This document shows, in pieces, positions 1 to 64,000 of a stretch of 64,000 bases of DNA. The notes below the pieces were generated by a model, which made no database searches, was not told the origin of the DNA, and saw nothing but the letters and a program-made list of their open reading frames with translations. Positions within the stretch are counted from its first letter, which is position 1. Each line of letters begins with the position of its first letter. The stretch covers positions 1 through 64,000 of the forward strand of contig NZ_ML660026.1 in the NCBI RefSeq assembly GCF_007004645.1. Direction: 5' to 3'. This DNA comes from Aliiroseovarius halocynthiae. GTDB lineage: Bacteria > Pseudomonadota > Alphaproteobacteria > Rhodobacterales > Rhodobacteraceae. A program made the translations under genes and the position numbers.

Positions 1-75
1 ATATTGCGCTTTTCGGTTTTCAACACATCACCCCGCATTCTGGGTCATTTGTATTCCTATTCAGAGGGGGTACGT

Positions 76-729
76 TTAGAAGTTTTTTAGGATGTTCAGA
101 ATGCGTTGAAGGTTCTCCTCAGAGAACCCGTAGGTATGTTGGATTGCGTACTCGATCACTCTGTACGCTTCTTGGTTTCGTGGGGCTTTCTTCAGGGCCA
201 CCTTAGTCAAACTTTCAGACAGCTCTTTCGTGGTCAGCTGCTTGGTCTGCTTTTCAGGCTCCACCTCCCCAATCTCTTTCTCGATCTCGTCAAGTTTCCT
301 TTGGGCATTACCACGCTCCCCTTCAGTGGCCGACGGGTCGTCCCTCAGGGCACGTAGACGCTCAACCTTGCGGAGGTCGTCAAGGGTGGCTGAACGGCGT
401 TCTGGTTTGGGGGTTCGTGAAGGTTTCCCTAAGGCGAGGACTTCGCGTATTGAGGTGCATTGGTCAAATGCTACCCGCGAGTGACATTTGGCTTCTGCCA
501 CCTTCATGTACTCGTGCGCCCTCTTTCGGGTGAAGTTACACCACTCTTAGACCCAAGGGATGAACTCCCCATGCTTCAGCTCAGCCTTCTTGTCGATCAG
601 CATCATGCCAATGTCAGCAGCGTAGTGCTTCATCTGGTTCTCACCGCGTTGGATGGTTCGGTGAAGGTCGTTGATCGAGGATGCCAAAAGGGCGCCTGGG
701 GTCGGTGAAGGGGCTGGGGTCGAGATCAT
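76..729 (-). pseudogene. DUF3102-like protein, interrupted by an in-frame TAA
   Basis: Two ORFs on the minus strand lie in the same frame and are separated only by a TAA at 547-549. Read through, they give one protein of about 217 codons with the stop at codon 61. Around the stop the sequence reads HGEFIPWV, stop, EWCNFTRKRAHEYMKVAEAK. This matches the DUF3102 pattern known from phages and islands (a lysine-rich helix, HGxFxPW, then an aromatic/YM.AEA helix). I start it at 729 because an AGGA lies about 10 nt upstream, not at the longer ATG at 786. The C-terminal half is charged, lysine- and glutamate-rich, and has no domain I recognise. A GAA to TAA change would explain the break; recoding or a sequencing error are alternatives. 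It lies inside the integrated element next to the integrase. Confidence 0.6.
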
Positions 730-981
730 ATACTGAAAGTTCCTGCTATGGATTCCGACACCACCTAAGAACCTCAATAAACTCAATCAAGCCTTTATTT
801 TTGCAGATTATTTCATACACCGACTACTGAGTGACGAGCATGTCACTGAACAATATCCAGCCTATTGATACTCTGTAAGTTGCACGGGATTTTCTATCCC
901 CGGCGCTACATTCATTTTTTTTCGGTGACGCAACAAAAAACCGGAAACCTGATAACGCGTAGAGCGCTGCGGCGACCGAAG

Positions 982-2361
982 CTACGCCAGCAAACCCAGA
1001 TCACTCACCTTAAGCAGTGCCTTATGGGTCACCCGCAGCTTCGCCAGTTCACCCCCATAAGCCGTGTCCCCCTCGCCCCCTAAGGTGTGACCAAGAATGA
1101 GGTTTTGCTCCAATGTTGGAACGCCAGCTTCTCGCAGCCAGTCCTTCATTGAATGACGCAAGCTGTGGTTCGTATGGCGAGGGTTAGTTGTGACTTTCCT
1201 GAGGTGTTTCATGAGCGCCTGAGAGGCCCCGTCAGCACCACGGGGCTTGGCATAGGTGTGAAACAGCGGCGTAGCCTCATCAGCACTGTGCGACTCTCTC
1301 ACTGCCTCTTGAGCAGTATCCAGAGCAAGCCCTACAAGTGGCACCTTACGAACCGATGAACGCGTCTTGAGACTGCGAACCGAGTTCGGGCGAATTACAA
1401 GGTGGGGTACTTCGTGATCAAGAATCACCTCATCAACAAGTAGACCTGTTATCTCAGCCATGCGGCAACCTGTACCCGAAAGCAAGTTCCAGATACGAAG
1501 CAACTCACGTGACTTGCATGACCTCTCTAAGCAGCCCCTCATCGCCTTGATTAGATCAACTGGAAGCGGGTCTCGTTCGTCGCGGGCTTCGAGTGTCTGT
1601 GTGGCCTTAGGCATATCTAGCTTTTCAAATGGGTTCCCCATCTTGTCTGACAAATCAAACTCACGGCTACCGATACCAACCATGGCGCGGACCATGTTCA
1701 GTTCACGTTTGACCGACGAAACAGCACGAGGCGTCCCATCTTTCTTGAGCATGGAAAGCATTGCATCTCGAAGGGAGCGGGCATGTTCTCGTTTCAGATC
1801 AAGCAACGCAAAATCCTTCAACGGACCGAACGTGTCAGCCATGTAGCCACAGACGCGGTCAAGGCGAACTGACTTCGGCCTGTCGTCGCCAATCCGCTCT
1901 TTCAGGTACAGTAAACGAGCGTCTTCAAGAGTGTGGGCGGGAGGTAGTTGTTGTGGATTGGCAACCGCTTGAATGAGTGACGAACGAGCGCCCGAGGCCA
2001 ACAGTGCCTCAGCAAGAACCTCCGCTTTGCCGCCATCGACCCAAACACCGAGTTGCTCGTCATACTGGTCATTCAGTCCAGTTACGCCGGACAGCAGTGT
2101 CTTGGCCTCCTCTACATCGACTAGGAATTGCTCTCTTGGGGTCAGCAAAGTTTCTCCACGGGCGATAGAGACTTGCTTGTCAAACTCAGCCATCAACGCG
2201 TGATGCTCTTGCACGAGGGCGGAACCTTCGCGGGCCTTCATCGCCACTTGCAGAAAGGTCTTACCAACTATCGGAACAACATCTTTAGGGAATCGTCTAC
2301 GGAACCGCTTACGGCCACCTGAAAGTTCATCTACGTGGTTGAGTTTCATCGTTATCGCCAT
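982..2361 (-). CDS. Tyrosine recombinase / phage-type integrase
   Basis: Site-specific recombinase of 459 aa that would catalyse integration and excision of the element forming the left edge of the window. The C-terminal catalytic domain shows Arg300 in SGTGCRMAEITGL, the H-x-x-R pair His399/Arg402 in HTNHSLRH, His425 in ILGHT and the nucleophile Tyr435 in DTAYGG. The N-terminal 250 residues hold an arm-binding region and a SAM-like core-binding domain. Its start faces the 3' end of tRNA-Thr 92 bp away, the classic arrangement for an integrase using that tRNA as attachment site. The length is typical of island integrases in alphaproteobacteria. All catalytic residues are present, so it may be active even though the neighbouring gene is broken. 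Confidence 0.9.
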   Translation of the reverse strand: MAITMKLNHVDELSGGRKRFRRRFPKDVVPIVGKTFLQVAMKAREGSALVQEHHALMAEFDKQVSIARGETLLTPREQFLVDVEEAKTLLSGVTGLNDQYDEQLGVWVDGGKAEVLAEALLASGARSSLIQAVANPQQLPPAHTLEDARLLYLKERIGDDRPKSVRLDRVCGYMADTFGPLKDFALLDLKREHARSLRDAMLSMLKKDGTPRAVSSVKRELNMVRAMVGIGSREFDLSDKMGNPFEKLDMPKATQTLEARDERDPLPVDLIKAMRGCLERSCKSRELLRIWNLLSGTGCRMAEITGLLVDEVILDHEVPHLVIRPNSVRSLKTRSSVRKVPLVGLALDTAQEAVRESHSADEATPLFHTYAKPRGADGASQALMKHLRKVTTNPRHTNHSLRHSMKDWLREAGVPTLEQNLILGHTLGGEGDTAYGGELAKLRVTHKALLKVSDLGLLA

Positions 2362-2453
2362 GCTTTGTGTTCCGCCATGTGTCCCAAATGTGTCTCAGGA
2401 CAGCGGCGAAAAGCCCAATAAACCAAGGAAATAAGGCGAACAAGTATGTTCGG

Positions 2454-2480
2454 TGGTGCCCCCACACGGACTCGAACCGC
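2454..2480. other. Putative attachment site (attL/attR core) at the tRNA-Thr 3' end
   Basis: Inference from position. The integrase lies just beyond the tRNA 3' end and the element extends toward coordinate 1, so the 3' part of the tRNA gene should be one copy of the att direct repeat. The second copy would be at the far end of the element outside the window; I found none inside. Confidence 0.35.
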
Positions 2481-2529
2481 GGACCTACTGATTACAAATC
2501 AGTTGCTCTACCAGCTGAGCTATAGGGGC
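2454..2529 (-). tRNA. tRNA-Thr(UGU)
   Basis: A 76-nt cloverleaf on the minus strand. The acceptor GCCCCTA pairs with TGGGGGC, the D stem is GCTC/GAGC, and the anticodon stem ACTGA/TCAGT encloses the loop TTTGTAA with anticodon TGT. The T stem CGCGG/CCGTG carries TTCGAGT. Discriminator A and CCA are encoded. The 3' end points at the integrase gene. Confidence 0.95.
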
Positions 2530-2575
2530 ACTCGGGGACGATCTAATTGCTTCTTTCGAAAGGTGCAAGCAAAAT

Positions 2576-4237
2576 TCAACGGCGGCTCGCACGGGCCATC
2601 AATGCGACTGCACAGAGACCGACAGAAATGACCATCAACGCGGGGGGCGCGGCTTGCCCCAACTGTTCCAGCGACGCCTGTTCATAAACGCGCGTGGCCA
2701 ATGTTCCATAGTTAAATGGGCGTAAAAGCAAGGTCGCTGGCAGCTCTTTTACGCTGTCTACAAAGACAAGCAAAAGTGCCGTCCCCACTGAACCGCGGAT
2801 CAGAGGAAAATAGACCTCAATCAAGGTTCCACGGGCGGAACGGCCCAATGATCGCGCCGCCATCGGGATATTGGGCGAGACTCGTTCGAACGCGGCATCA
2901 CTGGCACCTTGGGCGATGGCAAAAAAGCGCACACAGTAAGCATAGATTACGGCGAAGGCCGTTCCCGTCATAACCAACCCCGGGTCCCAGCCAGTCACAG
3001 CGAGGATCCCATCGGCCATGGCGTTATCCGCCGCAGCCATTGGGATCAGGATACCAATACCAAGAACTGCGCCGGGGGCAGCATAGCCAATCGTCGTAAT
3101 CGGCATTAACTTGCGTGCCAACACGCTGCCCGAAAGGCGCACGCCATAAACCAAAAACAATGCGCCAAGCACTGAAACAAGTGCGGCAACCGAACCGACT
3201 GTCAATGTATGGACCAGCGCGGAGAAAAGCCCATTGGACAGCCAGTACTCGGGTTTTGACACAGCATGCGAGAACAGGACGATGACAGGCAGTACAAAGC
3301 CAATCGCGAATGGAATCGCACAGGCAGTAAAGGCTGCCAGCCCGGACCAACGCCCCAACTGACGTGGTTCGACAGGACGACTTTGACGCGACATGCGATA
3401 GAAACGGCTTTTTGAACGACCGATTTTCTCGAGCGCGGCGAGCACAAGCACGAAGCCTAGGATAACCAATGCAATTTGAGCCGCGCCGCCTGCATTGTGG
3501 CCCTCGAGCCAAACCGTGAAGATCCCCGTAGTCAGGGTCTGTACAGCGAAGTAATCCACGACCCCAAAATCCGAAACCGTCTCCATCATCACAATGGCTA
3601 CTCCAGCCGCAATGGCAGGGCGCGCAAGTGGAAGACCCACGCGCCAGAACCGCGCAAACGGCCCTGCCCCCAGAGCGCGGGCGACCTCGTACGCATCTGC
3701 GGATTGCTCTCGAAACGCCGCGCGGGCTAACAAAAACACATAAGGGTTCAATGCAGCTGCAAGCACAATAATGGCAGCCCAGCGCGACCGAATTTCTGGA
3801 AACCAATAGTCCCGCGCCGTTTCCCAGCCAAACAATGTCCGAAGCCCCGTCTGCAAGGGGCCTGCATATTCCAGAAAATCAACCAGCGCATAGGCGCCTA
3901 CATAGGCCGGGATGGCCAACGGGGTCAGCAAAAGCCACTCAAGCCAGCGCGCACCAGGAAAGCGATACATAGTAATCAACCAAGCAGCGCCCGTACCCAC
4001 AGAGGCCGAGGCGATCCCCACTGACAGAGAAATAACCACCGTGTTGGTCACATAGCGCGGCAGGGTTGTTGCCATCAGATGTGGCCACGCATTTTCTTCG
4101 GGCGTGAAGGCCAGCCACAGAATCGAGAGAATGGGCAGAACCACCAGAAATGCGATCACAAATGCCCCGATGGACCAGACGTTTATACGATGCCAAACGC
4201 GCGCGGACGCCTCTATCTGAGTCTTTTGCTCAACCAT
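2576..4237 (-). CDS. Iron(III)-type ABC transporter permease (FbpB-like)
   Basis: Inner-membrane permease of 553 aa with two tandem binding-protein-dependent transport domains, about six membrane segments each, as in the FbpB/SfuB family for ferric ions. Two EAA loops that contact the ATPase are visible: one around residues 180-210 (YEVARALGAGPFARFWRVGL) and one in the second half (MAARSLGRSARGTLIEVYFP). The start is at 4237; the Shine-Dalgarno sequence is weak. No substrate-binding protein or ATPase gene lies beside it: the next gene upstream is divergent and tRNA-Thr is downstream. The partners must be encoded elsewhere. Other metal or thiamine permeases of this superfamily look alike, so the iron substrate is an assignment by family only. 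Confidence 0.85.
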   Translation of the reverse strand: MVEQKTQIEASARVWHRINVWSIGAFVIAFLVVLPILSILWLAFTPEENAWPHLMATTLPRYVTNTVVISLSVGIASASVGTGAAWLITMYRFPGARWLEWLLLTPLAIPAYVGAYALVDFLEYAGPLQTGLRTLFGWETARDYWFPEIRSRWAAIIVLAAALNPYVFLLARAAFREQSADAYEVARALGAGPFARFWRVGLPLARPAIAAGVAIVMMETVSDFGVVDYFAVQTLTTGIFTVWLEGHNAGGAAQIALVILGFVLVLAALEKIGRSKSRFYRMSRQSRPVEPRQLGRWSGLAAFTACAIPFAIGFVLPVIVLFSHAVSKPEYWLSNGLFSALVHTLTVGSVAALVSVLGALFLVYGVRLSGSVLARKLMPITTIGYAAPGAVLGIGILIPMAAADNAMADGILAVTGWDPGLVMTGTAFAVIYAYCVRFFAIAQGASDAAFERVSPNIPMAARSLGRSARGTLIEVYFPLIRGSVGTALLLVFVDSVKELPATLLLRPFNYGTLATRVYEQASLEQLGQAAPPALMVISVGLCAVALMARASRR

Positions 4238-4323
4238 GCTTTGGCTTTAACCTGAAATCTGTTTAACTGTCCAGAAATCCCCAGTATGTTTCACTGTGCA
4301 GGACAAAAGAACACAGGCGCCCC

Positions 4324-5202
4324 ATGAAAATCGCGATCCATATCGGTGCACATTGTACAGATGGCGACCATCTGACCAAATCGTTGCTGAAAAACGCCGA
4401 TCAATTGCTGTCACACGGCGTCGCAGTTCCTGGCCCGATGCGCTATCGTGGCCTGCTGGGACAGATCATGGTCAAGCTAAAGGGAAGTGTCGCAACGGTC
4501 GAGACTCAGGACATGCTGATTGACGAACTGGTCGACTCGCAGAAGGTTGATCGGGTCATCTTGGGACATCAGCATTCGCTGGGTGTGCATCACCGAGCTT
4601 TGGAAGATCGTCGCCTCTATCCACTTGCAGAGCGAAACACAGCCTGGATGAGAAATGTATTCCCGGATCACGAGGTTAGTTTCTTCCTTGGAATCAGCAA
4701 TATCGCCAATTTCTACCCTGATATCATTGACGCCGTGAACGATGATCAGCGCCCGCCAATCTTGGAAACGATTGATCCGCGCGATCTGTTCTGGTCCGAT
4801 GTCGTCGAGAACATCCGCACTGCTTGTCCCGATGCGCCGATAACTGTGTGGTGCAACGAAGATACCCCCGTGATCTGGCCCGACGTCATGCGCAGCATTG
4901 CGGGGCTCGCACCATCTGTCTCGCTGAACTCCGGTGAGTTCGATATTCTTGAACAGATTACCGCGCGTGAAGGCATGGCCCGTTTGCGGGCCTATGTGGA
5001 TGAGAATCCGTTTCAGTCCAGCGCGCAGCGCGCGCGTATCTTAAACGCGTTCATGGAAAAATTCGCGCGAGATGACACAGTTGAAAGGGAGGTCTCGCTA
5101 CCAGGGTGGACGCAGGATCTGGTGGACGATCTGTCTGAAAACTATGAGCGTGACCTACAAGACATCGCAAGCATTACCGGCGTTACATTGTTGACCCCAT
5201 AA
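4324..5202 (+). CDS. Sulfotransferase-like protein of unknown function
   Basis: A 292-aa cytoplasmic protein. The first 35 residues (MKIAIHIGAHCTDGDHLTKS, then SLLKNADQLLSHGVAVPG) resemble the opening strand, loop and helix of bacterial sulfotransferase-like proteins, which usually read HIGxxKTGTTxLQ with an N/L-rich helix behind. The canonical KTGTT 5'-phosphosulfate loop is replaced by CTDGDHL, so PAPS binding is doubtful. The C-terminal half contains a possible 3'-phosphate region but no motif I can assign firmly. It is monocistronic and divergent from the ABC permease with an 86-bp gap. Roseobacters often carry such a gene, but I know no assigned role. Confidence 0.5.
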   Translation: MKIAIHIGAHCTDGDHLTKSLLKNADQLLSHGVAVPGPMRYRGLLGQIMVKLKGSVATVETQDMLIDELVDSQKVDRVILGHQHSLGVHHRALEDRRLYPLAERNTAWMRNVFPDHEVSFFLGISNIANFYPDIIDAVNDDQRPPILETIDPRDLFWSDVVENIRTACPDAPITVWCNEDTPVIWPDVMRSIAGLAPSVSLNSGEFDILEQITAREGMARLRAYVDENPFQSSAQRARILNAFMEKFARDDTVEREVSLPGWTQDLVDDLSENYERDLQDIASITGVTLLTP

Positions 5203-5221
5203 AAAGGGCCCCGAAGGGCCC
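5201..5221 (-). terminator. Intrinsic terminator of the DUF2312 gene
   Basis: Read on the minus strand: GGGCCC stem, TTCG tetraloop, GGGCCC, then TTTTT. It lies 25 bp past the stop of the DUF2312 gene. The plus-strand gene ending at 5202 would read through the same stem without a T-run. Confidence 0.8.
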
Positions 5222-5245
5222 AATTCCGCGCGTATCAAAGCCAGC

Positions 5246-5506
5246 TTACATACCCAAGGCTTCTTTATACATATCCAGAACGGCTTCTTCTTCCGCTATG
5301 TCATTGGGTTCACGCTTACGCAGAGCGATTACTTTGCGCATGACCTTGGTGTCGTACCCACGACCCTTGGCCTCGGACATCACCTCTTTCTGATGGTCGG
5401 CGATGTCCTTCTTTTCCATTTCCAGACGTTCGTAACGTTCTACGAACTGGCGAAGCTCGTCTGCGGTCACGCGATAGCTGCTTTGGGTCTGATGATCTTC
5501 GTCCAT
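5246..5506 (-). CDS. gapR: DUF2312 / GapR-family DNA-binding protein
   Basis: An 86-aa protein of the DUF2312 family, which includes GapR of Caulobacter, a nucleoid-associated protein that binds overtwisted AT-rich DNA and helps topoisomerases ahead of replication and transcription. Family features visible are the TADELRQFVERYERLEMEKK helix (residues 14-33), the KEVMSEAKGRGYDTKVMRK segment (43-61) and the acidic tail EEEAVLDMYKEALGM. The length matches the family (80-90 aa). Its ATG is preceded by AGAGGG. It is a single gene closed by a strong terminator. Confidence 0.85.
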   Translation of the reverse strand: MDEDHQTQSSYRVTADELRQFVERYERLEMEKKDIADHQKEVMSEAKGRGYDTKVMRKVIALRKREPNDIAEEEAVLDMYKEALGM

Positions 5507-5658
5507 TGGGCCCTCTTACCTGTGATGGTTGCCCGCAAATCGTGACAGGCGTTGCTGCTAACCGCTTTAGCCCGACAGATTGATGCCTTCAAGGCCTCAC
5601 AGGACTTGCGCGGCGGCATCCCGCGCGGTAGGCGCAAAGAAATCAAAAGGAGACCGCC

Positions 5659-5874
5659 ATGGAATGGCTGATTATCGTTGGGGCTATCATGTCCGCCATT
5701 GGCCTGATCGGGTTGGTGGCAAGCGCACTCAAAGTCATGAAAGCCAAACGCGAGGGGCTCGAAGAAGCCGCGTTGCGCGCGCGTATGCAAAAAGCTTTGG
5801 TGCTGAATTTGGGCGCGTTGGGCGTGTCGGTTCTGGGCCTGATGTGCGTTATTCTGGGCGTATCGCTAGTGTGA
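5659..5874 (+). CDS. Small two-helix membrane protein
   Basis: A 71-aa protein with a hydrophobic helix at about residues 3-25, a short basic and acidic cytoplasmic stretch (KVMKAKREGLEEAALRARMQK) and a second helix at about 47-70. A good Shine-Dalgarno AAAGGAG stands 8 nt before the ATG. I do not recognise a family; such small inner-membrane proteins occur in Rhodobacterales. It lies alone between the divergent DUF2312 gene and the converging beta-oxidation gene. Confidence 0.6.
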   Translation: MEWLIIVGAIMSAIGLIGLVASALKVMKAKREGLEEAALRARMQKALVLNLGALGVSVLGLMCVILGVSLV

Positions 5875-5917
5875 GACGTGGTGGGGCCGCTCCCGGCCCC
5901 CTCGAACTCGCAAGCGT

Positions 5918-8002
5918 CTAAAGGTCGCCGAAGCTTCGTCCGTTCTTGATCAACTCATCAAACAGTGGGGATGGCACCCAGAAACGCGGCTCCTCGCTTT
6001 GCCAGTTGATCAGAGCGTTCTTCACAGTCAATAGTCCCGCCTGATCTGCGGCCATCATCGGCCCGCCGCGATACCGTGGAAAACCATAGCCATACAACAG
6101 AACAACATCAACATCTGAAGGCCGCAGCGCAACCCCCTCAGACACCAGACGCGCGCCTTCATTCGCCATCGCAAAGACACATCTCTGTTGTATTTCCTGC
6201 TGCGAAAATGCCCGTAGCGCAACGCCCTTAGAACGTCGCTCAGCCTCGATAATGGCCAGTACGTCCGGATTTTCCACAGGCGTTCCCGCCTGATCATGGA
6301 TATAGTAACCGCGACCGGCTTTCTGGCCGAACCAGCCCTGTTCGCAAATCTTGTCCCCAATCGCAACATAGCGATCTTCCGGCGCACGGCTTGCCGCCAA
6401 ACGCTTTCGCCGCGCCCAGGATATATCTAACCCGGCCATGTCCAGTACCTGATAAGGACCGATGGGAAAACCGTATGCACGCATCGCTGCGTCGATCTGC
6501 GCGGGCGATGCACCATCCTCGAGCATGAAATCCGCTGCCAAGCGGTAGGACGCCAAAACGCGATTTCCGATGAAACCATCTGCTACACTTGCGCGTACTG
6601 GAACTTTGCGCAGTTTACGCGCCAGATCAAACCCGGTAGCAACCACGTTTGGATCAGTCTGGTCGCCCACTACAACCTCGAGTAACTTCATGATGTGCGC
6701 AGGTGAAAAGAAGTGATAGCCGACCACATCCTGTGGGCGCGAAATCGTCGCCGCCAGCGTATCAATATCCAGATACGATGTATTGGTCGCAAGGATCGCG
6801 CCCGGCTTCATCACTGTATCTAGCTGGGTAAAAACGGTGCGCTTGACCTGCTCGTCTTCGAACACCGCCTCGATGATCAGATCGACCGGGGCCAGTTCAT
6901 GCATCGAAGTGGTACTGGTCAAGCGTGCCAATCGCTCGACACCTGTGGCAGTGTCGATGCGGCCCTTGTCGACCGATTTGTCATAATTCGCAACAATGCG
7001 TTGAACGCCACGGTCCAGCGCGTCCTGATCCCGCTCGACCAGCACGACAGGAAACCCCGCATCCAGACAGGAAATCGCAATGCCGGACCCCATGGTCCCT
7101 GCCCCAACAACGCCAATGCTTTTGATGGGCCGCAGCGTTGCACCCTCAAGCTCAGGTATTTTCGAGGCGCGGCGCTCCGCAAAAAACGCATGACGCATTG
7201 CATTGGCCTCAGCACTTGCTTCACAATCGTCAAACGCAGCACGTTCCATCGCGATCCCGGCGTCAAAAGGCAAAATCTGCGCGGCCTCGATACAATCAAC
7301 GATCCGCGCAACCGATGGCAGCGGGTCACTTTTTACCTTTTCACGACGAGCTGCTACTGCATTCACAAACCCTCCGGGGTCTTGCAGTCCCTCGCTCCGA
7401 TCCCGAGTTGGCCGCGTGGCCCCACCATTGGCGATCAGCTGCCCGGCCAACGTCATCGCAGCCGTATCCAGATTGGCCTCTACCACCAGATCTGCCACGC
7501 CCAAATCCAACGCAGTTTGCGCACCAAGCGGTTTGCCCGTCAGCATCAAGTCTAGTGCGACAACTGCACCGACAATCCGAGGCAGACGTTGGGTTCCACC
7601 TCCCCCCGGCAAAACACCCAACTTCACTTCCGGGAGTCCAAACCTGGCCGCTTTTTGCGCGACGCGGTAATGACAGGCCAGCGCGAGCTCAAACCCACCA
7701 CCCAGCGCGCTGCCATGTACCGCTGCGATTGTCGGTTTAGAACAGTCTTCCAACAGCGCGCAGACATCCGACAAAATCGGTGCCTCGCGCGGGCGTCCGA
7801 ATTCACGCACATCCGCTCCGGCAGGGAAGGTTCGCCCTTCGGCCCGCAACACAATCGCCTTCGCCGTCTCATCCGCGACTGCGATCTCAATTTTATCGCT
7901 TAGGCCTGCGCGCACAGCGTGGCTCAGAGCATTAACCGGGGGGTTCTCGATGGTGATGATCGCGACAGAATTATCGACGCGCAGGGTGACGGGCTCGGTC
8001 AT
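5918..8002 (-). CDS. fadJ: Multifunctional enoyl-CoA hydratase / 3-hydroxyacyl-CoA dehydrogenase
   Basis: A 694-aa bifunctional enzyme of fatty-acid beta-oxidation. Residues 1-200 are a crotonase domain with the oxyanion-hole segment SALGGGFELALACHYRVA and a substrate Glu in the LGVLPGGGGTQRLPR region. Around residue 295 begins a Rossmann NAD-binding domain (IGVVGAGTMGSGIAISCLDAG), followed by two C-terminal 3HCDH domains (the first with GYHFFSPAHIMKLLEVV and DGFIGNRVLASYR). Length and order fit the FadJ/peroxisomal MFE1-like enzymes of Rhodobacterales. I start it at 8002, where AAGGAGG lies 5 nt upstream; the ORF could open at 8110 but has no ribosome site there. It is not next to a thiolase. 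The gene symbol is by similarity. Confidence 0.88.
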   Translation of the reverse strand: MTEPVTLRVDNSVAIITIENPPVNALSHAVRAGLSDKIEIAVADETAKAIVLRAEGRTFPAGADVREFGRPREAPILSDVCALLEDCSKPTIAAVHGSALGGGFELALACHYRVAQKAARFGLPEVKLGVLPGGGGTQRLPRIVGAVVALDLMLTGKPLGAQTALDLGVADLVVEANLDTAAMTLAGQLIANGGATRPTRDRSEGLQDPGGFVNAVAARREKVKSDPLPSVARIVDCIEAAQILPFDAGIAMERAAFDDCEASAEANAMRHAFFAERRASKIPELEGATLRPIKSIGVVGAGTMGSGIAISCLDAGFPVVLVERDQDALDRGVQRIVANYDKSVDKGRIDTATGVERLARLTSTTSMHELAPVDLIIEAVFEDEQVKRTVFTQLDTVMKPGAILATNTSYLDIDTLAATISRPQDVVGYHFFSPAHIMKLLEVVVGDQTDPNVVATGFDLARKLRKVPVRASVADGFIGNRVLASYRLAADFMLEDGASPAQIDAAMRAYGFPIGPYQVLDMAGLDISWARRKRLAASRAPEDRYVAIGDKICEQGWFGQKAGRGYYIHDQAGTPVENPDVLAIIEAERRSKGVALRAFSQQEIQQRCVFAMANEGARLVSEGVALRPSDVDVVLLYGYGFPRYRGGPMMAADQAGLLTVKNALINWQSEEPRFWVPSPLFDELIKNGRSFGDL

Positions 8003-8131
8003 AGGTCCTCCTTGATCAGCTTCCTTCAAGGGGCAGATCCGCACCGCATTTGTCAATGGCTGTTGGCGCAAACGGCACACCTTTTCCGACCAATCGGTCG
8101 GATTTACCACCCCGCCAGAGGAAAAAACTTC

Positions 8132-8344
8132 TTAGACAGGCAGATTATCGAATGGATCTTCCGAACCATCCTGCTTCAACTCTTCTTCGAAGTGGCGGAT
8201 CTCCTCTGGTGCAGGTAGTCCCATTTTTTCCAGCTCTGAGAGTTTTTCGCGCAACTGTTCCTGCAGCACATGTCGATCTTCTGGTCGTTTTGCGATCTCG
8301 TCCAAAATTAAGCTTATTGCGACCTTAAGTTCTTCAAAAGCCAT
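8132..8344 (-). CDS. Small conserved hypothetical protein
   Basis: A 70-aa acidic, helical protein with no transmembrane segment. The start has a strong AAAGGGAGG 6 nt upstream, which supports real translation. The sequence (MAFEELKVAISLILDEIAKR, then LREKLSELEKMGLPAPEE) suggests a short coiled coil. It lies between the beta-oxidation enzyme and the DksA-like gene, all on the minus strand, so a shared transcript is possible. I know no function. Confidence 0.6.
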   Translation of the reverse strand: MAFEELKVAISLILDEIAKRPEDRHVLQEQLREKLSELEKMGLPAPEEIRHFEEELKQDGSEDPFDNLPV

Positions 8345-8424
8345 GACGTCCTCCCTTTCATATCAAATCAATAGGCGTCTGGGGCATACTGGATGCCACC
8401 GTCCCTCCTCAGGCAGTGACTTCC

Positions 8425-8751
8425 TTAGGCGTGCTTCGCCGCACAATCCCGGCAAAATGGGGTATGTGGCAGGAGGTTCAGGCGCTCAGGTGAGATTTCA
8501 GCTCCACATTCAGCGCAGTATCCAAATTCACCGTCATCCATCCGGGCAAAGGCGGCCTGAATCTGGGCAATCTCGGTCTGACCGGACGTTCCCAGCCCTT
8601 CCAGCACCTCATCTTCTTCACGCTCGACGGCCAGTTCTTCCCAATCTTTCGATTGGTGGCTGTCCAGCTCGTCTTCGATCTCGTGCAGTCGCTTGTCCAG
8701 CTCTTGCATCCGGGCGTTCAGAATATCGCGGTACCTGTTCACGTCTACCAT
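8425..8751 (-). CDS. DksA/TraR-family zinc-finger protein
   Basis: A 108-aa protein with a long N-terminal coiled-coil-like segment rich in E and D (residues 5-60) and a C-terminal zinc finger YCAECGAEI...FCRDCAAKHA (C-x2-C, 17 residues, C-x2-C). DksA-type proteins enter the RNA polymerase secondary channel and modulate ppGpp responses. This one is shorter than E. coli DksA (151 aa) and resembles the extra TraR/DksA homologues common in alphaproteobacteria. Whether it contacts polymerase is unproven: I cannot identify the tip aspartates with confidence. The start at 8751 has AAGGAGA 6 nt upstream. Confidence 0.82.
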   Translation of the reverse strand: MVDVNRYRDILNARMQELDKRLHEIEDELDSHQSKDWEELAVEREEDEVLEGLGTSGQTEIAQIQAAFARMDDGEFGYCAECGAEISPERLNLLPHTPFCRDCAAKHA

Positions 8752-8823
8752 AGAAGTCTCCTTTGCCCAACTGTGGCGCGGGGCGAAAGAAGCTGCCTTG
8801 ATGCAGGTCAAGCGATGAGATAC

Positions 8824-9798
8824 TTAGTGTTCTGGCGTTTCTGGATGAGCCATGGGTGGAACAGCAGCCGCTTCGGATCCAGCAGTGACGTTACGGGACA
8901 AAGTCGTTTCTGGGCTAATATCCAATAACGTCCCGCCCCCGATCCGCAACGCGCGTTGCCCATCCATCTGCCCCAATCGGCAGATTGTGACGACTTCACC
9001 TTTGGAATCCAGAAGATCCACATGTCTCAACGCCTGAAGCGGTACTGGGAAAACCATCCCAACCTCGAGGTTTGTAATGTCCGCAACTGGCATTTGAATC
9101 TGATGTAAATTCGCACGCAGCTCCGCATGACAGGTCATTGCAACATCTGCGATAGTTCGCATCGAATCCCCACTCCCCTTGCCCTGCATGGGCTTAATGG
9201 GCGCGTCAAAGGGAAGGATCAGACTTAGGGCACCTTGCTTTGCCCCACCCGCCAGATCCAGTTCCACCCGCAACGTGCGATAAATCACGTTGTTCAGCGT
9301 CAGCGAGATTGTCTGAGGGTCCATGAGTGGCAGCGCGTAGCGAAATCCTGAAACACGAGGCGCAATGTCCAAAGCAGCTTCCTGCACTTCGACTTCAAAG
9401 CATTCTAACATGCGATCAACGAAGTCAGCACAGATAGCCGCGTCTGTCCGCGTCGGCGCGCGATCAGGGGCTGCGGCCGAGGTCACTTTTCCAATGGTCA
9501 GCGCTTCGACAAGACCCGTCACCACAGTACTGTCCAAAATAACCATGCCGAAACTACTATCGGGTCCTTCGACCATACATATAAGCCCCTGCTCTGGCAG
9601 ATCGGCCAGAACGTCATCCAGCACCGCCTTACCTTCGCTGATCGACTGGGGCGCAAGAACGGTTCCAGCTACGTCTTGCCCGGTGCGACGCAACGCATTT
9701 CCGAGCGCTCCGGTCACGGAAATTGGGCAAATCGCTGAGGGTGGTCGCCCTGCACCGGCTTTGCGCTGCATTACGCTGAATGTGTCTGGATCGGCCAT
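8824..9798 (-). CDS. FliM/FliN-family (SpoA domain) protein outside a flagellar cluster
   Basis: A 324-aa protein with a middle CheC-like region and a C-terminal SpoA domain (about residues 225-300: HAELRANLHQIQMPVADITN, then GMVFPVPLQ, ICRLGQMDGQRALRIGG), as in the flagellar switch proteins FliM and FliN. FliM forms the C-ring that binds CheY-P. The N-terminal CheY-binding motif LSQxEIDALL is absent; the protein instead starts MADPDTFSVMQRKAGAG. No other flagellar gene is nearby. In Rhodobacterales such FliM-like genes exist apart from the main cluster. The start at 9798 is chosen because it has GGAAC 6 nt upstream. It lies 45 bp downstream of the sensor kinase gene on the same strand. Confidence 0.75.
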   Translation of the reverse strand: MADPDTFSVMQRKAGAGRPPSAICPISVTGALGNALRRTGQDVAGTVLAPQSISEGKAVLDDVLADLPEQGLICMVEGPDSSFGMVILDSTVVTGLVEALTIGKVTSAAAPDRAPTRTDAAICADFVDRMLECFEVEVQEAALDIAPRVSGFRYALPLMDPQTISLTLNNVIYRTLRVELDLAGGAKQGALSLILPFDAPIKPMQGKGSGDSMRTIADVAMTCHAELRANLHQIQMPVADITNLEVGMVFPVPLQALRHVDLLDSKGEVVTICRLGQMDGQRALRIGGGTLLDISPETTLSRNVTAGSEAAAVPPMAHPETPEH

Positions 9799-9843
9799 GT
9801 ATGTTCCAAGCGATAGATCGCCCCAACATTGCCAAGACAAGGT

Positions 9844-12579
9844 TTACAAATGGTTGACACCAGCCTCTGCACCACGGGCAAATGTAGATGGGTTCCCCAC
9901 TGGCAAAGTCACACGAAACGCCGCCCCGCTTTGGCCCGGCAAATAGGTGATCTCTCCCCCAAGTTTGTCCATGATCTCGCGACAGATGGCCAAGCCAAGA
10001 CCCGCGCCCCCGGCGGCCAAATGGTCAGACAGACGCGAAAATTTCTCGAAAATCATCGACTGGCTTTCCAGCGGCACACCGCCCCCATTGTCAACAAAAT
10101 CAACCTGAAGCCTGCCCCCACGCTGTCGCACCCGAATCGCAAGACGTTTTTCCTTGGCATCACAGTACTTTGCGGCATTTGAAATCAGATTGATGAACAC
10201 CTGCGCCAGCCGGTCCGTATCGGTATAAAGTGCAATGCCTTCATCCGAGCGGTTGCGGTGGATGTGCATATTTTCGTGATCAATGACCGAGCTTGTGGCC
10301 GCGATCGCGCGGTCCAGCACCTCGCGCACCACCTCGCGGCGTGGGTTCAATTGCACCTGCCCATTTTCCAGCACACTGAGGTCAAGAAGGTCGTCCAGAA
10401 GCCGGGTCAGGCGCACGCTTTCATCATGAATGATCGACGCATGGCGCGCCGCCGCCTGCGGATCATCGGCACCGCCATCGCGCAGAATTTCCGAGAACGC
10501 GCGGATTGACGTCATAGGGGTGCGCAGTTCGTGGCTGATCTGGCTGAGGAACGCATCTTTCTGGATCGACAACTGGGTCAGCTTCTCGTTCACCTCAGAC
10601 AGCTGGCGCGCGGTCAAGGTCAGCTCGCGCTGCTTGGTTTCCAGTTGCGTGGTTTGCTCTAGCATCTGTTGGGTTTCGTCCGCGACGGCAAGAAGATCGT
10701 CAACAGAAACTGTGGCCCCACCCAGGATTTGCGCGATCATGGCGTGGGCGGTGGCGGTGCCCACAAGCCCGGACAGCTCGCGCTCTAACCGCCCGATGAA
10801 GTCTGGTGTTGTGTCGGGCAGATAGCCCTGTTTTCCTTGCAATTCAGCCTGAGCCTGAAACCATGCCTGCGCCTGATCCGCCCCCATAATCTGTTGCGCC
10901 ATCACCAGCAGGTCTTCTGCCGTAGCTGCGCTGAAGCTGCGGCCGCGTGCCGGGCCGGAATGGTCCAGCACGTTAACAAATTGCGCCGCCTGCAACCGTT
11001 CCAACGGGCTGGGAAATGACATCAGCGAAATCAGGATGAAAACGGCACAATTCAGGATCAAAGACCAAAACAGCGCATGGACCACCGGATCCAGACCATC
11101 AACGCCGAACAAGGCCTGCGGTCGCAAGGCCTCGATCCCCCAAGGTCCGTGGGCCAACATCGAGGCGCTCATTGCACCAGCATCGCCGAAACTGGGCAGA
11201 AACAGCGTATAGGCCCAGATTGCAAACCCTGTGATCAACCCCGCCACTGCGCCACCACGCGACGCTCCGCGCCAGAACAGCCCCCCGGCCATGGCAGGCA
11301 GCACCTGCGCCACGCCTGCGAAGGAAATCAATCCGATGGCCGCAAGCGCCGATCCCCCGCCTGAAATGCTGTAATACAGATAGCCCAGCGCCAAAATGCC
11401 CCCGATGGACAGGCGGCGGGCGGTCAAAAGGATCTGACGCACATCACCATATTCTGACGCTCCACCGGGGCGGGTCGACAGCCAAATCGGCATGATTATG
11501 TGGTTCGACACCATGGTCGCCAGCGCAATCGATGCGACGATCACCATCGAGGTTGCCGAGCTGAAACCACCAAGGAAGGACAGCATCGCCAACCCATCCC
11601 GCCCAAAATAGAGCGGCAATGTCAAAACGAAGAGGTCCGGGTTCTCGCCTGCAGGCATGAGGGACAGCCCCACCACGGCGATGGGGATGACAAACAAGCT
11701 CATCAGAAACAAATACAGCGGGAACGCCCACGAGGCCATCGCCAGCTGCCGCTCATTCACATTCTCGACCACCAGCACCTGAAACATACGCGGCAGGGTC
11801 AGGAATGCGGCGGCGGACAGGAATGTCAGACCAACCCAACGCCCGCCCTGCAATGCCCATGCGCCTTCGGGCGCGGCCTTGATGACTTGGTCCATTGCGC
11901 TGGCGATCCCCTGCGGCCCGCCTCCGACGCCCCACACCACAAAGATCCCGACCGCCAGCAGCGCCACCAGCTTCACCACGGCCTCGACCGCGATGGCGGT
12001 GACGACACCGTGATGACGTTCGTTCACGTCAAGATTACGCGTGCCAAACAGAATGGTGAAAAGCGCAAGCCCCCCGGCCACCCAAAACGCAGTTTGCTCC
12101 AAATCCGGGACCGCCCAGCCGGCGGATCGGTCACGTGCGAAGACTGCGAAGGACAGGGTCACTGATTGCAGTTGAAGCGCAATATAGGGCGTGGTGCCAA
12201 CGACCGCGATCAAAGTGACCAACACCCCCAACAAGTTCGACTTGCCATAGCGCGACGACACAAGGTCCGCGATCGACGTCACCCTTTGGCTACGCCCGAC
12301 CCGTACCAGCTTGCGCAGAAACCACCACCAGCCGATCATCACCAAGGTTGGTCCCAGATAGATCGTTACGAATTCTAACCCCGACCGTGCCGCGTAACCC
12401 ACTGCGCCATAAAAGGTCCACGCGGTACAATAGACAGACAGTGACAGGGTATAGATCATCGGCGAGGTCAGAAACCGCACCTTGCTGCGCCGCGCGCGCT
12501 TGTCGGCGACGAACGCCACAAGAAACAACAAGACCACATACAGAAAGCAGACACCAACCAACGTGTTGAAGGTCAGCAT
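9844..12579 (-). CDS. Sensor histidine kinase with N-terminal sodium/solute symporter domain (CbrA/CrbS type)
   Basis: A 911-aa membrane kinase. Residues 1 to about 540 hold some 13 membrane segments of the SLC5/SSS symporter family, followed by a linker, a short coiled coil, a HisKA domain with phospho-acceptor His683 (SQISHELRTP) and a HATPase domain (N box LISNAAKYC, G1 DNGGGVP, G2 AGGAGLGLAI). SSS-kinases such as CrbS sense acetate or related carboxylates and control acs, and CbrA is linked to histidine and carbon control. The start overlaps the stop of the small upstream gene by one base (TGATG), so translation is coupled. The response regulator is two genes upstream and an ScfR-type regulator and acyl-CoA synthetase follow, which points to short-chain carboxylate sensing. 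The true ligand is not known. Confidence 0.9.
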   Translation of the reverse strand: MLTFNTLVGVCFLYVVLLFLVAFVADKRARRSKVRFLTSPMIYTLSLSVYCTAWTFYGAVGYAARSGLEFVTIYLGPTLVMIGWWWFLRKLVRVGRSQRVTSIADLVSSRYGKSNLLGVLVTLIAVVGTTPYIALQLQSVTLSFAVFARDRSAGWAVPDLEQTAFWVAGGLALFTILFGTRNLDVNERHHGVVTAIAVEAVVKLVALLAVGIFVVWGVGGGPQGIASAMDQVIKAAPEGAWALQGGRWVGLTFLSAAAFLTLPRMFQVLVVENVNERQLAMASWAFPLYLFLMSLFVIPIAVVGLSLMPAGENPDLFVLTLPLYFGRDGLAMLSFLGGFSSATSMVIVASIALATMVSNHIIMPIWLSTRPGGASEYGDVRQILLTARRLSIGGILALGYLYYSISGGGSALAAIGLISFAGVAQVLPAMAGGLFWRGASRGGAVAGLITGFAIWAYTLFLPSFGDAGAMSASMLAHGPWGIEALRPQALFGVDGLDPVVHALFWSLILNCAVFILISLMSFPSPLERLQAAQFVNVLDHSGPARGRSFSAATAEDLLVMAQQIMGADQAQAWFQAQAELQGKQGYLPDTTPDFIGRLERELSGLVGTATAHAMIAQILGGATVSVDDLLAVADETQQMLEQTTQLETKQRELTLTARQLSEVNEKLTQLSIQKDAFLSQISHELRTPMTSIRAFSEILRDGGADDPQAAARHASIIHDESVRLTRLLDDLLDLSVLENGQVQLNPRREVVREVLDRAIAATSSVIDHENMHIHRNRSDEGIALYTDTDRLAQVFINLISNAAKYCDAKEKRLAIRVRQRGGRLQVDFVDNGGGVPLESQSMIFEKFSRLSDHLAAGGAGLGLAICREIMDKLGGEITYLPGQSGAAFRVTLPVGNPSTFARGAEAGVNHL

Positions 12580-12881
12580 CAGCGCAATCCACCGGCATCA
12601 TCGGCAGCATCTGTATCAACGGTTGAAATGCTGTTGGTGCTGTGTTCGTCCTGCCCCACACCACGCCCCAGATGCCGTGCCAAAAGCATAGAGGACAGGA
12701 TCAACACGAACCAAGCCGAGAAAACATAGGCCAGCCGTATCGGACCAATTTCCCCACCCACCATCAACGGCAAAAGAAAGGCGATCACACCGAACAGGGG
12801 CAACAAGCGGGCGGCGTCCTCGATCCGGCGCCTGCGATAGCTTTGGCGCGCCAGAAACAGGGGTTCACGCGGCGATCTCAT
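12579..12881 (-). CDS. Small membrane protein between response regulator and SSS-kinase
   Basis: A 100-aa protein with a basic N-terminus (RQSYRRRRIEDAARLL), two hydrophobic helices at about residues 27-43 and 49-68, and a polar acidic tail. The start lies 7 bp after the response regulator stop, preceded by AAGGG, and its TGA overlaps the ATG of the kinase. Translational coupling suggests a job with the kinase, possibly as accessory subunit of its transporter domain, as small DUF-type subunits do for some SSS transporters. That is inference; I do not recognise the family. Confidence 0.65.
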   Translation of the reverse strand: MRSPREPLFLARQSYRRRRIEDAARLLPLFGVIAFLLPLMVGGEIGPIRLAYVFSAWFVLILSSMLLARHLGRGVGQDEHSTNSISTVDTDAADDAGGLR

Positions 12882-12887
12882 CCCTTG

Positions 12888-13256
12888 TCAGCCCCCGACC
12901 AGCTCGCGCAGGTTTGACAGCATTTCGGTGTTCGAGAACGGCTTGGTCATAAAGCGGCTGACGCCCAGACGTTCGGCCAGCTCGCGGTCAGTTTTTTGGC
13001 CGCGTGCGGTCAACATCAGAACCGGCAGAGCGCGCGTATCGTCAGAGCTGCGCAGATCCTGCAAAATATCATAACCCGATTTTCCGGGCAGCATCACATC
13101 AAGGATCAGTACATCCGGTTGCACATCACGCACCGCCTGCACCGCAGTTGTTCCGCTTGCATGGGTGGACACATTCCACCCATCGCGGCTGAGAATGAAA
13201 CTAATGGCCTCGGCGATATTGGGTTCATCTTCGATGACCAGTACCTGTTTTGTCAT
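12888..13256 (-). CDS. Single-domain response regulator (CheY-like REC)
   Basis: A 122-aa receiver domain with nothing attached. Acidic pocket residues are in LVIEDEPN (Glu9, Asp10), the phosphorylation site is Asp53 in DVLILDVMLPGKSG, the conserved Thr is in LMLTARG and Lys105 is in FMTKPFS. With no output domain it must signal by protein contact or act in a phosphorelay. It is the first gene of the unit with the small membrane protein and SSS-kinase, so it is the likely phosphate acceptor of that kinase. Kinases of this type elsewhere often use a DNA-binding regulator, so the bare REC is a variation. Confidence 0.9.
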   Translation of the reverse strand: MTKQVLVIEDEPNIAEAISFILSRDGWNVSTHASGTTAVQAVRDVQPDVLILDVMLPGKSGYDILQDLRSSDDTRALPVLMLTARGQKTDRELAERLGVSRFMTKPFSNTEMLSNLRELVGG

Positions 13257-13372
13257 AAAGCCCTCCCCAGAGATGCGGCAGTACGCACCGTCCCGCGACT
13301 ATCGCCAAGAACATGGCTGCAATCAAGTGAAACACGCTTTTAGAACGGTAGGTTGCAGGTCGATCCATCCGA

Positions 13373-14713
13373 TCAACCGGCGGACAGGATCGTCGCCTCG
13401 CGTCGGGCAGCACAATCCGGGCGGGGGCAAACACGGCAGGCGGACCCGACTTCCACGGGTGGTGTATGTGCCAAAGCCTCTCCGTCCAGCGCATCGTCCA
13501 GCTCGCGGATCAGCATGACGGCTTCCAAAGCTGGTGGGTGATTGAACGACGGCGCATCGCGCCGGACGCAGATGGCCTGACAGACATAGCGCCGCCGCGC
13601 ACCGCCCGGTTGCCGGACCACTGTTTGCATGGGGCGGTCGGGTTGCGCCAACGCTTGAAACACGGGCCAATACGGACAGGCGGCCCCAAATCTTGGCAGG
13701 GTGAAACCCGGAACGGATTTGCGCAGCCCAAGTGCACCCGCCCCATCGCAACTGATCACACCCGCACCGATCCCGCCTTCTGACGGCGGCACGAACGCAA
13801 TACGTCGCAAAACCGTCGGCAATGGCTGATCGAATGCATGGGCCAAGGCCATCGGACCCCAGCGATAAGTCTCACGCGCGGTTTGAAAGTCCTGCAATGG
13901 CATCGCAACCGCTTCGGACATGTACTGCGACAGGAACTGACGCGCCATATCCTGCGCCTCGCGCGAGGTCAGGGCGTCGCTGTCTGCAATCAAACGGCCA
14001 ATGGCACGGTCGTGTACACCGGCGTCGCTGCCCGTGACCTCTTCCAAAACCGGAAAGAAATGATCATGCGCCTCTAGAAATGTGGCCAGCTCTTCTGCTG
14101 GGCCAATAGGCACAACTTCGGCGCTGGCACCTGCGTCCAGAAACTCGACCAACCCCTGCGCCGCACCCGACAGGCGCATCCCTTCATCACGCATGTTGCG
14201 CAGGAACCTGTCTTGCCATTCCTGATCGACCTCCCCCCCACCGGACAGGATGGCAGCGGTTGATCTGATCGCCGTCACCGCCGAGATCACCTCGTGCAAA
14301 GACGCGGCCAGCTCTGGGTCATGGGTCAGCCGGTCAGACAAGGCTTCGACCATCTGCTCAAGTTCTTGAATGCGCTGATTTTGCGCCGTGACAAGCGAAG
14401 CCCACCCGGGAAACCGCCCGGCGAAATCCTCGGACCTGTCCAGTTCGGCCTGAGCTTGCGGCAACCGTTTATCGGCCTCGCTTAACGCGCCCAGAAGCGC
14501 AGCTTCGGCGCCTTCTGCGAGGACGGCTGGATCGGTTCGCAACACTTTGGAAATCGCATCAAGTAAAGCGTCACCAACCCGGCGTCGGTTGTGTTCGATC
14601 AGATTCAAATATGCCGCAGAAATCCCGACTTCTTTCGCCAAAGCCGCCTGTTTCAGGCCCAAAACAAGCCTGCGCTCGCGAATTCGGCTTCCTGTCAGTC
14701 TGGAATGAGGCAT
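13373..14713 (-). CDS. ScfR-type transcriptional regulator (XRE HTH plus DUF2083), short-chain acyl-CoA responsive family
   Basis: A 446-aa regulator. An XRE helix-turn-helix occupies residues 8-63 (IRERRLVLGLKQAALAKEVG, SAAYLNLIEHNRRR). The long C-terminal part matches the ScfR family, whose members RamB, MccR and PccR respond to acetyl-, methylcitrate- and propionyl-linked metabolism. The end carries a cysteine cluster GSACRVCPRPDCAARRE typical of the family. In the related Rhodobacter the family member PccR controls propionyl-CoA carboxylase genes. Here it sits 116 bp upstream of the response regulator and kinase on the same strand, so it may control them. The effector is not decided by the sequence. 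Confidence 0.85.
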   Translation of the reverse strand: MPHSRLTGSRIRERRLVLGLKQAALAKEVGISAAYLNLIEHNRRRVGDALLDAISKVLRTDPAVLAEGAEAALLGALSEADKRLPQAQAELDRSEDFAGRFPGWASLVTAQNQRIQELEQMVEALSDRLTHDPELAASLHEVISAVTAIRSTAAILSGGGEVDQEWQDRFLRNMRDEGMRLSGAAQGLVEFLDAGASAEVVPIGPAEELATFLEAHDHFFPVLEEVTGSDAGVHDRAIGRLIADSDALTSREAQDMARQFLSQYMSEAVAMPLQDFQTARETYRWGPMALAHAFDQPLPTVLRRIAFVPPSEGGIGAGVISCDGAGALGLRKSVPGFTLPRFGAACPYWPVFQALAQPDRPMQTVVRQPGGARRRYVCQAICVRRDAPSFNHPPALEAVMLIRELDDALDGEALAHTPPVEVGSACRVCPRPDCAARREATILSAG

Positions 14714-14953
14714 AATGCAGATCGACTTTCATTGACGTGCCGGGGCCGACCCGGTTTTCGGACTACACCACGTAACAGCAACGTTGTTTACAAAAAGATC
14801 CCTATTTCATAGCCTGTTAACATTTAGTTTTCAAAGGCGATCAGCTTGAAAGGTCAAAATTTACACCACATCGGCACATCGTGCTGAATATTCGACTCCG
14901 ACGGTGCGGCGAAAACCCGCCGGGATTTACCCAGATCGCTCTGATAAGTTCCC

Positions 14954-14982
14954 TTGACCCACCAATTGCCTAGAAAGAGTAT
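14954..14982 (+). promoter_or_regulatory. Predicted sigma70-type promoter of the lipoprotein gene
   Basis: TTGACC (14954-14959), a 17-bp spacer and GAGTAT (14977-14982), 28 bp before the ATG at 15011. The -35 is strong, the -10 moderate. Followed by the perfect Shine-Dalgarno AGGAGG. Confidence 0.4.
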
Positions 14983-15010
14983 GAAACGGCCTTACTTTTA
15001 GGAGGATAAG

Positions 15011-15295
15011 ATGAAGAAATCCGTATTGACCCTTGCCTGTGTGGCGTCGCTGGCGCTAACCGCATGCATGAACCGCCCGCTGACTGATCAGGAAAAAACC
15101 ATCATCGGCGGCGTTGCCGGTATTGGCGCTGGCTTGATCACAGCAAACGCCATCGGCGCCAACAAGAACTGGACCGTTCTGACCACGTTGGCCGGTGCAG
15201 CCGCTGGCATCATGGTTGCGCGCAACAGCCACACCAACATGTGTGCATATTCGAACGGCGACGGCACCTACCGTCAGCGCCCCTGCCCGGTCTGA
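15011..15295 (+). CDS. Small glycine-zipper lipoprotein
   Basis: A 94-aa protein with a lipoprotein signal peptide: MKKSVLTLACVASLALTAC, Cys19 being the lipid attachment site. Residues 33-69 are rich in spaced glycines and small residues (IIGGVAGIGAGLITANAIGA and LAGAAAGIM), a glycine-zipper pattern of the 17-kDa surface antigen and SlyB kind. Two C-terminal cysteines (NMCAYSNGDGTYRQRPCP) could form a disulfide. Strong AGGAGG ribosome site. It stands alone with its own promoter and terminator. The function is unknown; envelope location is a confident inference. Confidence 0.8.
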   Translation: MKKSVLTLACVASLALTACMNRPLTDQEKTIIGGVAGIGAGLITANAIGANKNWTVLTTLAGAAAGIMVARNSHTNMCAYSNGDGTYRQRPCPV

Positions 15296-15318
15296 GTTAG
15301 GCACAATAGAACACGAAA

Positions 15319-15347
15319 AGGCGCGCTGGAAACAGCGCGCCTTTTTT
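15319..15347. terminator. Bidirectional intrinsic terminator
   Basis: The stem AGGCGCGCTG/CAGCGCGCCT with a GAAA loop, flanked by AAAA on the left and TTTTTT on the right. It serves the lipoprotein gene (plus) and the converging acyl-CoA synthetase gene (minus). Confidence 0.85.
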
Positions 15348-16851
15348 ATGCCAGCGTCTTGCGCAACTGGGTTTTCAACACTTTGCCATAGTTATTCTTC
15401 GGCAATTCAGGCACTGCAAAATAGGCTTTAGGACGTTTGAACCGGGCGATATTGTCCAGACAATGCGCATCTAGATTGGCTTCGTCCAATTTGCGACCGT
15501 TCGCCAACACAACAAAGGCAACGACATCCTCGCCCCATTCCGCACTGGGGCGTCCGACGACGCTGACTTCACGCACATCAGGATGGATCAGAAGCGCCTC
15601 TTCCACCTCGCGTGGATAGATGTTCGTCCCGCCCGAAATGATCACGTCCTTCGATCTGTCCCGCATGGTCAGATAGCCGTCTTCGTCCAAGAACCCCATG
15701 TCGCCCGTCATCAGCCAGCCATCGACCAACGTCTTCTGGGTGGCGTCGGGATTGTTCCAATAGCCAGGCATGACCGGCGTGCCACGCACCATGATTTCGC
15801 CCACCACGCCATGCGGCACTGGCTGGCCGTCTTCATCACCAATTCGAACTTCAACCACGCTTTGTGCGCGTCCGACCGAAGCCAAACGTTCGCGCCACCG
15901 CGGATGCGTACGATCCGCCACGTCTTCGCGCGATAATACGGTGATCGCCATAGGGCATTCCCCCTGCCCATAGATCTGCACAAAGCGCGGGCCGAACCAA
16001 TCAACCGCCTCTTCAATATCTGCCAGATACATCGGACCGCCACCATAAACGATCGTCTTGATCCCGTCCCCACGCCGCCCGGCAGCTTTCGCAATATCCG
16101 TAAATCGCCGCACCATCGTGGGTGCCATAAACATCTGCAGCGGCCCTTGGGCCTCGGCGGTGTCCAACAGCTCGACCTCGTCAAACCCACCCGAGGCCGG
16201 CGTGATATGTCGTGCACCACGGGCCACGTGAATGGGCGCATAAATGCCCGCGCCATGGCTCATCGGGGCCATATAGAACACCGCATCGTCGGCCGAGACA
16301 TCGTCACAATCCAGCAAATACGACATAGACGTCGAACGGATCATGCCGTGACTGATGTAAACGCCCTTGGGCTGCCCGGTTGTGCCCGAGGTATAGAAAA
16401 GCCATGCAAGATCTATATCCGCACGGGGCGCCACCGCCACCGGATCATGTTCGCAAAGTGCCGCGAACTCGTCTTGTTCGACATGAATCATCGGCACGTC
16501 GATAATATCCGACAGGTCAGAGGCCAAATCATCCGTCACCAGAACCAGTTTCGCGCCAGAATTCTTAATAATATACGCGGCTTCTTTCGGATGAAGCTTT
16601 GCATTGATCGGCACCACCGCCGCACCCAGCCCCCAAACCCCATAGAACCCCAGAAGATATTCAGGGCAATTCTTCATAAACAGCGCAACCCGGTCGCCTG
16701 GACCAACACCGCGCGCGGCCAAACCGGCAGCCAGCCCCTGCGCAGCGCGGAAAAACGCGGCATAGGTCATAATCTGCTCTGCCCCGCGAAACACAGCTGG
16801 CTGGTCGCCTTTTACCTGCGCGGTACGTTCAAGCCAAAGTGCCAGATTCAT
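15346..16851 (-). CDS. AMP-forming acyl-CoA synthetase / ligase
   Basis: A 501-aa member of the adenylate-forming (ANL) superfamily that activates a carboxylic acid to its acyl-CoA via an acyl-AMP. The P-loop-like A3 motif is FYTSGTTGQPKGV (residues about 151-163); A5 is QIYGQGECP; A7 is WLMTGDMGF; A8 begins MRDRSKDVIISGGTNIYP; the catalytic A10 lysine lies in PKNNYGKVLKTQLR. The length fits medium-chain or aryl-CoA ligases (FadD3, MenE-like), not acetyl-CoA synthetase (650 aa). The substrate cannot be read from the sequence. It is divergent from a PAS-LuxR regulator gene with a 120-bp shared region, so that regulator is a candidate controller. Confidence 0.85.
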   Translation of the reverse strand: MNLALWLERTAQVKGDQPAVFRGAEQIMTYAAFFRAAQGLAAGLAARGVGPGDRVALFMKNCPEYLLGFYGVWGLGAAVVPINAKLHPKEAAYIIKNSGAKLVLVTDDLASDLSDIIDVPMIHVEQDEFAALCEHDPVAVAPRADIDLAWLFYTSGTTGQPKGVYISHGMIRSTSMSYLLDCDDVSADDAVFYMAPMSHGAGIYAPIHVARGARHITPASGGFDEVELLDTAEAQGPLQMFMAPTMVRRFTDIAKAAGRRGDGIKTIVYGGGPMYLADIEEAVDWFGPRFVQIYGQGECPMAITVLSREDVADRTHPRWRERLASVGRAQSVVEVRIGDEDGQPVPHGVVGEIMVRGTPVMPGYWNNPDATQKTLVDGWLMTGDMGFLDEDGYLTMRDRSKDVIISGGTNIYPREVEEALLIHPDVREVSVVGRPSAEWGEDVVAFVVLANGRKLDEANLDAHCLDNIARFKRPKAYFAVPELPKNNYGKVLKTQLRKTLA

Positions 16852-16946
16852 GTGACCTCCCTTTCATCACGATCGACCTTTGGACTATCGAACGACACTT
16901 AATGTCCGCGCAAGCCCCGTAAAACTACGCAACTGTTTGAATTGTC

Positions 16947-16960
16947 GCCAAAGCTTTGGC
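16947..16960. promoter_or_regulatory. Perfect 14-bp palindrome, candidate operator
   Basis: GCCAAAGCTTTGGC is its own reverse complement. It lies 11 bp before the ATG of the PAS-LuxR regulator, in the shared region with the acyl-CoA synthetase. It could be the regulator's own operator; the link is inference. Confidence 0.4.
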
Positions 16961-16971
16961 AGGATAGGGGC

Positions 16972-17514
16972 ATGACGCAGACCGATCTTGCCTTCATGTA
17001 CGCGCCCACTGGGCTTGCGCTGACCGAAAACAGGATCGTGCGGCAGTGCAATCTGCGCTTTGCTGAAATGTTCGGTGCCGACGTCGAGAACTTCAAAGAT
17101 ATGCCGCTAGAGCATCTTTATCCGTCCCTGAAAGACTATGAAAAAGTGGCGCGGATCGGCGGGGATATTCTGCGTGAAACTGGGCGATATGAAGATGAAC
17201 GCATCATGCGGCGACTAGACGGGGACATGTTCTGGTGTCGCGTGCGCGGTACAAGCCTGACGCCGGAAGACCCCTTTCGGCAAGGAGTTTGGAGCTTTGC
17301 AGACCTGTCCGCAGAGCGCCCCGTGGTCGAGCTGACCCCCCGCGAACGGGACGTGGCAATCCTGACCTGCCAAGGCAAAACATCCAAGGAAATCGGCCTA
17401 TCATTGGGGCTAAGCTATCGCACGGTCGAAGCCCACCGCGCACGCCTGCTGCAGAAATTCGGGGCACGCAAGCTGCCCGAGCTGGTCGCGAAGTTCTCGG
17501 GCATGCCGATCTAG
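16972..17514 (+). CDS. PAS domain / LuxR-type HTH transcriptional regulator
   Basis: A 180-aa regulator. Residues 1 to about 110 form a PAS domain (FMYAPTGLALTENRIVRQCN, FAEMFGADVENFKDM, then a WCRVRGTSL strand). Residues about 115-175 are a LuxR/GerE helix-turn-helix (LTPRERDVAILTCQGKTSKE, then YRTVEAHRARLLQKFGA). It lacks a REC domain, so it probably senses a small ligand or redox state through PAS. The start at 16972 has AGGGG 1-5 nt upstream; the ORF opens at 16942 without a ribosome site. Its position divergent from the acyl-CoA synthetase gene suggests it regulates that gene. Confidence 0.85.
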   Translation: MTQTDLAFMYAPTGLALTENRIVRQCNLRFAEMFGADVENFKDMPLEHLYPSLKDYEKVARIGGDILRETGRYEDERIMRRLDGDMFWCRVRGTSLTPEDPFRQGVWSFADLSAERPVVELTPRERDVAILTCQGKTSKEIGLSLGLSYRTVEAHRARLLQKFGARKLPELVAKFSGMPI

Positions 17515-17598
17515 GCTGTCGTTAACCTTTCTGAATGAAAGATTACGCAAATTAATCATTCGGTAACTCCTTTCCAGCCATCATTGTACTTGGTGGGG

Positions 17599-17617
17599 GC
17601 TCCGTAACTGACGGAGC
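17599..17617 (+). promoter_or_regulatory. Hairpin that covers the Shine-Dalgarno of the next gene
   Basis: GCTCCGT, loop AACTG, ACGGAGC: a perfect 7-bp stem whose 3' arm contains the GGAG ribosome site 6 nt before the ATG at 17623. It could limit translation until melted. Confidence 0.4.
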
Positions 17618-17622
17618 ATACA

Positions 17623-18024
17623 ATGGAATTCGTACTCCCGTCCCCGTTGGGGACGCAGGCCACGCTTACGGCACAGCAACCGGCGCGCCCCGCGCCCAAT
17701 CCAACACGTGTGGAAAAAACACCCAGCAGCGGCAAATCCCGCGCAGATGCGCACAACACGCAAGATCATGGGAACACTCGGCCCCTTTCGGAAAAGCTGC
17801 TAAAGGATGTGTATTCACCACCGCCGGACCCGGATCAGCCCGTCGGCCCCCCTCCGACTTTTCAATTAAACGTGCTCGAGATGGAGCGGCAGTTGCAGCA
17901 AAGGCTCGCGCAGATCGAGTTTTCGCGTGCGTTGGAGAGCGACCGCGCATCGCTACCCGCGCCAGATAACTCGGATCAGGTCCTCGAAGAACCTGCCAAA
18001 TCGCCGCCCGAACATCCAGACTGA
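17623..18024 (+). CDS. Proline-rich hypothetical protein
   Basis: A 133-aa hydrophilic protein, rich in Pro, Ala and Ser at both ends, with one predicted helix or short coiled coil at residues 85-108 (NVLEMERQLQQRLAQIEFSR). No signal peptide or membrane segment. A ribosome site GGAG precedes the ATG but lies in a hairpin. The ORF on the opposite strand (17666-18109) is a likely shadow. I do not recognise the family. It sits upstream of accB on the same strand with 183 bp between them. Confidence 0.5.
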   Translation: MEFVLPSPLGTQATLTAQQPARPAPNPTRVEKTPSSGKSRADAHNTQDHGNTRPLSEKLLKDVYSPPPDPDQPVGPPPTFQLNVLEMERQLQQRLAQIEFSRALESDRASLPAPDNSDQVLEEPAKSPPEHPD

Positions 18025-18207
18025 CACGCCCATGGGCATAAATCGGTAAAACCGCCCCCAATTTCCCGCGAATTCCTGACAGAATTCGGGCGATTTTGCG
18101 TTTTCGCAAACCTTCTTGCTTTTCTCCCCTTACCTAGCGTCCTATAAGCGTTGCAATGAGATAAAGCCTGCATAAATAGGCGGGCAGACAAACAAGGGTG
18201 AGGACCC

Positions 18208-18708
18208 ATGGCGAAGAAAAATCACGAGACCGATGTGGCATTCATCGAAGCGCTGGCGAAGCTGCTTCAGGAAAACGACCTGACCGAGCTGGAAGTCATG
18301 CGCGACTATGGCGAAAATGACAGCCTGAACGTGCGCGTCAGCCGTGCAAAAGAAGTCATTCAACAGATTGCTGCCCCCGTTGCAGCGGCCGCCCCGGCAG
18401 CCGCCCCTGCAACAGTTGCCGCAGCGCCTGCTGCTGAAGCACCCGCTGCCGCGTCTGACGATCCGGCCAACCATCCGGGCGCTGTACCGTCGCCGATGGT
18501 GGGCACGGCCTATCTGCAGCCGGAACCCGGCGCACCGTCTTTTGTCAGCGTTGGTGACACTGTGTCTGAAGGGCAAACCGTTCTGATCGTGGAAGCCATG
18601 AAGACCATGAACCAGATCCCGGCCCCGCGTGCCGGCAAGGTCACCCGCATTCTGGTCGAAGATGGTTCGCCCGTTGAATTCGGCGCACCGCTGATGATCA
18701 TCGAATAA
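18208..18708 (+). CDS. accB: Acetyl-CoA carboxylase biotin carboxyl carrier protein
   Basis: BCCP subunit of acetyl-CoA carboxylase, the first committed step of fatty-acid synthesis. At 166 aa it has an N-terminal domain (1-50), a flexible Ala/Pro linker (residues 54-84) and the C-terminal biotinyl domain with the biotin-accepting Lys132 in VEAMKTMNQ. The family length is 150-170 aa. A good GAGGAC lies before the ATG at 18208. It is directly followed by accC after 10 bp, the usual accBC operon. Confidence 0.97.
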
Positions 18709-18718
18709 GGGGCGGATC

Positions 18719-20071
18719 ATGGCCCAGTTCGATAAAATCCTGATTGCCAACCGGGGCGAGATCGCGCTGCGCGTGATCCGAGCCGCCCGCGAGATGGGCA
18801 TCAAAACCGTTGCCGTGCATTCGACTGCTGACGTGGACGCAATGCATGTGCGCATGGCAGATGAAAGCGTCTGTATCGGCCCCAATGCCGGCACCGACAG
18901 CTATCTGTCGATCCCCGCGATTATCGCCGCATGCGAGATCACCGGCGCACAGGCTGTGCACCCCGGTTACGGCTTCCTGTCGGAAAACGCGACCTTCGTA
19001 CAAGCGCTTGAAGATCACGAGATCACCTTTATCGGCCCGTCGGCAGCGCATATCCGCATGATGGGCGACAAGATCACCGCGAAAGACACAGCGGACAAGC
19101 TGGGCATTCCCTGCGTCCCCGGATCTGAAGGCGGTGTGCCCGACATTGAAACGGCCCGCAAAGTGGCCGCCGATATGGGCTATCCGGTGATCATCAAAGC
19201 CACCGCTGGCGGCGGCGGGCGCGGCATGAAAGTGGCCGAGTCCGAGGCTGAAATCGACATGGCGTTCTCGACTGCCCGCTCGGAAGCCAAAAGCGCCTTC
19301 GGAAATGACGAAGTTTACATGGAGAAATACCTCCAAAAGCCGCGTCACATTGAAGTGCAGGTCTTTGGTGACGGACAGGGCGGCGGCGTCCATCTGGCCG
19401 AGCGTGACTGTTCGCTTCAGCGCCGTCACCAGAAGGTTTTCGAGGAAGCCCCCGGCCCCTCGATCAGCCCGAAAGAGCGTGAAAAAATCGGGACTGTCTG
19501 CGCTAACGCCGTGGCCGAAATGGGCTATTCCGGCGCGGGCACGATCGAATTCCTCTATGAAGATGGCGAGTTCTATTTCATCGAAATGAACACCCGTCTG
19601 CAGGTGGAACATCCCGTGACCGAAGCCATTTTTGGCGTCGATCTGGTGCGCGAGCAGATCCTTGTGGCAGAAGGCAACAAGCTGTCCTTTGCCCAGTCGG
19701 ATCTAGAAGTGAACGGCCACGCAATCGAAGTACGTCTGAACGCCGAGCGTTTGCCGAACTTCACCCCCAACCCTGGCAAGATCACGCAGTATCATGCGCC
19801 TGGCGGTCTGGGCGTACGGATGGATAGCGCGCTTTATGACGGCTATTCGATCCCGCCCTATTATGACAGCCTGATCGGCAAGCTGATCGTGCATGGTCGC
19901 GACCGTCCTGAAGCGCTGGCACGCCTAAGCCGTGCGCTGGGTGAGCTGATCATCGACGGGATTGAGACCACAGTCCCGCTGTTTGACGCCCTGTTGGCCG
20001 AGCCTGACGTGCAGTCCGGAAACTATAACATCCACTGGCTGGAACGCTGGTTGGACGAAAACATGGGGTAA
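18719..20071 (+). CDS. accC: Acetyl-CoA carboxylase, biotin carboxylase subunit
   Basis: A 450-aa ATP-grasp enzyme that carboxylates the biotin on AccB using ATP and bicarbonate. It shows the biotin carboxylase N-domain ([20 protein letters not shown]), the glycine-rich ATP loop [12 protein letters not shown] (about residues 159-170), the catalytic [13 protein letters not shown] and the metal-binding [20 protein letters not shown] region. The length is standard (445-450 aa). It follows accB by 10 bp and precedes aat by 6 bp. An antisense ORF of 304 codons here (18698-19612) is a composition artefact. Confidence 0.97.
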
Positions 20072-20077
20072 GGGCCA

Positions 20078-20728
20078 TTGGCCCACCCCTCCCCTCCTCT
20101 TCTCACTGCTGAGCTGTTGCTGAAAGCCTATGCCATGGGCGTCTTCCCCATGGCCGAGGGGCGCGACGATCCCGAAGTTTTTTGGGTGGATCCAAAGCAC
20201 CGCGGGATCATCCCGCTTGACGGCTTTCACCTCTCGCGCAGCCTTGCACGCACCATCCGCCGCGAGCCGTTTCAGATCACGCTAAACCGTGATTTCGCGG
20301 GCACTGTGGCGGCCTGTGCAGATCGCGACGAAACGTGGATAAACGACACGATCTTTGATCTTTACAGGCAGCTTCACCAAAAGGGCCATGCCCATTCGCT
20401 TGAGTTGTGGGAAGGGGCTGAACTGGTCGGCGGTGTCTATGGTGTGACCTGTGGCGGGGCGTTTTTTGGCGAAAGCATGTTTTCGCGCCGCAGGGACGCA
20501 TCGAAAATTGCGCTGGCCTTTCTGGTGGCACATCTGAAAACCTGTGGGTTCACGCTGTTTGACACCCAGTTCCTAACCCCCCACTTGGCCAGTCTTGGCG
20601 CGATCGAAATCCCGCGCGCTGCGTATCACGTGCTGCTAGATAACGCGCTTGAAATTCAGGCGGATATCCAAGGACACCCGCTGCCTGATGCCTATTCTGT
20701 GGCGCAGCGAAGCACCCAGACGTCATAG
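20078..20728 (+). CDS. aat: Leucyl/phenylalanyl-tRNA-protein transferase
   Basis: Transfers Leu or Phe from aminoacyl-tRNA to proteins with N-terminal Lys or Arg, marking them for ClpS/ClpAP degradation (N-end rule). 216 aa with the family motifs LLKAYAMGVFPMAEG and FWVDPKHRGIIPLDGFHLSR near the start, WINDTIFDLY, LWEGAELVGGVYGV, GAFFGESMFSR and FTLFDTQFLTPHLASLGA. The start is probably TTG at 20078, just after the accC stop with AAGGG upstream. The 3' end overlaps the converging DUF2155 gene by 37 bp. clpX and clpP are in the same window but this gene acts with ClpAP. Confidence 0.95.
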   Translation: MAHPSPPLLTAELLLKAYAMGVFPMAEGRDDPEVFWVDPKHRGIIPLDGFHLSRSLARTIRREPFQITLNRDFAGTVAACADRDETWINDTIFDLYRQLHQKGHAHSLELWEGAELVGGVYGVTCGGAFFGESMFSRRRDASKIALAFLVAHLKTCGFTLFDTQFLTPHLASLGAIEIPRAAYHVLLDNALEIQADIQGHPLPDAYSVAQRSTQTS

Positions 20729-21051
20729 CGCGGGTGATCCAAGGCGTTCAGTGCGGGCGATGATGCGACCATCCAACCCTCGAACGTTGTTTCTTCGGCA
20801 TTTCCGTCGCGCACGACCAACCACGCATATGCATCGCCTGACGGGTTATCCACGGGATACCGGCATTCACCCAGCGTGACGCGAAGACGGCCCAGTTCAA
20901 CCGTGTCGCCGACCTTCATTTGAAAGTCCACAGGCGTGCCAGACACTTTGTCCAGCCCACGCAGATGCGCGCCGGATGCCTTAACGGTTTCGGCCCAAGC
21001 GGCACTAGCTGCAAAAAGGGCAGCCGATAATGTCAAAACAGCGCGGATCAC
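20692..21051 (-). CDS. DUF2155 periplasmic protein
   Basis: A 119-aa protein with a Sec signal peptide ending in AAWA (residues 1-20) and a compact domain with two cysteines (GECRYP and WVLRCATE) and the signature AHLRGLDKVSG and FEGWMVASSPALNALDHPRYDVW. DUF2155 is of unknown function and restricted mainly to alphaproteobacteria. It is translationally coupled to mlaD: its ATG overlaps the mlaD stop by 4 bp. A role in the envelope is inferred from the signal peptide and this linkage. Confidence 0.85.
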   Translation of the reverse strand: MIRAVLTLSAALFAASAAWAETVKASGAHLRGLDKVSGTPVDFQMKVGDTVELGRLRVTLGECRYPVDNPSGDAYAWLVVRDGNAEETTFEGWMVASSPALNALDHPRYDVWVLRCATE

Positions 21052-21506
21052 TCGGCGCTATCCTCGCCACCGGCCACATATTTCAGCAGCAACTGCACCA
21101 GGCTGACAGAGCCCTGAGTGTCTTCAATTTCGGCCCCGGGATCCAAATTGAAGGGGGATCCGCCAGGCAGGAGTTCGACATAGTTGCCGCCCAAAAGACC
21201 CTCGGACGAGATAATAATGGCCGTATCATCCGGCAGAGCCACATCTGACTGCACCGTGAAATCCGCATCCGCCCGGAACGTGTCAGGATTCAGCGTGATG
21301 TCCGTGACAGCACCAACTTTGACGCCGCCCAGTCGAACATCGGTGCCGATCGAGATGCCGTCAGCAGTGCGGAAGGACGCTGTATAGGTGTGCGTCGCGC
21401 TGGTGCCGGACAGGCCAACAATTTGCCCCGCATACATCAGGAACCCAACGGCAGCGGCCAGCACGATGCTGCCCGTTACGACTTCGGTTGTGTGACTGTT
21501 ACTCAT
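21048..21506 (-). CDS. mlaD: Phospholipid transport MCE protein MlaD
   Basis: A 152-aa periplasmic-facing MCE protein with an N-terminal membrane anchor (residues 8-30: TEVVTGSIVLAAAVGFLMYA) and an MCE domain (YTASFRTADGISIGTDVRLG, KVGAVTDITLN, SEGLLGGNYVELLPG). MlaD hexamers form the lipid channel of the Mla system, which keeps phospholipids out of the outer leaflet. No mlaFEB genes are close; the other Mla genes must be elsewhere. It lies in a unit with the upstream complex I gene and downstream DUF2155 gene, an order shared across Rhodobacterales. Confidence 0.9.
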   Translation of the reverse strand: MSNSHTTEVVTGSIVLAAAVGFLMYAGQIVGLSGTSATHTYTASFRTADGISIGTDVRLGGVKVGAVTDITLNPDTFRADADFTVQSDVALPDDTAIIISSEGLLGGNYVELLPGGSPFNLDPGAEIEDTQGSVSLVQLLLKYVAGGEDSAE

Positions 21507-21549
21507 ACGAAACTTCCCTGTTTCCGGGGCAACCGGCAGACGTGACTAA

Positions 21550-21921
21550 TTATTCAGGCTGCCAGGCTTCGTAGTCGCTTCGCTCGGCCGGAGCAGCCTG
21601 ACGAAGGGACCCAATCGGAGCATAGGCCATCGCCGTACCCGTCAGGTTGTCCTGATGCGGTTTCTCCCACGCCTTGTGGGCCAGCGGCTTGTCTTCAGGG
21701 CAGTTGTCGAAGGTGTGATGCAGCCAGCCATGCCAGTCAGGGCTCACGCGACTTGCTTCGGGCTCGCCGTTATAGATCACCCAACGGCGGCTGTCGTCTT
21801 GGTTGCGATAGAAGACGTTGCCTTGATCATCTTCCCCAACTTTCACGCCTTTACGGCGGGTGAACAGCCAGGTTCCGATCGTCTCACTGTGGTACCATGT
21901 CAGAAGCGAAAGAAGCCGCAT
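21550..21921 (-). CDS. NADH:ubiquinone oxidoreductase accessory subunit NDUFA12 family (B17.2)
   Basis: A 123-aa homologue of the mitochondrial complex I subunit NDUFA12. Recognisable features are [40 protein letters not shown], the signature [20 protein letters not shown] and the tail with [12 protein letters not shown]. Alphaproteobacteria have this supernumerary subunit, attached to the matrix-side (cytoplasmic) arm. It is the first gene of the unit with mlaD and DUF2155. The nuo operon itself is not in the window. Confidence 0.93.
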
Positions 21922-21998
21922 ATCGATCTCCGAAATTTCTTACACTTGATATGGCGCAAACAACGACCAAGGTCCAGTGTTGTCATGCTGCTCAGGCG

Positions 21999-22367
21999 TT
22001 AGTCAGCTGGCACAAGCGCGGTTAGCTCAATCTCGATACGGAATCTTGGGTCGATCAGGTTGCATTCGATCATGGTCGCTGCCGGTGGGTTATCGCCAAA
22101 TGCGTCTGACAGGATCGGCCAGCAGGGCTCGAACTCGGCCGCATCGGGCAAATAATAGTTCACACGAACGGCGTGATCCAAGCCAGAGCCTGCTTTCTTC
22201 AGCGCGTCTTTAATGATGCCGAGCGCAGATTCGCACTGTTCTTCAACAGTATCCCCCTGCCCCACAGTCCCCGCGACATGAACAAAGCCGCCAGCGACCA
22301 CAGCGCGGCAGTAGCCGATCTTTTCTTCGAATTCACCACCCGAAGAGATGCGTTTGATATTCGTCAT
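21999..22367 (-). CDS. RidA family (Rid/YjgF) protein
   Basis: A 122-aa Rid-superfamily protein. RidA hydrolyses reactive enamine/imine intermediates made by PLP enzymes; other members have unknown roles. Family elements seen are the initial SSGGEFEEKIGYCRAV, VAGTVGQG, the helix EEQCESALGIIKDALKKAGS and the C-terminal IECNLIDPRFRIEIELTALV. The RidA catalytic Arg is normally in the strand IEC/VAAL with an RVEIE sequence: here DPRFRIEIE supplies it. Trimer formation is typical. It begins 21 bp downstream of clpX. Confidence 0.88.
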   Translation of the reverse strand: MTNIKRISSGGEFEEKIGYCRAVVAGGFVHVAGTVGQGDTVEEQCESALGIIKDALKKAGSGLDHAVRVNYYLPDAAEFEPCWPILSDAFGDNPPAATMIECNLIDPRFRIEIELTALVPAD

Positions 22368-22387
22368 GATATCCGGTCTTCCTGCGC

Positions 22388-23656
<1,269 letters not shown>

Positions 23657-23799
23657 AGTCCAGTCCTATTCGGCCGAATACCGACCTCGTTAAGCCCTTC
23701 CGGGCGGTCTTTTGCCCCGCCCCCAGCTTAGGCCAGTGGAGGAACAGGTACAATCAGCTTTTTGAAGGGCCCCTAGATGGGTCCTTCATTCAGGCACAA

Positions 23800-24432
23800 T
23801 CAGGCTTCAGCTTCGTCACCATTGGCTCGGCTCTCAACGATTTCATCGATATGACCCCAATCTTTGGCTTCCTGTGGAGACATGAAATTGTCACGCTCAA
23901 GTGCTTTTTCGACATCCGCCAGATCATTGCCAGTATGCTTGACATAAATCTGATGCAGCGTGTCCTTGACCTTCTGCGTCTCAGCCGCGTGGATCATAAT
24001 ATCTGTTGCCTGCCCCTGATAGCCACCAGACGGTTGGTGAACCATGATGCGCGAGTGCGGCAGAGAGAAACGCATACCTTTTTCGCCTGCCACAGACAGC
24101 ACCGACCCCATTGATGCCGCCTGGCCAATCACCAGCGTCGACACCGGGGGCTTGATGTACTGCATCGTATCATAAATCGACAGGCCCGAGGTCACGACCC
24201 CGCCAGGCGAATTGATGTACATTGAGATTTCTTTTTTCGGGTTCTCAGCTTCAAGATGCAGCAGCTGCGCAACGATCAGGCTGGACATGCCGTCGTGAAC
24301 CGCTCCATTTACAAAAATAATCCGCTCTTTCAGCAGACGCGAGAAAATGTCATAGGCCCGCTCTCCGCGTGCGGTTTGTTCAACCACCATCGGGACCAGG
24401 TTATTGTTAAGAGTGTCAATCGGATCGTGCAT
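23800..24432 (-). CDS. clpP: ATP-dependent Clp protease proteolytic subunit
   Basis: A 210-aa serine protease forming the 14-mer chamber used with ClpX and ClpA. The catalytic triad is visible: Ser108 in GQAASMGS, His132 in MVHQPSGG and Asp181 in ALERDNF. I start it at [10 protein letters not shown] (24432), the usual N-terminus; the ORF could open at 24534 but that extension is not conserved-looking. A hairpin in the 3' region (23764-23788) may stabilise the message. clpX follows on the same strand. Confidence 0.97.
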
Positions 24433-24615
24433 GTCGCCTGCTTTCTCTTCGCGCCAAAGCCCGTTCTGGGCACCTGCTGCCAACCTAGTGCTGTGTTTAG
24501 GGGGCTGCAAGGGGCCGAAGTGACCCGGCTGCAAACTCCGTCACACATTTCAGACAGAGTTGCCGGAAAACGGTTAACAAACTCCTCTTATTCGCGACGT
24601 CACGACAATAATTTG

Positions 24616-24642
24616 CAAAAGAAAAGACGCCAGAGTGGCGCC
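24616..24642 (-). terminator. Terminator of the ABC importer operon
   Basis: On the minus strand: GGCGCC, ACTCT loop, GGCGTC, then TTTTCTTTT, starting 28 bp past the stop of the last permease. Confidence 0.8.
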
Positions 24643-24669
24643 TGATCTTTATCAGTTTTCTCGGACCAA

Positions 24670-25521
24670 TCAGCCCGGAGACATCCCACGCAGACGCTCG
24701 GACCGGCGGCGCAGCAACTCGACCGTGGTCAGAAGCGCGATCGAAATCACAACAAGGATTGTCGCAACCGCCAGAATGGTCGGACTGATCTGCTCGCGCA
24801 GACCAATAAACATCTGCCACGGAAGTGTCTGTTGCTTGGCCGAACCCACGAAAATCACAACCACAACTTCGTCAAACGATGTGATGAACGCAAACAGCGC
24901 GCCCGAGATTACGCCGGGCAGGATCAGCGGCATCTGCACCCGGAAGAAGGTCGTGACAGGGTCCGCCCCCATATTGGCCGCAGCGCGGGTCAATGACCGA
25001 TCAAAGCCAACCAGCGTCGCGGTCACTGTGATAATGACGAAGGGAATGCCCAACGCGGCGTGCGCCAACACAACCCCCCAATAAGTGCCCGCAAGGCCGA
25101 TACGGGAATAGAAAAAGTACATCCCGGCCGCAGAAATGATCAGCGGAACGATCATCGGAGAGATCAGCGTCGCCATAATCGCACGACGTGCGGGGACATG
25201 CGGCTGACTTAGGCCGATGGCGGCAAGGGTTCCCAACGAAACCGACAGAAGCGTCGCAACCGGTGCAATCTTGATCGAGTTCCAAAGTGCGTCTTGCCAA
25301 TCAGGATTTCCGAAGAAGTCCCGATAGTGCTTCAGCGAATACCCGGCCGGGTCAAAGCTCAGCATCTCACGGGTGAATGTGAAGAAGTCCTGCGAGTTAA
25401 AACTCAGAGGGATCACGACAGCAATCGGCGCAATCAGGAAGAAAAAGATCAACCCGCAAATCACACGGAACGTGTAGTACCAGATGCGCTGGCCAGTGCT
25501 TGCATATGATGGAAGTGCCAT
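24670..25521 (-). CDS. ABC transporter permease, polyamine type (PotC-like)
   Basis: A 283-aa inner-membrane permease with six helices of the PotC/PotI family for spermidine, putrescine and similar cations. The first helix is FRVICGLIFFFLIAPIAVVI and the EAA loop is TRAAANMGADPVTTFFRVQMPLILPGV. It is the last gene of the unit, 5 bp after the other permease. The real substrate is unknown; next-door creatinase makes creatine or a similar guanidino compound a candidate. Confidence 0.88.
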   Translation of the reverse strand: MALPSYASTGQRIWYYTFRVICGLIFFFLIAPIAVVIPLSFNSQDFFTFTREMLSFDPAGYSLKHYRDFFGNPDWQDALWNSIKIAPVATLLSVSLGTLAAIGLSQPHVPARRAIMATLISPMIVPLIISAAGMYFFYSRIGLAGTYWGVVLAHAALGIPFVIITVTATLVGFDRSLTRAAANMGADPVTTFFRVQMPLILPGVISGALFAFITSFDEVVVVIFVGSAKQQTLPWQMFIGLREQISPTILAVATILVVISIALLTTVELLRRRSERLRGMSPG

Positions 25522-25526
25522 GTCCG

Positions 25527-26801
25527 TTACCCCAGCTTCACGTTGTCGATGCCGACGATCTTGTCATACGCCCAGTAAAGGACCAGAACGACCGCCAGAA
25601 GAATAGCACCCAGCGCCGAGGCAAGGCCCCAGTTCAGAGAACTTGAAATGTGGAAGGCGATCTGGTTCGAAATGAACGTGCCTTTCGTACCACCGACAAG
25701 TGCGGGTGTGATGTAGTAGCCGATCGCCAGAATGAAGACGAGGATCGAGCCCGCGCCGATGCCCGGAATGGTTTGCGGGAAGTAGACGCGCCAGAACGCA
25801 GTCCAGTCAGTTGCCCCAAGGCTTTTGGCTGCGCGCAGGTAAGTGGGCGGAATGGTCTGCATGACCGAATACATCGGCAAGATCATGAACGGCAGCAAGA
25901 TATGGGTCATCGCTACGATTGTGCCGAACTGGTTGTTGATAATCACAAGCCTTGCACTGTCATCCACCAAGCCAATCCAAACCAGAATGTCGTTGATTAC
26001 ACCCTGCTGCTGCAGAAGGATTTTCCATGCGGATGTCCGTACCAAAAGCGATGTCCAGAACGGAAGCAGCACCAGGATCATCAGCATATTTGCCTGACGC
26101 ATTGGCAGGTTGGCCAAGATCCAAGCCACCGGATAAGCCAGCAGAATGCAGCACACCGTAATGGTCAGTGACATCCAAAGCGTCCGCTTCAACAGGTTCA
26201 TATAAATCTGTTCGCTTTCCGGGCGCGACTCTGCGCCATCCGGCCCGACGCGCATATCAACAGCGTTCAGGAAATAGCCAGCCGTAACCGGTGGCGAATA
26301 GGTTTGAATGGTGCGCCAATTGTCCGGGTCACCCCAACCTTTGTTGATATCGATCAGCGCTTCTTTCCACGGACCGCCATTTTCAACGTCGAACTTTTTG
26401 GCCTTACGACCCGTCTTGCGGAACAGGGAAGAGATCCCTGGGTTCTCATAGTTTAAACGCGTGCCGACCTTTGTATGCGTCTTGGCGGCGGCTGCATCTT
26501 TCAGATCCGCTGCCATCGCTGCAAAGACCGCCTCGGACGGAAGATCACCGCTATTGGCATCCCAATCAGCCAAGGCCACAACAGAGCGTGGCAGCGTTTC
26601 AGTGACGATCCCGTTTTGAACCGAGCGATAAAGCATGTCCGCGACGGGCAAGATAAAGCTGATCAGGATGAACAGCAAAAGTGGTGCAATCAGCATCAAG
26701 GCCCGCATCTTCTGCCGTCGCAGCGCCCGCGCAAGACTACGCTTCAGCGGTGTTCCATCTGCGGCTAGAACCGGGCCGCCGGTGTCGGTCATATCGCTCA
26801 T
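25527..26801 (-). CDS. ABC transporter permease, polyamine type (PotB-like), with large periplasmic insertion
   Basis: A 424-aa permease; PotB is about 285 aa. The extra length is a hydrophilic region of about 140 residues between the first helix (residues 34-57) and the second (about 207-230), so it lies in the periplasm and could contact the binding protein. The EAA loop is LRAAKSLGATDWTAFWRVYFP. Permeases with this insertion are common in alphaproteobacterial polyamine-type systems. A stem-loop separates it from the upstream binding-protein gene. Confidence 0.88.
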   Translation of the reverse strand: MSDMTDTGGPVLAADGTPLKRSLARALRRQKMRALMLIAPLLLFILISFILPVADMLYRSVQNGIVTETLPRSVVALADWDANSGDLPSEAVFAAMAADLKDAAAAKTHTKVGTRLNYENPGISSLFRKTGRKAKKFDVENGGPWKEALIDINKGWGDPDNWRTIQTYSPPVTAGYFLNAVDMRVGPDGAESRPESEQIYMNLLKRTLWMSLTITVCCILLAYPVAWILANLPMRQANMLMILVLLPFWTSLLVRTSAWKILLQQQGVINDILVWIGLVDDSARLVIINNQFGTIVAMTHILLPFMILPMYSVMQTIPPTYLRAAKSLGATDWTAFWRVYFPQTIPGIGAGSILVFILAIGYYITPALVGGTKGTFISNQIAFHISSSLNWGLASALGAILLAVVLVLYWAYDKIVGIDNVKLG

Positions 26802-26881
26802 ATCATCCCTGTCGGCTGTTGCCGTTTCTTGGTTTCATGTCAGATCAAAGTGACAAACGAATAGGATTCTAAATAATGGGT

Positions 26882-26907
26882 CGGAGAGGGCCAAAAGGCC
26901 CCCTCCG
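26882..26907 (-). promoter_or_regulatory. Stem-loop between binding-protein and permease genes
   Basis: A GC-rich hairpin with an AAAA loop (CGGAGAGGGCC/GGCCCCCTCCG) 9 bp after the binding-protein stop. There is no clear T-run behind it. Such structures after a binding-protein gene usually stabilise the upstream mRNA or attenuate the permease genes. Confidence 0.5.
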
Positions 26908-26916
26908 GGAAATCGA

Positions 26917-28023
26917 TTACTTGGCCAACCAAGCTTCGAATTTTGCGTTCAGATCGTCACGGTTGTCTGCCCACCATTCGTAGTCATACACGTGAACGTT
27001 GCCCGAGTTTGCCGGGTCGGTCGGCATGTGCGGCGCCATGTCGATGCCCAGTTCGGCGTGCTTGCCAACCAGCGGAGCGGACGATGCACGGGCCGGACCG
27101 TACGAGATGTAGGCAGCCTGATCAGCCAGACGCTGGGTGTCGGTTGCGAACTTCAGGAAGTCCATGACGCGGGCTTTGCGATCTGCGGGCAGACCAGCAG
27201 GAACAACCCAACCGTCAAGGTCAAACGACTGCATGTCCCACAGCATCTCGATCGGCTGGTTCTGTTCAGCAATGGCCGAGAACAGACGGCCGTTGAAGGT
27301 CGATCCCATGACAACTTCACCATCAGCCAGCAGCTGCGGTGTTTCTGCGCCAGCAGTCCACCAGACAACCTGATCCTTGATGGTGTCCAGCTTGGCCAGC
27401 GCTTGGCTTACACCTTCGTCAGTGCCCAGCGTGTCATAGATCGCGTCCTTCTCAACGCCATCGCAGTACAAAGCCCATTCCATGTTGTCGATCGGGCGCT
27501 TCTGCAGCGAACGCTTGCCTGGGTATTTCGCCAGATCAAAGATATCGCAAACCGTGGTCGGAGCGGTGTCACCAACCAGGTCAGTGCGGTAGCCGAAAGT
27601 GGTCGAGTATACGATCTGCGGCACAAAGCAATCCGATACCAGCAGGTCGCCGAAATCGTCCGAAGCGGATGTGCCGTCGGGGGCAGCAGCCAAATCTTCA
27701 TCGTGGTTGATTTCTTCAGCAAGACCTTCGTCACACAGACGCATCGAATCCGATGCTACCACGTCAACAAGGTCCCAAGTGACGTTGCCGGTTTCGTTCA
27801 TGGCGCGCAGTTTTGCCACTGCTTCGCCAGAGCTTTCGTCCCAGGTGACCTTAACGTCGGGGTGCATCTCAAGATACGGTTCGACATAGGCTTTTACTTG
27901 GCTGGCCTGATAGGCACCGCCCCAGGACACCAGCGTCAGTTCGTTGGCCATATCCTCGGCGGTTGCCACATTACCGGCAAGCGTCAGGGCCGAGGTAGCC
28001 ATAAACATTTTCGCAAGTTTCAT
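26917..28023 (-). CDS. ABC transporter substrate-binding protein, polyamine type
   Basis: A 368-aa periplasmic binding protein (PotD/PotF-like, SBP_bac family) with a Sec signal peptide: MKLAKMFMATSALTLAGNVA, cleaved near TAEDMANE. The mature part opens ELTLVSWGGAYQASQVKAYV, the usual start of the fold. The start at 28023 is supported by GGGAGA 9 nt upstream. It is the second gene of the operon, after the ATPase. PotD polyamine-binding acids cannot be matched with confidence, so the ligand is open. Confidence 0.88.
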   Translation of the reverse strand: MKLAKMFMATSALTLAGNVATAEDMANELTLVSWGGAYQASQVKAYVEPYLEMHPDVKVTWDESSGEAVAKLRAMNETGNVTWDLVDVVASDSMRLCDEGLAEEINHDEDLAAAPDGTSASDDFGDLLVSDCFVPQIVYSTTFGYRTDLVGDTAPTTVCDIFDLAKYPGKRSLQKRPIDNMEWALYCDGVEKDAIYDTLGTDEGVSQALAKLDTIKDQVVWWTAGAETPQLLADGEVVMGSTFNGRLFSAIAEQNQPIEMLWDMQSFDLDGWVVPAGLPADRKARVMDFLKFATDTQRLADQAAYISYGPARASSAPLVGKHAELGIDMAPHMPTDPANSGNVHVYDYEWWADNRDDLNAKFEAWLAK

Positions 28024-28140
28024 ACTTAAATTCTCCCTAGTTATCCCGTTTGGTTCGTCGGAACTGCATGACGGGTCGCATGGCAATTCCCTGGCAGAAT
28101 GCCCCGGGGCCGTGTCACCACGCCCCCGTTGCAATTGGGT

Positions 28141-29241
28141 TCACGCGTCCAGCGCGCGGCAATCCTGCGGCAACCAGCCGATTTCAATCTGCTGGCCCGG
28201 TTGCAGTCGTTCGACATCCGGTGCGTTACGGGTCTTGATGATGAATTCATCATTGCCGGCGACGCGCAGACGGGTGCGGAAAATGTCACCCATGTAGATG
28301 AACTCAAGCACTTCGGCTTTCAGCGTATGGGCGCCTTCTTGCAGGCGTTCCTTGTTGTATTCAACACGCTCTGGACGGATCGACACTTTGGTACGTTCGC
28401 CCACTTTCGAGACGTTGATCGGGGTCGCATCCAGTTCCTCGCCGTCATCCAGACGCACCACACATGTATCGCCAGTAATTTCGGTGACGATACCTTCCAA
28501 GGTGTTGTTTTCGCCGATGAACTGCGCAACGAAGCTGTTTTCCGGCTTTTCATACAGAAGATCCGGCGGGGCCAGCTGCTGAATACGGCCATCGTCAAAT
28601 ACGGCCACGTTGTCGGACATGGTCAGGGCTTCGGTTTGGTCGTGGGTCACATAGACCGTGGTGATGCCCAGATTATGCGCCAAATCAGTGATTTCGAACT
28701 GCATCTTTTCGCGTAGCTGCTTGTCCAACGCGCCCAGCGGTTCGTCCATCAAAACCAGTTCGGGTTCAAACACCAGCGCACGCGCCAGTGCGATCCGCTG
28801 TTGCTGACCACCGGACAACTGCGACGGGCGGCGGCCGCCAAAGGCTCCCATTTCCACCATATCCAGCGCACGTTTGATTTTCTCTTCCCGCTCTGATTTG
28901 CCCATCTTGCGCACTTCCAACGGGAAGGCCAGGTTCTCGGCAATCGTCATATGCGGGAACAATGCATAGTTCTGGAACACCATGCCAATACCGCGCTTAT
29001 GTGGCGGGATGTTGTTGATTGGCTGCCCCCCCAAACGGATATCACCGTGGGTTGCAGTCTCAAATCCAGCCAACATCATCAAGCAGGTGGTCTTCCCAGA
29101 CCCCGACGGCCCGAGCATGGTTAGAAACTCGCCCTTCGCAATCGACAGGTTCAGGTCTTTTACAACCAGTGTCTCCCCATCATAGCTTTTTTGGACACGA
29201 TCAAAAACGACAAATCCGTCGTCGGAAACAGCTTCAGCCAA
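28141..29241 (-). CDS. ABC transporter ATP-binding protein, polyamine type (PotA-like)
   Basis: A 366-aa ATPase. Walker A is LGPSGSGKTT, the Q loop is MVFQNYALFPHM, the signature is PSQLSGGQQQRIALARALVF, Walker B is PELVLMDEPLGALD and the H loop is VYVTHDQTEA. The C-terminal third is a TOBE domain (IRPERVEYN). I choose a TTG start at 29241, because GGGGGTCAC precedes it and the protein then opens AEAVSDDGFVVFDRVQKSYD; the in-frame ATG at 29310 has no ribosome site. First gene of the importer operon. Confidence 0.9.
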   Translation of the reverse strand: MAEAVSDDGFVVFDRVQKSYDGETLVVKDLNLSIAKGEFLTMLGPSGSGKTTCLMMLAGFETATHGDIRLGGQPINNIPPHKRGIGMVFQNYALFPHMTIAENLAFPLEVRKMGKSEREEKIKRALDMVEMGAFGGRRPSQLSGGQQQRIALARALVFEPELVLMDEPLGALDKQLREKMQFEITDLAHNLGITTVYVTHDQTEALTMSDNVAVFDDGRIQQLAPPDLLYEKPENSFVAQFIGENNTLEGIVTEITGDTCVVRLDDGEELDATPINVSKVGERTKVSIRPERVEYNKERLQEGAHTLKAEVLEFIYMGDIFRTRLRVAGNDEFIIKTRNAPDVERLQPGQQIEIGWLPQDCRALDA

Positions 29242-29600
29242 GTGACCCCCCTGGTCTATGTTCTTCTTTTTTTCATGCACCAGCCAACACGAAGAAATGA
29301 GCGAATTCAACAGTCAATTCGACTGTCTCCATATTGTCTGACAATTAATCGCACTTTTCTGAGCATGGAGCACATCAAAACGATTTATTGTCGTATCGCA
29401 CAAAACCTCTTTTTATCCGGGCTTTGCCATGTCGCTTTTTGACCTTGGGCAAAGCAGTTGACCGATGACCGGACGGCGGGGATAAATCTTTGCGTTTATC
29501 TGCGCCTCCGCCCGGCTTTCTACCTTCAGTCTGAGTAATTCGCGACGCCGAGACGACACGCGCACGACCCATAAAGGCAATTTTACGCCAGAATCAGCAC
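29242..29600. other. Intergenic region between creatinase and the importer operon
   Basis: 359 bp without a supported gene. It holds the upstream region of the ABC operon with two inverted repeats (29311-29325 and 29333-29345). A 65-codon ORF on the minus strand (29375-29572) is arginine- and lysine-rich and has no ribosome site or family I know, so I leave it out. Confidence 0.6.
29311..29345. promoter_or_regulatory. Two inverted repeats, GntR-type operator candidate
   Basis: ATTGTC-T-GACAAT at 29333-29345 is a perfect 13-bp inverted repeat and resembles sites of FadR-subfamily GntR regulators (TTGT-N-ACAA type). A second repeat, CAGTC-AATTC-GACTG, is at 29311-29325. They lie 70-105 bp before the ATPase start. 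No GntR gene is in the window. Confidence 0.45.
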
Positions 29601-30809
29601 CTATCGCGAAATAATGTTATGCTCTGGACCATAGGGGAAACCGGTGATGTTTTCAGCACCATTTTCCCCGACCACAAGAATATCATGTTCACGATAGCCG
29701 CCGGCACCCGGCGTGCCCTCGGGCAGGAACAACATCGGCTCCATCGACACAACCATGCCGGGTTCCAGCACAGTGTCGATGTCCTCGCGCAGCTCCAAGC
29801 CTGCCTCGCGCCCATAATAGTGGGACAGAACCCCAAACGAATGCCCATAGCCAAACGAGCGGTACTGAAGCAGCCCTTCGCTTTCAAAGAACTTGTTGAT
29901 CTCAGCCGTGATGCCCGAACAGGTCGCGCCCGGCTTGATCAGGCTGATCCCCAATTCGTGCGCGGCAACGTTGGCCTTCCAGATCCGCAGGCTTTCCGCG
30001 TCCGGCTCGCCGACAAACAGGGTACGTTCCAGCGCAGTGTAATAGCCTGAGATCATCGGGAACGTGTTCAGCGACAGGATATCGCCATCTTCCAGTTTGC
30101 GCGTGGTCACCGGATTATGCGCGCCGTCGGTGTTGATGCCCGACTGGAACCACACCCATGTGTCGCGGATTTCGCTGTCGGGGTGGGCACGCGAGATCTC
30201 AAGCTCCATCGCATCGCGGCCCGCCATGGCTATGTCATTCTCGCGGGCGCCGACGCGGATCGCGTCGTGAATGGCTGCCCCGCCCACGTCGGCAATACGT
30301 GCCCCTTCGCGGATCAGCGCAATTTCTTCGGCCGACTTGATCATGCGGGCCTGCATCGTATCAGGTGCAATGTCGGTGAACCTGCTGTCGGGCAGGAACT
30401 CTTCCGCCAAACCGCGCTGCGCCAAAGTCATGTGGTCGCCTTCGATCCCGATCGACTTGGCATTGCCCACAAGGTTCTTCACAGCGCGCCAATAGTTGTT
30501 GCGCTCCCAATCGGTGTAGATGACGTTGTCGCCATAACAGCGCCGCCACGGCTGGCCCGCATCGATATTGGCAGACACTGTCGTCGACCGATCCGCTGTG
30601 ACCACCAGCGCATAGGGGCGACCGAAGGCGCAGTACAGAAAGCCTGAATAATAGGCGATATTGTGCATCGAGCTGAACACAACCGCTTCCACACCGCGCG
30701 CGGCCATGATCTTGCGCAGCTCCGCCAAGCGGCGCTCATATTCCGCGTCCGAGAAGGGCAGCGGGGCTTTTTCACCGTTTTCACAAACAAAATACTGAGG
30801 GCGTGACAT
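29601..30809 (-). CDS. Creatinase (creatine amidinohydrolase)
   Basis: Hydrolyses creatine to sarcosine and urea; member of the M24 'pita-bread' fold, but metal-free in action. The 402-aa length agrees with Pseudomonas creatinase (403 aa). Catalytic and substrate residues all match with an offset of one: His231 (GAHNPVTTRK), Glu261 (YYTALERT), His323 (YGHSFG) and Glu357 (VSMEPM). Further identical-looking stretches are HNIAYYSGFLYCAFGRPYAL and SANIDAGQPWRR. A general aminopeptidase P would have metal-binding Asp/His residues here instead. I start it at 30809 (GGAGAG 8 nt upstream). It lies upstream of the polyamine-type importer operon on the same strand, so creatine uptake plus cleavage is likely. 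Confidence 0.93.
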   Translation of the reverse strand: MSRPQYFVCENGEKAPLPFSDAEYERRLAELRKIMAARGVEAVVFSSMHNIAYYSGFLYCAFGRPYALVVTADRSTTVSANIDAGQPWRRCYGDNVIYTDWERNNYWRAVKNLVGNAKSIGIEGDHMTLAQRGLAEEFLPDSRFTDIAPDTMQARMIKSAEEIALIREGARIADVGGAAIHDAIRVGARENDIAMAGRDAMELEISRAHPDSEIRDTWVWFQSGINTDGAHNPVTTRKLEDGDILSLNTFPMISGYYTALERTLFVGEPDAESLRIWKANVAAHELGISLIKPGATCSGITAEINKFFESEGLLQYRSFGYGHSFGVLSHYYGREAGLELREDIDTVLEPGMVVSMEPMLFLPEGTPGAGGYREHDILVVGENGAENITGFPYGPEHNIISR

Positions 30810-31586
30810 ATCACATCTCTCCATCTTCCGAGGCCAGGATGTCTTGGGATATGCCCGGCCAACCAAACTCCCCGGCGTGCAGGGCAGTTGATCTCCGGAC
30901 CGGTGTGCATATGGCACACAGGGCAGCGACGCCATCGCTGCGGATGGAAAGACAGTGGCGGCTTACCGCGCACCTGTCAACCGCTTGGGCTGTAGCTGCA
31001 CCCACAAGATGGGGTCACTCTATGACACGCATGTCCGTTCGCACTGCCCCAATCCGACAGTAAAAGCGTGCCAATCAAACGAACGTATGCATGTTGCGAA
31101 CGAACCGACCAATGCGGCACCTTGAAATGGCTCCAATTAGCCAATCGCGACACCGACCGCACACGGCATATATATCGAATTTGAGAGCCGCCCTGATGGC
31201 CAGGCTGCGTTGGACTTGATACATTGGCGAGCACGCCACAAACAATTCCCAGAAGCCTGCGCAGCATCCCAAAGCTGCGGGGCTGGATCTTCCCAAAGAG
31301 ATCACGAAATCCTGATTATGTCCAACAGCGGCGGTGGCAAGAGGAATTGCATTCACCCCGTCAATGGGTGCCCGAGATTTGATGCAGGGGCGTGTGCTGC
31401 TGTTTGGCATCACACGCAATTGTGTATATGAACCACCGCATGCACGCCCTTCGGGCGCTTTGGAACGTATTGCGGCGGCCAATTTGGCTTGGTATACAGC
31501 GGCATACCATAGGCATTTCCAACGGCCTGACGATTCCTTCGTGCTGGGCTAGGGGCTGCATCCAACTCATATTTGTAGGGACCGTC
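30810..31586. other. Long intergenic region between creatinase and acnB
   Basis: 777 bp between two divergent genes. It contains short ORFs on both strands (for example 30977-31267 minus and 31075-31482 minus) without ribosome sites or recognisable families. A candidate acnB promoter is at 31404-31432. I see no tRNA, hairpin terminator or strong repeat. Confidence 0.5.
31404..31432 (+). promoter_or_regulatory. Predicted promoter of acnB
   Basis: TTGGCA (31404-31409), 17-bp spacer, TATGAA (31427-31432). It lies 155 bp before the acnB start codon and would leave a long 5' leader. Confidence 0.35.
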
Positions 31587-34376
31587 ATGAGCTTGTACAC
31601 CGACTACCTAACTGAGATTGAAACACGTAAAGGCGAGGGGCTGAACCCAAAGCCCATCGACGACGGCGCATTGGTGGCTGAACTGATCGAACAGATCAAA
31701 GACACCGGCAATGAGCATCGCGACGCATCGCTGAACTTCTTTATCTATAACACACTTCCGGGCACCACGAGCGCCGCTGGCGTCAAGGCGAAGTTCCTGA
31801 AGGACATCATTCTGGGTGGGGCCACTGTTGCCGAAATCTCGGGCGAGTTTGCCTTTGAGCTTCTGTCCCACATGAAGGGTGGCCCCTCGGTTGAGGTGCT
31901 GTTGGATCTGGCGCTGGGTGATGACGCAGCGATTGCGGCGCAGGCTGCAGAGGTTCTGAAAACACAGGTTTTCTTGTACGAAGCCGATACGGATCGTCTG
32001 GACGCAGCCTATAAAGCGGGCAATGCCGTCGCCAAAGAGCTGCTGGAAAGCTATGCCAAGGCTGAGTTTTTCACCAAGCTGCCCGAGGTCGAGGAAGAGA
32101 TCAAAGTCGTTACCTATATCGCCGGTGTTGGTGATATCTCGACCGACCTTCTGTCGCCGGGTGCCGAAGCACACTCGCGCGCCGACCGTGAACTGCATGG
32201 CAAATGCATGATCACACCCGAAGCTCAGGCCGAAATCCAAGATCTGCAGAAACAGCACCCGGATGCGCGCGTGATGCTGATCGCGGAAAAAGGCACGATG
32301 GGTGTGGGCTCGTCCCGTATGTCAGGCGTGAACAACGTGGCGCTGTGGACCGGTAAGAAGGCCAGCCCTTATGTGCCCTTCATCAACATCGCACCTGTTG
32401 TGGCCGGGACCAATGGCATCTCGCCGATCTTCCTGACCACTGTGGGTGTGACCGGCGGTATCGGCATTGACTTGGACAACTGGGTCAAGAAGCTGGATGC
32501 AGACGGCAATGTGGTGGAAGACGAAGACGGCGAAGCCGTGTTGGAAGAGGCGTACTCGGTTGCGACCGGTACCGTCCTGACCATCAACTCGAAAACCAAA
32601 ACCCTGCATGACGCGTCGGGCAAAGAGCTGAAAAGCGTTGCTGCGGCCTTCACCCCGCAGAAGATGGAATTCATGAAGGCTGGCGGTTCCTATGCCGTTG
32701 TCTTTGGTAAGAAGCTGCAGACATTCGCCGCTGCCGCTTTGGGGCAAGAGCTGAAATCGGCTTATGCACCGTCGAAAGAGATCACTGCCGAAGGTCAGGG
32801 CCTGACCGCTGTTGAAAAGATCTTCAACCGCAACGCCTTAGGCGTCACGCCCGGCGCGACACTGCTTGCAGGATCGGACGTGCGCGTTCAGGTCAATGTC
32901 GTTGGCTCGCAGGATACGACCGGTCCGATGACCGCGCAGGAACTGGAAGCCATGGCAGCGACCGTGATCTCACCTTCGGTTGACGTTGGGTATCAGTCGG
33001 GCTGTCACACCGCTTCTGTTTGGGACAAGAAGGCGCAGGCCAACATCCCGAAACTGATGCAGTTCATGAATGATTTCGGCCTGATCACTGCACGTGACCC
33101 GAAGGGCAAATATCACGCGATGACTGACGTGATCCACAAGGTGTTGAATGACATTACCGTGGATGACTGGGACGTGATCATTGGCGGCGACAGCCACACA
33201 CGCATGTCCAAAGGTGTGGCTTTTGGTGCGGACTCGGGCACGGTGGCGCTGGCACTGGCGACTGGTGAAGCCTCGATGCCGGTCCCGGAATCGGTGAAAG
33301 TGACCTTCAAAGGTCAGATGGCCGAGCATCTGGACTTCCGCGACGTCGTTCACGCCACGCAGGCACAGATGCTAGACCAGCACGGTGACAACGTCTTCCA
33401 GGGCCGCGTGATCGAAGTGCATATTGGGACGCTTCTGGCTGACCAAGCCTTTACCTTCACCGACTGGACAGCCGAGATGAAGGCCAAGGCGTCGATCTGT
33501 ATCTCGAATGACGACACGCTGATTGGATCGCTCGAACTGGCTAAATCCCGCATCCAAGTCATGATCGACAAGGGTATGGACAATGAAGCCCAATTGCTGG
33601 CGGGTCTGATTGCCAAGGCTGACAAACGCATCGCCGACATCAAGTCGGGTGCGAACCCAGCCCTGACCCCGGATGACAATGCCAAGTATTTCGCCGAGGT
33701 TGTTGTCGATCTGGACGCCATTGATGAGCCGATGATCGCGGACCCGGATGTGAACAACGAAGACGTGTCCAAGCGCTATACCCACGACACCATCCGCCCC
33801 GTGTCCTATTACGGTGGCGACAAGAAGGTGAATCTGGGCTTTGTTGGCTCGTGCATGGTGCACAAGGGCGACATGAAAATTGTGGCCCAGATGCTGAAGA
33901 ACCTTGAAAAATCGATGGGTAAGGTCGAATTCAACGCGCCGCTGGTTGTGGCCGCACCGACCTACAACATCATTGATGAGCTGAAGGAAGAGGGCGACTG
34001 GGAGATTCTCGAGAAATACTCGGGCTTCGAGTTTGACGACCTGTTCCCGAAAGCCGAGGCACGGACCGAGTACGAGAACATCATGTATCTTGAACGTCCC
34101 GGCTGTAACCTGTGCATGGGCAACCAAGAGAAAGCCGCGAAAGGTGATACGGTTCTGGCAACCTCGACCCGCTTGTTCCAGGGTCGCGTCGTAGGTGACC
34201 TGCCCGAGAAGAAGGGTGAATCGCTTCTGGCCTCGACCCCGGTTGTCGTCCTGTCCGCCATTTTGGGCCGCACGCCGACGATGGAAGAATACAAGGCGGC
34301 GGTCGAAGGCATTGACCTGACCAAATTCGCCCCACCGCTGGCTGTTCCGTCAACCACCAATTCGGCGCATTTCTAA
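31587..34376 (+). CDS. acnB: Aconitate hydratase B
   Basis: Bifunctional aconitate hydratase / 2-methylisocitrate dehydratase of the TCA cycle, cytoplasmic, with a [4Fe-4S] cluster. The start is MSLYTDYLTE at 31587 with AGGGA 7 nt before it; the ORF runs 65 codons further upstream without support. The 929-aa length fits the longer alphaproteobacterial AcnB (E. coli has 865). The HEAT-like N-terminal domain precedes domains 1-4. The three cluster cysteines are in YQSGCHTAS, VGSCMVHKG and GCNLCMGNQEKA (the third motif holds two). Other signatures are GGDSHTRMSKGVAFGADSGT and AEKGTMGVGSSRMS. The gene stands alone, divergent from creatinase. Confidence 0.97.
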   Translation: MSLYTDYLTEIETRKGEGLNPKPIDDGALVAELIEQIKDTGNEHRDASLNFFIYNTLPGTTSAAGVKAKFLKDIILGGATVAEISGEFAFELLSHMKGGPSVEVLLDLALGDDAAIAAQAAEVLKTQVFLYEADTDRLDAAYKAGNAVAKELLESYAKAEFFTKLPEVEEEIKVVTYIAGVGDISTDLLSPGAEAHSRADRELHGKCMITPEAQAEIQDLQKQHPDARVMLIAEKGTMGVGSSRMSGVNNVALWTGKKASPYVPFINIAPVVAGTNGISPIFLTTVGVTGGIGIDLDNWVKKLDADGNVVEDEDGEAVLEEAYSVATGTVLTINSKTKTLHDASGKELKSVAAAFTPQKMEFMKAGGSYAVVFGKKLQTFAAAALGQELKSAYAPSKEITAEGQGLTAVEKIFNRNALGVTPGATLLAGSDVRVQVNVVGSQDTTGPMTAQELEAMAATVISPSVDVGYQSGCHTASVWDKKAQANIPKLMQFMNDFGLITARDPKGKYHAMTDVIHKVLNDITVDDWDVIIGGDSHTRMSKGVAFGADSGTVALALATGEASMPVPESVKVTFKGQMAEHLDFRDVVHATQAQMLDQHGDNVFQGRVIEVHIGTLLADQAFTFTDWTAEMKAKASICISNDDTLIGSLELAKSRIQVMIDKGMDNEAQLLAGLIAKADKRIADIKSGANPALTPDDNAKYFAEVVVDLDAIDEPMIADPDVNNEDVSKRYTHDTIRPVSYYGGDKKVNLGFVGSCMVHKGDMKIVAQMLKNLEKSMGKVEFNAPLVVAAPTYNIIDELKEEGDWEILEKYSGFEFDDLFPKAEARTEYENIMYLERPGCNLCMGNQEKAAKGDTVLATSTRLFQGRVVGDLPEKKGESLLASTPVVVLSAILGRTPTMEEYKAAVEGIDLTKFAPPLAVPSTTNSAHF

Positions 34377-34435
34377 AGCGTGAAAAAATTAAGAAGGGCG
34401 AGGATTTCCCCGCCCTTGACAAAAAATGCCATACG

Positions 34436-34468
34436 CAACCGCACCTCGGACTTATCAAGGTGCGGTTG
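34436..34468 (+). terminator. Probable acnB terminator
   Basis: An 11-bp perfect stem CAACCGCACCT/AGGTGCGGTTG with an 11-nt loop, followed by TTCGTTT. It lies 60 bp after the acnB stop. Confidence 0.55.
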
Positions 34469-34600
34469 TTCGTTTCTGAGAGCGTGCCACCACCATACCT
34501 TCACATACCTATCTTAACGACAAAGCTTATACCGCCCTTCGAGAAAGGTGCACTAACGGCACCTACGCGGCGTAGCTATCAACTGCCTCAGCAAAATTTG

Positions 34601-34635
34601 AACCCGCCGGTGCAAGTTGGCGGGTTTCTTCTTTT
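34601..34635 (+). terminator. Orphan intrinsic terminator
   Basis: An 8-bp stem AACCCGCC/GGCGGGTT with a 10-nt loop, followed by TCTTCTTTT on the plus strand. No coding gene ends here. On the minus strand the tail is CAAATTTT, so it may terminate tRNA-Gln instead. Confidence 0.55.
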
Positions 34636-34741
34636 GTGTCGGTTAGTGCGCCAACTGGTCCGGATATATGCACTGGCAAAGTGTTCCGGAGGCAATTTCT
34701 CAACTCACTTAAGCGCTTGTAATATAAGGAAAAAGAGAGAT

Positions 34742-34816
34742 TGGCTGGGGTGGTAGGATTCGAACCTACGGTACACTGTACCAAAAACAGTTGCCTTACC
34801 ACTTGGCTACACCCCA
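34742..34816 (-). tRNA. tRNA-Gln(UUG)
   Basis: A 75-nt cloverleaf on the minus strand. Acceptor TGGGGTG pairs with CACCCCA, the anticodon arm ACTGT-TTTTGGT-ACAGT shows anticodon TTG, and the T arm reads GTAGG-TTCGAAT-CCTAC. Discriminator G and CCA are encoded. Confidence 0.95.
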
Positions 34817-35071
34817 ACTGTGAGCGCTTAAGTAGCTAAAGCCGAAACGGGGTGCAACCCTAAAGTTTCGGTTCTTACAGAAATTTCGTTGCACGGTCGA
34901 ATTGGCAAAAGACGGGCGTTCTCATGACAAGTGTTTCTCGTAATAATAAGAGCTTAGCCGGATTTTTCCTCGGGCGATTACCTGGATTTTGGAGTGAAGT
35001 CTCACCAGTTTGCATACGGCAATTATGCCTGAAAAAGGCAGCACAGATTCGCGATCACAGAAGGCTATCGG

Positions 35072-35914
35072 CTAACTACAGGTTTCGGGGAACGACCGCG
35101 CCTTAGCTACCGCATCGAGCGCGGCTAAGTCAGAGAGAAGCGATCCCATGTCATCAATGGGTATCATATTAGGACCATCGGACGGCGCATTGTCAGGATC
35201 CTGATGCGCCTCGACAAACACGCCTGCCACTCCAACGGCAACCGCAGCGCGCGCCAACACTGGCGCGAATTCCCGCTGACCGCCAGACGCGCGCCCCTGC
35301 CCTCCTGGCATCTGGACAGCATGGGTCGCGTCCATGATCACCGGACAACCGAGTTCTGCCAGTTGCGGTAGTGCTCGCATATCGGTGACCAAAGTGTTGT
35401 AGCCAAAGCTGGTTCCCCTTTCGGTCAACAAGATTTGAGAATTCCCTTCAACAACCAACTTTTCCACTACATTCTGCATGTCCCATGGGGCCAAAAACTG
35501 TCCCTTCTTCACATTCACAGGTCTATCTGTGGCCGCTGCTGCCAGCAACAGGTCTGTCTGGCGGCAGAGAAACGCTGGGATCTGCAAAGCGTCCGCGACC
35601 TCGGCCACGGGGGGGCACTGGTTGGGCAGGTGTACGTCTGTTAACACCGGCACGCCGAGCTCTGCCTTCACGCTCGAAAGCATCTCCAACCCCGCCTCCA
35701 TTCCCGGTCCACGTTTCCCGTGCGTAGACGTGCGATTGGCCTTATCGAAGGATGCTTTGAAAACAAAGCCAACACGCGCCTTCTGACACGCAACGAGCAA
35801 ACGTTCCGCCAGAAACAAGGCATGATCGCGGCTCTCTAACTGGCATGGCCCCGCAATCACCGACAAAGGCAGACGATTTCCGAAGCGCACTGAACCTATC
35901 GCAACCTCGGACAT
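35072..35914 (-). CDS. kdsA: 3-deoxy-8-phosphooctulonate synthase (KDO-8-P synthase)
   Basis: Condenses phosphoenolpyruvate with arabinose-5-phosphate to KDO-8-P, the precursor of Kdo in lipid A core and in the poly-Kdo linker of group 2 capsules. 280 aa with the motifs [60 protein letters not shown] and the C-terminal [18 protein letters not shown]. It starts 1 bp after the kpsE stop, so it is in one operon with the capsule export genes. That position suggests a capsule-dedicated copy; a second copy for LPS would normally be near kdsB or eno. Confidence 0.94.
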
Positions 35915-35915
35915 A

Positions 35916-37568
35916 TCAGGACGAAATCTGTTCGCGTAGGATCGACGCAGTCAGGGACAGCATCAAATAGATCCCCGAAAAAATCAAAAACGCCAGCAGC
36001 GTGTTTTCAAACGCCTTCGGATAGGTCGGCTGGTCCGGCGCAACGGGGCTGACGTTTGTGGATAGATAGCGGGTTTGCTTGTTGGCCTCGATCCGAGCGA
36101 CCTCAAGCTGCTGCAGCGCCTGTTGCATCAGAAGAGTCCGGGTTTCAAGGTTTGTTTGCGCAATACGCAACTGCCCGCTGATCGACGCCAGCGATCCTTT
36201 TTCACCGCCGGTATCAGTCAAACGCCCGCGAAGTTCGGCGATCAGACTTTCAAGCCGCGAGATGTCTCCTCGCACACCATCGACGCGGGCTTGATTCGGG
36301 CTAGTATTATCCAAGAGCTGCTGGAGTCGCAGTCGTTTATCCTGCAATTGAAGCTCATAAGTGTTGATCTGAGACATCAACGAAGACGCATCCGAGGTCG
36401 CATCGAACACCCCGACCTCTTCTTGCAAAGCCAAGACACGGCCTTGAGCGGCCAGCATTTCACGCTCAGCCTCTTCATAGCTGTTTTGAGCACCTTCCAT
36501 CTGATCTTCCCGCTTGCGCTGGGTCAGATTATCAACGCGCTCTTCAGCATAGGAAATCAATGCCTTCGAATATAGCTCACTCAGCTTTGGTGACGGGGCG
36601 ACTACTTCCATCTTGATGATGCCTTCGGTCGGATCAAACCCAATTTTCACCCGCTTTCGATAGGCTTTATAGGCCGTTTCGTTACTTGCACCTTGATCAA
36701 GCCGCTGAACAACATCAATTGACGGATCGCTGAAACTGTCTTTGAATCCGACGTCGCGGTCCAAGCGCAGCATAGCCTCGCGTGAAGTCAGGTAGCCCTG
36801 AACACCGATACTGTCTTGACTTGAGGCCAGCCCGGTTCCAGCGAAAAGCCCACTTGCGCCGCCGCCACTGCCGTCGGCCTGTTGGATAACAAACTCGGAC
36901 TTTGTCGCGTACATAGGCGTCGCGACGTTGTAATAGTAATAGCCCGCAGCAATGGTCGGAAACACCACAAAAAAGATCAATCGCAGTATCAGCATCTGCA
37001 GGTTACGACGCCGGCGGCGGGCAATGTCTCGTTGAATGTCGATGACCGATCTTGCGCGTGCGGCGGCATCGAATACACCGGGTCCGGGCACGCCCACTTG
37101 TGGCGCCGGCTGTGGCAAATTGGTCGACTTGCCATCCCCCTCGCCTTCGACCAGTTCAAGCATGTTCGCACGCTTAAAGGGATCAATCCCGGCGCGGCGC
37201 AATTTGATTACGGCATCATAATCGTTGTCAGCTTGCACACCGTGTTTCTGTGCCACACGACGGGCCATGCGCAGCTGGCGACCTGTCAGGCCTTCATTCT
37301 GTACCTGTGCGATCTCATCGGGGTTTGCGTCAGCGTCCGTTGCACCCGAGGGCCTTGTGTTGCGTTCGATACGCATGGCCGATTTGCCCGCCGCAGGCGG
37401 CAATCCGTCTTCTTGCGGAACGGCGGCCATCTGCTCAAGCGGATTAAGCTCGGCTTCCTTTCGGGAAGACGTTTCTTGTGACGCCTCCGAAGCGGCCTGC
37501 TCGGTCGCCGAAGCATGCTCTGATCCGCGTCGAATGCGATATCTGCTAACTTTGGGTTTGGTAGTCAT
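35916..37568 (-). CDS. kpsE: Capsule polysaccharide export inner-membrane protein (KpsE/CtrB family)
   Basis: A 550-aa inner-membrane protein of the polysaccharide co-polymerase 3 class (KpsE, CtrB, BexC, RkpR), which bridges the ABC exporter to the outer-membrane channel. A first 190 residues are polar and disordered-looking. The membrane helix is near residues 205-225 ([20 protein letters not shown]), a long periplasmic coiled coil follows (about 380-490, [20 protein letters not shown]) and a second helix closes the protein ([20 protein letters not shown]). The extended N-terminus is longer than in E. coli KpsE (382 aa). Its start at 37568 lies inside the end of kpsT (23-bp overlap). Confidence 0.88.
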
Positions 37569-38205
37569 AGAGCTGCTTCGCTTCTTCCAAAGTCTCGAAC
37601 TGACAAAACTGACCATTGGTCAGAACTGCGGCCGAGCTGCATAGTTTTTCCAGTGTTTGGGCCTGATGGGATACCACGATCACCGTGGCTTCTTTCAATC
37701 GATCCTGCAAGACGGTCCCGGCGCGACGATTGAATTCCGCATCCGTTGTGTGCGGCATACCTTCATCAATCAGGTAAATGTCGAATTCCATTGCCAGAAG
37801 CAACGAGAATGTGAATCGCGCCCGCATCCCGGCACTATATGTCGCAATCGGGAAGTCATAGTATTCTTCCAGGTTACAAAGCCAGCGCGTGAAGGCCTCA
37901 AGATAGTCGGGATCAAGCCCATAGAGCCGCGCGATATGGCGGGCATTGTCACGCGCCGACAGCTTGCTGACCACCCCGCCCATGAACCCCAATGGAAACG
38001 AAATCCGGCAATCGCGTACAATTTCGCCTTCATCCGGCTTTTCCAGCCCGGCCATCATGTTGATCAGTGTGGTTTTTCCCGTTCCGTTCGGCGCAAGGAT
38101 GCCAAGCGAATTTCCAAGTTCCACCCGGAACGAGGCCTGATCAAGAATGACCTTGCGTTGTTTCCCGGTCCAGAAGGACTTGCTGACATTTCTAAATTCG
38201 AGCAT
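37546..38205 (-). CDS. kpsT: Capsule polysaccharide export ATP-binding protein (KpsT)
   Basis: A 219-aa ATPase energising export of group 2-type capsular polysaccharide, working with a KpsM permease. Walker A is GILAPNGTGKTTLI, the Q-loop region FPLGFMGGVVSKLSARDNAR, the atypical signature TYSAGMRARFTFSLL instead of LSGGQ, Walker B FDIYLIDEGM and the switch region VIVVSHQAQTL. This pattern is characteristic of KpsT/CtrD. First gene of kpsT-kpsE-kdsA. No kpsM, kpsC, kpsS or kpsD is in the window, so the locus is split. A 208-bp gap upstream contains the promoter. Confidence 0.9.
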   Translation of the reverse strand: MLEFRNVSKSFWTGKQRKVILDQASFRVELGNSLGILAPNGTGKTTLINMMAGLEKPDEGEIVRDCRISFPLGFMGGVVSKLSARDNARHIARLYGLDPDYLEAFTRWLCNLEEYYDFPIATYSAGMRARFTFSLLLAMEFDIYLIDEGMPHTTDAEFNRRAGTVLQDRLKEATVIVVSHQAQTLEKLCSSAAVLTNGQFCQFETLEEAKQLYDYQTQS

Positions 38206-38328
38206 CCGCGCTCCGATACCTCAAGTGTCCTATTCTGTCGTAGGCGAACTTTCTTAACTATCCGCTATAGTTGGCCATTTCGTCTAAAATATGTCTGAAC
38301 ACGCCCAACTTCCAGCGTTCAAAGCACT

Positions 38329-38366
38329 GAAAAAAGGGGAAAGCGCCAGACAAACTGACGCTTTCC
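38329..38366 (-). terminator. Terminator of nhaA
   Basis: On the minus strand GGAAAGCG, a 13-nt loop, CGCTTTCC, then CCTTTTTT, about 48 bp past the nhaA stop. Confidence 0.8.
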
Positions 38367-38413
38367 TTCGTATTCCGGCAAAGCTTGGCGCGCAAACTTA
38401 TGCGATCTTCATC

Positions 38414-39712
38414 TTAGCCATGCTGTTTTTCAACGCGCAGGACCTTACCCGCGATGAAGGACAGGAACACAGCGCCGAAGCTGAATAGCGCGCCCATTTT
38501 GGCGGCATCCTGCACAGGGCCTGGATCGAACGCGACTGCGGCCACGAAGAGCGACACGGTAAAGCCAATCGCCGCTACAAAGCCAATCACGATCAGGTCG
38601 ACCAGCCGCATGCCTGCCGGAAGCCCAAGGCGCATTGGTCCGACCGCAATCCAACCCATGATAAAGACCCCCAAAGGCTTACCAATAATCAGGCCAGCCA
38701 GCACCAGCCATGTGGCCTCGCCAATTGCTCCGAACTCGACCCCGGCGTTTAGAAGACCGAAGAAGAACAGCACGATATCAACCGGAATGGCCAATCCATG
38801 CTCCATCTGGTTCAGCGTGTCGGTCAGATATTTTTCTGCTTCCGAGAAGATCCCAAACGCGCGATCCGCATGTGGGATAGCCGGGATGACAGGCAGCAGG
38901 CCCAGTGCCGGGTGAATGCCAGCCTGCGCAAAGCCATACCAACTGATGCAACCGGCAATCGCATAGGGGACCCAGCCAAGTTTCTTGCGCACGAAGGTCG
39001 AATATCGGCGCAGCTGATCGCCACGGTCCTTGCGGCGTGGCAGCCAGTTGAACAGCACAAATACGATGACCGAAGCAGCAACCGAAAGCAGCAGCCATTC
39101 AGGAGCCAATTCGCCCGAGGGATAGAAAATCGCAAGAATGATCAAGCCCGCTGCGTCGTCGGCAATTGCCAGAAGCAGCAAGAAGCGCACGGCCGGGTGG
39201 CCTGCGCCAAAGACCATGCGTCCCACCAGATAGCTGAAGGCAATATCGGTTGCGGTCGGGATGGCCCACCCGCGCGACACGGCATCAAAAGTGCTGGATC
39301 CAAGGAAATAGGCAATGCCCAGATAAACCGCGATCGGACCGATCATACCGCCAGCGGTCGCGACCAAAGGCGTCGCTGCCTTTTTCCCGCGCAGGCTGCC
39401 GTTTTTCAGGATCACGGCCTCCCACACTTCTTTGCCGGCGATGGCGAAGAACAACGCCATCAAGACGTCGTTGATCAGATAGTGGAAAGTCAGAACCTTC
39501 TCGACATCACCATATTCAAAGTGATGCGACGCCTCTCCATAGGCTTTTTCCCAATACCCGATATCGATGCCAATCCAGCCGTTAAACCACAGAGGGTACT
39601 CGACAAAATGGTGATACGAGTGGGGATCAATATTAGCCCAAATCAACGCAATCAAAGCACCGGCTATCAGAAGTACTGAATAAGTGGTGATGAAATTCCA
39701 CACACGATACAT
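38414..39712 (-). CDS. nhaA: Na+/H+ antiporter NhaA
   Basis: A 432-aa inner-membrane antiporter that expels sodium in exchange for protons, expected in a marine cell. Family features are the paired sensor Asp residues in LLLLAIADDAAGLIILA, FFAIAGKEVWEA, RGWAIPTATDIAFSYLVGRM and GLPAGMRLVDLIVIGFVAAI with GFTVSLFVA. About 12 helices. It is longer than E. coli NhaA (388 aa), mainly by an expanded loop with EKAYGEASHHFEYGDVEKVL near the N-terminus and a longer amino end. I use the start at 39712; the ORF opens at 39784. An inverted repeat CTTGTT/AACAAG is just upstream (39731-39748). Confidence 0.93.
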   Translation of the reverse strand: MYRVWNFITTYSVLLIAGALIALIWANIDPHSYHHFVEYPLWFNGWIGIDIGYWEKAYGEASHHFEYGDVEKVLTFHYLINDVLMALFFAIAGKEVWEAVILKNGSLRGKKAATPLVATAGGMIGPIAVYLGIAYFLGSSTFDAVSRGWAIPTATDIAFSYLVGRMVFGAGHPAVRFLLLLAIADDAAGLIILAIFYPSGELAPEWLLLSVAASVIVFVLFNWLPRRKDRGDQLRRYSTFVRKKLGWVPYAIAGCISWYGFAQAGIHPALGLLPVIPAIPHADRAFGIFSEAEKYLTDTLNQMEHGLAIPVDIVLFFFGLLNAGVEFGAIGEATWLVLAGLIIGKPLGVFIMGWIAVGPMRLGLPAGMRLVDLIVIGFVAAIGFTVSLFVAAVAFDPGPVQDAAKMGALFSFGAVFLSFIAGKVLRVEKQHG

Positions 39713-39876
39713 GGCAAACCCCGTCCTGGTCTTGTTCTTGTAAACAAGCCGCACCCCGAGTGTTAATCTGGGACGCGACCGCATCTTGTTACATTTGGAA
39801 ATAATCTAAACGGCGTCAAACAACAACAGGAGGTCAGCAATTCTCTGCCTGACTGCTGCCCCCGTCTTTCGCAGGT

Positions 39877-40920
39877 TTACGCGATGGCGCTCCAACCGAT
39901 GCCGGCCAAGACGGCCCCGACAACGGCAATCCCCAGATAGGCTGCAAAGACCCGCGGCTTGACCAAGGCCCAGACTGCAACGGCGGCAGGGATGCAGCTG
40001 ACGCCACCTGCTATTACGAAAGACATCGCGGCCCCGTTTGACATTCCCTGATCCAGCAGAGCAGCGACCATCGGCACTGCGGCGTAGCCGTTCAGATAGG
40101 CGGGCGCACCCACAATCGCCCCCAAAAGGATCGGTCCAATACCACTGCCACCCAATACCTGCGCGACCAGCTCTGCCGGGATATAGCGCAGCATCAGCGC
40201 TTCGATCATATAGGCCAGAAGCAGCCATTTCCCTAAAAACAGCGCGTTTTCTACGGCGGCGTTTTTAAATGTTTCGCGACGATGCGCCTCGGTCCAGAAT
40301 TTCCAGTTCACTTCGCCGGAATATACGTCCGCACCTGACCCCGAGCCACAGGACGAGCTGCAACAGGACTTAACCGGCGCGTTTTTTAGCGGGTCGGCAA
40401 AAACTGCGGACTTGGCAAATCCTTTGACGATGAAGCCGCCCATCAAGCCAAGACCGACCGCCGCGACCAGCTTGGCCGTTGCAAATCCGGTGCCCAATGT
40501 CCCTGCTGTAATCGCAAACATGGCGGGATCCATCAAAGGTGAGGACAGCCAGAATGCCATTACAGCAGATAAGGGCGCCCCAACGGCCAGAAGGGCTGCA
40601 ATGAAGGGAATAACCTCGCACGAACAAAAGGGCGACAATCCGCCGGCCAATGCAGCCACCACGATCATCCGCGTCTCGCGCCCCTCAAAGGCACGCGCCA
40701 GAAGGTTTTCCGCTCCGGTGGCTTTCAAAAACGCCACAGCAAGGATGGCAAACAAAATGAACGGCGCCGTATGCCCCAGTGCCGTCAGTGCAAAGCGAAG
40801 CATCGGCATGACCTCGGCCGGATCAAGAGATGCCAGAACTGCTGGCAAGGCCAGAACGAAGACCCAAGCCCAGTCGGGTTTGAACCGCCGCGGCGATTGC
40901 GTCTGTGTTGCATCAGCCAT
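39877..40920 (-). CDS. ArsP/DUF318-family permease
   Basis: A 347-aa permease with about eight helices. The motif CSCEVIPFIAALLAVGAPLS (with SPFCSC in front) is the double-cysteine signature of the ArsP_1 family, whose best known member exports trivalent organoarsenicals. A cysteine-rich loop PVKSCCSSSCGSGSG (about residues 182-196) and GAPAYLNGYAAVP are further family features. It overlaps the upstream arsR-like gene by 8 bp, so both are in one operon. Metal or metalloid efflux is the likely role; the ligand is not proven. Confidence 0.88.
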   Translation of the reverse strand: MADATQTQSPRRFKPDWAWVFVLALPAVLASLDPAEVMPMLRFALTALGHTAPFILFAILAVAFLKATGAENLLARAFEGRETRMIVVAALAGGLSPFCSCEVIPFIAALLAVGAPLSAVMAFWLSSPLMDPAMFAITAGTLGTGFATAKLVAAVGLGLMGGFIVKGFAKSAVFADPLKNAPVKSCCSSSCGSGSGADVYSGEVNWKFWTEAHRRETFKNAAVENALFLGKWLLLAYMIEALMLRYIPAELVAQVLGGSGIGPILLGAIVGAPAYLNGYAAVPMVAALLDQGMSNGAAMSFVIAGGVSCIPAAVAVWALVKPRVFAAYLGIAVVGAVLAGIGWSAIA

Positions 40921-41254
40921 GATCGTGGCCCTTTCCTTCGGCGCAATCTGCGCAGCATTCCGACAATAGATAATCTGACAGCGCGCTCATCACGTCATAT
41001 TCCGCAGCTGCGCAGATGATTGATCGCCCCTGTTTTTCCTGTGTCACCAATCCGGCGGCTGACAGGATCTTCATATGATGGGTCAGGGTTGATCCGGTGA
41101 CGCCACAGCGTTCGCCCAAAGCGCCAATTGACAGCCCGTCGGGCCCCGCACGCACCAAAGTACGCAGGACGGACAGGCGGTGTTCAGATCCCAGCGCCGC
41201 AAATTGCGACGCCGCGATGTCTACATTCAGAAGGTCAAGAGAATCATTTTCCAT
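40913..41254 (-). CDS. ArsR-family transcriptional repressor with C-terminal cysteine/histidine tail
   Basis: A 113-aa winged-helix repressor. Its DNA-recognition region is LSIGALGERCGVTGSTLTHHMKILSAAGLV (given as a helix-turn-helix at residues 40-70). The tail LSECCADCAEGKGHDHG provides three Cys and two His and is a plausible thiophilic metal site. ArsR repressors leave the DNA when such sites bind As(III), Sb(III), Zn or Cd. First gene of the two-gene efflux operon, with candidate operators just upstream (41266-41282 and 41308-41320). Its stop overlaps the permease start. Confidence 0.9.
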   Translation of the reverse strand: MENDSLDLLNVDIAASQFAALGSEHRLSVLRTLVRAGPDGLSIGALGERCGVTGSTLTHHMKILSAAGLVTQEKQGRSIICAAAEYDVMSALSDYLLSECCADCAEGKGHDHG

Positions 41255-41265
41255 ATTTCTAGTAA

Positions 41266-41282
41266 TATCGAAACATTCGATA
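41266..41282. promoter_or_regulatory. Perfect 17-bp inverted repeat, ArsR operator candidate
   Basis: TATCGAA-ACA-TTCGATA, 11 bp before the ArsR start codon. A partial second copy CTCGAAATATTGAA lies at 41308-41321, in the leader of the divergent glycosylase gene. Two-site operators of this kind are usual for ArsR regulators. Confidence 0.6.
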
Positions 41283-41350
41283 GGCGCAATAGTAATTCCG
41301 ACAAACCTCGAAATATTGAATCCTCATCCGACAGGCCCTAACCTGCCAAA

Positions 41351-41938
41351 ATGACCACCCTACATGATGCCATTTCCGCCTGTACCCTATGTGCAGAGCG
41401 TTTCTCGCAGACCGAAACGGCCCATGCCCCGCGCCCTGTGATCTGGTTTCAGCCGGGCACCCGGATCCGCATCATTGGGCAAGCGCCCGGCATGCGGGTG
41501 TATAAATCCGGCGTGCCGTTTGACGATCCCTCGGGCGATCGCTTGAGACAATGGATGGGGGTAAGCCGGGACACGTTCTATGACCGCAAACGCATTTCCA
41601 TAACACCCATGGCGTTCTGCTTTCCGGGCTATGACGCCAAGGGGGCAGACCTTCCACCACCCAAGCTCTGCGCCCAGACATGGGCAAATCAAGTCGATCA
41701 GGCGCTAAATGGAATGCCCCTGACGCTGCTTGTCGGCGGCTATGCGCAATCCCGCCATCTGGGGCGGGGTTCTGGCGTGACCGCCACAGTCACAGACTGG
41801 CGTGCCCATGCGCCGCAGTGCTTCCCCTTGCCTCATCCGTCGTGGCGCAATACGGGTTGGCTGAAGAAAAACCCGTGGTTCGAGGCCGAGCTTCTGCCCG
41901 AGCTGCAAACGCAGGTCACGCGCGCGCTGACCACATAG
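41351..41938 (+). CDS. Uracil-DNA glycosylase family protein
   Basis: A 195-aa member of the UDG superfamily. It has the water-activating loop GQAPGMRV (residues 43-50) and the DNA-intercalation motif PHPSWRNTGW. Cys11, Cys14, Cys90 and Cys107 are spaced as the [4Fe-4S] ligands of family 4/5 enzymes. In family 4 the first motif is GEAPG; the Q here with alanine is a small change. It probably removes uracil from DNA; other damaged bases are possible. It is divergent from the ArsR operon by 96 bp and is followed by the sseB-like gene. Confidence 0.85.
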   Translation: MTTLHDAISACTLCAERFSQTETAHAPRPVIWFQPGTRIRIIGQAPGMRVYKSGVPFDDPSGDRLRQWMGVSRDTFYDRKRISITPMAFCFPGYDAKGADLPPPKLCAQTWANQVDQALNGMPLTLLVGGYAQSRHLGRGSGVTATVTDWRAHAPQCFPLPHPSWRNTGWLKKNPWFEAELLPELQTQVTRALTT

Positions 41939-41950
41939 TCGGAGAATTCC

Positions 41951-42739
41951 ATGAGCGACCTCACGCAGCTGGACCACGCACACGCCGCCATGCATGCAGA
42001 TCTGAACGACGACGCCGCGCGCATGCGGTTTTACGAACGCTTGGCAGACCGCGAGCTATTCCTTTTGCTTGCCACCGAACCGCAAGGCGAAGACATCGAA
42101 CCTGAGCTTTTTGAACTTGAGACCGACAAATATGTTCTGGTCTTCGACCGCGAAGAACGGCTAGCCGAGTTCGTGGGCCAAACTGCCCCCTACGCTGCCC
42201 TGCCGGGTCGGGTCATCGCGGGAATGCTCGCCGGTCAGGGTATTGGGCTGGGGGTGAATCTCGGGGTCGCCCCATCCTCGATCCTGATCCCGGCCGAAGC
42301 GATGGACTGGCTGGCCCAAACGCTCAGCGGCACCCCGGATGAGGTTGAGGCGCAGATCACCGAGATCCTGCCGCCATCCGCCCCCGAAACCCTTCTGACG
42401 GCATTGGCTGAAAAACTAGGATCTGCCGGTGGTCTGGCAGACTATGCCTGCCTTGCAGGCGTGCGCCATGCAGATGGACGCCACGGCCATCTGTTGGGAT
42501 TTATCGCCCCCGCCGACGGTGCAGAGCGTGCATTAGCGGGGGCCGTGAACGAGGCGCTAACCTTCTCGGGATTGGACGCTGGCGAGCTTGATGTTGGTTT
42601 TTTCACCCCGGCTGACGAGATTGCACAGAAACTGACAACACAAGGCCTGCGCTTTGATCTTCCCGCTCCCAAAACACCCGAGCATCTGGCCCCTGTTGCG
42701 CCGGGGTCAAACCCGGAAAAACCGCCCATCCTGAAATAG
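41951..42739 (+). CDS. SseB-family protein
   Basis: A 262-aa cytoplasmic protein. Residues 5 to about 125 match the SseB N-terminal domain, with LDHAHAAMHADLNDDAARMR, FYERLADRELFLLLATEPQG and the GRVIAGMLAGQGIGLGVNLG and PSSILIPAEAMDWLAQTL segments. SseB was named for serine sensitivity enhancement, but its molecular function is unsettled. A second domain follows. It starts 12 bp after the glycosylase stop (GGAG ribosome site) and likely shares its transcript. Confidence 0.85.
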   Translation: MSDLTQLDHAHAAMHADLNDDAARMRFYERLADRELFLLLATEPQGEDIEPELFELETDKYVLVFDREERLAEFVGQTAPYAALPGRVIAGMLAGQGIGLGVNLGVAPSSILIPAEAMDWLAQTLSGTPDEVEAQITEILPPSAPETLLTALAEKLGSAGGLADYACLAGVRHADGRHGHLLGFIAPADGAERALAGAVNEALTFSGLDAGELDVGFFTPADEIAQKLTTQGLRFDLPAPKTPEHLAPVAPGSNPEKPPILK

Positions 42740-42816
42740 CGAACCAGCTTTTTCTTGTCAGAAATATCCCCGCCGGAGGCATGAAAACCACGCCGCGCAA
42801 GCAGCGTTCCAAAATG

Positions 42817-42842
42817 AAAGGGCGCAGAAAACTGCGCCCTTT
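42817..42842. terminator. Bidirectional terminator
   Basis: An 11-bp stem AAAGGGCGCAG/CTGCGCCCTTT with an AAAA loop between the converging sseB-like and PhoX/DUF839 genes. T-runs are short on both sides. Confidence 0.65.
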
Positions 42843-42866
42843 CCTGTTTGCATGTCGAGAAACGCT

Positions 42867-44429
42867 TTATCCGCGCGTCCAGATCCACATTGCGTTGTTT
42901 TCGTGCTTGCCGGTGTCTTCACCGATAATCACCGAACCATCGCGGCGCACGACCAGGTTGTCCGGGTTGGAAATCGACTCGACCGGGCAGGCATTCGGCG
43001 CGTTTTCTTTGTTGTAACCGTGACCAGCAACAACCGGCACCATGGTCTTCACATCGAAGTCAGCTTCCAGCTTCATTTCATAGACCACACCGCATTTGTT
43101 GGCTTCCAGACGCACGTCGCCTTCGCCATCTGCCATGCCTTTGCCGATCGACGACATCGCCATGTACATATACGGAACCGACCCGTCTTTCGCGCCTTCA
43201 TAGTTGATGTTCACACCTTCCATCTTGCGGAATTCGGCGGTCGCACCCAATGCGGCGGCAGCTTTACGGCTTTCCAGAAAGGCCACGCGGTTATCAGCGG
43301 CTTTGCCTTCGGCCCAGGCCGCAATCTCTTCTGCGGTGATATAGCTGTTCTGGCCTTCCACGAAGTTGTCAGGCGTGATGCCGTCATATTCGCGCACCCA
43401 GCCCGCGATCTCGTCGCTGGTGCCGTGTGCCAGTTTTACCCAGCTAACGTCAAAGCCGGTGGTCGCCGACGGGGCTGCATTGGCTTCGTCCTGCTGAACC
43501 ATTTTGGCGGCATAAAGCGTACCCGAGGACAGGTCATCGGCCTTGTCAGCCACAAATTTGAAGAACACAACGTCGGTTCCGTCATCCGATAGGTACACGG
43601 TCTTGTGGTCGGGCATCACAACCGCGTTTTCGTGGCTGAAACGGCCTAGTGCGAAATGCTTGACCGGAGCAGCCGACGCAGCTGGATCCGATACCTCTAC
43701 GATATAGCCATAGTCATATGGGTTCGGGAAATCGCCGCCCAGATACTTAGCCAGGTTCAGCTGATCTTCGTGGTATTTATAGCCGGGGTTGTTCCAATCG
43801 GCAGAGTTGTCAAAATACAGTTCTTCCGACGACAACGGAGTGGCCCAAGGGGTCATCGTGCCGAAGCAGTTCACCCATGTGCCGCGCACAGCCGAGAAAT
43901 CCAGCATCATTGTGTCGCCGACCGACCAGGTGCCATCTTCGTTACGGGTCAGGGCCGCGCGGCTCATCCCACCAGGACGGTTTTCCCAGTTGGTGAACAG
44001 GAAGCCAGTGTTTTCACCGGTTTTGACATAGCCGTTGAAATCCGGATCATTTGACGTCAGCAGCTCTTCGCCACCAACCGTTTTGATCACGCCCATGACG
44101 CCATTGTCGCCTTCCTGCATCAGGATCTGATAGTCGCCCAGTGTCGACATCACGCGTGTCTTGTCTGCGTCTGCGGTCGGGGCAGCCATGCCTTCGGCGT
44201 CCCAGTTCACATTCGAGATCACACCAACGCTGGCCTTAGCAAATTCATTGCCCAGCTCTTTTTCAGGGTGCTGCGTGTTGAAGAACAGGTCATTGCCTTC
44301 TTCGTAGATGCCGGTGATTTCGGCACCCAGCTGAACGGTGGCCACACGTTTCAGGTTGTGTCCATCGGCCAAGGCAACAGCGGGGGTCAGCGACGTGGCA
44401 GCCAAAAGGCAAGCTAGCGTCTTTTTCAT
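42867..44429 (-). CDS. PhoX/DUF839-family secreted protein
   Basis: A 520-aa protein with a Sec signal peptide (MKKTLACLLAATSLTPAVAL, cleaved after ALA-DG). The body is a beta-propeller-like DUF839 domain of the PhoX alkaline phosphatase group, with RPGGMSRAALTRNEDGTWSV, the Asn/Asp-rich strands NFVEGQNSYIT, LSDDGTDVVFFKFVA and the closing NPDNLVVRRDGSVIIGEDTG. PhoX enzymes use Ca and Fe cofactors. Without seeing all metal ligands I only claim family membership: some members lack phosphatase activity. The start at 44429 has AGGAGAGA upstream. No Pho box was looked for beyond the immediate upstream, where none is obvious. Confidence 0.8.
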   Translation of the reverse strand: MKKTLACLLAATSLTPAVALADGHNLKRVATVQLGAEITGIYEEGNDLFFNTQHPEKELGNEFAKASVGVISNVNWDAEGMAAPTADADKTRVMSTLGDYQILMQEGDNGVMGVIKTVGGEELLTSNDPDFNGYVKTGENTGFLFTNWENRPGGMSRAALTRNEDGTWSVGDTMMLDFSAVRGTWVNCFGTMTPWATPLSSEELYFDNSADWNNPGYKYHEDQLNLAKYLGGDFPNPYDYGYIVEVSDPAASAAPVKHFALGRFSHENAVVMPDHKTVYLSDDGTDVVFFKFVADKADDLSSGTLYAAKMVQQDEANAAPSATTGFDVSWVKLAHGTSDEIAGWVREYDGITPDNFVEGQNSYITAEEIAAWAEGKAADNRVAFLESRKAAAALGATAEFRKMEGVNINYEGAKDGSVPYMYMAMSSIGKGMADGEGDVRLEANKCGVVYEMKLEADFDVKTMVPVVAGHGYNKENAPNACPVESISNPDNLVVRRDGSVIIGEDTGKHENNAMWIWTRG

Positions 44430-44571
44430 GGGAATCTCTCCTAGGATCATAGCCGCGCACGTAATTGCACGCTTAGGCGTTCTCCTAGGTTGGGACTATG
44501 ACAGCCCCGACACATCCACGTAACACTTCTGCGACACCCGGAAACTTGCAAAAGCCCGGGCATCCCGAAGA

Positions 44572-44814
44572 TTATTTCTTGGCTTCCAGCGCGTCCAAAC
44601 GGGCCTTCAGCGCCTCGTTTTCTTCACGGGCTTTCTGGGCCATGGCGCGGACTGCGTCGAATTCTTCGCGGGTGACAAAGTCGCGATCCGCCAGCCAGCG
44701 ATCCATCCAGCTTTTCATCGCGGTCTCGGCTTCGTCCTTCGCGCCCTGCGCCACGCCCATGGCGTTGGTCATCAGTTGGGAAATATCATCAAAAACCTTG
44801 TTGCGCGTCTGCAT
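44572..44814 (-). CDS. ubiK: UbiK family accessory factor
   Basis: An 80-aa protein of the UbiK/BMFP (DUF526) family. Its N-terminal amphipathic helix (FDDISQLMTNAMGVAQGAKD) and the C-terminal coiled coil (AVRAMAQKAREENEALKARL, then DALEAKK) are the family's hallmark. UbiK assists the UbiJ complex in ubiquinone biosynthesis and forms trimers. Roseobacter homologues are about 80 aa. It is divergent from lgt. Confidence 0.85.
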   Translation of the reverse strand: MQTRNKVFDDISQLMTNAMGVAQGAKDEAETAMKSWMDRWLADRDFVTREEFDAVRAMAQKAREENEALKARLDALEAKK

Positions 44815-44908
44815 CTGCTTCTCCTCGCTTGAGCTGACCCTTATATGGGGTCTTGAGCAGGCCGAGACAAGCTTGACTTGCCCCGAAGAAGAGGTTCAAC
44901 ACCAACCT

Positions 44909-45805
44909 ATGTTTATGGCCATCCCTTTCCCCGACATCGCGCCCGAGATCTTTTCGATCGAACTGGGCAGCATCACCTTTGCCCTGCGTTGGTACGCGAT
45001 GGGCTATCTTGTGGGCATCGCAATCGGCTGGTGGATCATCGCCCGCGCGCTGTCCTTTCCGGAGCTGTGGCGCAACGCGCCGCCGATGACGCGTGCGCAG
45101 CTGGAAGATTTCGCAACTTGGGTCATCCTAGGGATCATCATTGGTGGTCGCTTGGGGTCAGTGATTTTCTATCGCCCCGACTATTTCTTCGCGAACCCTT
45201 GGGACATTCCCAAAATCTGGCTTGGTGGCATGTCATTTCACGGTGGCTTTCTGGGTGTGATCCTCGTGACATGGCTCTATTGCAGGCGTCACAAATTGCT
45301 GACCGCCTCGGTCGCAGACCTGCTGGCCATCGCAGCCCCTATTGGCATCGGCCTTGTCCGCGTCGCGAACTTCATCAACGCCGAGCTTTGGGGCCGTCCG
45401 ACCGACGCCCCATGGGGGGTTATCTTCCCGGGCGAATACGCGCAACATTGCCCCGGATGGGATGCGGCCATTGGGGCCTGTGCCCGCCACCCCAGCCAGC
45501 TTTACGAAGCCCTGCTGGAAGGTGCTGTCTTGGCGATTGTGCTTTTATATCTTGCTTTCCGACGCGGATGGCTGAAAACGCCGGGCCGCCTGACTGGGCT
45601 GTTTTTCCTTGGTTACGGCCTGTCCCGCTTCGTGGTTGAGTTCTTCCGTCAGGCGGATGCGCAATTCATCACCCCCGACAACCCATGGGGCCATGTCGTT
45701 CGGGTCGGAGATCTGGGCATCACCATGGGCCAAACCCTGACGCTTCCCATGATCGCCATCGGCATCGTGACGTTGATCTGGGCCAGGCGACGGACACACG
45801 AATGA
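44909..45805 (+). CDS. lgt: Prolipoprotein diacylglyceryl transferase
   Basis: Transfers diacylglycerol from phosphatidylglycerol to the lipobox cysteine of prolipoproteins; inner membrane, seven helices. 298 aa with the Lgt signature GGRLGSVIFYRPDYFF, the SFHGGFLGVILV motif and the essential region GLVRVANFINAELWGR followed by HPSQLYEALLEG. I place the start at ATG 44909 or 44915; neither has a clear ribosome site, and the ORF runs open to 44498 across ubiK on the other strand. Its TGA overlaps the ATG of the next gene by 4 bp (ATGA). The window's lipoproteins would be its substrates. Confidence 0.94.
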   Translation: MFMAIPFPDIAPEIFSIELGSITFALRWYAMGYLVGIAIGWWIIARALSFPELWRNAPPMTRAQLEDFATWVILGIIIGGRLGSVIFYRPDYFFANPWDIPKIWLGGMSFHGGFLGVILVTWLYCRRHKLLTASVADLLAIAAPIGIGLVRVANFINAELWGRPTDAPWGVIFPGEYAQHCPGWDAAIGACARHPSQLYEALLEGAVLAIVLLYLAFRRGWLKTPGRLTGLFFLGYGLSRFVVEFFRQADAQFITPDNPWGHVVRVGDLGITMGQTLTLPMIAIGIVTLIWARRRTHE

Positions 45806-46872
45806 ACGCTCTCGAAAAGCAACTAATTGGTCGCATTTCGAAATCAGGGCCGATCTCGATCGCCGACTATATGGCTGAATGCCTATTGCATCCTGAACAC
45901 GGATATTACGCAACCCGTGATCCGCTTGGCGTCGACGGGGACTTCACCACCGCCCCCGAAATCAGCCAGATGTTTGGCGAAATGCTGGGGCTGTGCTTGG
46001 CGAAGGCGTGGATGGATCAGGGTGCGCCATCGCCCTTTGCGCTGGCCGAGCTGGGACCGGGGCGCGGCACACTGATGGCTGACATTCTGCGCGCCACCAA
46101 AGGTGTGCCGGGATTTCACGCCGCCGCAAAGCTTCATCTGGTCGAAGCCTCGCCCGTGTTGCGCACCCGACAGATCGAGCGCCTTGCGCCACACACCGTC
46201 ACCCACCACGACAGCATAGGCAGCTTGCCCGACGCACCTGTGTTCCTTGTTGCCAACGAGTTCTTCGACGCCCTGCCCATTCGCCAGTACCAGCGCGACG
46301 GTGACGGTTGGAGGGAATGTCAGGTGGGACTGGGCGACGATGCGCTAACGATGGGCCTGACCGCCCCCCTGCCCGTCCCCACGCTGGCCGACCGGCTGGC
46401 CGACACGCAAGACGGCGATGTGGTCGAAATCTGTGCGCCCGCCCAAGGAGTGATGTCCAAGCTCGCAAGCTTTATTGACACGCATGGCGGTGCAGCGCTG
46501 ATCATTGACTATGGTGACTGGCGATCCATCGGGGACACATTTCAAGCGCTGAAAAATCACACGCCGGTATCGGTACTGGACACCCCCGGTCAGGCCGACC
46601 TGACCGCGCATGTGGATTTCGAGGCTTTGGCCCGCGCCGCCGCCCCCCTGACCGCACACCAAATGACCCCACAGGGCGTGTTTCTAGAGCGTCTGGGCAT
46701 CACCGCGCGTGCGCAGGCGCTGGCAGACAGGCTCAGCGGAGATGCACTGAACAGCCACATTACTGCACACCGGCGCTTGACGCACCCGGATGAAATGGGG
46801 ACTCTCTTCAAAGTGCTGGGACTGACTCGTGCGGATTCCCCCGATCTTCCCGGCCTGCATCGCAACCAATGA
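45802..46872 (+). CDS. NDUFAF7/MidA-family SAM-dependent methyltransferase
   Basis: A 356-aa protein of the DUF185/MidA family. In mitochondria NDUFAF7 dimethylates an arginine on NDUFS2 of complex I. The SAM-binding region is FALAELGPGRGTLMADILRA (residues 75-94) with VANEFFDALPIRQYQR and ALIIDYGDWRS further on. The N-terminus has the signature ISIADYMAECLLHPEHGYYA. It overlaps lgt by 4 bp and is 13 bp ahead of pgeF: translational coupling in one operon. A bacterial complex I role is inferred from the family. Confidence 0.88.
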   Translation: MNALEKQLIGRISKSGPISIADYMAECLLHPEHGYYATRDPLGVDGDFTTAPEISQMFGEMLGLCLAKAWMDQGAPSPFALAELGPGRGTLMADILRATKGVPGFHAAAKLHLVEASPVLRTRQIERLAPHTVTHHDSIGSLPDAPVFLVANEFFDALPIRQYQRDGDGWRECQVGLGDDALTMGLTAPLPVPTLADRLADTQDGDVVEICAPAQGVMSKLASFIDTHGGAALIIDYGDWRSIGDTFQALKNHTPVSVLDTPGQADLTAHVDFEALARAAAPLTAHQMTPQGVFLERLGITARAQALADRLSGDALNSHITAHRRLTHPDEMGTLFKVLGLTRADSPDLPGLHRNQ

Positions 46873-46885
46873 CAGGCGCGCCCGG

Positions 46886-47644
46886 ATGACACTTGAGATC
46901 CTGACCTCTGACGCCCTTGGCCAGACACGGCACGGGTTCTTCACCCGTAAAGGCGGCGCGTCTTCGGGCGTCTATGCGGGATTGAACTGCGGTAGTGGCA
47001 GCAAGGATCAAACCGAGCTTGTGCAGATCAACAAAGATCGCGTCGCACAGGCATTGGAGGTGCACCCGGCCCATCTGTGTGGTGTCTATCAGGTGCATTC
47101 GCCTGACGTGGTCACGGTTCATGAACCGATGATCGGCGACCGACCAAAAGCAGATGCAGTGGTCACTGCAACGCCCGGACTTGCCCTGTCGATCCTGACT
47201 GCTGATTGTCAGCCAGTCTTGTTTTCGGATCCTGACGCACAGGTGATCGGCGCGGCGCATGCGGGCTGGAAAGGCGCCATCGGTGGCGTGCTGGAGGCTA
47301 CGCTAGACGCAATGGAATCGCTTGGCGCGACGCGCGCAAACATCACTGCTGTGATTGGCCCAACGATCAGCCATGAAGCCTATGAGGTCGGCCCTGAATT
47401 CCGGGAAGAGTTCACAGCGCATGACAGCAGCTATGATCGCTTCTTCACCAATGGCAATGGTGATCGCGCCATGTTTAACCTGCCCAGCTTTGGGCTGCAT
47501 CGCCTTGAAGCGGCGGGTGTCGGGCACGCTGAATGGACCGGTCACTGCACCTATTCCGACCCCGAACGGTTCTATTCCTATCGTCGTACTTGCCACAAGA
47601 AAGAGCCGGACTACGGGCGCTTGATCTCGGCAATCCGCCTCTGA
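46886..47644 (+). CDS. pgeF: Peptidoglycan editing factor PgeF (YfiH / Cu-oxidase_4 family)
   Basis: A 252-aa cytoplasmic protein of the YfiH/LACC1 family. PgeF removes erroneous L-Ser muropeptide precursors from the murein pathway; relatives act as purine phosphorylases. Key residues His in CGVYQVHSPD, Cys in LTADCQPVLF and His in GAAHAGWKG are present and form the active site in this family. Start at ATG 46886, after the MidA stop, with CGG upstream only: a weak ribosome site. The third gene of the lgt operon. A terminator follows after 10 bp. Confidence 0.9.
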   Translation: MTLEILTSDALGQTRHGFFTRKGGASSGVYAGLNCGSGSKDQTELVQINKDRVAQALEVHPAHLCGVYQVHSPDVVTVHEPMIGDRPKADAVVTATPGLALSILTADCQPVLFSDPDAQVIGAAHAGWKGAIGGVLEATLDAMESLGATRANITAVIGPTISHEAYEVGPEFREEFTAHDSSYDRFFTNGNGDRAMFNLPSFGLHRLEAAGVGHAEWTGHCTYSDPERFYSYRRTCHKKEPDYGRLISAIRL

Positions 47645-47648
47645 CCCA

Positions 47649-47680
47649 CAAAAAATGCCGCCAACAGTGTGGGCGGCATT
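47649..47680. terminator. Bidirectional terminator between pgeF and the Lrp gene
   Basis: AATGCCGCC/GGCGGCATT stem, flanked on the minus-strand 3' side by TTTTTTT. It stops the minus-strand Lrp gene (stop at 47706) and probably pgeF. Confidence 0.8.
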
Positions 47681-47705
47681 CATGACTCCGGCGATCTCGA
47701 TTTCT

Positions 47706-48206
47706 TTACGGCGTGTCTTCCATCCGCGCTTCCAAAACATCAAACGGCACACCCGGCTCGTCCTTGGCACCGCGAATGACCAGCGAGGTCTTCACCGACG
47801 CCACATTTTCTGCCGATGTCAGCTGCTCGGTCAGGAAGCTTTGGAAGGTCGACAGATCGGGCGCGACACATTTCAGGATGAAATCCACTTCGCCATTCAG
47901 CATGTGACATTCGCGGACCAGCGGCCAGTCACGGCACTGTGCCTCAAAGGCAGACAGGTCAATTTCGGCCTGACTGACCAGACCGACCATTGCGAAAACC
48001 TGCACCTCAAAGCCCAGCGCGCGGGCGTCTACATCCGCATGATAGCCCCGGATCAATCCATGCTCTTCCAACGTACGCACCCGTCGTAGACAGGGGGGCG
48101 CTGAAATCCCGACACGTTTGGCCAGTTCCACATTGGTCATACGACCGTCGGCCTGAAGTTCGGCCAGAATCATACGGTCGATAGGGTCAAGTTTACTTGC
48201 GGACAT
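47706..48206 (-). CDS. Lrp/AsnC-family transcriptional regulator
   Basis: A 166-aa leucine-responsive regulator. Residues 4-65 form the HTH (DRMILAELQADGRMTNVELA, KRVGISAPPCLRRVRTLEEH), followed by a C-terminal RAM/ligand domain (QVFAMVGLVSQAEIDLSAFE, CHMLNGEVDFILKCVAPDLS). The signature SAPPCLRRVRTLE is typical of this subgroup. Divergent from trxB with a shared 243-bp region holding palindromes and TTGCGC repeats: autoregulation and control of trxB are likely. The amino-acid ligand is not predictable. Confidence 0.93.
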   Translation of the reverse strand: MSASKLDPIDRMILAELQADGRMTNVELAKRVGISAPPCLRRVRTLEEHGLIRGYHADVDARALGFEVQVFAMVGLVSQAEIDLSAFEAQCRDWPLVRECHMLNGEVDFILKCVAPDLSTFQSFLTEQLTSAENVASVKTSLVIRGAKDEPGVPFDVLEARMEDTP

Positions 48207-48251
48207 TAGGTTGCCTTCTGATGAGCATCCGGTGGCGCGCCAACAGGCGGC

Positions 48252-48325
48252 TTCCGATCGGAAATTGCGCAGAGATTACATCTGGATGACGCATTGCGCA
48301 ACAATCTTTCGCATCTACGCAACAT
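48252..48325. promoter_or_regulatory. Palindrome and TTGCGC repeats, Lrp-type operator candidate
   Basis: TTCCGATCGGAA (48252-48263) is a perfect 12-bp palindrome. Directly after it come TTGCGC at 48265-48270, the near-palindrome ATTGCGCAACAAT at 48293-48305 and ACGCAACAT near 48316. Repeats of this sort, at irregular helical spacing, suit octameric Lrp proteins. Confidence 0.4.
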
Positions 48326-48449
48326 CATTTCCTGAGAGAGCCCCCCGCCACGCCGTCACAGCACCGTGAAGGCGTCGGGCACAGGCCTTTCAATACAGCT
48401 CCAGCTCGCTTATATGCGTCACGAAACAAGATTGCTCAAGGAATAATCC

Positions 48450-49391
48450 ATGTCCGAGACTCGCCACACCAAAGTTCTGATCATCGGCTCCGGCCCCGCT
48501 GGGTACACTGCAGGCGTTTACGCCGCGCGCGCCATGCTGGAACCGATCCTTGTGCAAGGTATGGAACCGGGTGGCCAGCTGACCACCACGACCGAGGTCG
48601 AGAACTATCCGTCTTTCATCGACATCCAAGGCCCCGAGCTGATGATGAAGATGGAAGAGCACGCCCGCGCAATGGGAACCGAGGTGATTGGTGACCTGAT
48701 CGTGGATCTGGACATCTCAAAACGCCCCTTCACCGCCAAAGGTGACAGCGGCACGGTCTATACTGCCGATGCCGTCATTCTGGCCACCGGCGCACGCGCC
48801 AAGTGGCTGGGTCTGGACAGCGAAGAGAAGTTCAAAGGCTTCGGCGTTTCGGCCTGCGCAACCTGTGACGGCTTCTTCTATCGCGGCGAAGAGATCGTCG
48901 TTGTGGGTGGCGGCAACACAGCCGTCGAAGAAGCGCTGTTCCTGACCAAGTTCGCGTCGAAAGTGACCTTGATCCACCGCCGCGACACGCTGCGCGCGGA
49001 AAAGATCCTGATCGACCGCCTGATGAAAAATGAAAAGATCGTGCCCCTGTGGGATCACACGCTGGACGAGGTCGTAGGCGACGAAAACCCGCTGGGCGTC
49101 ACCGGCGTGCGCGCCAAACATGTCGACACCAGCGAGATCACCGAGGTCCCGGCCAAAGGTGTTTTCATCGCCATCGGCCACGCGCCCGCAAATGAGTTGG
49201 TAAAGGACACGCTGGAAACCCATATGGGCGGCTATGTCGTGACCAAACCGGACTCGACCGCCACGTCGGTACCCGGTGTGTTTGCCGCTGGTGACCTGAC
49301 AGACCACAAATACCGCCAAGCTGTGACCTCGGCGGGTATGGGCTGCATGGCTGCGCTGGAAGCAGAGCATTTCCTGGCCGAACAAGAGTGA
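48450..49391 (+). CDS. trxB: Thioredoxin reductase
   Basis: A 313-aa FAD-NADPH disulfide reductase that keeps thioredoxin reduced. FAD site: [18 protein letters not shown]; redox pair Cys136/Cys139 in [17 protein letters not shown] loop [16 protein letters not shown]; closing FAD motif [20 protein letters not shown]. Length standard. Upstream AAGGAA. Divergent from the Lrp gene. Its TGA overlaps the start of the RES-domain gene by 1 bp. Confidence 0.97.
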
Positions 49392-49900
49392 TGACCGATC
49401 TGCTAAGCGTGACCCTGAACGGTCTGTTTTGGCGATCAACTTTTCTGGGGCATGAAGACAGGATTCTTGCCCCAGCCTCTGCCCCATTCGGGCGCTGGCA
49501 TACCGAAGGGCAGAAAGCGCTTTATCTGTCGGGAACGCCTGAAGGTTGCCGGGTTGCGCTGAATGTCTATCTTCGCAAAGATGACCCCGAGCGTGGAATA
49601 TATCCCCTGCGGGTCATCAACGCACAAGTGGCAGATCTGCGGGACCCGGAAACCCGCGCAGCTTACAGCGCACCCCTCGACGAAATTCATGCACGCTGGG
49701 CCGATCTGCGGGCCGAAGGACTAAATTCACCGACGTGGCGGGTTAGCGACCGGGCACGCGCTGCCGGGCTTGACGGCATCCTGACCCCGTCCCGCTCGCG
49801 GCCTGACCTGACCCACCTGACGTTGTTTCAGTGGAACTCGGCTGGCGCGGCCCAGGTTGCACAGGCCGGCGCACCCTTACCGTTTCACAACGAGAGCTGA
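49391..49900 (+). CDS. RES-domain protein (NAD+ phosphorylase family)
   Basis: A 169-aa protein of the RES fold. The first arginine is in GLFWRST, the second in FGRWHTEGQKALYLSGTPEG and the serine in TPSRSRPDLTHLTLFQW. RES toxins degrade NAD+ with phosphate and pair with an Xre-like antitoxin. Here the expected Glu after the helix (Al.E) seems to be Asn in RVALNVYLR, so activity is uncertain. The start ATG 49391 forms TGATG with the trxB stop, giving coupled translation; a GTG at 49388 is the alternative. No antitoxin is next to it. A housekeeping role linked to redox and NAD metabolism seems more likely than a toxin. Confidence 0.7.
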   Translation: MTDLLSVTLNGLFWRSTFLGHEDRILAPASAPFGRWHTEGQKALYLSGTPEGCRVALNVYLRKDDPERGIYPLRVINAQVADLRDPETRAAYSAPLDEIHARWADLRAEGLNSPTWRVSDRARAAGLDGILTPSRSRPDLTHLTLFQWNSAGAAQVAQAGAPLPFHNES

Positions 49901-50052
49901 TTAGACAGAACGGTGCTGTCCATTGCGATTATCCCCGCTTCAATGCTCTTGGCAAAACACTGTTCCACAATAAACACAGTCTGCGTGACTTTCCCCGTAT
50001 ATTAGAATCCTCGTCAAAAACCTCTTTGCCCGACACTGAATTCATGCGAAGC

Positions 50053-50066
50053 GTTCACGCGTGAAC
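50053..50066. promoter_or_regulatory. Perfect 14-bp palindrome, candidate operator of the MarR-like fusion gene
   Basis: GTTCACGCGTGAAC equals its own reverse complement and ends 19 bp before the ATG of the fused gene. MarR regulators bind short palindromes of about this length and often repress their own gene. Confidence 0.45.
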
Positions 50067-50085
50067 ACACTTTGAGTCGCCAGTT

Positions 50086-52161
50086 ATGTCGTCACCCGTG
50101 ACAAAACCCAATCCGGACGAGGAAGATCAGCTCTTCCGCCTTCTGCGCCAACTGGATACGGCGCCGGAAGCTTCGCAACGCGCGATCGCTTCTGCGATTG
50201 GAACGTCGTTGGGGCGGCTTAATGCGCTTTTGCGCATGGCAGCCGAAGACGGCCTGATCACGATAAGTGAGCGGGCCGGACCCGATAAACGCCAGCGGTT
50301 TGCCTATTCGCTTACCGCACGTGGCGCGTCCGAGAAGGTGCGGCTCACAGACATTTTTCTGAACCGCAAGCTTGCAGAATATAACGCATTGCACGCGGAA
50401 TTAACTGGTACAACCAGCGGCCTGGTTCCGCTTAAACACAGGACCAATCTTATGGAACACAATCTTGCTCCGATCCCGGAACTCTATGTCAGCCACGAAA
50501 GCGCGCTGAAGCTGAAAGTCGAAGCGGCTGATCTGACCAGTCACGACCTGACCCCGCGCCAGATCTGCGATCTTGAGCTTCTGATGAACGGCGGCTTTAA
50601 CCCGCTGAAAGGCTTCCTGAGCGAAGAAGACTATAACGGCGTTGTGGAAAACATGCGTTTGGCTGACGGCCAACTGTGGCCGATGCCGATCACGCTGGAT
50701 GTGTCCGAAGATTTCGCCCAGTCGATCGAACTGGGACAAGACATTGCCCTGCGCGACCAGGAAGGTGTCATTCTGGCGACCATGACTGTGACCGACCGCT
50801 GGGAGCCCAACAAGGCCCGCGAGGCCGAAAAGGTTTTCGGTGCGGATGACGACGCCCACCCGGCTGTGAACTATCTGCACAACCAAGCGGGCAAGATCTA
50901 TCTGGGTGGTCCGGTTGTCGGCATCCAGCAGCCTGTCCACTATGATTTCCGCGCTCGTCGCGACACCCCGAACGAGCTGCGCGCCTATTTCCGCAAGCTG
51001 GGCTGGCGCAAAATTGTGGCCTTCCAAACCCGCAACCCGCTTCACCGCGCGCACCAGGAACTGACCTTCCGCGCCGCGAAAGAAGCGCAGGCCAACCTGC
51101 TGATCCACCCGGTTGTTGGCATGACCAAGCCGGGCGATGTGGACCACTTCACCCGCGTGCGTTGCTATGAAGCCGTTCTGGACAAATACCCGGCATCGAC
51201 CACCACCATGTCGCTTCTGAACTTGGCGATGCGTATGGCTGGCCCGCGCGAAGCTGTTTGGCACGGCTTGATCCGCGCCAACCACGGCTGCACCCACTTC
51301 ATCGTGGGCCGCGACCACGCTGGACCCGGCAAGAACTCGGCTGGTGAAGACTTCTACGGCCCCTATGACGCGCAAGAACTGTACCGCGCGAACCAATCGG
51401 AAATCGGCTGTGAAATGGTCGACTTCAAGCACATGGTTTGGGTTCAGGAACGCGCTCAGTATGAGGCGATCGACGAAATTAAGGACAAAGATGACATCAC
51501 CATCCTGAACATTTCAGGCACCGAACTGCGTCGCCGTCTGGCCGAGGGTCTTGAGATCCCCGAGTGGTTCTCGTTCCCCGAAGTGGTCAAGGAACTGCGT
51601 CGCACCAAACCGCCACGCGCTAAGCAGGGCTTTACCGTGTTCTTCACCGGCTTCTCGGGTTCGGGCAAGTCGACCATCGCCAACGCGCTGATGGTGAAGT
51701 TGATGGAACAGGGCGGCCGTCCGGTGACGCTTCTGGATGGTGACATCGTACGTAAAAACCTATCGAGCGAACTTGGCTTCTCGAAAGAGCACCGCGACCT
51801 GAACATCCGCCGCATCGGCTATGTCGCGTCCGAGATCACCAAAAACGGTGGTATCGCGATCTGCGCGCCCATCGCGCCCTATGCGACCACCCGCCGTGCG
51901 GTCCGTGAAGACATCGAAGCCTTTGGTGCCTTCGTGGAAGTGCATGTCGCAACCTCGATCGAGGAATGCGAACGTCGCGACCGCAAGGGCCTCTATAAAC
52001 TGGCCCGCGAAGGCAAGATCAAAGAGTTCACCGGGATCTCGGACCCCTACGACGTGCCCGTGAACCCGGAACTGTCGGTCGAGACTGAAAACGTCGATGT
52101 CGACAACTGCGCCCATCAGGTTCTGCTGAAACTGGAAAGCATGGGTCTGGTGAAAGCCTGA
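50086..52161 (+). CDS. MarR-like HTH domain fused to bifunctional ATP sulfurylase / APS kinase (PAPS synthetase)
   Basis: A 691-aa protein. Residues 1-115 form a winged helix like the stand-alone EPS-associated MarR regulators (ASQRAIASAIGTSLGRLNAL at 29-48, wing, FLNRKLAEYNALHAEL coiled helix). From residue 123 (MEHNLAPIPELYVSHESALK) follows ATP sulfurylase with the HxxH site NPLHRAH (317-323), then from about 515 APS kinase with P-loop GFSGSGKST (522-530) and DGDIVRKNLSSELGFS. Together they turn sulfate into PAPS in two steps. Roseobacter homologues I remember start near M123 and are about 570 aa. M123 has an AGGA 8 nt before it, so a shorter product may also be made. The upstream start has a weak ribosome site but a palindrome before it. 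Confidence 0.85.
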   Translation: MSSPVTKPNPDEEDQLFRLLRQLDTAPEASQRAIASAIGTSLGRLNALLRMAAEDGLITISERAGPDKRQRFAYSLTARGASEKVRLTDIFLNRKLAEYNALHAELTGTTSGLVPLKHRTNLMEHNLAPIPELYVSHESALKLKVEAADLTSHDLTPRQICDLELLMNGGFNPLKGFLSEEDYNGVVENMRLADGQLWPMPITLDVSEDFAQSIELGQDIALRDQEGVILATMTVTDRWEPNKAREAEKVFGADDDAHPAVNYLHNQAGKIYLGGPVVGIQQPVHYDFRARRDTPNELRAYFRKLGWRKIVAFQTRNPLHRAHQELTFRAAKEAQANLLIHPVVGMTKPGDVDHFTRVRCYEAVLDKYPASTTTMSLLNLAMRMAGPREAVWHGLIRANHGCTHFIVGRDHAGPGKNSAGEDFYGPYDAQELYRANQSEIGCEMVDFKHMVWVQERAQYEAIDEIKDKDDITILNISGTELRRRLAEGLEIPEWFSFPEVVKELRRTKPPRAKQGFTVFFTGFSGSGKSTIANALMVKLMEQGGRPVTLLDGDIVRKNLSSELGFSKEHRDLNIRRIGYVASEITKNGGIAICAPIAPYATTRRAVREDIEAFGAFVEVHVATSIEECERRDRKGLYKLAREGKIKEFTGISDPYDVPVNPELSVETENVDVDNCAHQVLLKLESMGLVKA

Positions 52162-52181
52162 TCCGGGCAGATTAAAAAACG

Positions 52182-52211
52182 AAAGCCCGGCCGTAGCGCC
52201 GGGCTTTTTTT
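52182..52211 (+). terminator. Terminator of the PAPS synthetase gene
   Basis: AAGCCCGGC/GCCGGGCTT stem with a CGTA loop and TTTTTTT. It lies 20 bp after the stop. Confidence 0.9.
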
Positions 52212-52326
52212 ATCGTATTGACGCACGATCTCGGCGCGCAGATAACAGCACTCGACCTCGCCCCTAGGTGGATTTCGATCGCCTGCCAATAATTTCAGAA
52301 GCCCTGCCCCGTTTGGAGACCCGCCT

Positions 52327-52962
52327 ATGGCACGCCGTGAGAAGAAACCGTTGGTTTGGTTTAGTAAAGTGTTCGTCGATTCAACCCTGCTCAAAGGCTT
52401 TGAATCTGATACCTATCAAAATGATCGTGATCTGGCAGTGGACGCCATGCGCCGCAATGTATTGGGTGAAGATCTGCCTGCCGAGCGCTTCGCCACAGAG
52501 TTCTGGTACGAATACGGTGACACGAAAATCCGCAAAGTGCCCGATTTTGCGATGATCGGCGGGTATTGGGTCGTCTCGCAAGAGATGAAAGATGTGTTCG
52601 AGCAGTTCGACCTGGGAAAAACCTCGTTCTATCCAACCAAACTGTATGAGCATAATCGTAAAACCGAGGTTGCGGGTACGCATTACTGCATCAACTTCGC
52701 CGAGGTGAAGAATAGTTTCCTGCCACAGCATTCACCCGAGGTCGAAAAGCCGTTCAAAAGCGTCGACTATTACAAATTAGAGGGATGGATGGACGAAGGC
52801 ATGGTTGCTGTGTCTGACGACGCCCTTGACGGCGTAGACCTATGGCTCGAGGGCAGTTTACGCAAAAGCCTGTTTTTCAGCGACCGTCTTGTGTCGGCGC
52901 TGAAAGATGCCAAGCTTACGCGTCGTCTTAGCTTGCGTAAATGCACCATTATAGACGGCTAA
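52327..52962 (+). CDS. DUF1629 / Imm11-like protein
   Basis: A 211-aa cytoplasmic protein. The end FFSDRLVSALKDAKLTRRLS is the hallmark of the DUF1629 (Imm11) family, and the middle part VEKPFKSVDYYKLEGWMDEG and EGSLRKSLFFSD fit it. In polymorphic toxin loci such proteins are immunity proteins; in many other genomes they are stand-alone with no known toxin. No toxin gene is nearby here, so its role is open. The ribosome site GGAG lies 8 nt before the ATG. It is separated from the PAPS synthetase by a terminator and converges with the EEP gene. Confidence 0.65.
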   Translation: MARREKKPLVWFSKVFVDSTLLKGFESDTYQNDRDLAVDAMRRNVLGEDLPAERFATEFWYEYGDTKIRKVPDFAMIGGYWVVSQEMKDVFEQFDLGKTSFYPTKLYEHNRKTEVAGTHYCINFAEVKNSFLPQHSPEVEKPFKSVDYYKLEGWMDEGMVAVSDDALDGVDLWLEGSLRKSLFFSDRLVSALKDAKLTRRLSLRKCTIIDG

Positions 52963-52969
52963 TCCCCCG

Positions 52970-54076
52970 CTAACCGCTCAACCCATCCGGCATTGGGTTC
53001 CAGTCGAAATAGGCTTTGACGATCCCGTGGTCTGACGCGCCCAGTTCTTCTTCGAAATCTTCGCGGTTCAGGTGGTCGTTGATCACTTCCATCTCGCGGA
53101 AGGACCAAAGGCGTTTGCGCGAGTGGTCATAAAACTCCTCGCTAACCAAAATATGGTCAAGACTCTCGCGCTTATGCTTGTAGACATGGGTGTAATAGAC
53201 ATGCCGCATCGAGCGGTATTGTTGAAGCCGCTCGACGGAATACAGCCCTTTGTCAGCGGACAGCCCTGCCCGGCTTTTCTGCACCACGCGATAGGTGGGT
53301 TGATCAGATATCAGCTCGTTCGTCACGGACATCGTGTCATCGTTCAGATCGCCCATCACGATGGTGGGCGAGATGTCGTTTTCGTCCTCGGACTTCATCC
53401 AGCCGTCCAGAAGCACGCGAAGCGCGCCGGCCTCCATCACGCGGCGCATATGCGCCAGCGTGGATTTCGCGTGTTTAGCGTGGTGTTGCAGAATGATCGG
53501 TTGCGGCTGCGCAAAGGACACGCGGGCCGGTCCCTTAGATTTCAGATGCGCCACAACGATGGTGACTTCGGGCGGCGTCGGGTTGTTTCCTTCTGGGTGA
53601 ATCTTTGCGATCAGCAAGGGCCGCGAGAATTTATTGATGGTGATGGTGATCTCTTCTTCAGCGCCTGCCGTCTCGCGCACCTTGTCGAAGCGGAACTGCG
53701 GCGGGAAATCCGCATGCCAGCCGCCTTGCGCCAGCTGAGAGTTGCCATGCCGATCTTTACGCACCGCCAACGCGACCTGAGGCCGCCCCCGCCCCGGCGC
53801 GTCCCGCGCGACAAGGTCATAGTCGTTGGTCAACCCAGCCTCGGCAAAACATTCGCGCAAGGCCAGAACCGACCAGAGCTCCTGAAAGGCGATGACCTCG
53901 GCGTCGACCTCTTTCAGGCGCGCGGCGGTCCATCGGATTTTGCGCTGGTAATAGGCGCGCCCTTCGTCATCATCTTCGATATGCGGCTGGTTAGAATAGG
54001 TAATCCCGCCGGGGACCTGAAGGTTGAAAAGATTGATCGTCGCAAAGCTTAGATCACGCATATTCGCACGGGCCAT
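52970..54076 (-). CDS. Endonuclease/exonuclease/phosphatase (EEP) family protein
   Basis: A 368-aa protein of the EEP fold. It has the metal-binding Glu in VIAFQELWSVLAL (about residues 60-72), the GDLNDD motif in IVMGDLNDDTM and the catalytic SDH in GASDHGIVKAY. No signal peptide: the start reads MARANMRDLSF. The substrate could be nucleic acid or a phosphodiester lipid; the sequence does not decide. It converges with the Imm11-like gene, the stops being 8 bp apart. Confidence 0.82.
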   Translation of the reverse strand: MARANMRDLSFATINLFNLQVPGGITYSNQPHIEDDDEGRAYYQRKIRWTAARLKEVDAEVIAFQELWSVLALRECFAEAGLTNDYDLVARDAPGRGRPQVALAVRKDRHGNSQLAQGGWHADFPPQFRFDKVRETAGAEEEITITINKFSRPLLIAKIHPEGNNPTPPEVTIVVAHLKSKGPARVSFAQPQPIILQHHAKHAKSTLAHMRRVMEAGALRVLLDGWMKSEDENDISPTIVMGDLNDDTMSVTNELISDQPTYRVVQKSRAGLSADKGLYSVERLQQYRSMRHVYYTHVYKHKRESLDHILVSEEFYDHSRKRLWSFREMEVINDHLNREDFEEELGASDHGIVKAYFDWNPMPDGLSG

Positions 54077-54166
54077 GGCAAAGTCCTCCTGAAATCAACT
54101 TCTGGAAGAATAGCATGATTCTGTGACAATTGCGGATGGCAGGTCAAATTCGTCTGAACGCGGGCT

Positions 54167-54580
54167 TTATACTTTGTTGATCGTGATCGTCTGAACCACG
54201 GTTTCCGGCTCAGCCCGCTCAAGATCAATATGCAGCAACCCGTTTTCAGTCTTGGCGCCAACCACCTCGACCCCATCGGCCAGCACGAAGCTTTTCATGA
54301 ACTGGCGGGCAGCGATGCCCCGATGCAGGAAAACCCGGCCTTCGCCTGTGTCACCTTGAGATCCGCGGATCACCAACTTCGCGTTCTCGACCGTGATCGA
54401 CAGATCGTCATCCGCGAACCCGGCCACGGCCAAAGTAATCCGATAGGCCTTGTCTGACACTTGTTCGATATTAAACGGGGGATAGCCATCTTTGCCAGAT
54501 TTCGCGGCCTGCTCGACCATGCGTTCCAGCTGTTCAAACCCCAGAAGGAACGGATGCGTTCCCAAGCTTACTTTCGTCAT
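54167..54580 (-). CDS. Small heat-shock protein (Hsp20 family)
   Basis: A 137-aa ATP-independent chaperone. The alpha-crystallin domain covers residues 30-125 (YPPFNIEQVSDKAYRITLAV, FADDDLSITVENAKLVIRGS, HRGIAARQFMKSFVLADGVE), and the C-terminal VVQTITINKV carries the I-x-I anchor. The start at 54580 has AAGGAC upstream. No CIRCE or RpoH consensus was recognised. It is monocistronic. Confidence 0.92.
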   Translation of the reverse strand: MTKVSLGTHPFLLGFEQLERMVEQAAKSGKDGYPPFNIEQVSDKAYRITLAVAGFADDDLSITVENAKLVIRGSQGDTGEGRVFLHRGIAARQFMKSFVLADGVEVVGAKTENGLLHIDLERAEPETVVQTITINKV

Positions 54581-54740
54581 CGACACGTCCTTGAATAAGC
54601 GACACGTTGCAATTGGCCCCCAAAGGCTGCCACGGATTGAATATGGGAGCCACGACAACCAGTTGCAAGGCGGCTTTTACTTGGAGATTGCCCCCGCCTG
54701 ACGTTATGATCAGGCGACCACTCAGCAGAATGACTCGAAA

Positions 54741-54959
54741 ATGAGCAATGCCCAAGAAATGAAGACCGACGACGTGCTCCGTGTGGAGCTTGAGGTCTTC
54801 CGCGCAGAACATCGGGATCTGGACGAAGCCATCCACGCGCTTGAAGAAAGCGGGCGGGCGGATCAGCTGCGTCTGCGGCGCCTGAAAAAGCAAAAGCTGT
54901 CTTTGAAGGACAAAATCGCCCGGATCGAAGACAAATTGACCCCGGATATCATTGCCTGA
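54741..54959 (+). CDS. YdcH/DUF465 family small protein
   Basis: A 72-aa charged helical protein of the DUF465 (YdcH) family: VFRAEHRDLDEAIHALEESG, QLRLRRLKKQKLSLKDKIAR and the end EDKLTP. Function unknown in the family. It stands upstream of purE, 63 bp away, on the same strand and is likely a separate unit or shares its promoter. Confidence 0.85.
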   Translation: MSNAQEMKTDDVLRVELEVFRAEHRDLDEAIHALEESGRADQLRLRRLKKQKLSLKDKIARIEDKLTPDIIA

Positions 54960-55022
54960 TTGCATCATTGCCCCGCGAACCTGTAAGGATGCGCCAACTT
55001 TCCTAGGGGATGCGAGGATCAT

Positions 55023-55511
55023 ATGACGGATGTGAAAGTCGGGATCATCATGGGCAGCCAGTCGGACTGGCCCACGATGAAGGAAGCCGCCACGGTATTG
55101 GACGAACTGGGCATCGCGTATGAGGCCAAGATCGTGTCCGCGCACCGCACCCCTGACCGTCTGTGGGACTATGGCAAGACCGCCGCTGATCGTGGGTTGC
55201 ACGTGATCATTGCGGGCGCTGGCGGAGCGGCGCATCTGCCCGGCATGATGGCGTCGAAAACCCGTGTGCCCGTTGTGGGCGTGCCAGTACAAACACGCGC
55301 ATTGTCTGGTGTCGACAGCCTGTATTCCATCGTACAGATGCCCAAGGGCTTTCCGGTCGCCACCATGGCCATCGGCGCTGCTGGGGCGGCCAATGCCGGC
55401 CTGATGGCCGCTGGCATTCTGGCCGTGTCGGACGCTGATCTTGCAACCCGGTTGGATGCGTGGCGTGACGCGCTCTCGGCCTCGATCCCGGATGAGCCCT
55501 CGGATGACTGA
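55023..55511 (+). CDS. purE: N5-carboxyaminoimidazole ribonucleotide mutase
   Basis: Class I PurE: converts N5-CAIR to CAIR in purine synthesis. 162 aa with the family motifs [32 protein letters not shown] and [20 protein letters not shown], containing the catalytic Ser and His. Its stop overlaps the start of purK by 8 bp, a usual coupling of the two consecutive enzymes. Confidence 0.96.
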
Positions 55512-56580
55512 TATGCTGACCACAGGCGCTACCATTGGCATTCTTGGCGGCGGTCAGCTGGGCCGAATGCTGTCGGTCGCGGCCTCGCGCCTTGGCTTCA
55601 AAACGCACATCTTTGAACCGGGTGCCAACCCGCCCGCAGGTCAGGTCGCCGATCGCGTGACCACCGCTGGCTATGACGACATCGCTGCGCTGGAAGCCTT
55701 CGCGGCCTCGGTCGACGTGATCACCTATGAATTCGAGAACATCCCCACTGAAGCGCTGGACGTGCTGGAGGACCACAAGCCGATCCGTCCCGGTCGCGAG
55801 GCGCTGCGCGTCAGTCAGGATCGCCTGACCGAGAAGGACTTCCTGTCCGGCTTGGGTCTGAAAGTCGCGCCCTATGCGAATGTAGAAAGCGCTCAGGACA
55901 TGGATGCCGCGGTCGCACAGATCGGCACACCTTCAATCCTGAAGACGCGCCGCTTTGGCTATGACGGCAAAGGACAGGCGCGGCTAAAATCCGACGGTGA
56001 TGCAGCCCCGGCACTGACTGACATGCAGGGCGCCCCCGCCGTACTCGAGGGCTTTGTGAATTTCAGCCACGAGATCAGTGTGATCGCCGCACGCGGCATT
56101 GGCGGAGATGTTGCCTGTTTTGATCCCGGCGAGAACGTCCACAAAGATGGCATCCTCGACACAACGACCGTGCCCGCAAACCTGACCGCCTCGCACCGGA
56201 TGGATGCGGTACTGATGGCGGCAAACATCCTGAATGCACTTGACTATGTGGGCGTCATGGGCGTCGAACTGTTCGTCACGCCGAAAGGTTTGATCGTGAA
56301 CGAGATCGCCCCGCGTGTGCACAATTCGGGACACTGGACCCAGCAGGGCTGCACCATCGACCAATTCGAACAGCATATCCGTGCCGTCGCGGGATGGCCG
56401 TTGGGCGACGGGTCACGTTTTGCAGATGTCGTGATGGAAAACCTGATCGGCGATAACATGGACCGCGTGCCGGAAATTGCGCGTGAAGGAAACGCATCGC
56501 TGCACCTTTACGGCAAAGCCGAGGTCAAGCCGGGGCGCAAAATGGGGCACGTGAATCGTGTCACACCGACGAAGGCATAG
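55504..56580 (+). CDS. purK: N5-carboxyaminoimidazole ribonucleotide synthase
   Basis: ATP-grasp enzyme that makes N5-CAIR from AIR, bicarbonate and ATP. 358 aa beginning [20 protein letters not shown] with [16 protein letters not shown]-grasp parts [18 protein letters not shown] and VEL at [20 protein letters not shown], closing with HNSGHW. It overlaps purE by 8 bp. The terminator follows after 23 bp. Confidence 0.95.
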
Positions 56581-56603
56581 CCGCTCCTACCAAAGGAAAT
56601 CAG

Positions 56604-56634
56604 ATCGCCCGCAAGTATTTGGCGGGCGGTTTTC
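56604..56634 (+). terminator. Terminator of purEK
   Basis: CGCCCGC/GCGGGCG stem with a 9-nt loop, followed by GTTTTCG. Confidence 0.7.
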
Positions 56635-56814
56635 GTATTGGCTGAACAATCCCCCTTCAGATCCACCTTTGCGTATGGGTTCGGGACAATAACACCCGCA
56701 AAGCGCGTGTTAGTGGTGCCACACCAGATATGGCAAAATTATTATTTCCCACTGCAACATTTTGTAGTTAAAAAAGGACAATCCATATTCTGCGTTTGAA
56801 CACGAGTGTTACCT

Positions 56815-57531
56815 ATGATGAAAGCTGCCAGCATTTTCACCGCCCTCTCCTCGCTCATTATTTCAGGAGCAGCACAAGCGGGAAACCTGCAAGACCCGAC
56901 TGTTGAAGCACCTGTCGAGGTCATCCCATATGAAGACCCTCATCCATGGCAGGGCGCTTATGTTGGTGCCACGCTTGGATATGTACTTCCCGGCGATGAT
57001 CGGATTGGGATCACATCGCGTTCAGGGGCCGGGTTTGGCCTTGGAAATCTTCACATAGGCGGGAAAATGGCAGGTCTGCGTGCCGGGTATCGCTGGCAAC
57101 TCGCGCAGTTCGTTTTCGGCCCCGAGCTTTCTTACGAAGCTGGCCCGGTTGAGGATGCCTTTGTCAACGGTAACTCCGGTGCCTACACCGAGTTAAATCA
57201 CGCAATGTCGCTTCGTCTCAAAGCGGGTAGTGTCTGGAAGGTTTTCAATTCCTTCGTATATGGCACTGTGGGCTTTTCCCGTGCCGAGTTCGACTATGTC
57301 GTTGCAGGGAACCCTATCCAGGGCCCTGTGGCCTTCAACGAAACCTATTCGACCAATGGCTATATCCTGGGTCTGGGGTTCGAACGCCCAATTTCGGATC
57401 GTTTGACGGTCACTGGTGAATATGAGTACACCAATTTCGGCAAGGATGAACTGACGGATTCCTTCGGGAACACCACCCTGGCAACACCGCTATTCCACAC
57501 ATTCAAACTGGGCGTGAACTATAACTTCTAA
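56815..57531 (+). CDS. Outer-membrane beta-barrel protein (Omp25/opacity-like)
   Basis: A 238-aa protein with a signal peptide (MMKAASIFTALSSLIISGAA, cut after AQA) and an eight-stranded-barrel-like body of the OmpA-like transmembrane/porin-like group: WQGAYVGATLGY, MAGLRAGYRWQLAQFVFGPE, SFVYGTVGFSRAEFDYV, ITVTGEYEYTNFG and the terminal FHTFKLGVNYNF with C-terminal Phe as outer-membrane targeting signal. Resembles Omp25/31 proteins of alphaproteobacteria. A weak promoter TTGTAG-18 bp-TATTCT (56762-56791) lies in an AT-rich stretch. Convergent with the DUF2937 gene, overlapping by 4 bp. The GTG start at 56806 is less likely than ATG 56815 or 56818. Confidence 0.82.
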   Translation: MMKAASIFTALSSLIISGAAQAGNLQDPTVEAPVEVIPYEDPHPWQGAYVGATLGYVLPGDDRIGITSRSGAGFGLGNLHIGGKMAGLRAGYRWQLAQFVFGPELSYEAGPVEDAFVNGNSGAYTELNHAMSLRLKAGSVWKVFNSFVYGTVGFSRAEFDYVVAGNPIQGPVAFNETYSTNGYILGLGFERPISDRLTVTGEYEYTNFGKDELTDSFGNTTLATPLFHTFKLGVNYNF

Positions 57532-58013
57532 GCCAGCTTGCGGAACGGGCGCAGAAATGCGCCCAACAGCAGCGACACGATCAGCCACCCACCCACATAG
57601 CCGATCCCCGCACACAGAATCCCGTCCGCCGTCACGGGTACGGCCGGTCGGTAATCATTCCAGGTGCGTTCAACCAGATCCGCATCGCGGAAATGCCAAA
57701 GCTTGGTCAAACGCATCAAAGGCTCGGTTCCCTTAAGCGCCGCATAGGACGCGTCCAGTCGGTCGTATCGGTTAAAATTGTCCTGCATCTGGTCGCGCAG
57801 ATCATTTTGGAAATCCGATCCGCTCATCTTGTCCAGCGCTTCGTCACGGGAGTACCCTGCCGCCTTCGCCGTCAGGTCAAACCCGGTGGTGATCACTTTC
57901 AACTCGGTTCGGGCACCGGACAGGCGCTGCACGTATTGCTGCGTGAATTCAGGGAACTGGCTGAGCGCCACGGCGCCAGCCAAGCCACCTATCATGGCCA
58001 ATGTTCGGATCAT
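57528..58013 (-). CDS. DUF2937 membrane protein
   Basis: A 161-aa protein with an N-terminal hydrophobic helix (residues 5-19), a long soluble helical part (FTQQYVQRLSGARTELKVIT, then DQMQDNFNRYDRLDASYAAL) and a second helix near the C-terminus (residues 129-152). It fits the DUF2937 family, of unknown function. It is the first gene after proS on the minus strand but separated by a terminator. Confidence 0.8.
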   Translation of the reverse strand: MIRTLAMIGGLAGAVALSQFPEFTQQYVQRLSGARTELKVITTGFDLTAKAAGYSRDEALDKMSGSDFQNDLRDQMQDNFNRYDRLDASYAALKGTEPLMRLTKLWHFRDADLVERTWNDYRPAVPVTADGILCAGIGYVGGWLIVSLLLGAFLRPFRKLA

Positions 58014-58105
58014 GGTCTGCTCTTTCGCTTTTGCGTTTTGACCCAGTCTATCTTAGGGCGGCTTCCCACGTCAAAGGGGCCATTTCGCGACTTGGTCCCC
58101 GCCCA

Positions 58106-58137
58106 AGAAAAAAGCCCCCGGTGTCCCGAGGGCTTTC
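58106..58137 (-). terminator. Terminator of proS
   Basis: On the minus strand AAAGCCCTCGG, GACA loop, CCGGGGGCTTT, then TTTCTTG: T-run directly after a strong stem, 6 bp past the stop. Confidence 0.85.
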
Positions 58138-58142
58138 TTGAT

Positions 58143-59495
58143 TTACAGACCAGTCACGCGATGCGGTTCGTAGATCTCGATGATCTTGGCAATTGCCGCT
58201 TCTGGCGTCATCTCTTCACTTTCGCCGGTTCGGCGGCTGGTGACTTCAACCACACCATTTTTCAGCCCGCGCGGGCCCACGGTGATGCGCCACGGCAGAC
58301 CGATCAGATCCATCGTCGCGAACTTGCCGCCAGCACGTTCCTTGCGGTCATCATACAGCGGTTCAAGACCCGCATTGGTCAGCGCCTTATAAAGCGCCTC
58401 GCATGCCTCATCCGCAGCCTCGTCGCCCTGTTTCAGGTTCACGATGCCACAGTGGAACGGGGTCACACCTTCGGGCCAGATGATGCCGTTGTCATCATGC
58501 GACGCTTCGATGATCGCGCCCAGCAGTCGGCTGACGCCAATCCCGTGCGAGCCCATGTGGACCGGCACCTGCTTCTGTTCGCTGTCGATCACCTTGGCGT
58601 TCATGGCTTCCGAGTACTTTGTGCCGAAATAGAAGATTTGGCCAACTTCGATTCCACGCGCAACGCGGCGGCGATCCTCGGGGACGTCATTGAACAGCGC
58701 TTCGTCATGGGTCTCGTCGGTGCGCGCGTATTTCGATGTGAATTCCTCGAGCACGCCTTGACACTGCGCCACGTCATCATAGTCGATCGCACGATCGCCG
58801 AAAGTCAGGTCGGTGACGGCGCTGTCATAGAACACTTCCGACTCGCCGGTTTCGGCTAGCACAAGGAATTCGTGCGTATAGTCGCCACCAATCGGGCCAC
58901 CATCGGCGCGCATCGGGATGGCCTGCAGGCCCATACGCTCGTAGGTACGCAGATAGCTGACCAGATGGCGGTTATAAGCGTGCAACGCATCTTCTTTGGT
59001 CAGGTCGAAGTTATAGCCGTCCTTCATATAGAACTCGCGGCCTCGCATCACGCCGAAACGCGGGCGGATTTCATCCCGGAATTTCCACTGGATTTGATAG
59101 AGGGTCAGCGGCAGGTCCTTATAGCTCGACACATTCGAGCGGAAGACGTCGGTGATGACCTCTTCATTGGTGGGACCATACAGCATGTCGCGCCCGTGGC
59201 GATCTTCGATGCGCAGCATTTCTTCGCCGTAGTCGTCATAACGACCACTTTCACGCCACAGGTCGGCGGGTTGGATCGTCGCCATCTGCATCGGAATGTG
59301 ACCCGCGCGGATCTGTTCTTCGTGCACGATGTTTTCGATCTTGCGCAGGACTTTGAAGCCAAGCGGCAGCCACGTATAAATCCCGGCGGCTTGCTGTTTG
59401 ATCATACCGGCCCGCAGCATAAAGCGGTGGCTAACGATTTGAGCATCGGCGGGGGTCTCTTTCAAGACCGGAAGGAAATAGCGAGTCAGGCGCAT
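58143..59495 (-). CDS. proS: Prolyl-tRNA synthetase, alphaproteobacterial short type
   Basis: Charges tRNA-Pro with proline. 450 aa: a class II synthetase with motif 2 [20 protein letters not shown] and motif 3 [14 protein letters not shown], plus the C-terminal anticodon-binding domain ([20 protein letters not shown]). It lacks the roughly 180-aa INS editing domain of E. coli ProRS, as in other alphaproteobacteria. So Ala-tRNA-Pro editing would need a free-standing YbaK/ProXp. Divergent from the frameshifted membrane-protein gene. Confidence 0.96.
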
Positions 59496-59624
59496 TAGGA
59501 CCTCTTATTTCATGTTTAAGAAGCGAGTTACGGGAAAACGCTGCATAGTGCAATTTTTCCTGCGGTTGCACTTGTGACCTACAATCGTTTATCCGCATTT
59601 AGAGCCACTTGGAAGGTCACATGT

Positions 59625-60781
59625 ATGCTCCAAACTGATGCTGGAACCCGATCGGAAACTCTGCCTAAGGCAGGTGTTGGCATCGTTTTGCTCGTCAGCA
59701 CAATGATTGTGCTGATGGGCCTTGCCTCAGACGTGGTGAACGGTGGGGACAAATGGCACCAAGGGGACTGGCTGATACATGATCTGAATGGCGCAGTTCG
59801 CCGCGGTGCGTTTGGCCGTTGGATCATTCTGTTTTCAGACGCATTGGGGCTATCTCCGGTTTGGACCGCAGCCTTCTTCCAAGCCGTGATTACAATCAGC
59901 ATTCCTGTGCTGTTTTGGCGCATTTCCAGCGCTGTCGGAGCTTGGTCTGCAACTCTGTTGTTGATCAGTACGCCGGCAATGATCTTTCTTTTCTGGGCTG
60001 GCGACATACAGGGCGCGCTTCGAAAAGAGATCATCGGCGTCCTGGCGGTGTTATTCGCGGGAATTGGCGTCGCCCGCGGTCAGTTTGTTCCGGCAGCACT
60101 TGGGGGGTGATCCTTGCCGCCGGCGCGTGGGGGCATATTATCAACGTCCTAATGGCTCCGCTTTTCCTATCCGTTCTGTGGATCGGACGGGCGCGCTTCC
60201 CCACACAATCGTCTGTTGTGGTCCTTGGATCGACCGTGATCATATTGTGCGGGCATGCGTTGTTCTCTGCCCTCAGCCACGCTCAGATCAGCTCGACCGA
60301 CCCAATCTGCGATGCGCTGACACAACGTGGGATTCACCCCGCGATCTGCGAGGGCGCGATTTCCTATTTAGACAAAGACAGCTCTCACGGCTTGAAGAAA
60401 GTCGCGGATAAGTTCTTGAACACAGAAGCCTTGCCGGACATTGCACTATTAATGGGCTTAGCGCTTCTCGCACCCATTATCTTCGTGCTGCAACATCACA
60501 TTGCCCGCACTGTTGCTTTGGCGACTGCGTTATCTGGCGCAGCACTGCTTCCACTCTTTTTTGTGGCCGTTGACTGGGGCCGCTTTGTCAGCGTCCAGAT
60601 CTTTGGATTTTCGGTGTTAATGATGGTCGGATACCTGACCGGGGCCGTCCGGGAAAAGCGCCAGATTACACCGGGGCAAATTTTGGTCTGCCTCGTGATT
60701 GGGCTTATCTTCTCGATTGGGCATGTCAAAGGCGTTTCAACTTTGGGAGCTCTGAGCAGCCTGTATTTGATACTTCAATGA
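59625..60781 (+). pseudogene. Multi-helix membrane protein, frameshifted in a G6 tract
   Basis: Two overlapping ORFs join into one polytopic protein of about 385 aa if one G is added to the run of six G at 60102-60107. The first half (start ATG 59625, GGAAGG 8 nt upstream) ends GQFVPAALGG at the tract and the second half continues from GVILAAGAWGHIINVL in the -1 frame. Hydrophobic segments occur throughout both halves (about nine helices). I know no family with confidence; architecture resembles polysaccharide-related polymerase or glycosyltransferase membrane proteins. The tract could be a sequencing error, a dead gene, or slippage-based phase variation. Local base composition is somewhat lower in GC than that of its neighbours. 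Confidence 0.65.
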
Positions 60782-61000
60782 TACTTGGCTAACCTTGCGC
60801 GTCGCGTCCAGCCTTTCCGAGATCTTATTTGCGACCGGAAGAAGGCTCTCCGGAACAACTGGCGACAAATTATCACCCGTCCCTAGCAACCATTCGAAGT
60901 TTCCATCTACGACGACCTGACACCGCCCAGCCTGAAATACTACAGGCAACACTTCAAGCGCCGCTCATGATTGCAGGAAAGGCTTGAATGAGGCCGCTGG

Positions 61001-61192
61001 CTAGATTGAACCACCCAAGCTGACAGAGACTTTCGTCTTGGAATGCGGCGTTGTCTTGCCGTTCTCATATTTAATGCCAACGCCGGCCTGGCCCGAGACT
61101 GTCACACCCGGCTCTCTCGGCTCGTATTGATGCCCTTCACATGCCGCAAGCAAGCATAAGACGGCAACCGCAGCAATCGCTGGCTTCATCAT
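61001..61192 (-). CDS. Small lipoprotein, hypothetical
   Basis: A 63-aa protein with a lipoprotein signal: MMKPAIAAVAVLCLLAAC, lipid on Cys18. The short mature part EGHQYEPREPGVTVSGQAGV and GIKYENGKTTPHSKTKVSVS looks like one or two beta hairpins. AAGGAC precedes the ATG at 61192 with good spacing. No family recognised. It sits between the frameshifted gene (plus) and the AI-2E family gene (divergent). Confidence 0.6.
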   Translation of the reverse strand: MMKPAIAAVAVLCLLAACEGHQYEPREPGVTVSGQAGVGIKYENGKTTPHSKTKVSVSLGGSI

Positions 61193-61371
61193 AAAATGTC
61201 CTTCCAAGGTCTAACGACCGCATTTGAGCCGCAGCAACGTCCCGGGCGCAAGCAGTTTCCTGAAAATGGTGCGAAAAACTGCCGATGAGAACAAAAACTC
61301 GATTTGCGCCTGCCCTTGAAATACCCGCTGGCTTGGGCGACATAGATGAAAGTTCATTTATCGGAGCCCTT

Positions 61372-62460
61372 ATGCCGCTTCCCGTTCAAACTCAGGCCAA
61401 GTATTGGTCCATCGCAATTGCCATTATCGCCTTGGCCTTGTGGTTCCTAGGCGATGTTATCATGCCCTTCATCCTAGGAGGCGCGATTGCGTATTTCCTG
61501 GACCCGGTGGCAGATCGGCTGGAAAGGGCGGGACTGTCGCGAGTTGCCGCGACGGTCGTCATCTCGCTTATCGCGATGCTGATTGTGATCCTTGGCTTCT
61601 TGTTGGTTATCCCCTCGTTGGTCTCGCAAGCCATAGCTTTGGCCAATGCTGCCCCTGATCTATTGCGCGAACTTCAGACATTCCTGACCGAGCGGTTCCC
61701 GTCGCTGATGGATGAAAGCTCGACCATTCGCCAGTCGTTGGAAAGTCTGGGTCAGAAAATTCAAGAACGCGGGGGCGAGCTGGTGGGCACTTTGCTGTCA
61801 TCCGCGATGAGCGTGATCAACATTGTGATCTTGCTGGTGGTGACTCCCGTGGTGGCCTTCTATCTGCTGCTGGACTGGGACCACATGGTCGCACGGATTG
61901 ATCAGCTTTTGCCGCTGGATCATCGCCCAGCCATTCGCGAAATCGCCCACAACATTGATCGTACATTGGCCAGTTTCATTCGCGGCCAGGGCACGGTCTG
62001 CATTGTTCTGGGCACATATTATGCGGTCGCCCTGATGGTGGTCGGCCTAAACTTTGGCCTTGTGGTCGGCTTCATCGCCGGCCTGATTACCTTCATCCCA
62101 TATGTGGGGGCCTTGGTGGGGGGCGCATTGGCCATCGGTCTGGGCCTGTTCCAGTTCTGGGGCGAATGGTGGAGCCTTGGCGCAGTGGTCATCATCTTCG
62201 CGTTGGGCCAATTCTTTGAGGGCAACATCCTGACGCCCAAACTGGTGGGCAGCTCGGTCGGACTGCATCCTGTTTGGTTGATGTTTGCTCTGTCCGTCTT
62301 TGGGTCGCTTTTTGGGTTTGTCGGTATGCTGGTGGCGGTTCCGGTTGCGGCCTCCATCGGGGTTGTGGCGCGGTTCTTTATCGCGAAATACCAGACCGGG
62401 CGGCTATATCAGGGCGTCGCTGGGCGCGACGCTGCGCTGGACGAGGACGTAACGAAGTAA
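61372..62460 (+). CDS. AI-2E family transporter (PerM/YdiK family)
   Basis: A 362-aa inner-membrane protein with about eight helices of the AI-2E exporter family. Features are the start MPLPVQTQAKYWSIAIAIIA, GGAIAYFLDPVADRLERAGL, the amphipathic region LDHRPAIREIAHNIDRTLAS, LIGL-type FIPYVGALVGGALAIGLGLF and the closing GFVGMLVAVPVAASIGVVAR. Members transport autoinducer-2 (TqsA), sodium/proton or unknown substrates; AI-2 is not established here. The start at 61372 has GGAG 6 nt upstream. Its TAA overlaps the ATG of hdaA by 1 bp (TAATG). Confidence 0.9.
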   Translation: MPLPVQTQAKYWSIAIAIIALALWFLGDVIMPFILGGAIAYFLDPVADRLERAGLSRVAATVVISLIAMLIVILGFLLVIPSLVSQAIALANAAPDLLRELQTFLTERFPSLMDESSTIRQSLESLGQKIQERGGELVGTLLSSAMSVINIVILLVVTPVVAFYLLLDWDHMVARIDQLLPLDHRPAIREIAHNIDRTLASFIRGQGTVCIVLGTYYAVALMVVGLNFGLVVGFIAGLITFIPYVGALVGGALAIGLGLFQFWGEWWSLGAVVIIFALGQFFEGNILTPKLVGSSVGLHPVWLMFALSVFGSLFGFVGMLVAVPVAASIGVVARFFIAKYQTGRLYQGVAGRDAALDEDVTK

Positions 62461-63131
62461 TGGCCGAACAGCTGACCTTCGATTTGCCTGCGCGGCCTGC
62501 GCAGGGGCTGGACGACTTTCTTGTCACGCCATCAAATGCCAATGCCATGGCAACGATCGAAAGCTGGGAAAACTGGCCCAACAGCAAGCTTGTACTGGTC
62601 GGGGACGAAGGCACGGGGAAAACTCATCTGACCCATGTGTGGGCCGGATTGACCGGGGCACAGATCATACCGGCGCGTGACCTGCCCCAGACGCGAGTTG
62701 AAGATTTGGCAGGCCGATCCATTGCGCTTGAGGATGCCGACCAAATCGCAGGTCAGGCTGATGCAGAAAACGCGCTATTCCACCTGCATAATCTGGTGCT
62801 GGCTGAAGGGGGGGCTTTGCTGCTCACAGCGCGTACCGCCCCATCGCGCTGGGGGCTTACGTTGCCAGATCTGCGCAGCCGAATGGAGGGTACTACACTG
62901 GCGCGTCTGGACCCGCCCGACGATATGCTGTTATCCGCCGTGCTGGTCAAACTGTTCCACGACCGCCAAATTACCGTGCCGTTGAACCTGATCGACTATC
63001 TTTTGCCCCGGATGGAGCGCTCGCTTGCCGAAGCTTCGCGTGTTGTGTCCGTTCTTGATCAGGCCGCCTTGTCCGAAGGCCGCGCGCTTACCCGAACGCT
63101 GGCGGCACGTGTTCTGGACAATTCAGAGTAA
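62460..63131 (+). CDS. hdaA: DnaA-related regulator of replication initiation (HdaA)
   Basis: A 223-aa AAA+ protein related to DnaA domain III, like Hda/HdaA, which with the beta clamp turns DnaA-ATP into DnaA-ADP. It has the N-terminal clamp-binding motif QLTFDLP (residues 4-10), a Walker A VGDEGTGKTHL at 51-61, Walker B region SIALEDADQI and sensor residues in DLRSRMEG. The full DnaA C-terminal DNA-binding domain is missing, as expected. Translationally coupled to the AI-2E family gene; ppk follows after 53 bp. Confidence 0.92.
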   Translation: MAEQLTFDLPARPAQGLDDFLVTPSNANAMATIESWENWPNSKLVLVGDEGTGKTHLTHVWAGLTGAQIIPARDLPQTRVEDLAGRSIALEDADQIAGQADAENALFHLHNLVLAEGGALLLTARTAPSRWGLTLPDLRSRMEGTTLARLDPPDDMLLSAVLVKLFHDRQITVPLNLIDYLLPRMERSLAEASRVVSVLDQAALSEGRALTRTLAARVLDNSE

Positions 63132-63184
63132 ATCAGGGCATAACGTCACCTTCCCGTCACACTTTCCCGCGATAGAGTGCCGTC

Positions 63185-64000
63185 ATGAATACGCCCAAGA
63201 CACCTGATCTTCCGCTTGCTGATTTCCTGTCAGCAGAGTTCCCGCCCGCAGTCGCCCTGCCTGCCGAAACCTTTGCCGGTACAAAACGGTTCTTCAACCG
63301 CGAGCTAAGCTGGCTTGGCTTCAACTGGCGCGTCCTTGAAGAGGCCGAGAATTCCCGCGTCCCACTGTTAGAGCGTCTGCGGTTCCTGTCGATCTCGGCC
63401 GCGAACCTTGACGAATTCTATACCGTGCGCGTGGCCGGGTTGCGCGAATTGGTGCGCGAAGGGGTCTCGACCCCAGCAGCCGATGGGCTGTCGCCGCCCG
63501 ATCAATTGAAGCTGATTGATGCCGATGCGCGCGCGCTGATGGCACGCCAACAATCTGTTTTCGAAGAGCTGTCGGGCGAAATGCGGAAAGAGGGCATCAT
63601 CATCGCCCGACGTGATGACCTGACAGATGCTGATCGCGCACATCTTGATCATGTTTTTCTGACGCAAGTCTTCCCGGTGTTGTCGCCCTTGGCCATCGAT
63701 CCGGCCCACCCGTTCCCATTCATCCCAAACACCGGTTTCTCGCTGGCGCTGCAGCTGGAACGCACCAAGGACAAACAGAAGCTAAAGGCGCTACTTCCGA
63801 TCCCGCATCAGATCGACCGCTTCGTTGCCCTGCCCGCCGAAGACGGCCAGTTCCGCTTCCTACCGTTGGAAGATCTGCTGCTGGAACATCTGGGCCAGCT
63901 TTTCCCGGGCTACGTGGAAAAAGGCCACTGCGCATTCCGCATCTTACGTGACAGCGATCTTGAAGTAGAAGACGAAGCCGAAGATCTGGTGCGCGAGTTC
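63185..64000 (+). CDS. ppk: Polyphosphate kinase 1, N-terminal part (runs off the window)
   Basis: First 272 residues of an enzyme of about 700-730 aa that makes polyphosphate from ATP reversibly, linked to the degradosome in some bacteria. The N-terminal domain is clear: FFNRELSWLGFNWRVLEEAE, VPLLERLRFLSISAANLDEF, then YTVRVAGLRELVREG and SPLAIDPAHPFPFIPNTGFS (after QVFPVL). The catalytic histidines are beyond the window. The start ATG 63185 is preceded by GAGTGCC; ribosome site weak. The gene continues past 64000. Confidence 0.95.
   Translation, partial: MNTPKTPDLPLADFLSAEFPPAVALPAETFAGTKRFFNRELSWLGFNWRVLEEAENSRVPLLERLRFLSISAANLDEFYTVRVAGLRELVREGVSTPAADGLSPPDQLKLIDADARALMARQQSVFEELSGEMRKEGIIIARRDDLTDADRAHLDHVFLTQVFPVLSPLAIDPAHPFPFIPNTGFSLALQLERTKDKQKLKALLPIPHQIDRFVALPAEDGQFRFLPLEDLLLEHLGQLFPGYVEKGHCAFRILRDSDLEVEDEAEDLVREF

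Follow-up and report, generated by a model that had tools for sequence, protein, structure and literature searches.

Analysis of a stretch of the Aliiroseovarius halocynthiae genome, 64 kb in length and referred to here as the window, revealed what is probably a single-copy accessory gene for a GT-C-type membrane glycosyltransferase, acquired and then recently inactivated by one base at an ordinary run of six G residues. The gene belongs to a family with no describing model in the Pfam and NCBIfam databases.

Structure of the split gene

The N-terminal part of the gene occupies positions 59625-60110 of the forward strand, as established from the sequence, its translation and alignment. Its frame starts at the ATG at 59625 and encodes 161 aa, followed by a TGA stop codon at 60108-60110. 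This codon lies directly 3' of the run of six G (60102-60107, forward strand), the point at which the frame is lost. The C-terminal part (60101-60781, forward strand), recognised as an ORF and from homologue matches and alignment, continues the same protein in the adjacent frame, which is open up to a stop at 60779-60781; a GTG at 60107 overlaps the TGA. The window sequence thus confirms the initial annotation in that six G are immediately followed by TGA and the protein is continued in the adjacent frame. The length of about 385 aa that it proposed for the product after addition of one G also agrees with the sequence, since 386 codons would need just one base more than the 1157 nt present. 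The N-terminal part carries the motifs of the family, namely the invariant GDWLI and RR, together with RKE. A minus-strand ORF at 60740-60952 had no match in Pfam.

Homologues and gene family

Scanning GTDB contigs with a profile identified 44 loci, of which L122 was excluded from the counts, being a 28% partial match close to a contig end. Among the remaining 43 loci the frame is open across the matched region in 42 (the ORFs of L085 and L121 extend to the contig ends), and L088 was left out of the alignment for its internal stop, so that 42 sequences were aligned. In homologues, the N-terminal and C-terminal halves match one after the other within one and the same ORF. In the alignment, the end of the N-terminal piece and the start of the C-terminal piece share one column, situated between conserved blocks, which points to a single-base lesion at or near the G run. 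At the level of sequence comparison it is thus shown that the two frames of the locus are one protein in the homologues, and a chance pair of ORFs is ruled out by the ordered matches and the shared column.

The N-terminal half found matches in 12 of 394 genomes of the taxonomic family, the own genome counted, and in 18 of 390 genomes of the order. The C-terminal half, a less sensitive query, had none in 100 other relatives, and a contig scan with the N-terminal half alone gave no match. The viral contigs searched contained no match to the gene, and the plasmids searched yielded a single record, from Ruegeria conchae, with the N-terminal half and none with the C-terminal half. Neither half has a usable match in Pfam or NCBIfam; four intact homologues (L079, L093, L098 and L086) all stayed below the Pfam cut-offs, and a fifth, L104, had no Pfam match at all. 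Judging from these searches, the sequences appear to form an uncatalogued family of about 390 aa, mostly from Rhodobacterales. On the phylogenetic tree the window gene groups with L093; support is modest (80/87) and the branch long, and no inference is therefore drawn from its position.

A variable slot between conserved flanks

The gene was absent from all 20 genomes of congeners searched. All 19 congeners examined retain the flanking genes. The left one (58143-59495, minus strand), conserved in 19 of 19, is presumably a prolyl-tRNA synthetase-like gene. The right flank consists of a small lipoprotein-like ORF (61001-61207, minus strand), also conserved in congeners, and a gene at 61285-62460 (plus strand), which we take to encode an AI-2E-type transporter-like protein and which served to locate the slot in relatives. 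DNA similarity to the congeners ends at about 59505 and returns at about 61001, and comparison between the two conserved flanks delimits an exchanged segment at 59506-61000 without DNA similarity to the congeners' slot.

The content of the slot varies. In nine of the 19 congeners a gap of approximately 1.5-1.7 kb holds an intact ORF for an FAD-dependent oxidoreductase, a family name taken from the ORF of one of them, and in nine others the gap measures at most about 260 nt, six of these being judged by match coordinates alone. In the one remaining congener (G004) the oxidoreductase ORF is itself truncated (2961-3650 of L047), which points to repeated turnover at this site. A search of the own genome gave no close copy of the slot oxidoreductase. 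The third-position G+C content of the two halves of the split gene is 0.58 and 0.63, compared with 0.62-0.74 in ten genes of the window. The split gene was probably acquired, since it is missing from 20 congeners and the slot is filled by an FAD oxidoreductase in nine of 19; the content of a variable slot has been exchanged here, with horizontal transfer as the most likely route.

State of the gene around the lesion

Apart from the break, the gene is well preserved. Of the 30 strongly conserved columns, defined as the same in at least 90% of homologues, the window copy keeps 28 (18 of 18 before the break and 10 of 12 after it). The two alterations are E170 to I and W317 to F. The former was dropped as a sign of decay, as I occurs in three of the 42 homologues and L in one; the latter is seen in none of the 42 and could represent either divergence or the start of decay. 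The frame is broken relative to intact homologues, as in a pseudogene, and the further scattered lesions of one are lacking: no second lesion, stop or frame change occurs in the gene. Preservation of the rest of the gene implies a recent lesion, a harmless one or an error. The break corresponds to residue 159 of homologue L079, which lies within a transmembrane helix (152-168) of the predicted model of that protein.

Damage was also seen elsewhere in the family. L088, from a metagenome assembly, has one nonsense codon around position 1545 in an otherwise continuous frame. Fourteen further loci were examined: 12 have a single open frame, L151 gave no match, and L149 (G679) carries a frameshift around residues 77-81, where the sequence is CT-rich, and differs at two more conserved positions. 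L149 was considered as a second slippage switch and rejected in favour of decay, given that its break is CT-rich instead of a G run and that two conserved positions are changed. Sites and lesions differ among these copies, which fits a dispensable gene that is lost now and then.

Origin of the frame loss

The initial annotation had suggested a frameshifted membrane protein that is either a phase-variable switch or a dead gene; the frameshift and the dead gene fit the data, and the switch gained no positive support. As we read it, an accessory gene would have been acquired into the variable slot, and a single-base change at the six G, real in the organism, would have inactivated it before any further decay set in; the 161-aa fragment, cut within a helix, would then be inactive. 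Patchy occurrence, acquisition and one inactivating lesion are what the gene shares with recently inactivated accessory genes (pseudogenes), and L088 and L149 likewise have single or few lesions, at other sites. Unlike a typical pseudogene, it lacks a second lesion, and the base in question is known from the assembly consensus alone. No further broken conserved genes came to light in the window, in keeping with recent loss.

A base error in an intact gene, or continued synthesis of the product, would account for the preserved sequence equally well. The main rival of recent loss is accordingly an assembly or base-calling error, by which the consensus dropped one homopolymer base of a gene that is intact in the organism; we regard it as rather unlikely. 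The gene is otherwise fully preserved, such errors fall in homopolymers, and the assembly is a draft in 29 contigs. Against this, six bases are short for common read errors, other G or C runs of six or seven sit in ORFs open over their full length, and when ORFs of three congeners were compared with the window, near-full-length matches numbered 22, 21 and 23 and no true split was seen. Five split matches in this comparison were traced to antisense or over-extended ORFs, the real genes being open. Widespread faults in the assembly are made unlikely by this comparison; a single wrong base is not. Such continued synthesis seems improbable, whether through -1 frameshifting at the six G, transcript slippage by RNA polymerase or a restart at GTG 60107 that yields two coupled polypeptides. 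In the P site GGG can re-pair one base back with TGA in the A site, the GTG overlaps the stop, and both halves look constrained, as expected of recoding or of a split protein. However, programmed -1 frameshifting uses a slippery heptamer of the form X XXY YYZ and a stimulating structure, and neither was found: T GGG GGG is not of this form, and the downstream RNA folds no better than shuffled sequences (z -0.30). None of the 42 homologues shares the arrangement, and according to the structural model a restart at 60107 would begin within a helix.

Phase variation, in which slippage at the G tract would toggle a surface-glycan enzyme within the population, is judged very improbable. The tract, the frame and the likely surface role match the pattern, and short tracts can vary, as in two Bordetella strains of which one has a C6 and the other a C7 allele (PMC1891110). 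The location of the lesion does not discriminate, since plain loss or error also falls at homopolymers. The run of six is below the screening cut-off of seven or more G or C applied by PhasomeIt to Campylobacter (PMC6321876), where tracts of 9 and 10 predominate. Comparable tracts are common: the window contains 21 G or C runs of at least six, 20 of them within script-called ORFs, and G7 occurs 228 times in the genome when both strands and overlapping matches are included. The tract is not conserved: at up to 30 nt from the site, none of the 42 homologues has a G or C run of at least six, and the run is of five in five of them. The split gene resembles the poly-G phase-variable genes of Campylobacter and Neisseria in its loss of frame within a run of G and in its likely surface-glycan role, but their tracts are mostly of 9-10 (PMC6321876), whereas the one here is of six and not conserved, and no second allele of it was seen. 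In a survey of 99 genomes (PMC2831843), poly-C and poly-G tracts are generally under-represented, and a single-base loss in an A7 tract has arisen at least twice. A literature search on phase variation at homopolymeric tracts in Rhodobacterales found no paper. A switch would be unusual for this group, and the proposal of one lacks support, given the tract of fewer than seven, the absence of a run in 42 homologues and the damage of two other members at other places. The six G are an ordinary tract, and nothing marks them as a switch.

Predicted GT-C-like membrane glycosyltransferase

An AlphaFold2 model of the intact homologue L079, computed with 40 sequences, has a mean pLDDT of 91.4. Helix 1 comprises residues 5-36, short helices follow at 43-47 and 59-72, and then come more long helices. 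GT-C enzymes are described in PMC11127046 as having 7 to 13 transmembrane helices and a small extracytoplasmic part after helix 1, and the helix arrangement of the predicted L079 model agrees with this description. Foldseek gave no match in the PDB at E 0.001; its top matches, ALG9, EmbB and AftD, had non-significant E-values of 0.05-0.11 (best 0.046). VIA-align returned GT-C enzymes nearly throughout its list, with Z scores of 12.0 for Pmt4 and 11.8 for OST and AftD, where Z below about 13 is no proof for helical proteins and 12 can be reached by unrelated ones. A profile search of the sequences of solved structures found no match, and neither did a viral fold library at E 0.001. GT-C enzymes have a conserved acidic residue in the first extracytoplasmic loop, and Asp46, located after helix 1, is present in all 42 homologues and in the window copy; it fits a GT-C active site, where it may be catalytic. 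Overall, the predicted model of the intact homologue appears to resemble GT-C glycosyltransferases, a class of lipid-sugar-dependent transferases.

By structure comparison, the mycobacterial arabinofuranosyltransferases AftA, AftB, AftD and EmbA-C may have a similar overall fold, and the neighbours of the homologues include DprE1-like and DprE2-like genes; in contrast to these enzymes, the present family is much smaller and has no sequence match to solved structures. In the part of PMC11127046 that concerns GT136 and Citrobacter youngae O1, HAD and UbiA modules making polyprenyl-phospho-pentofuranose are combined with a flippase and a GT-C transferase. With such three-component systems the homologues' loci share a HAD-UbiA fusion and GtrA among their neighbours. 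They differ from the C. youngae system, as described there, in having GtrA instead of a MATE flippase and in the addition of DprE1-like and DprE2-like genes, and the family, at about 390 aa, lacks the C-terminal domain of GT136 ORF12 (652 aa), a comparison made by description only.

Gene neighbourhood and proposed donor pathway

Of the 43 homologue loci, 15 have a HAD-UbiA phosphoribosyltransferase gene in the flank, eight of them with all four genes, including GtrA, DprE1-like and DprE2-like; 28 loci do not show it, the loci are not independent, and no flank extends beyond 8 kb, many being shorter. The link is weakened by six further homologue loci from a separate genome search, none of which has a HAD-UbiA neighbour (a fragmentary match in L082 was not counted). 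The Ruegeria conchae homologue stands among genes for a glycosyltransferase, a flippase, polysaccharide export, UbiA, GtrA, an FAD oxidoreductase and an SDR. Its neighbours pass the UbiA and GtrA family models, and NCBIfam relates them to decaprenyl-phosphate phosphoribosyltransferase, DprE1 and DprE2, all below the cut-offs. Exosortase, GT2, DegT and asparagine-synthase genes are near the homologue in Litoreibacter ascidiaceicola, and several homologues, like the window copy, are located apart from such genes.

Within the genus, 20 of 21 genomes (this one counted) have a HAD-UbiA gene, and the transferase was found in no congener searched, so the donor pathway is common and the transferase optional. 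From the gene neighbourhood, we read the protein as an accessory transferase of polyprenyl-phosphate-linked pentofuranose. The intact enzyme would move pentofuranose from its polyprenyl-phosphate donor to a glycan outside the cytoplasm, and HAD-UbiA, DprE1-like and DprE2-like enzymes, whose genes lie elsewhere in the own genome, may supply the donor. A literature search on the DprE1 pathway in Alphaproteobacteria found none; it retrieved PMC11127046, on three-component systems.

More broadly, we tentatively suggest that this compact, mostly rhodobacterial GT-C family might complete a HAD-UbiA/DprE1-like/DprE2-like/GtrA pathway, giving arabinofuranose-type surface sugars by a mycobacteria-like route, with the transferases gained and then lost or switched by frame lesions. 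If this holds, the surface would change by gain, loss or switching of a single transferase while the donor pathway stays. The main value of the locus is the GT-C-like family rather than the tract, as the neighbours indicate one donor pathway and make the function directly testable.

In the own genome, HAD-UbiA, SDR (DprE2-like) and DprE1-like genes are found together beside the Flp pilus genes for CpaB and TadA (8496-12088 of L160, which is C1:860000-879999). Pentofuranose decoration of the pilus or of another surface structure is possible. Within the window, a DAHP-synthetase-family gene, which we take to be KdsA-like, an unassigned 566-aa ORF and an ABC ATPase gene lie together at 35072-38205 and are possibly involved in capsule export.
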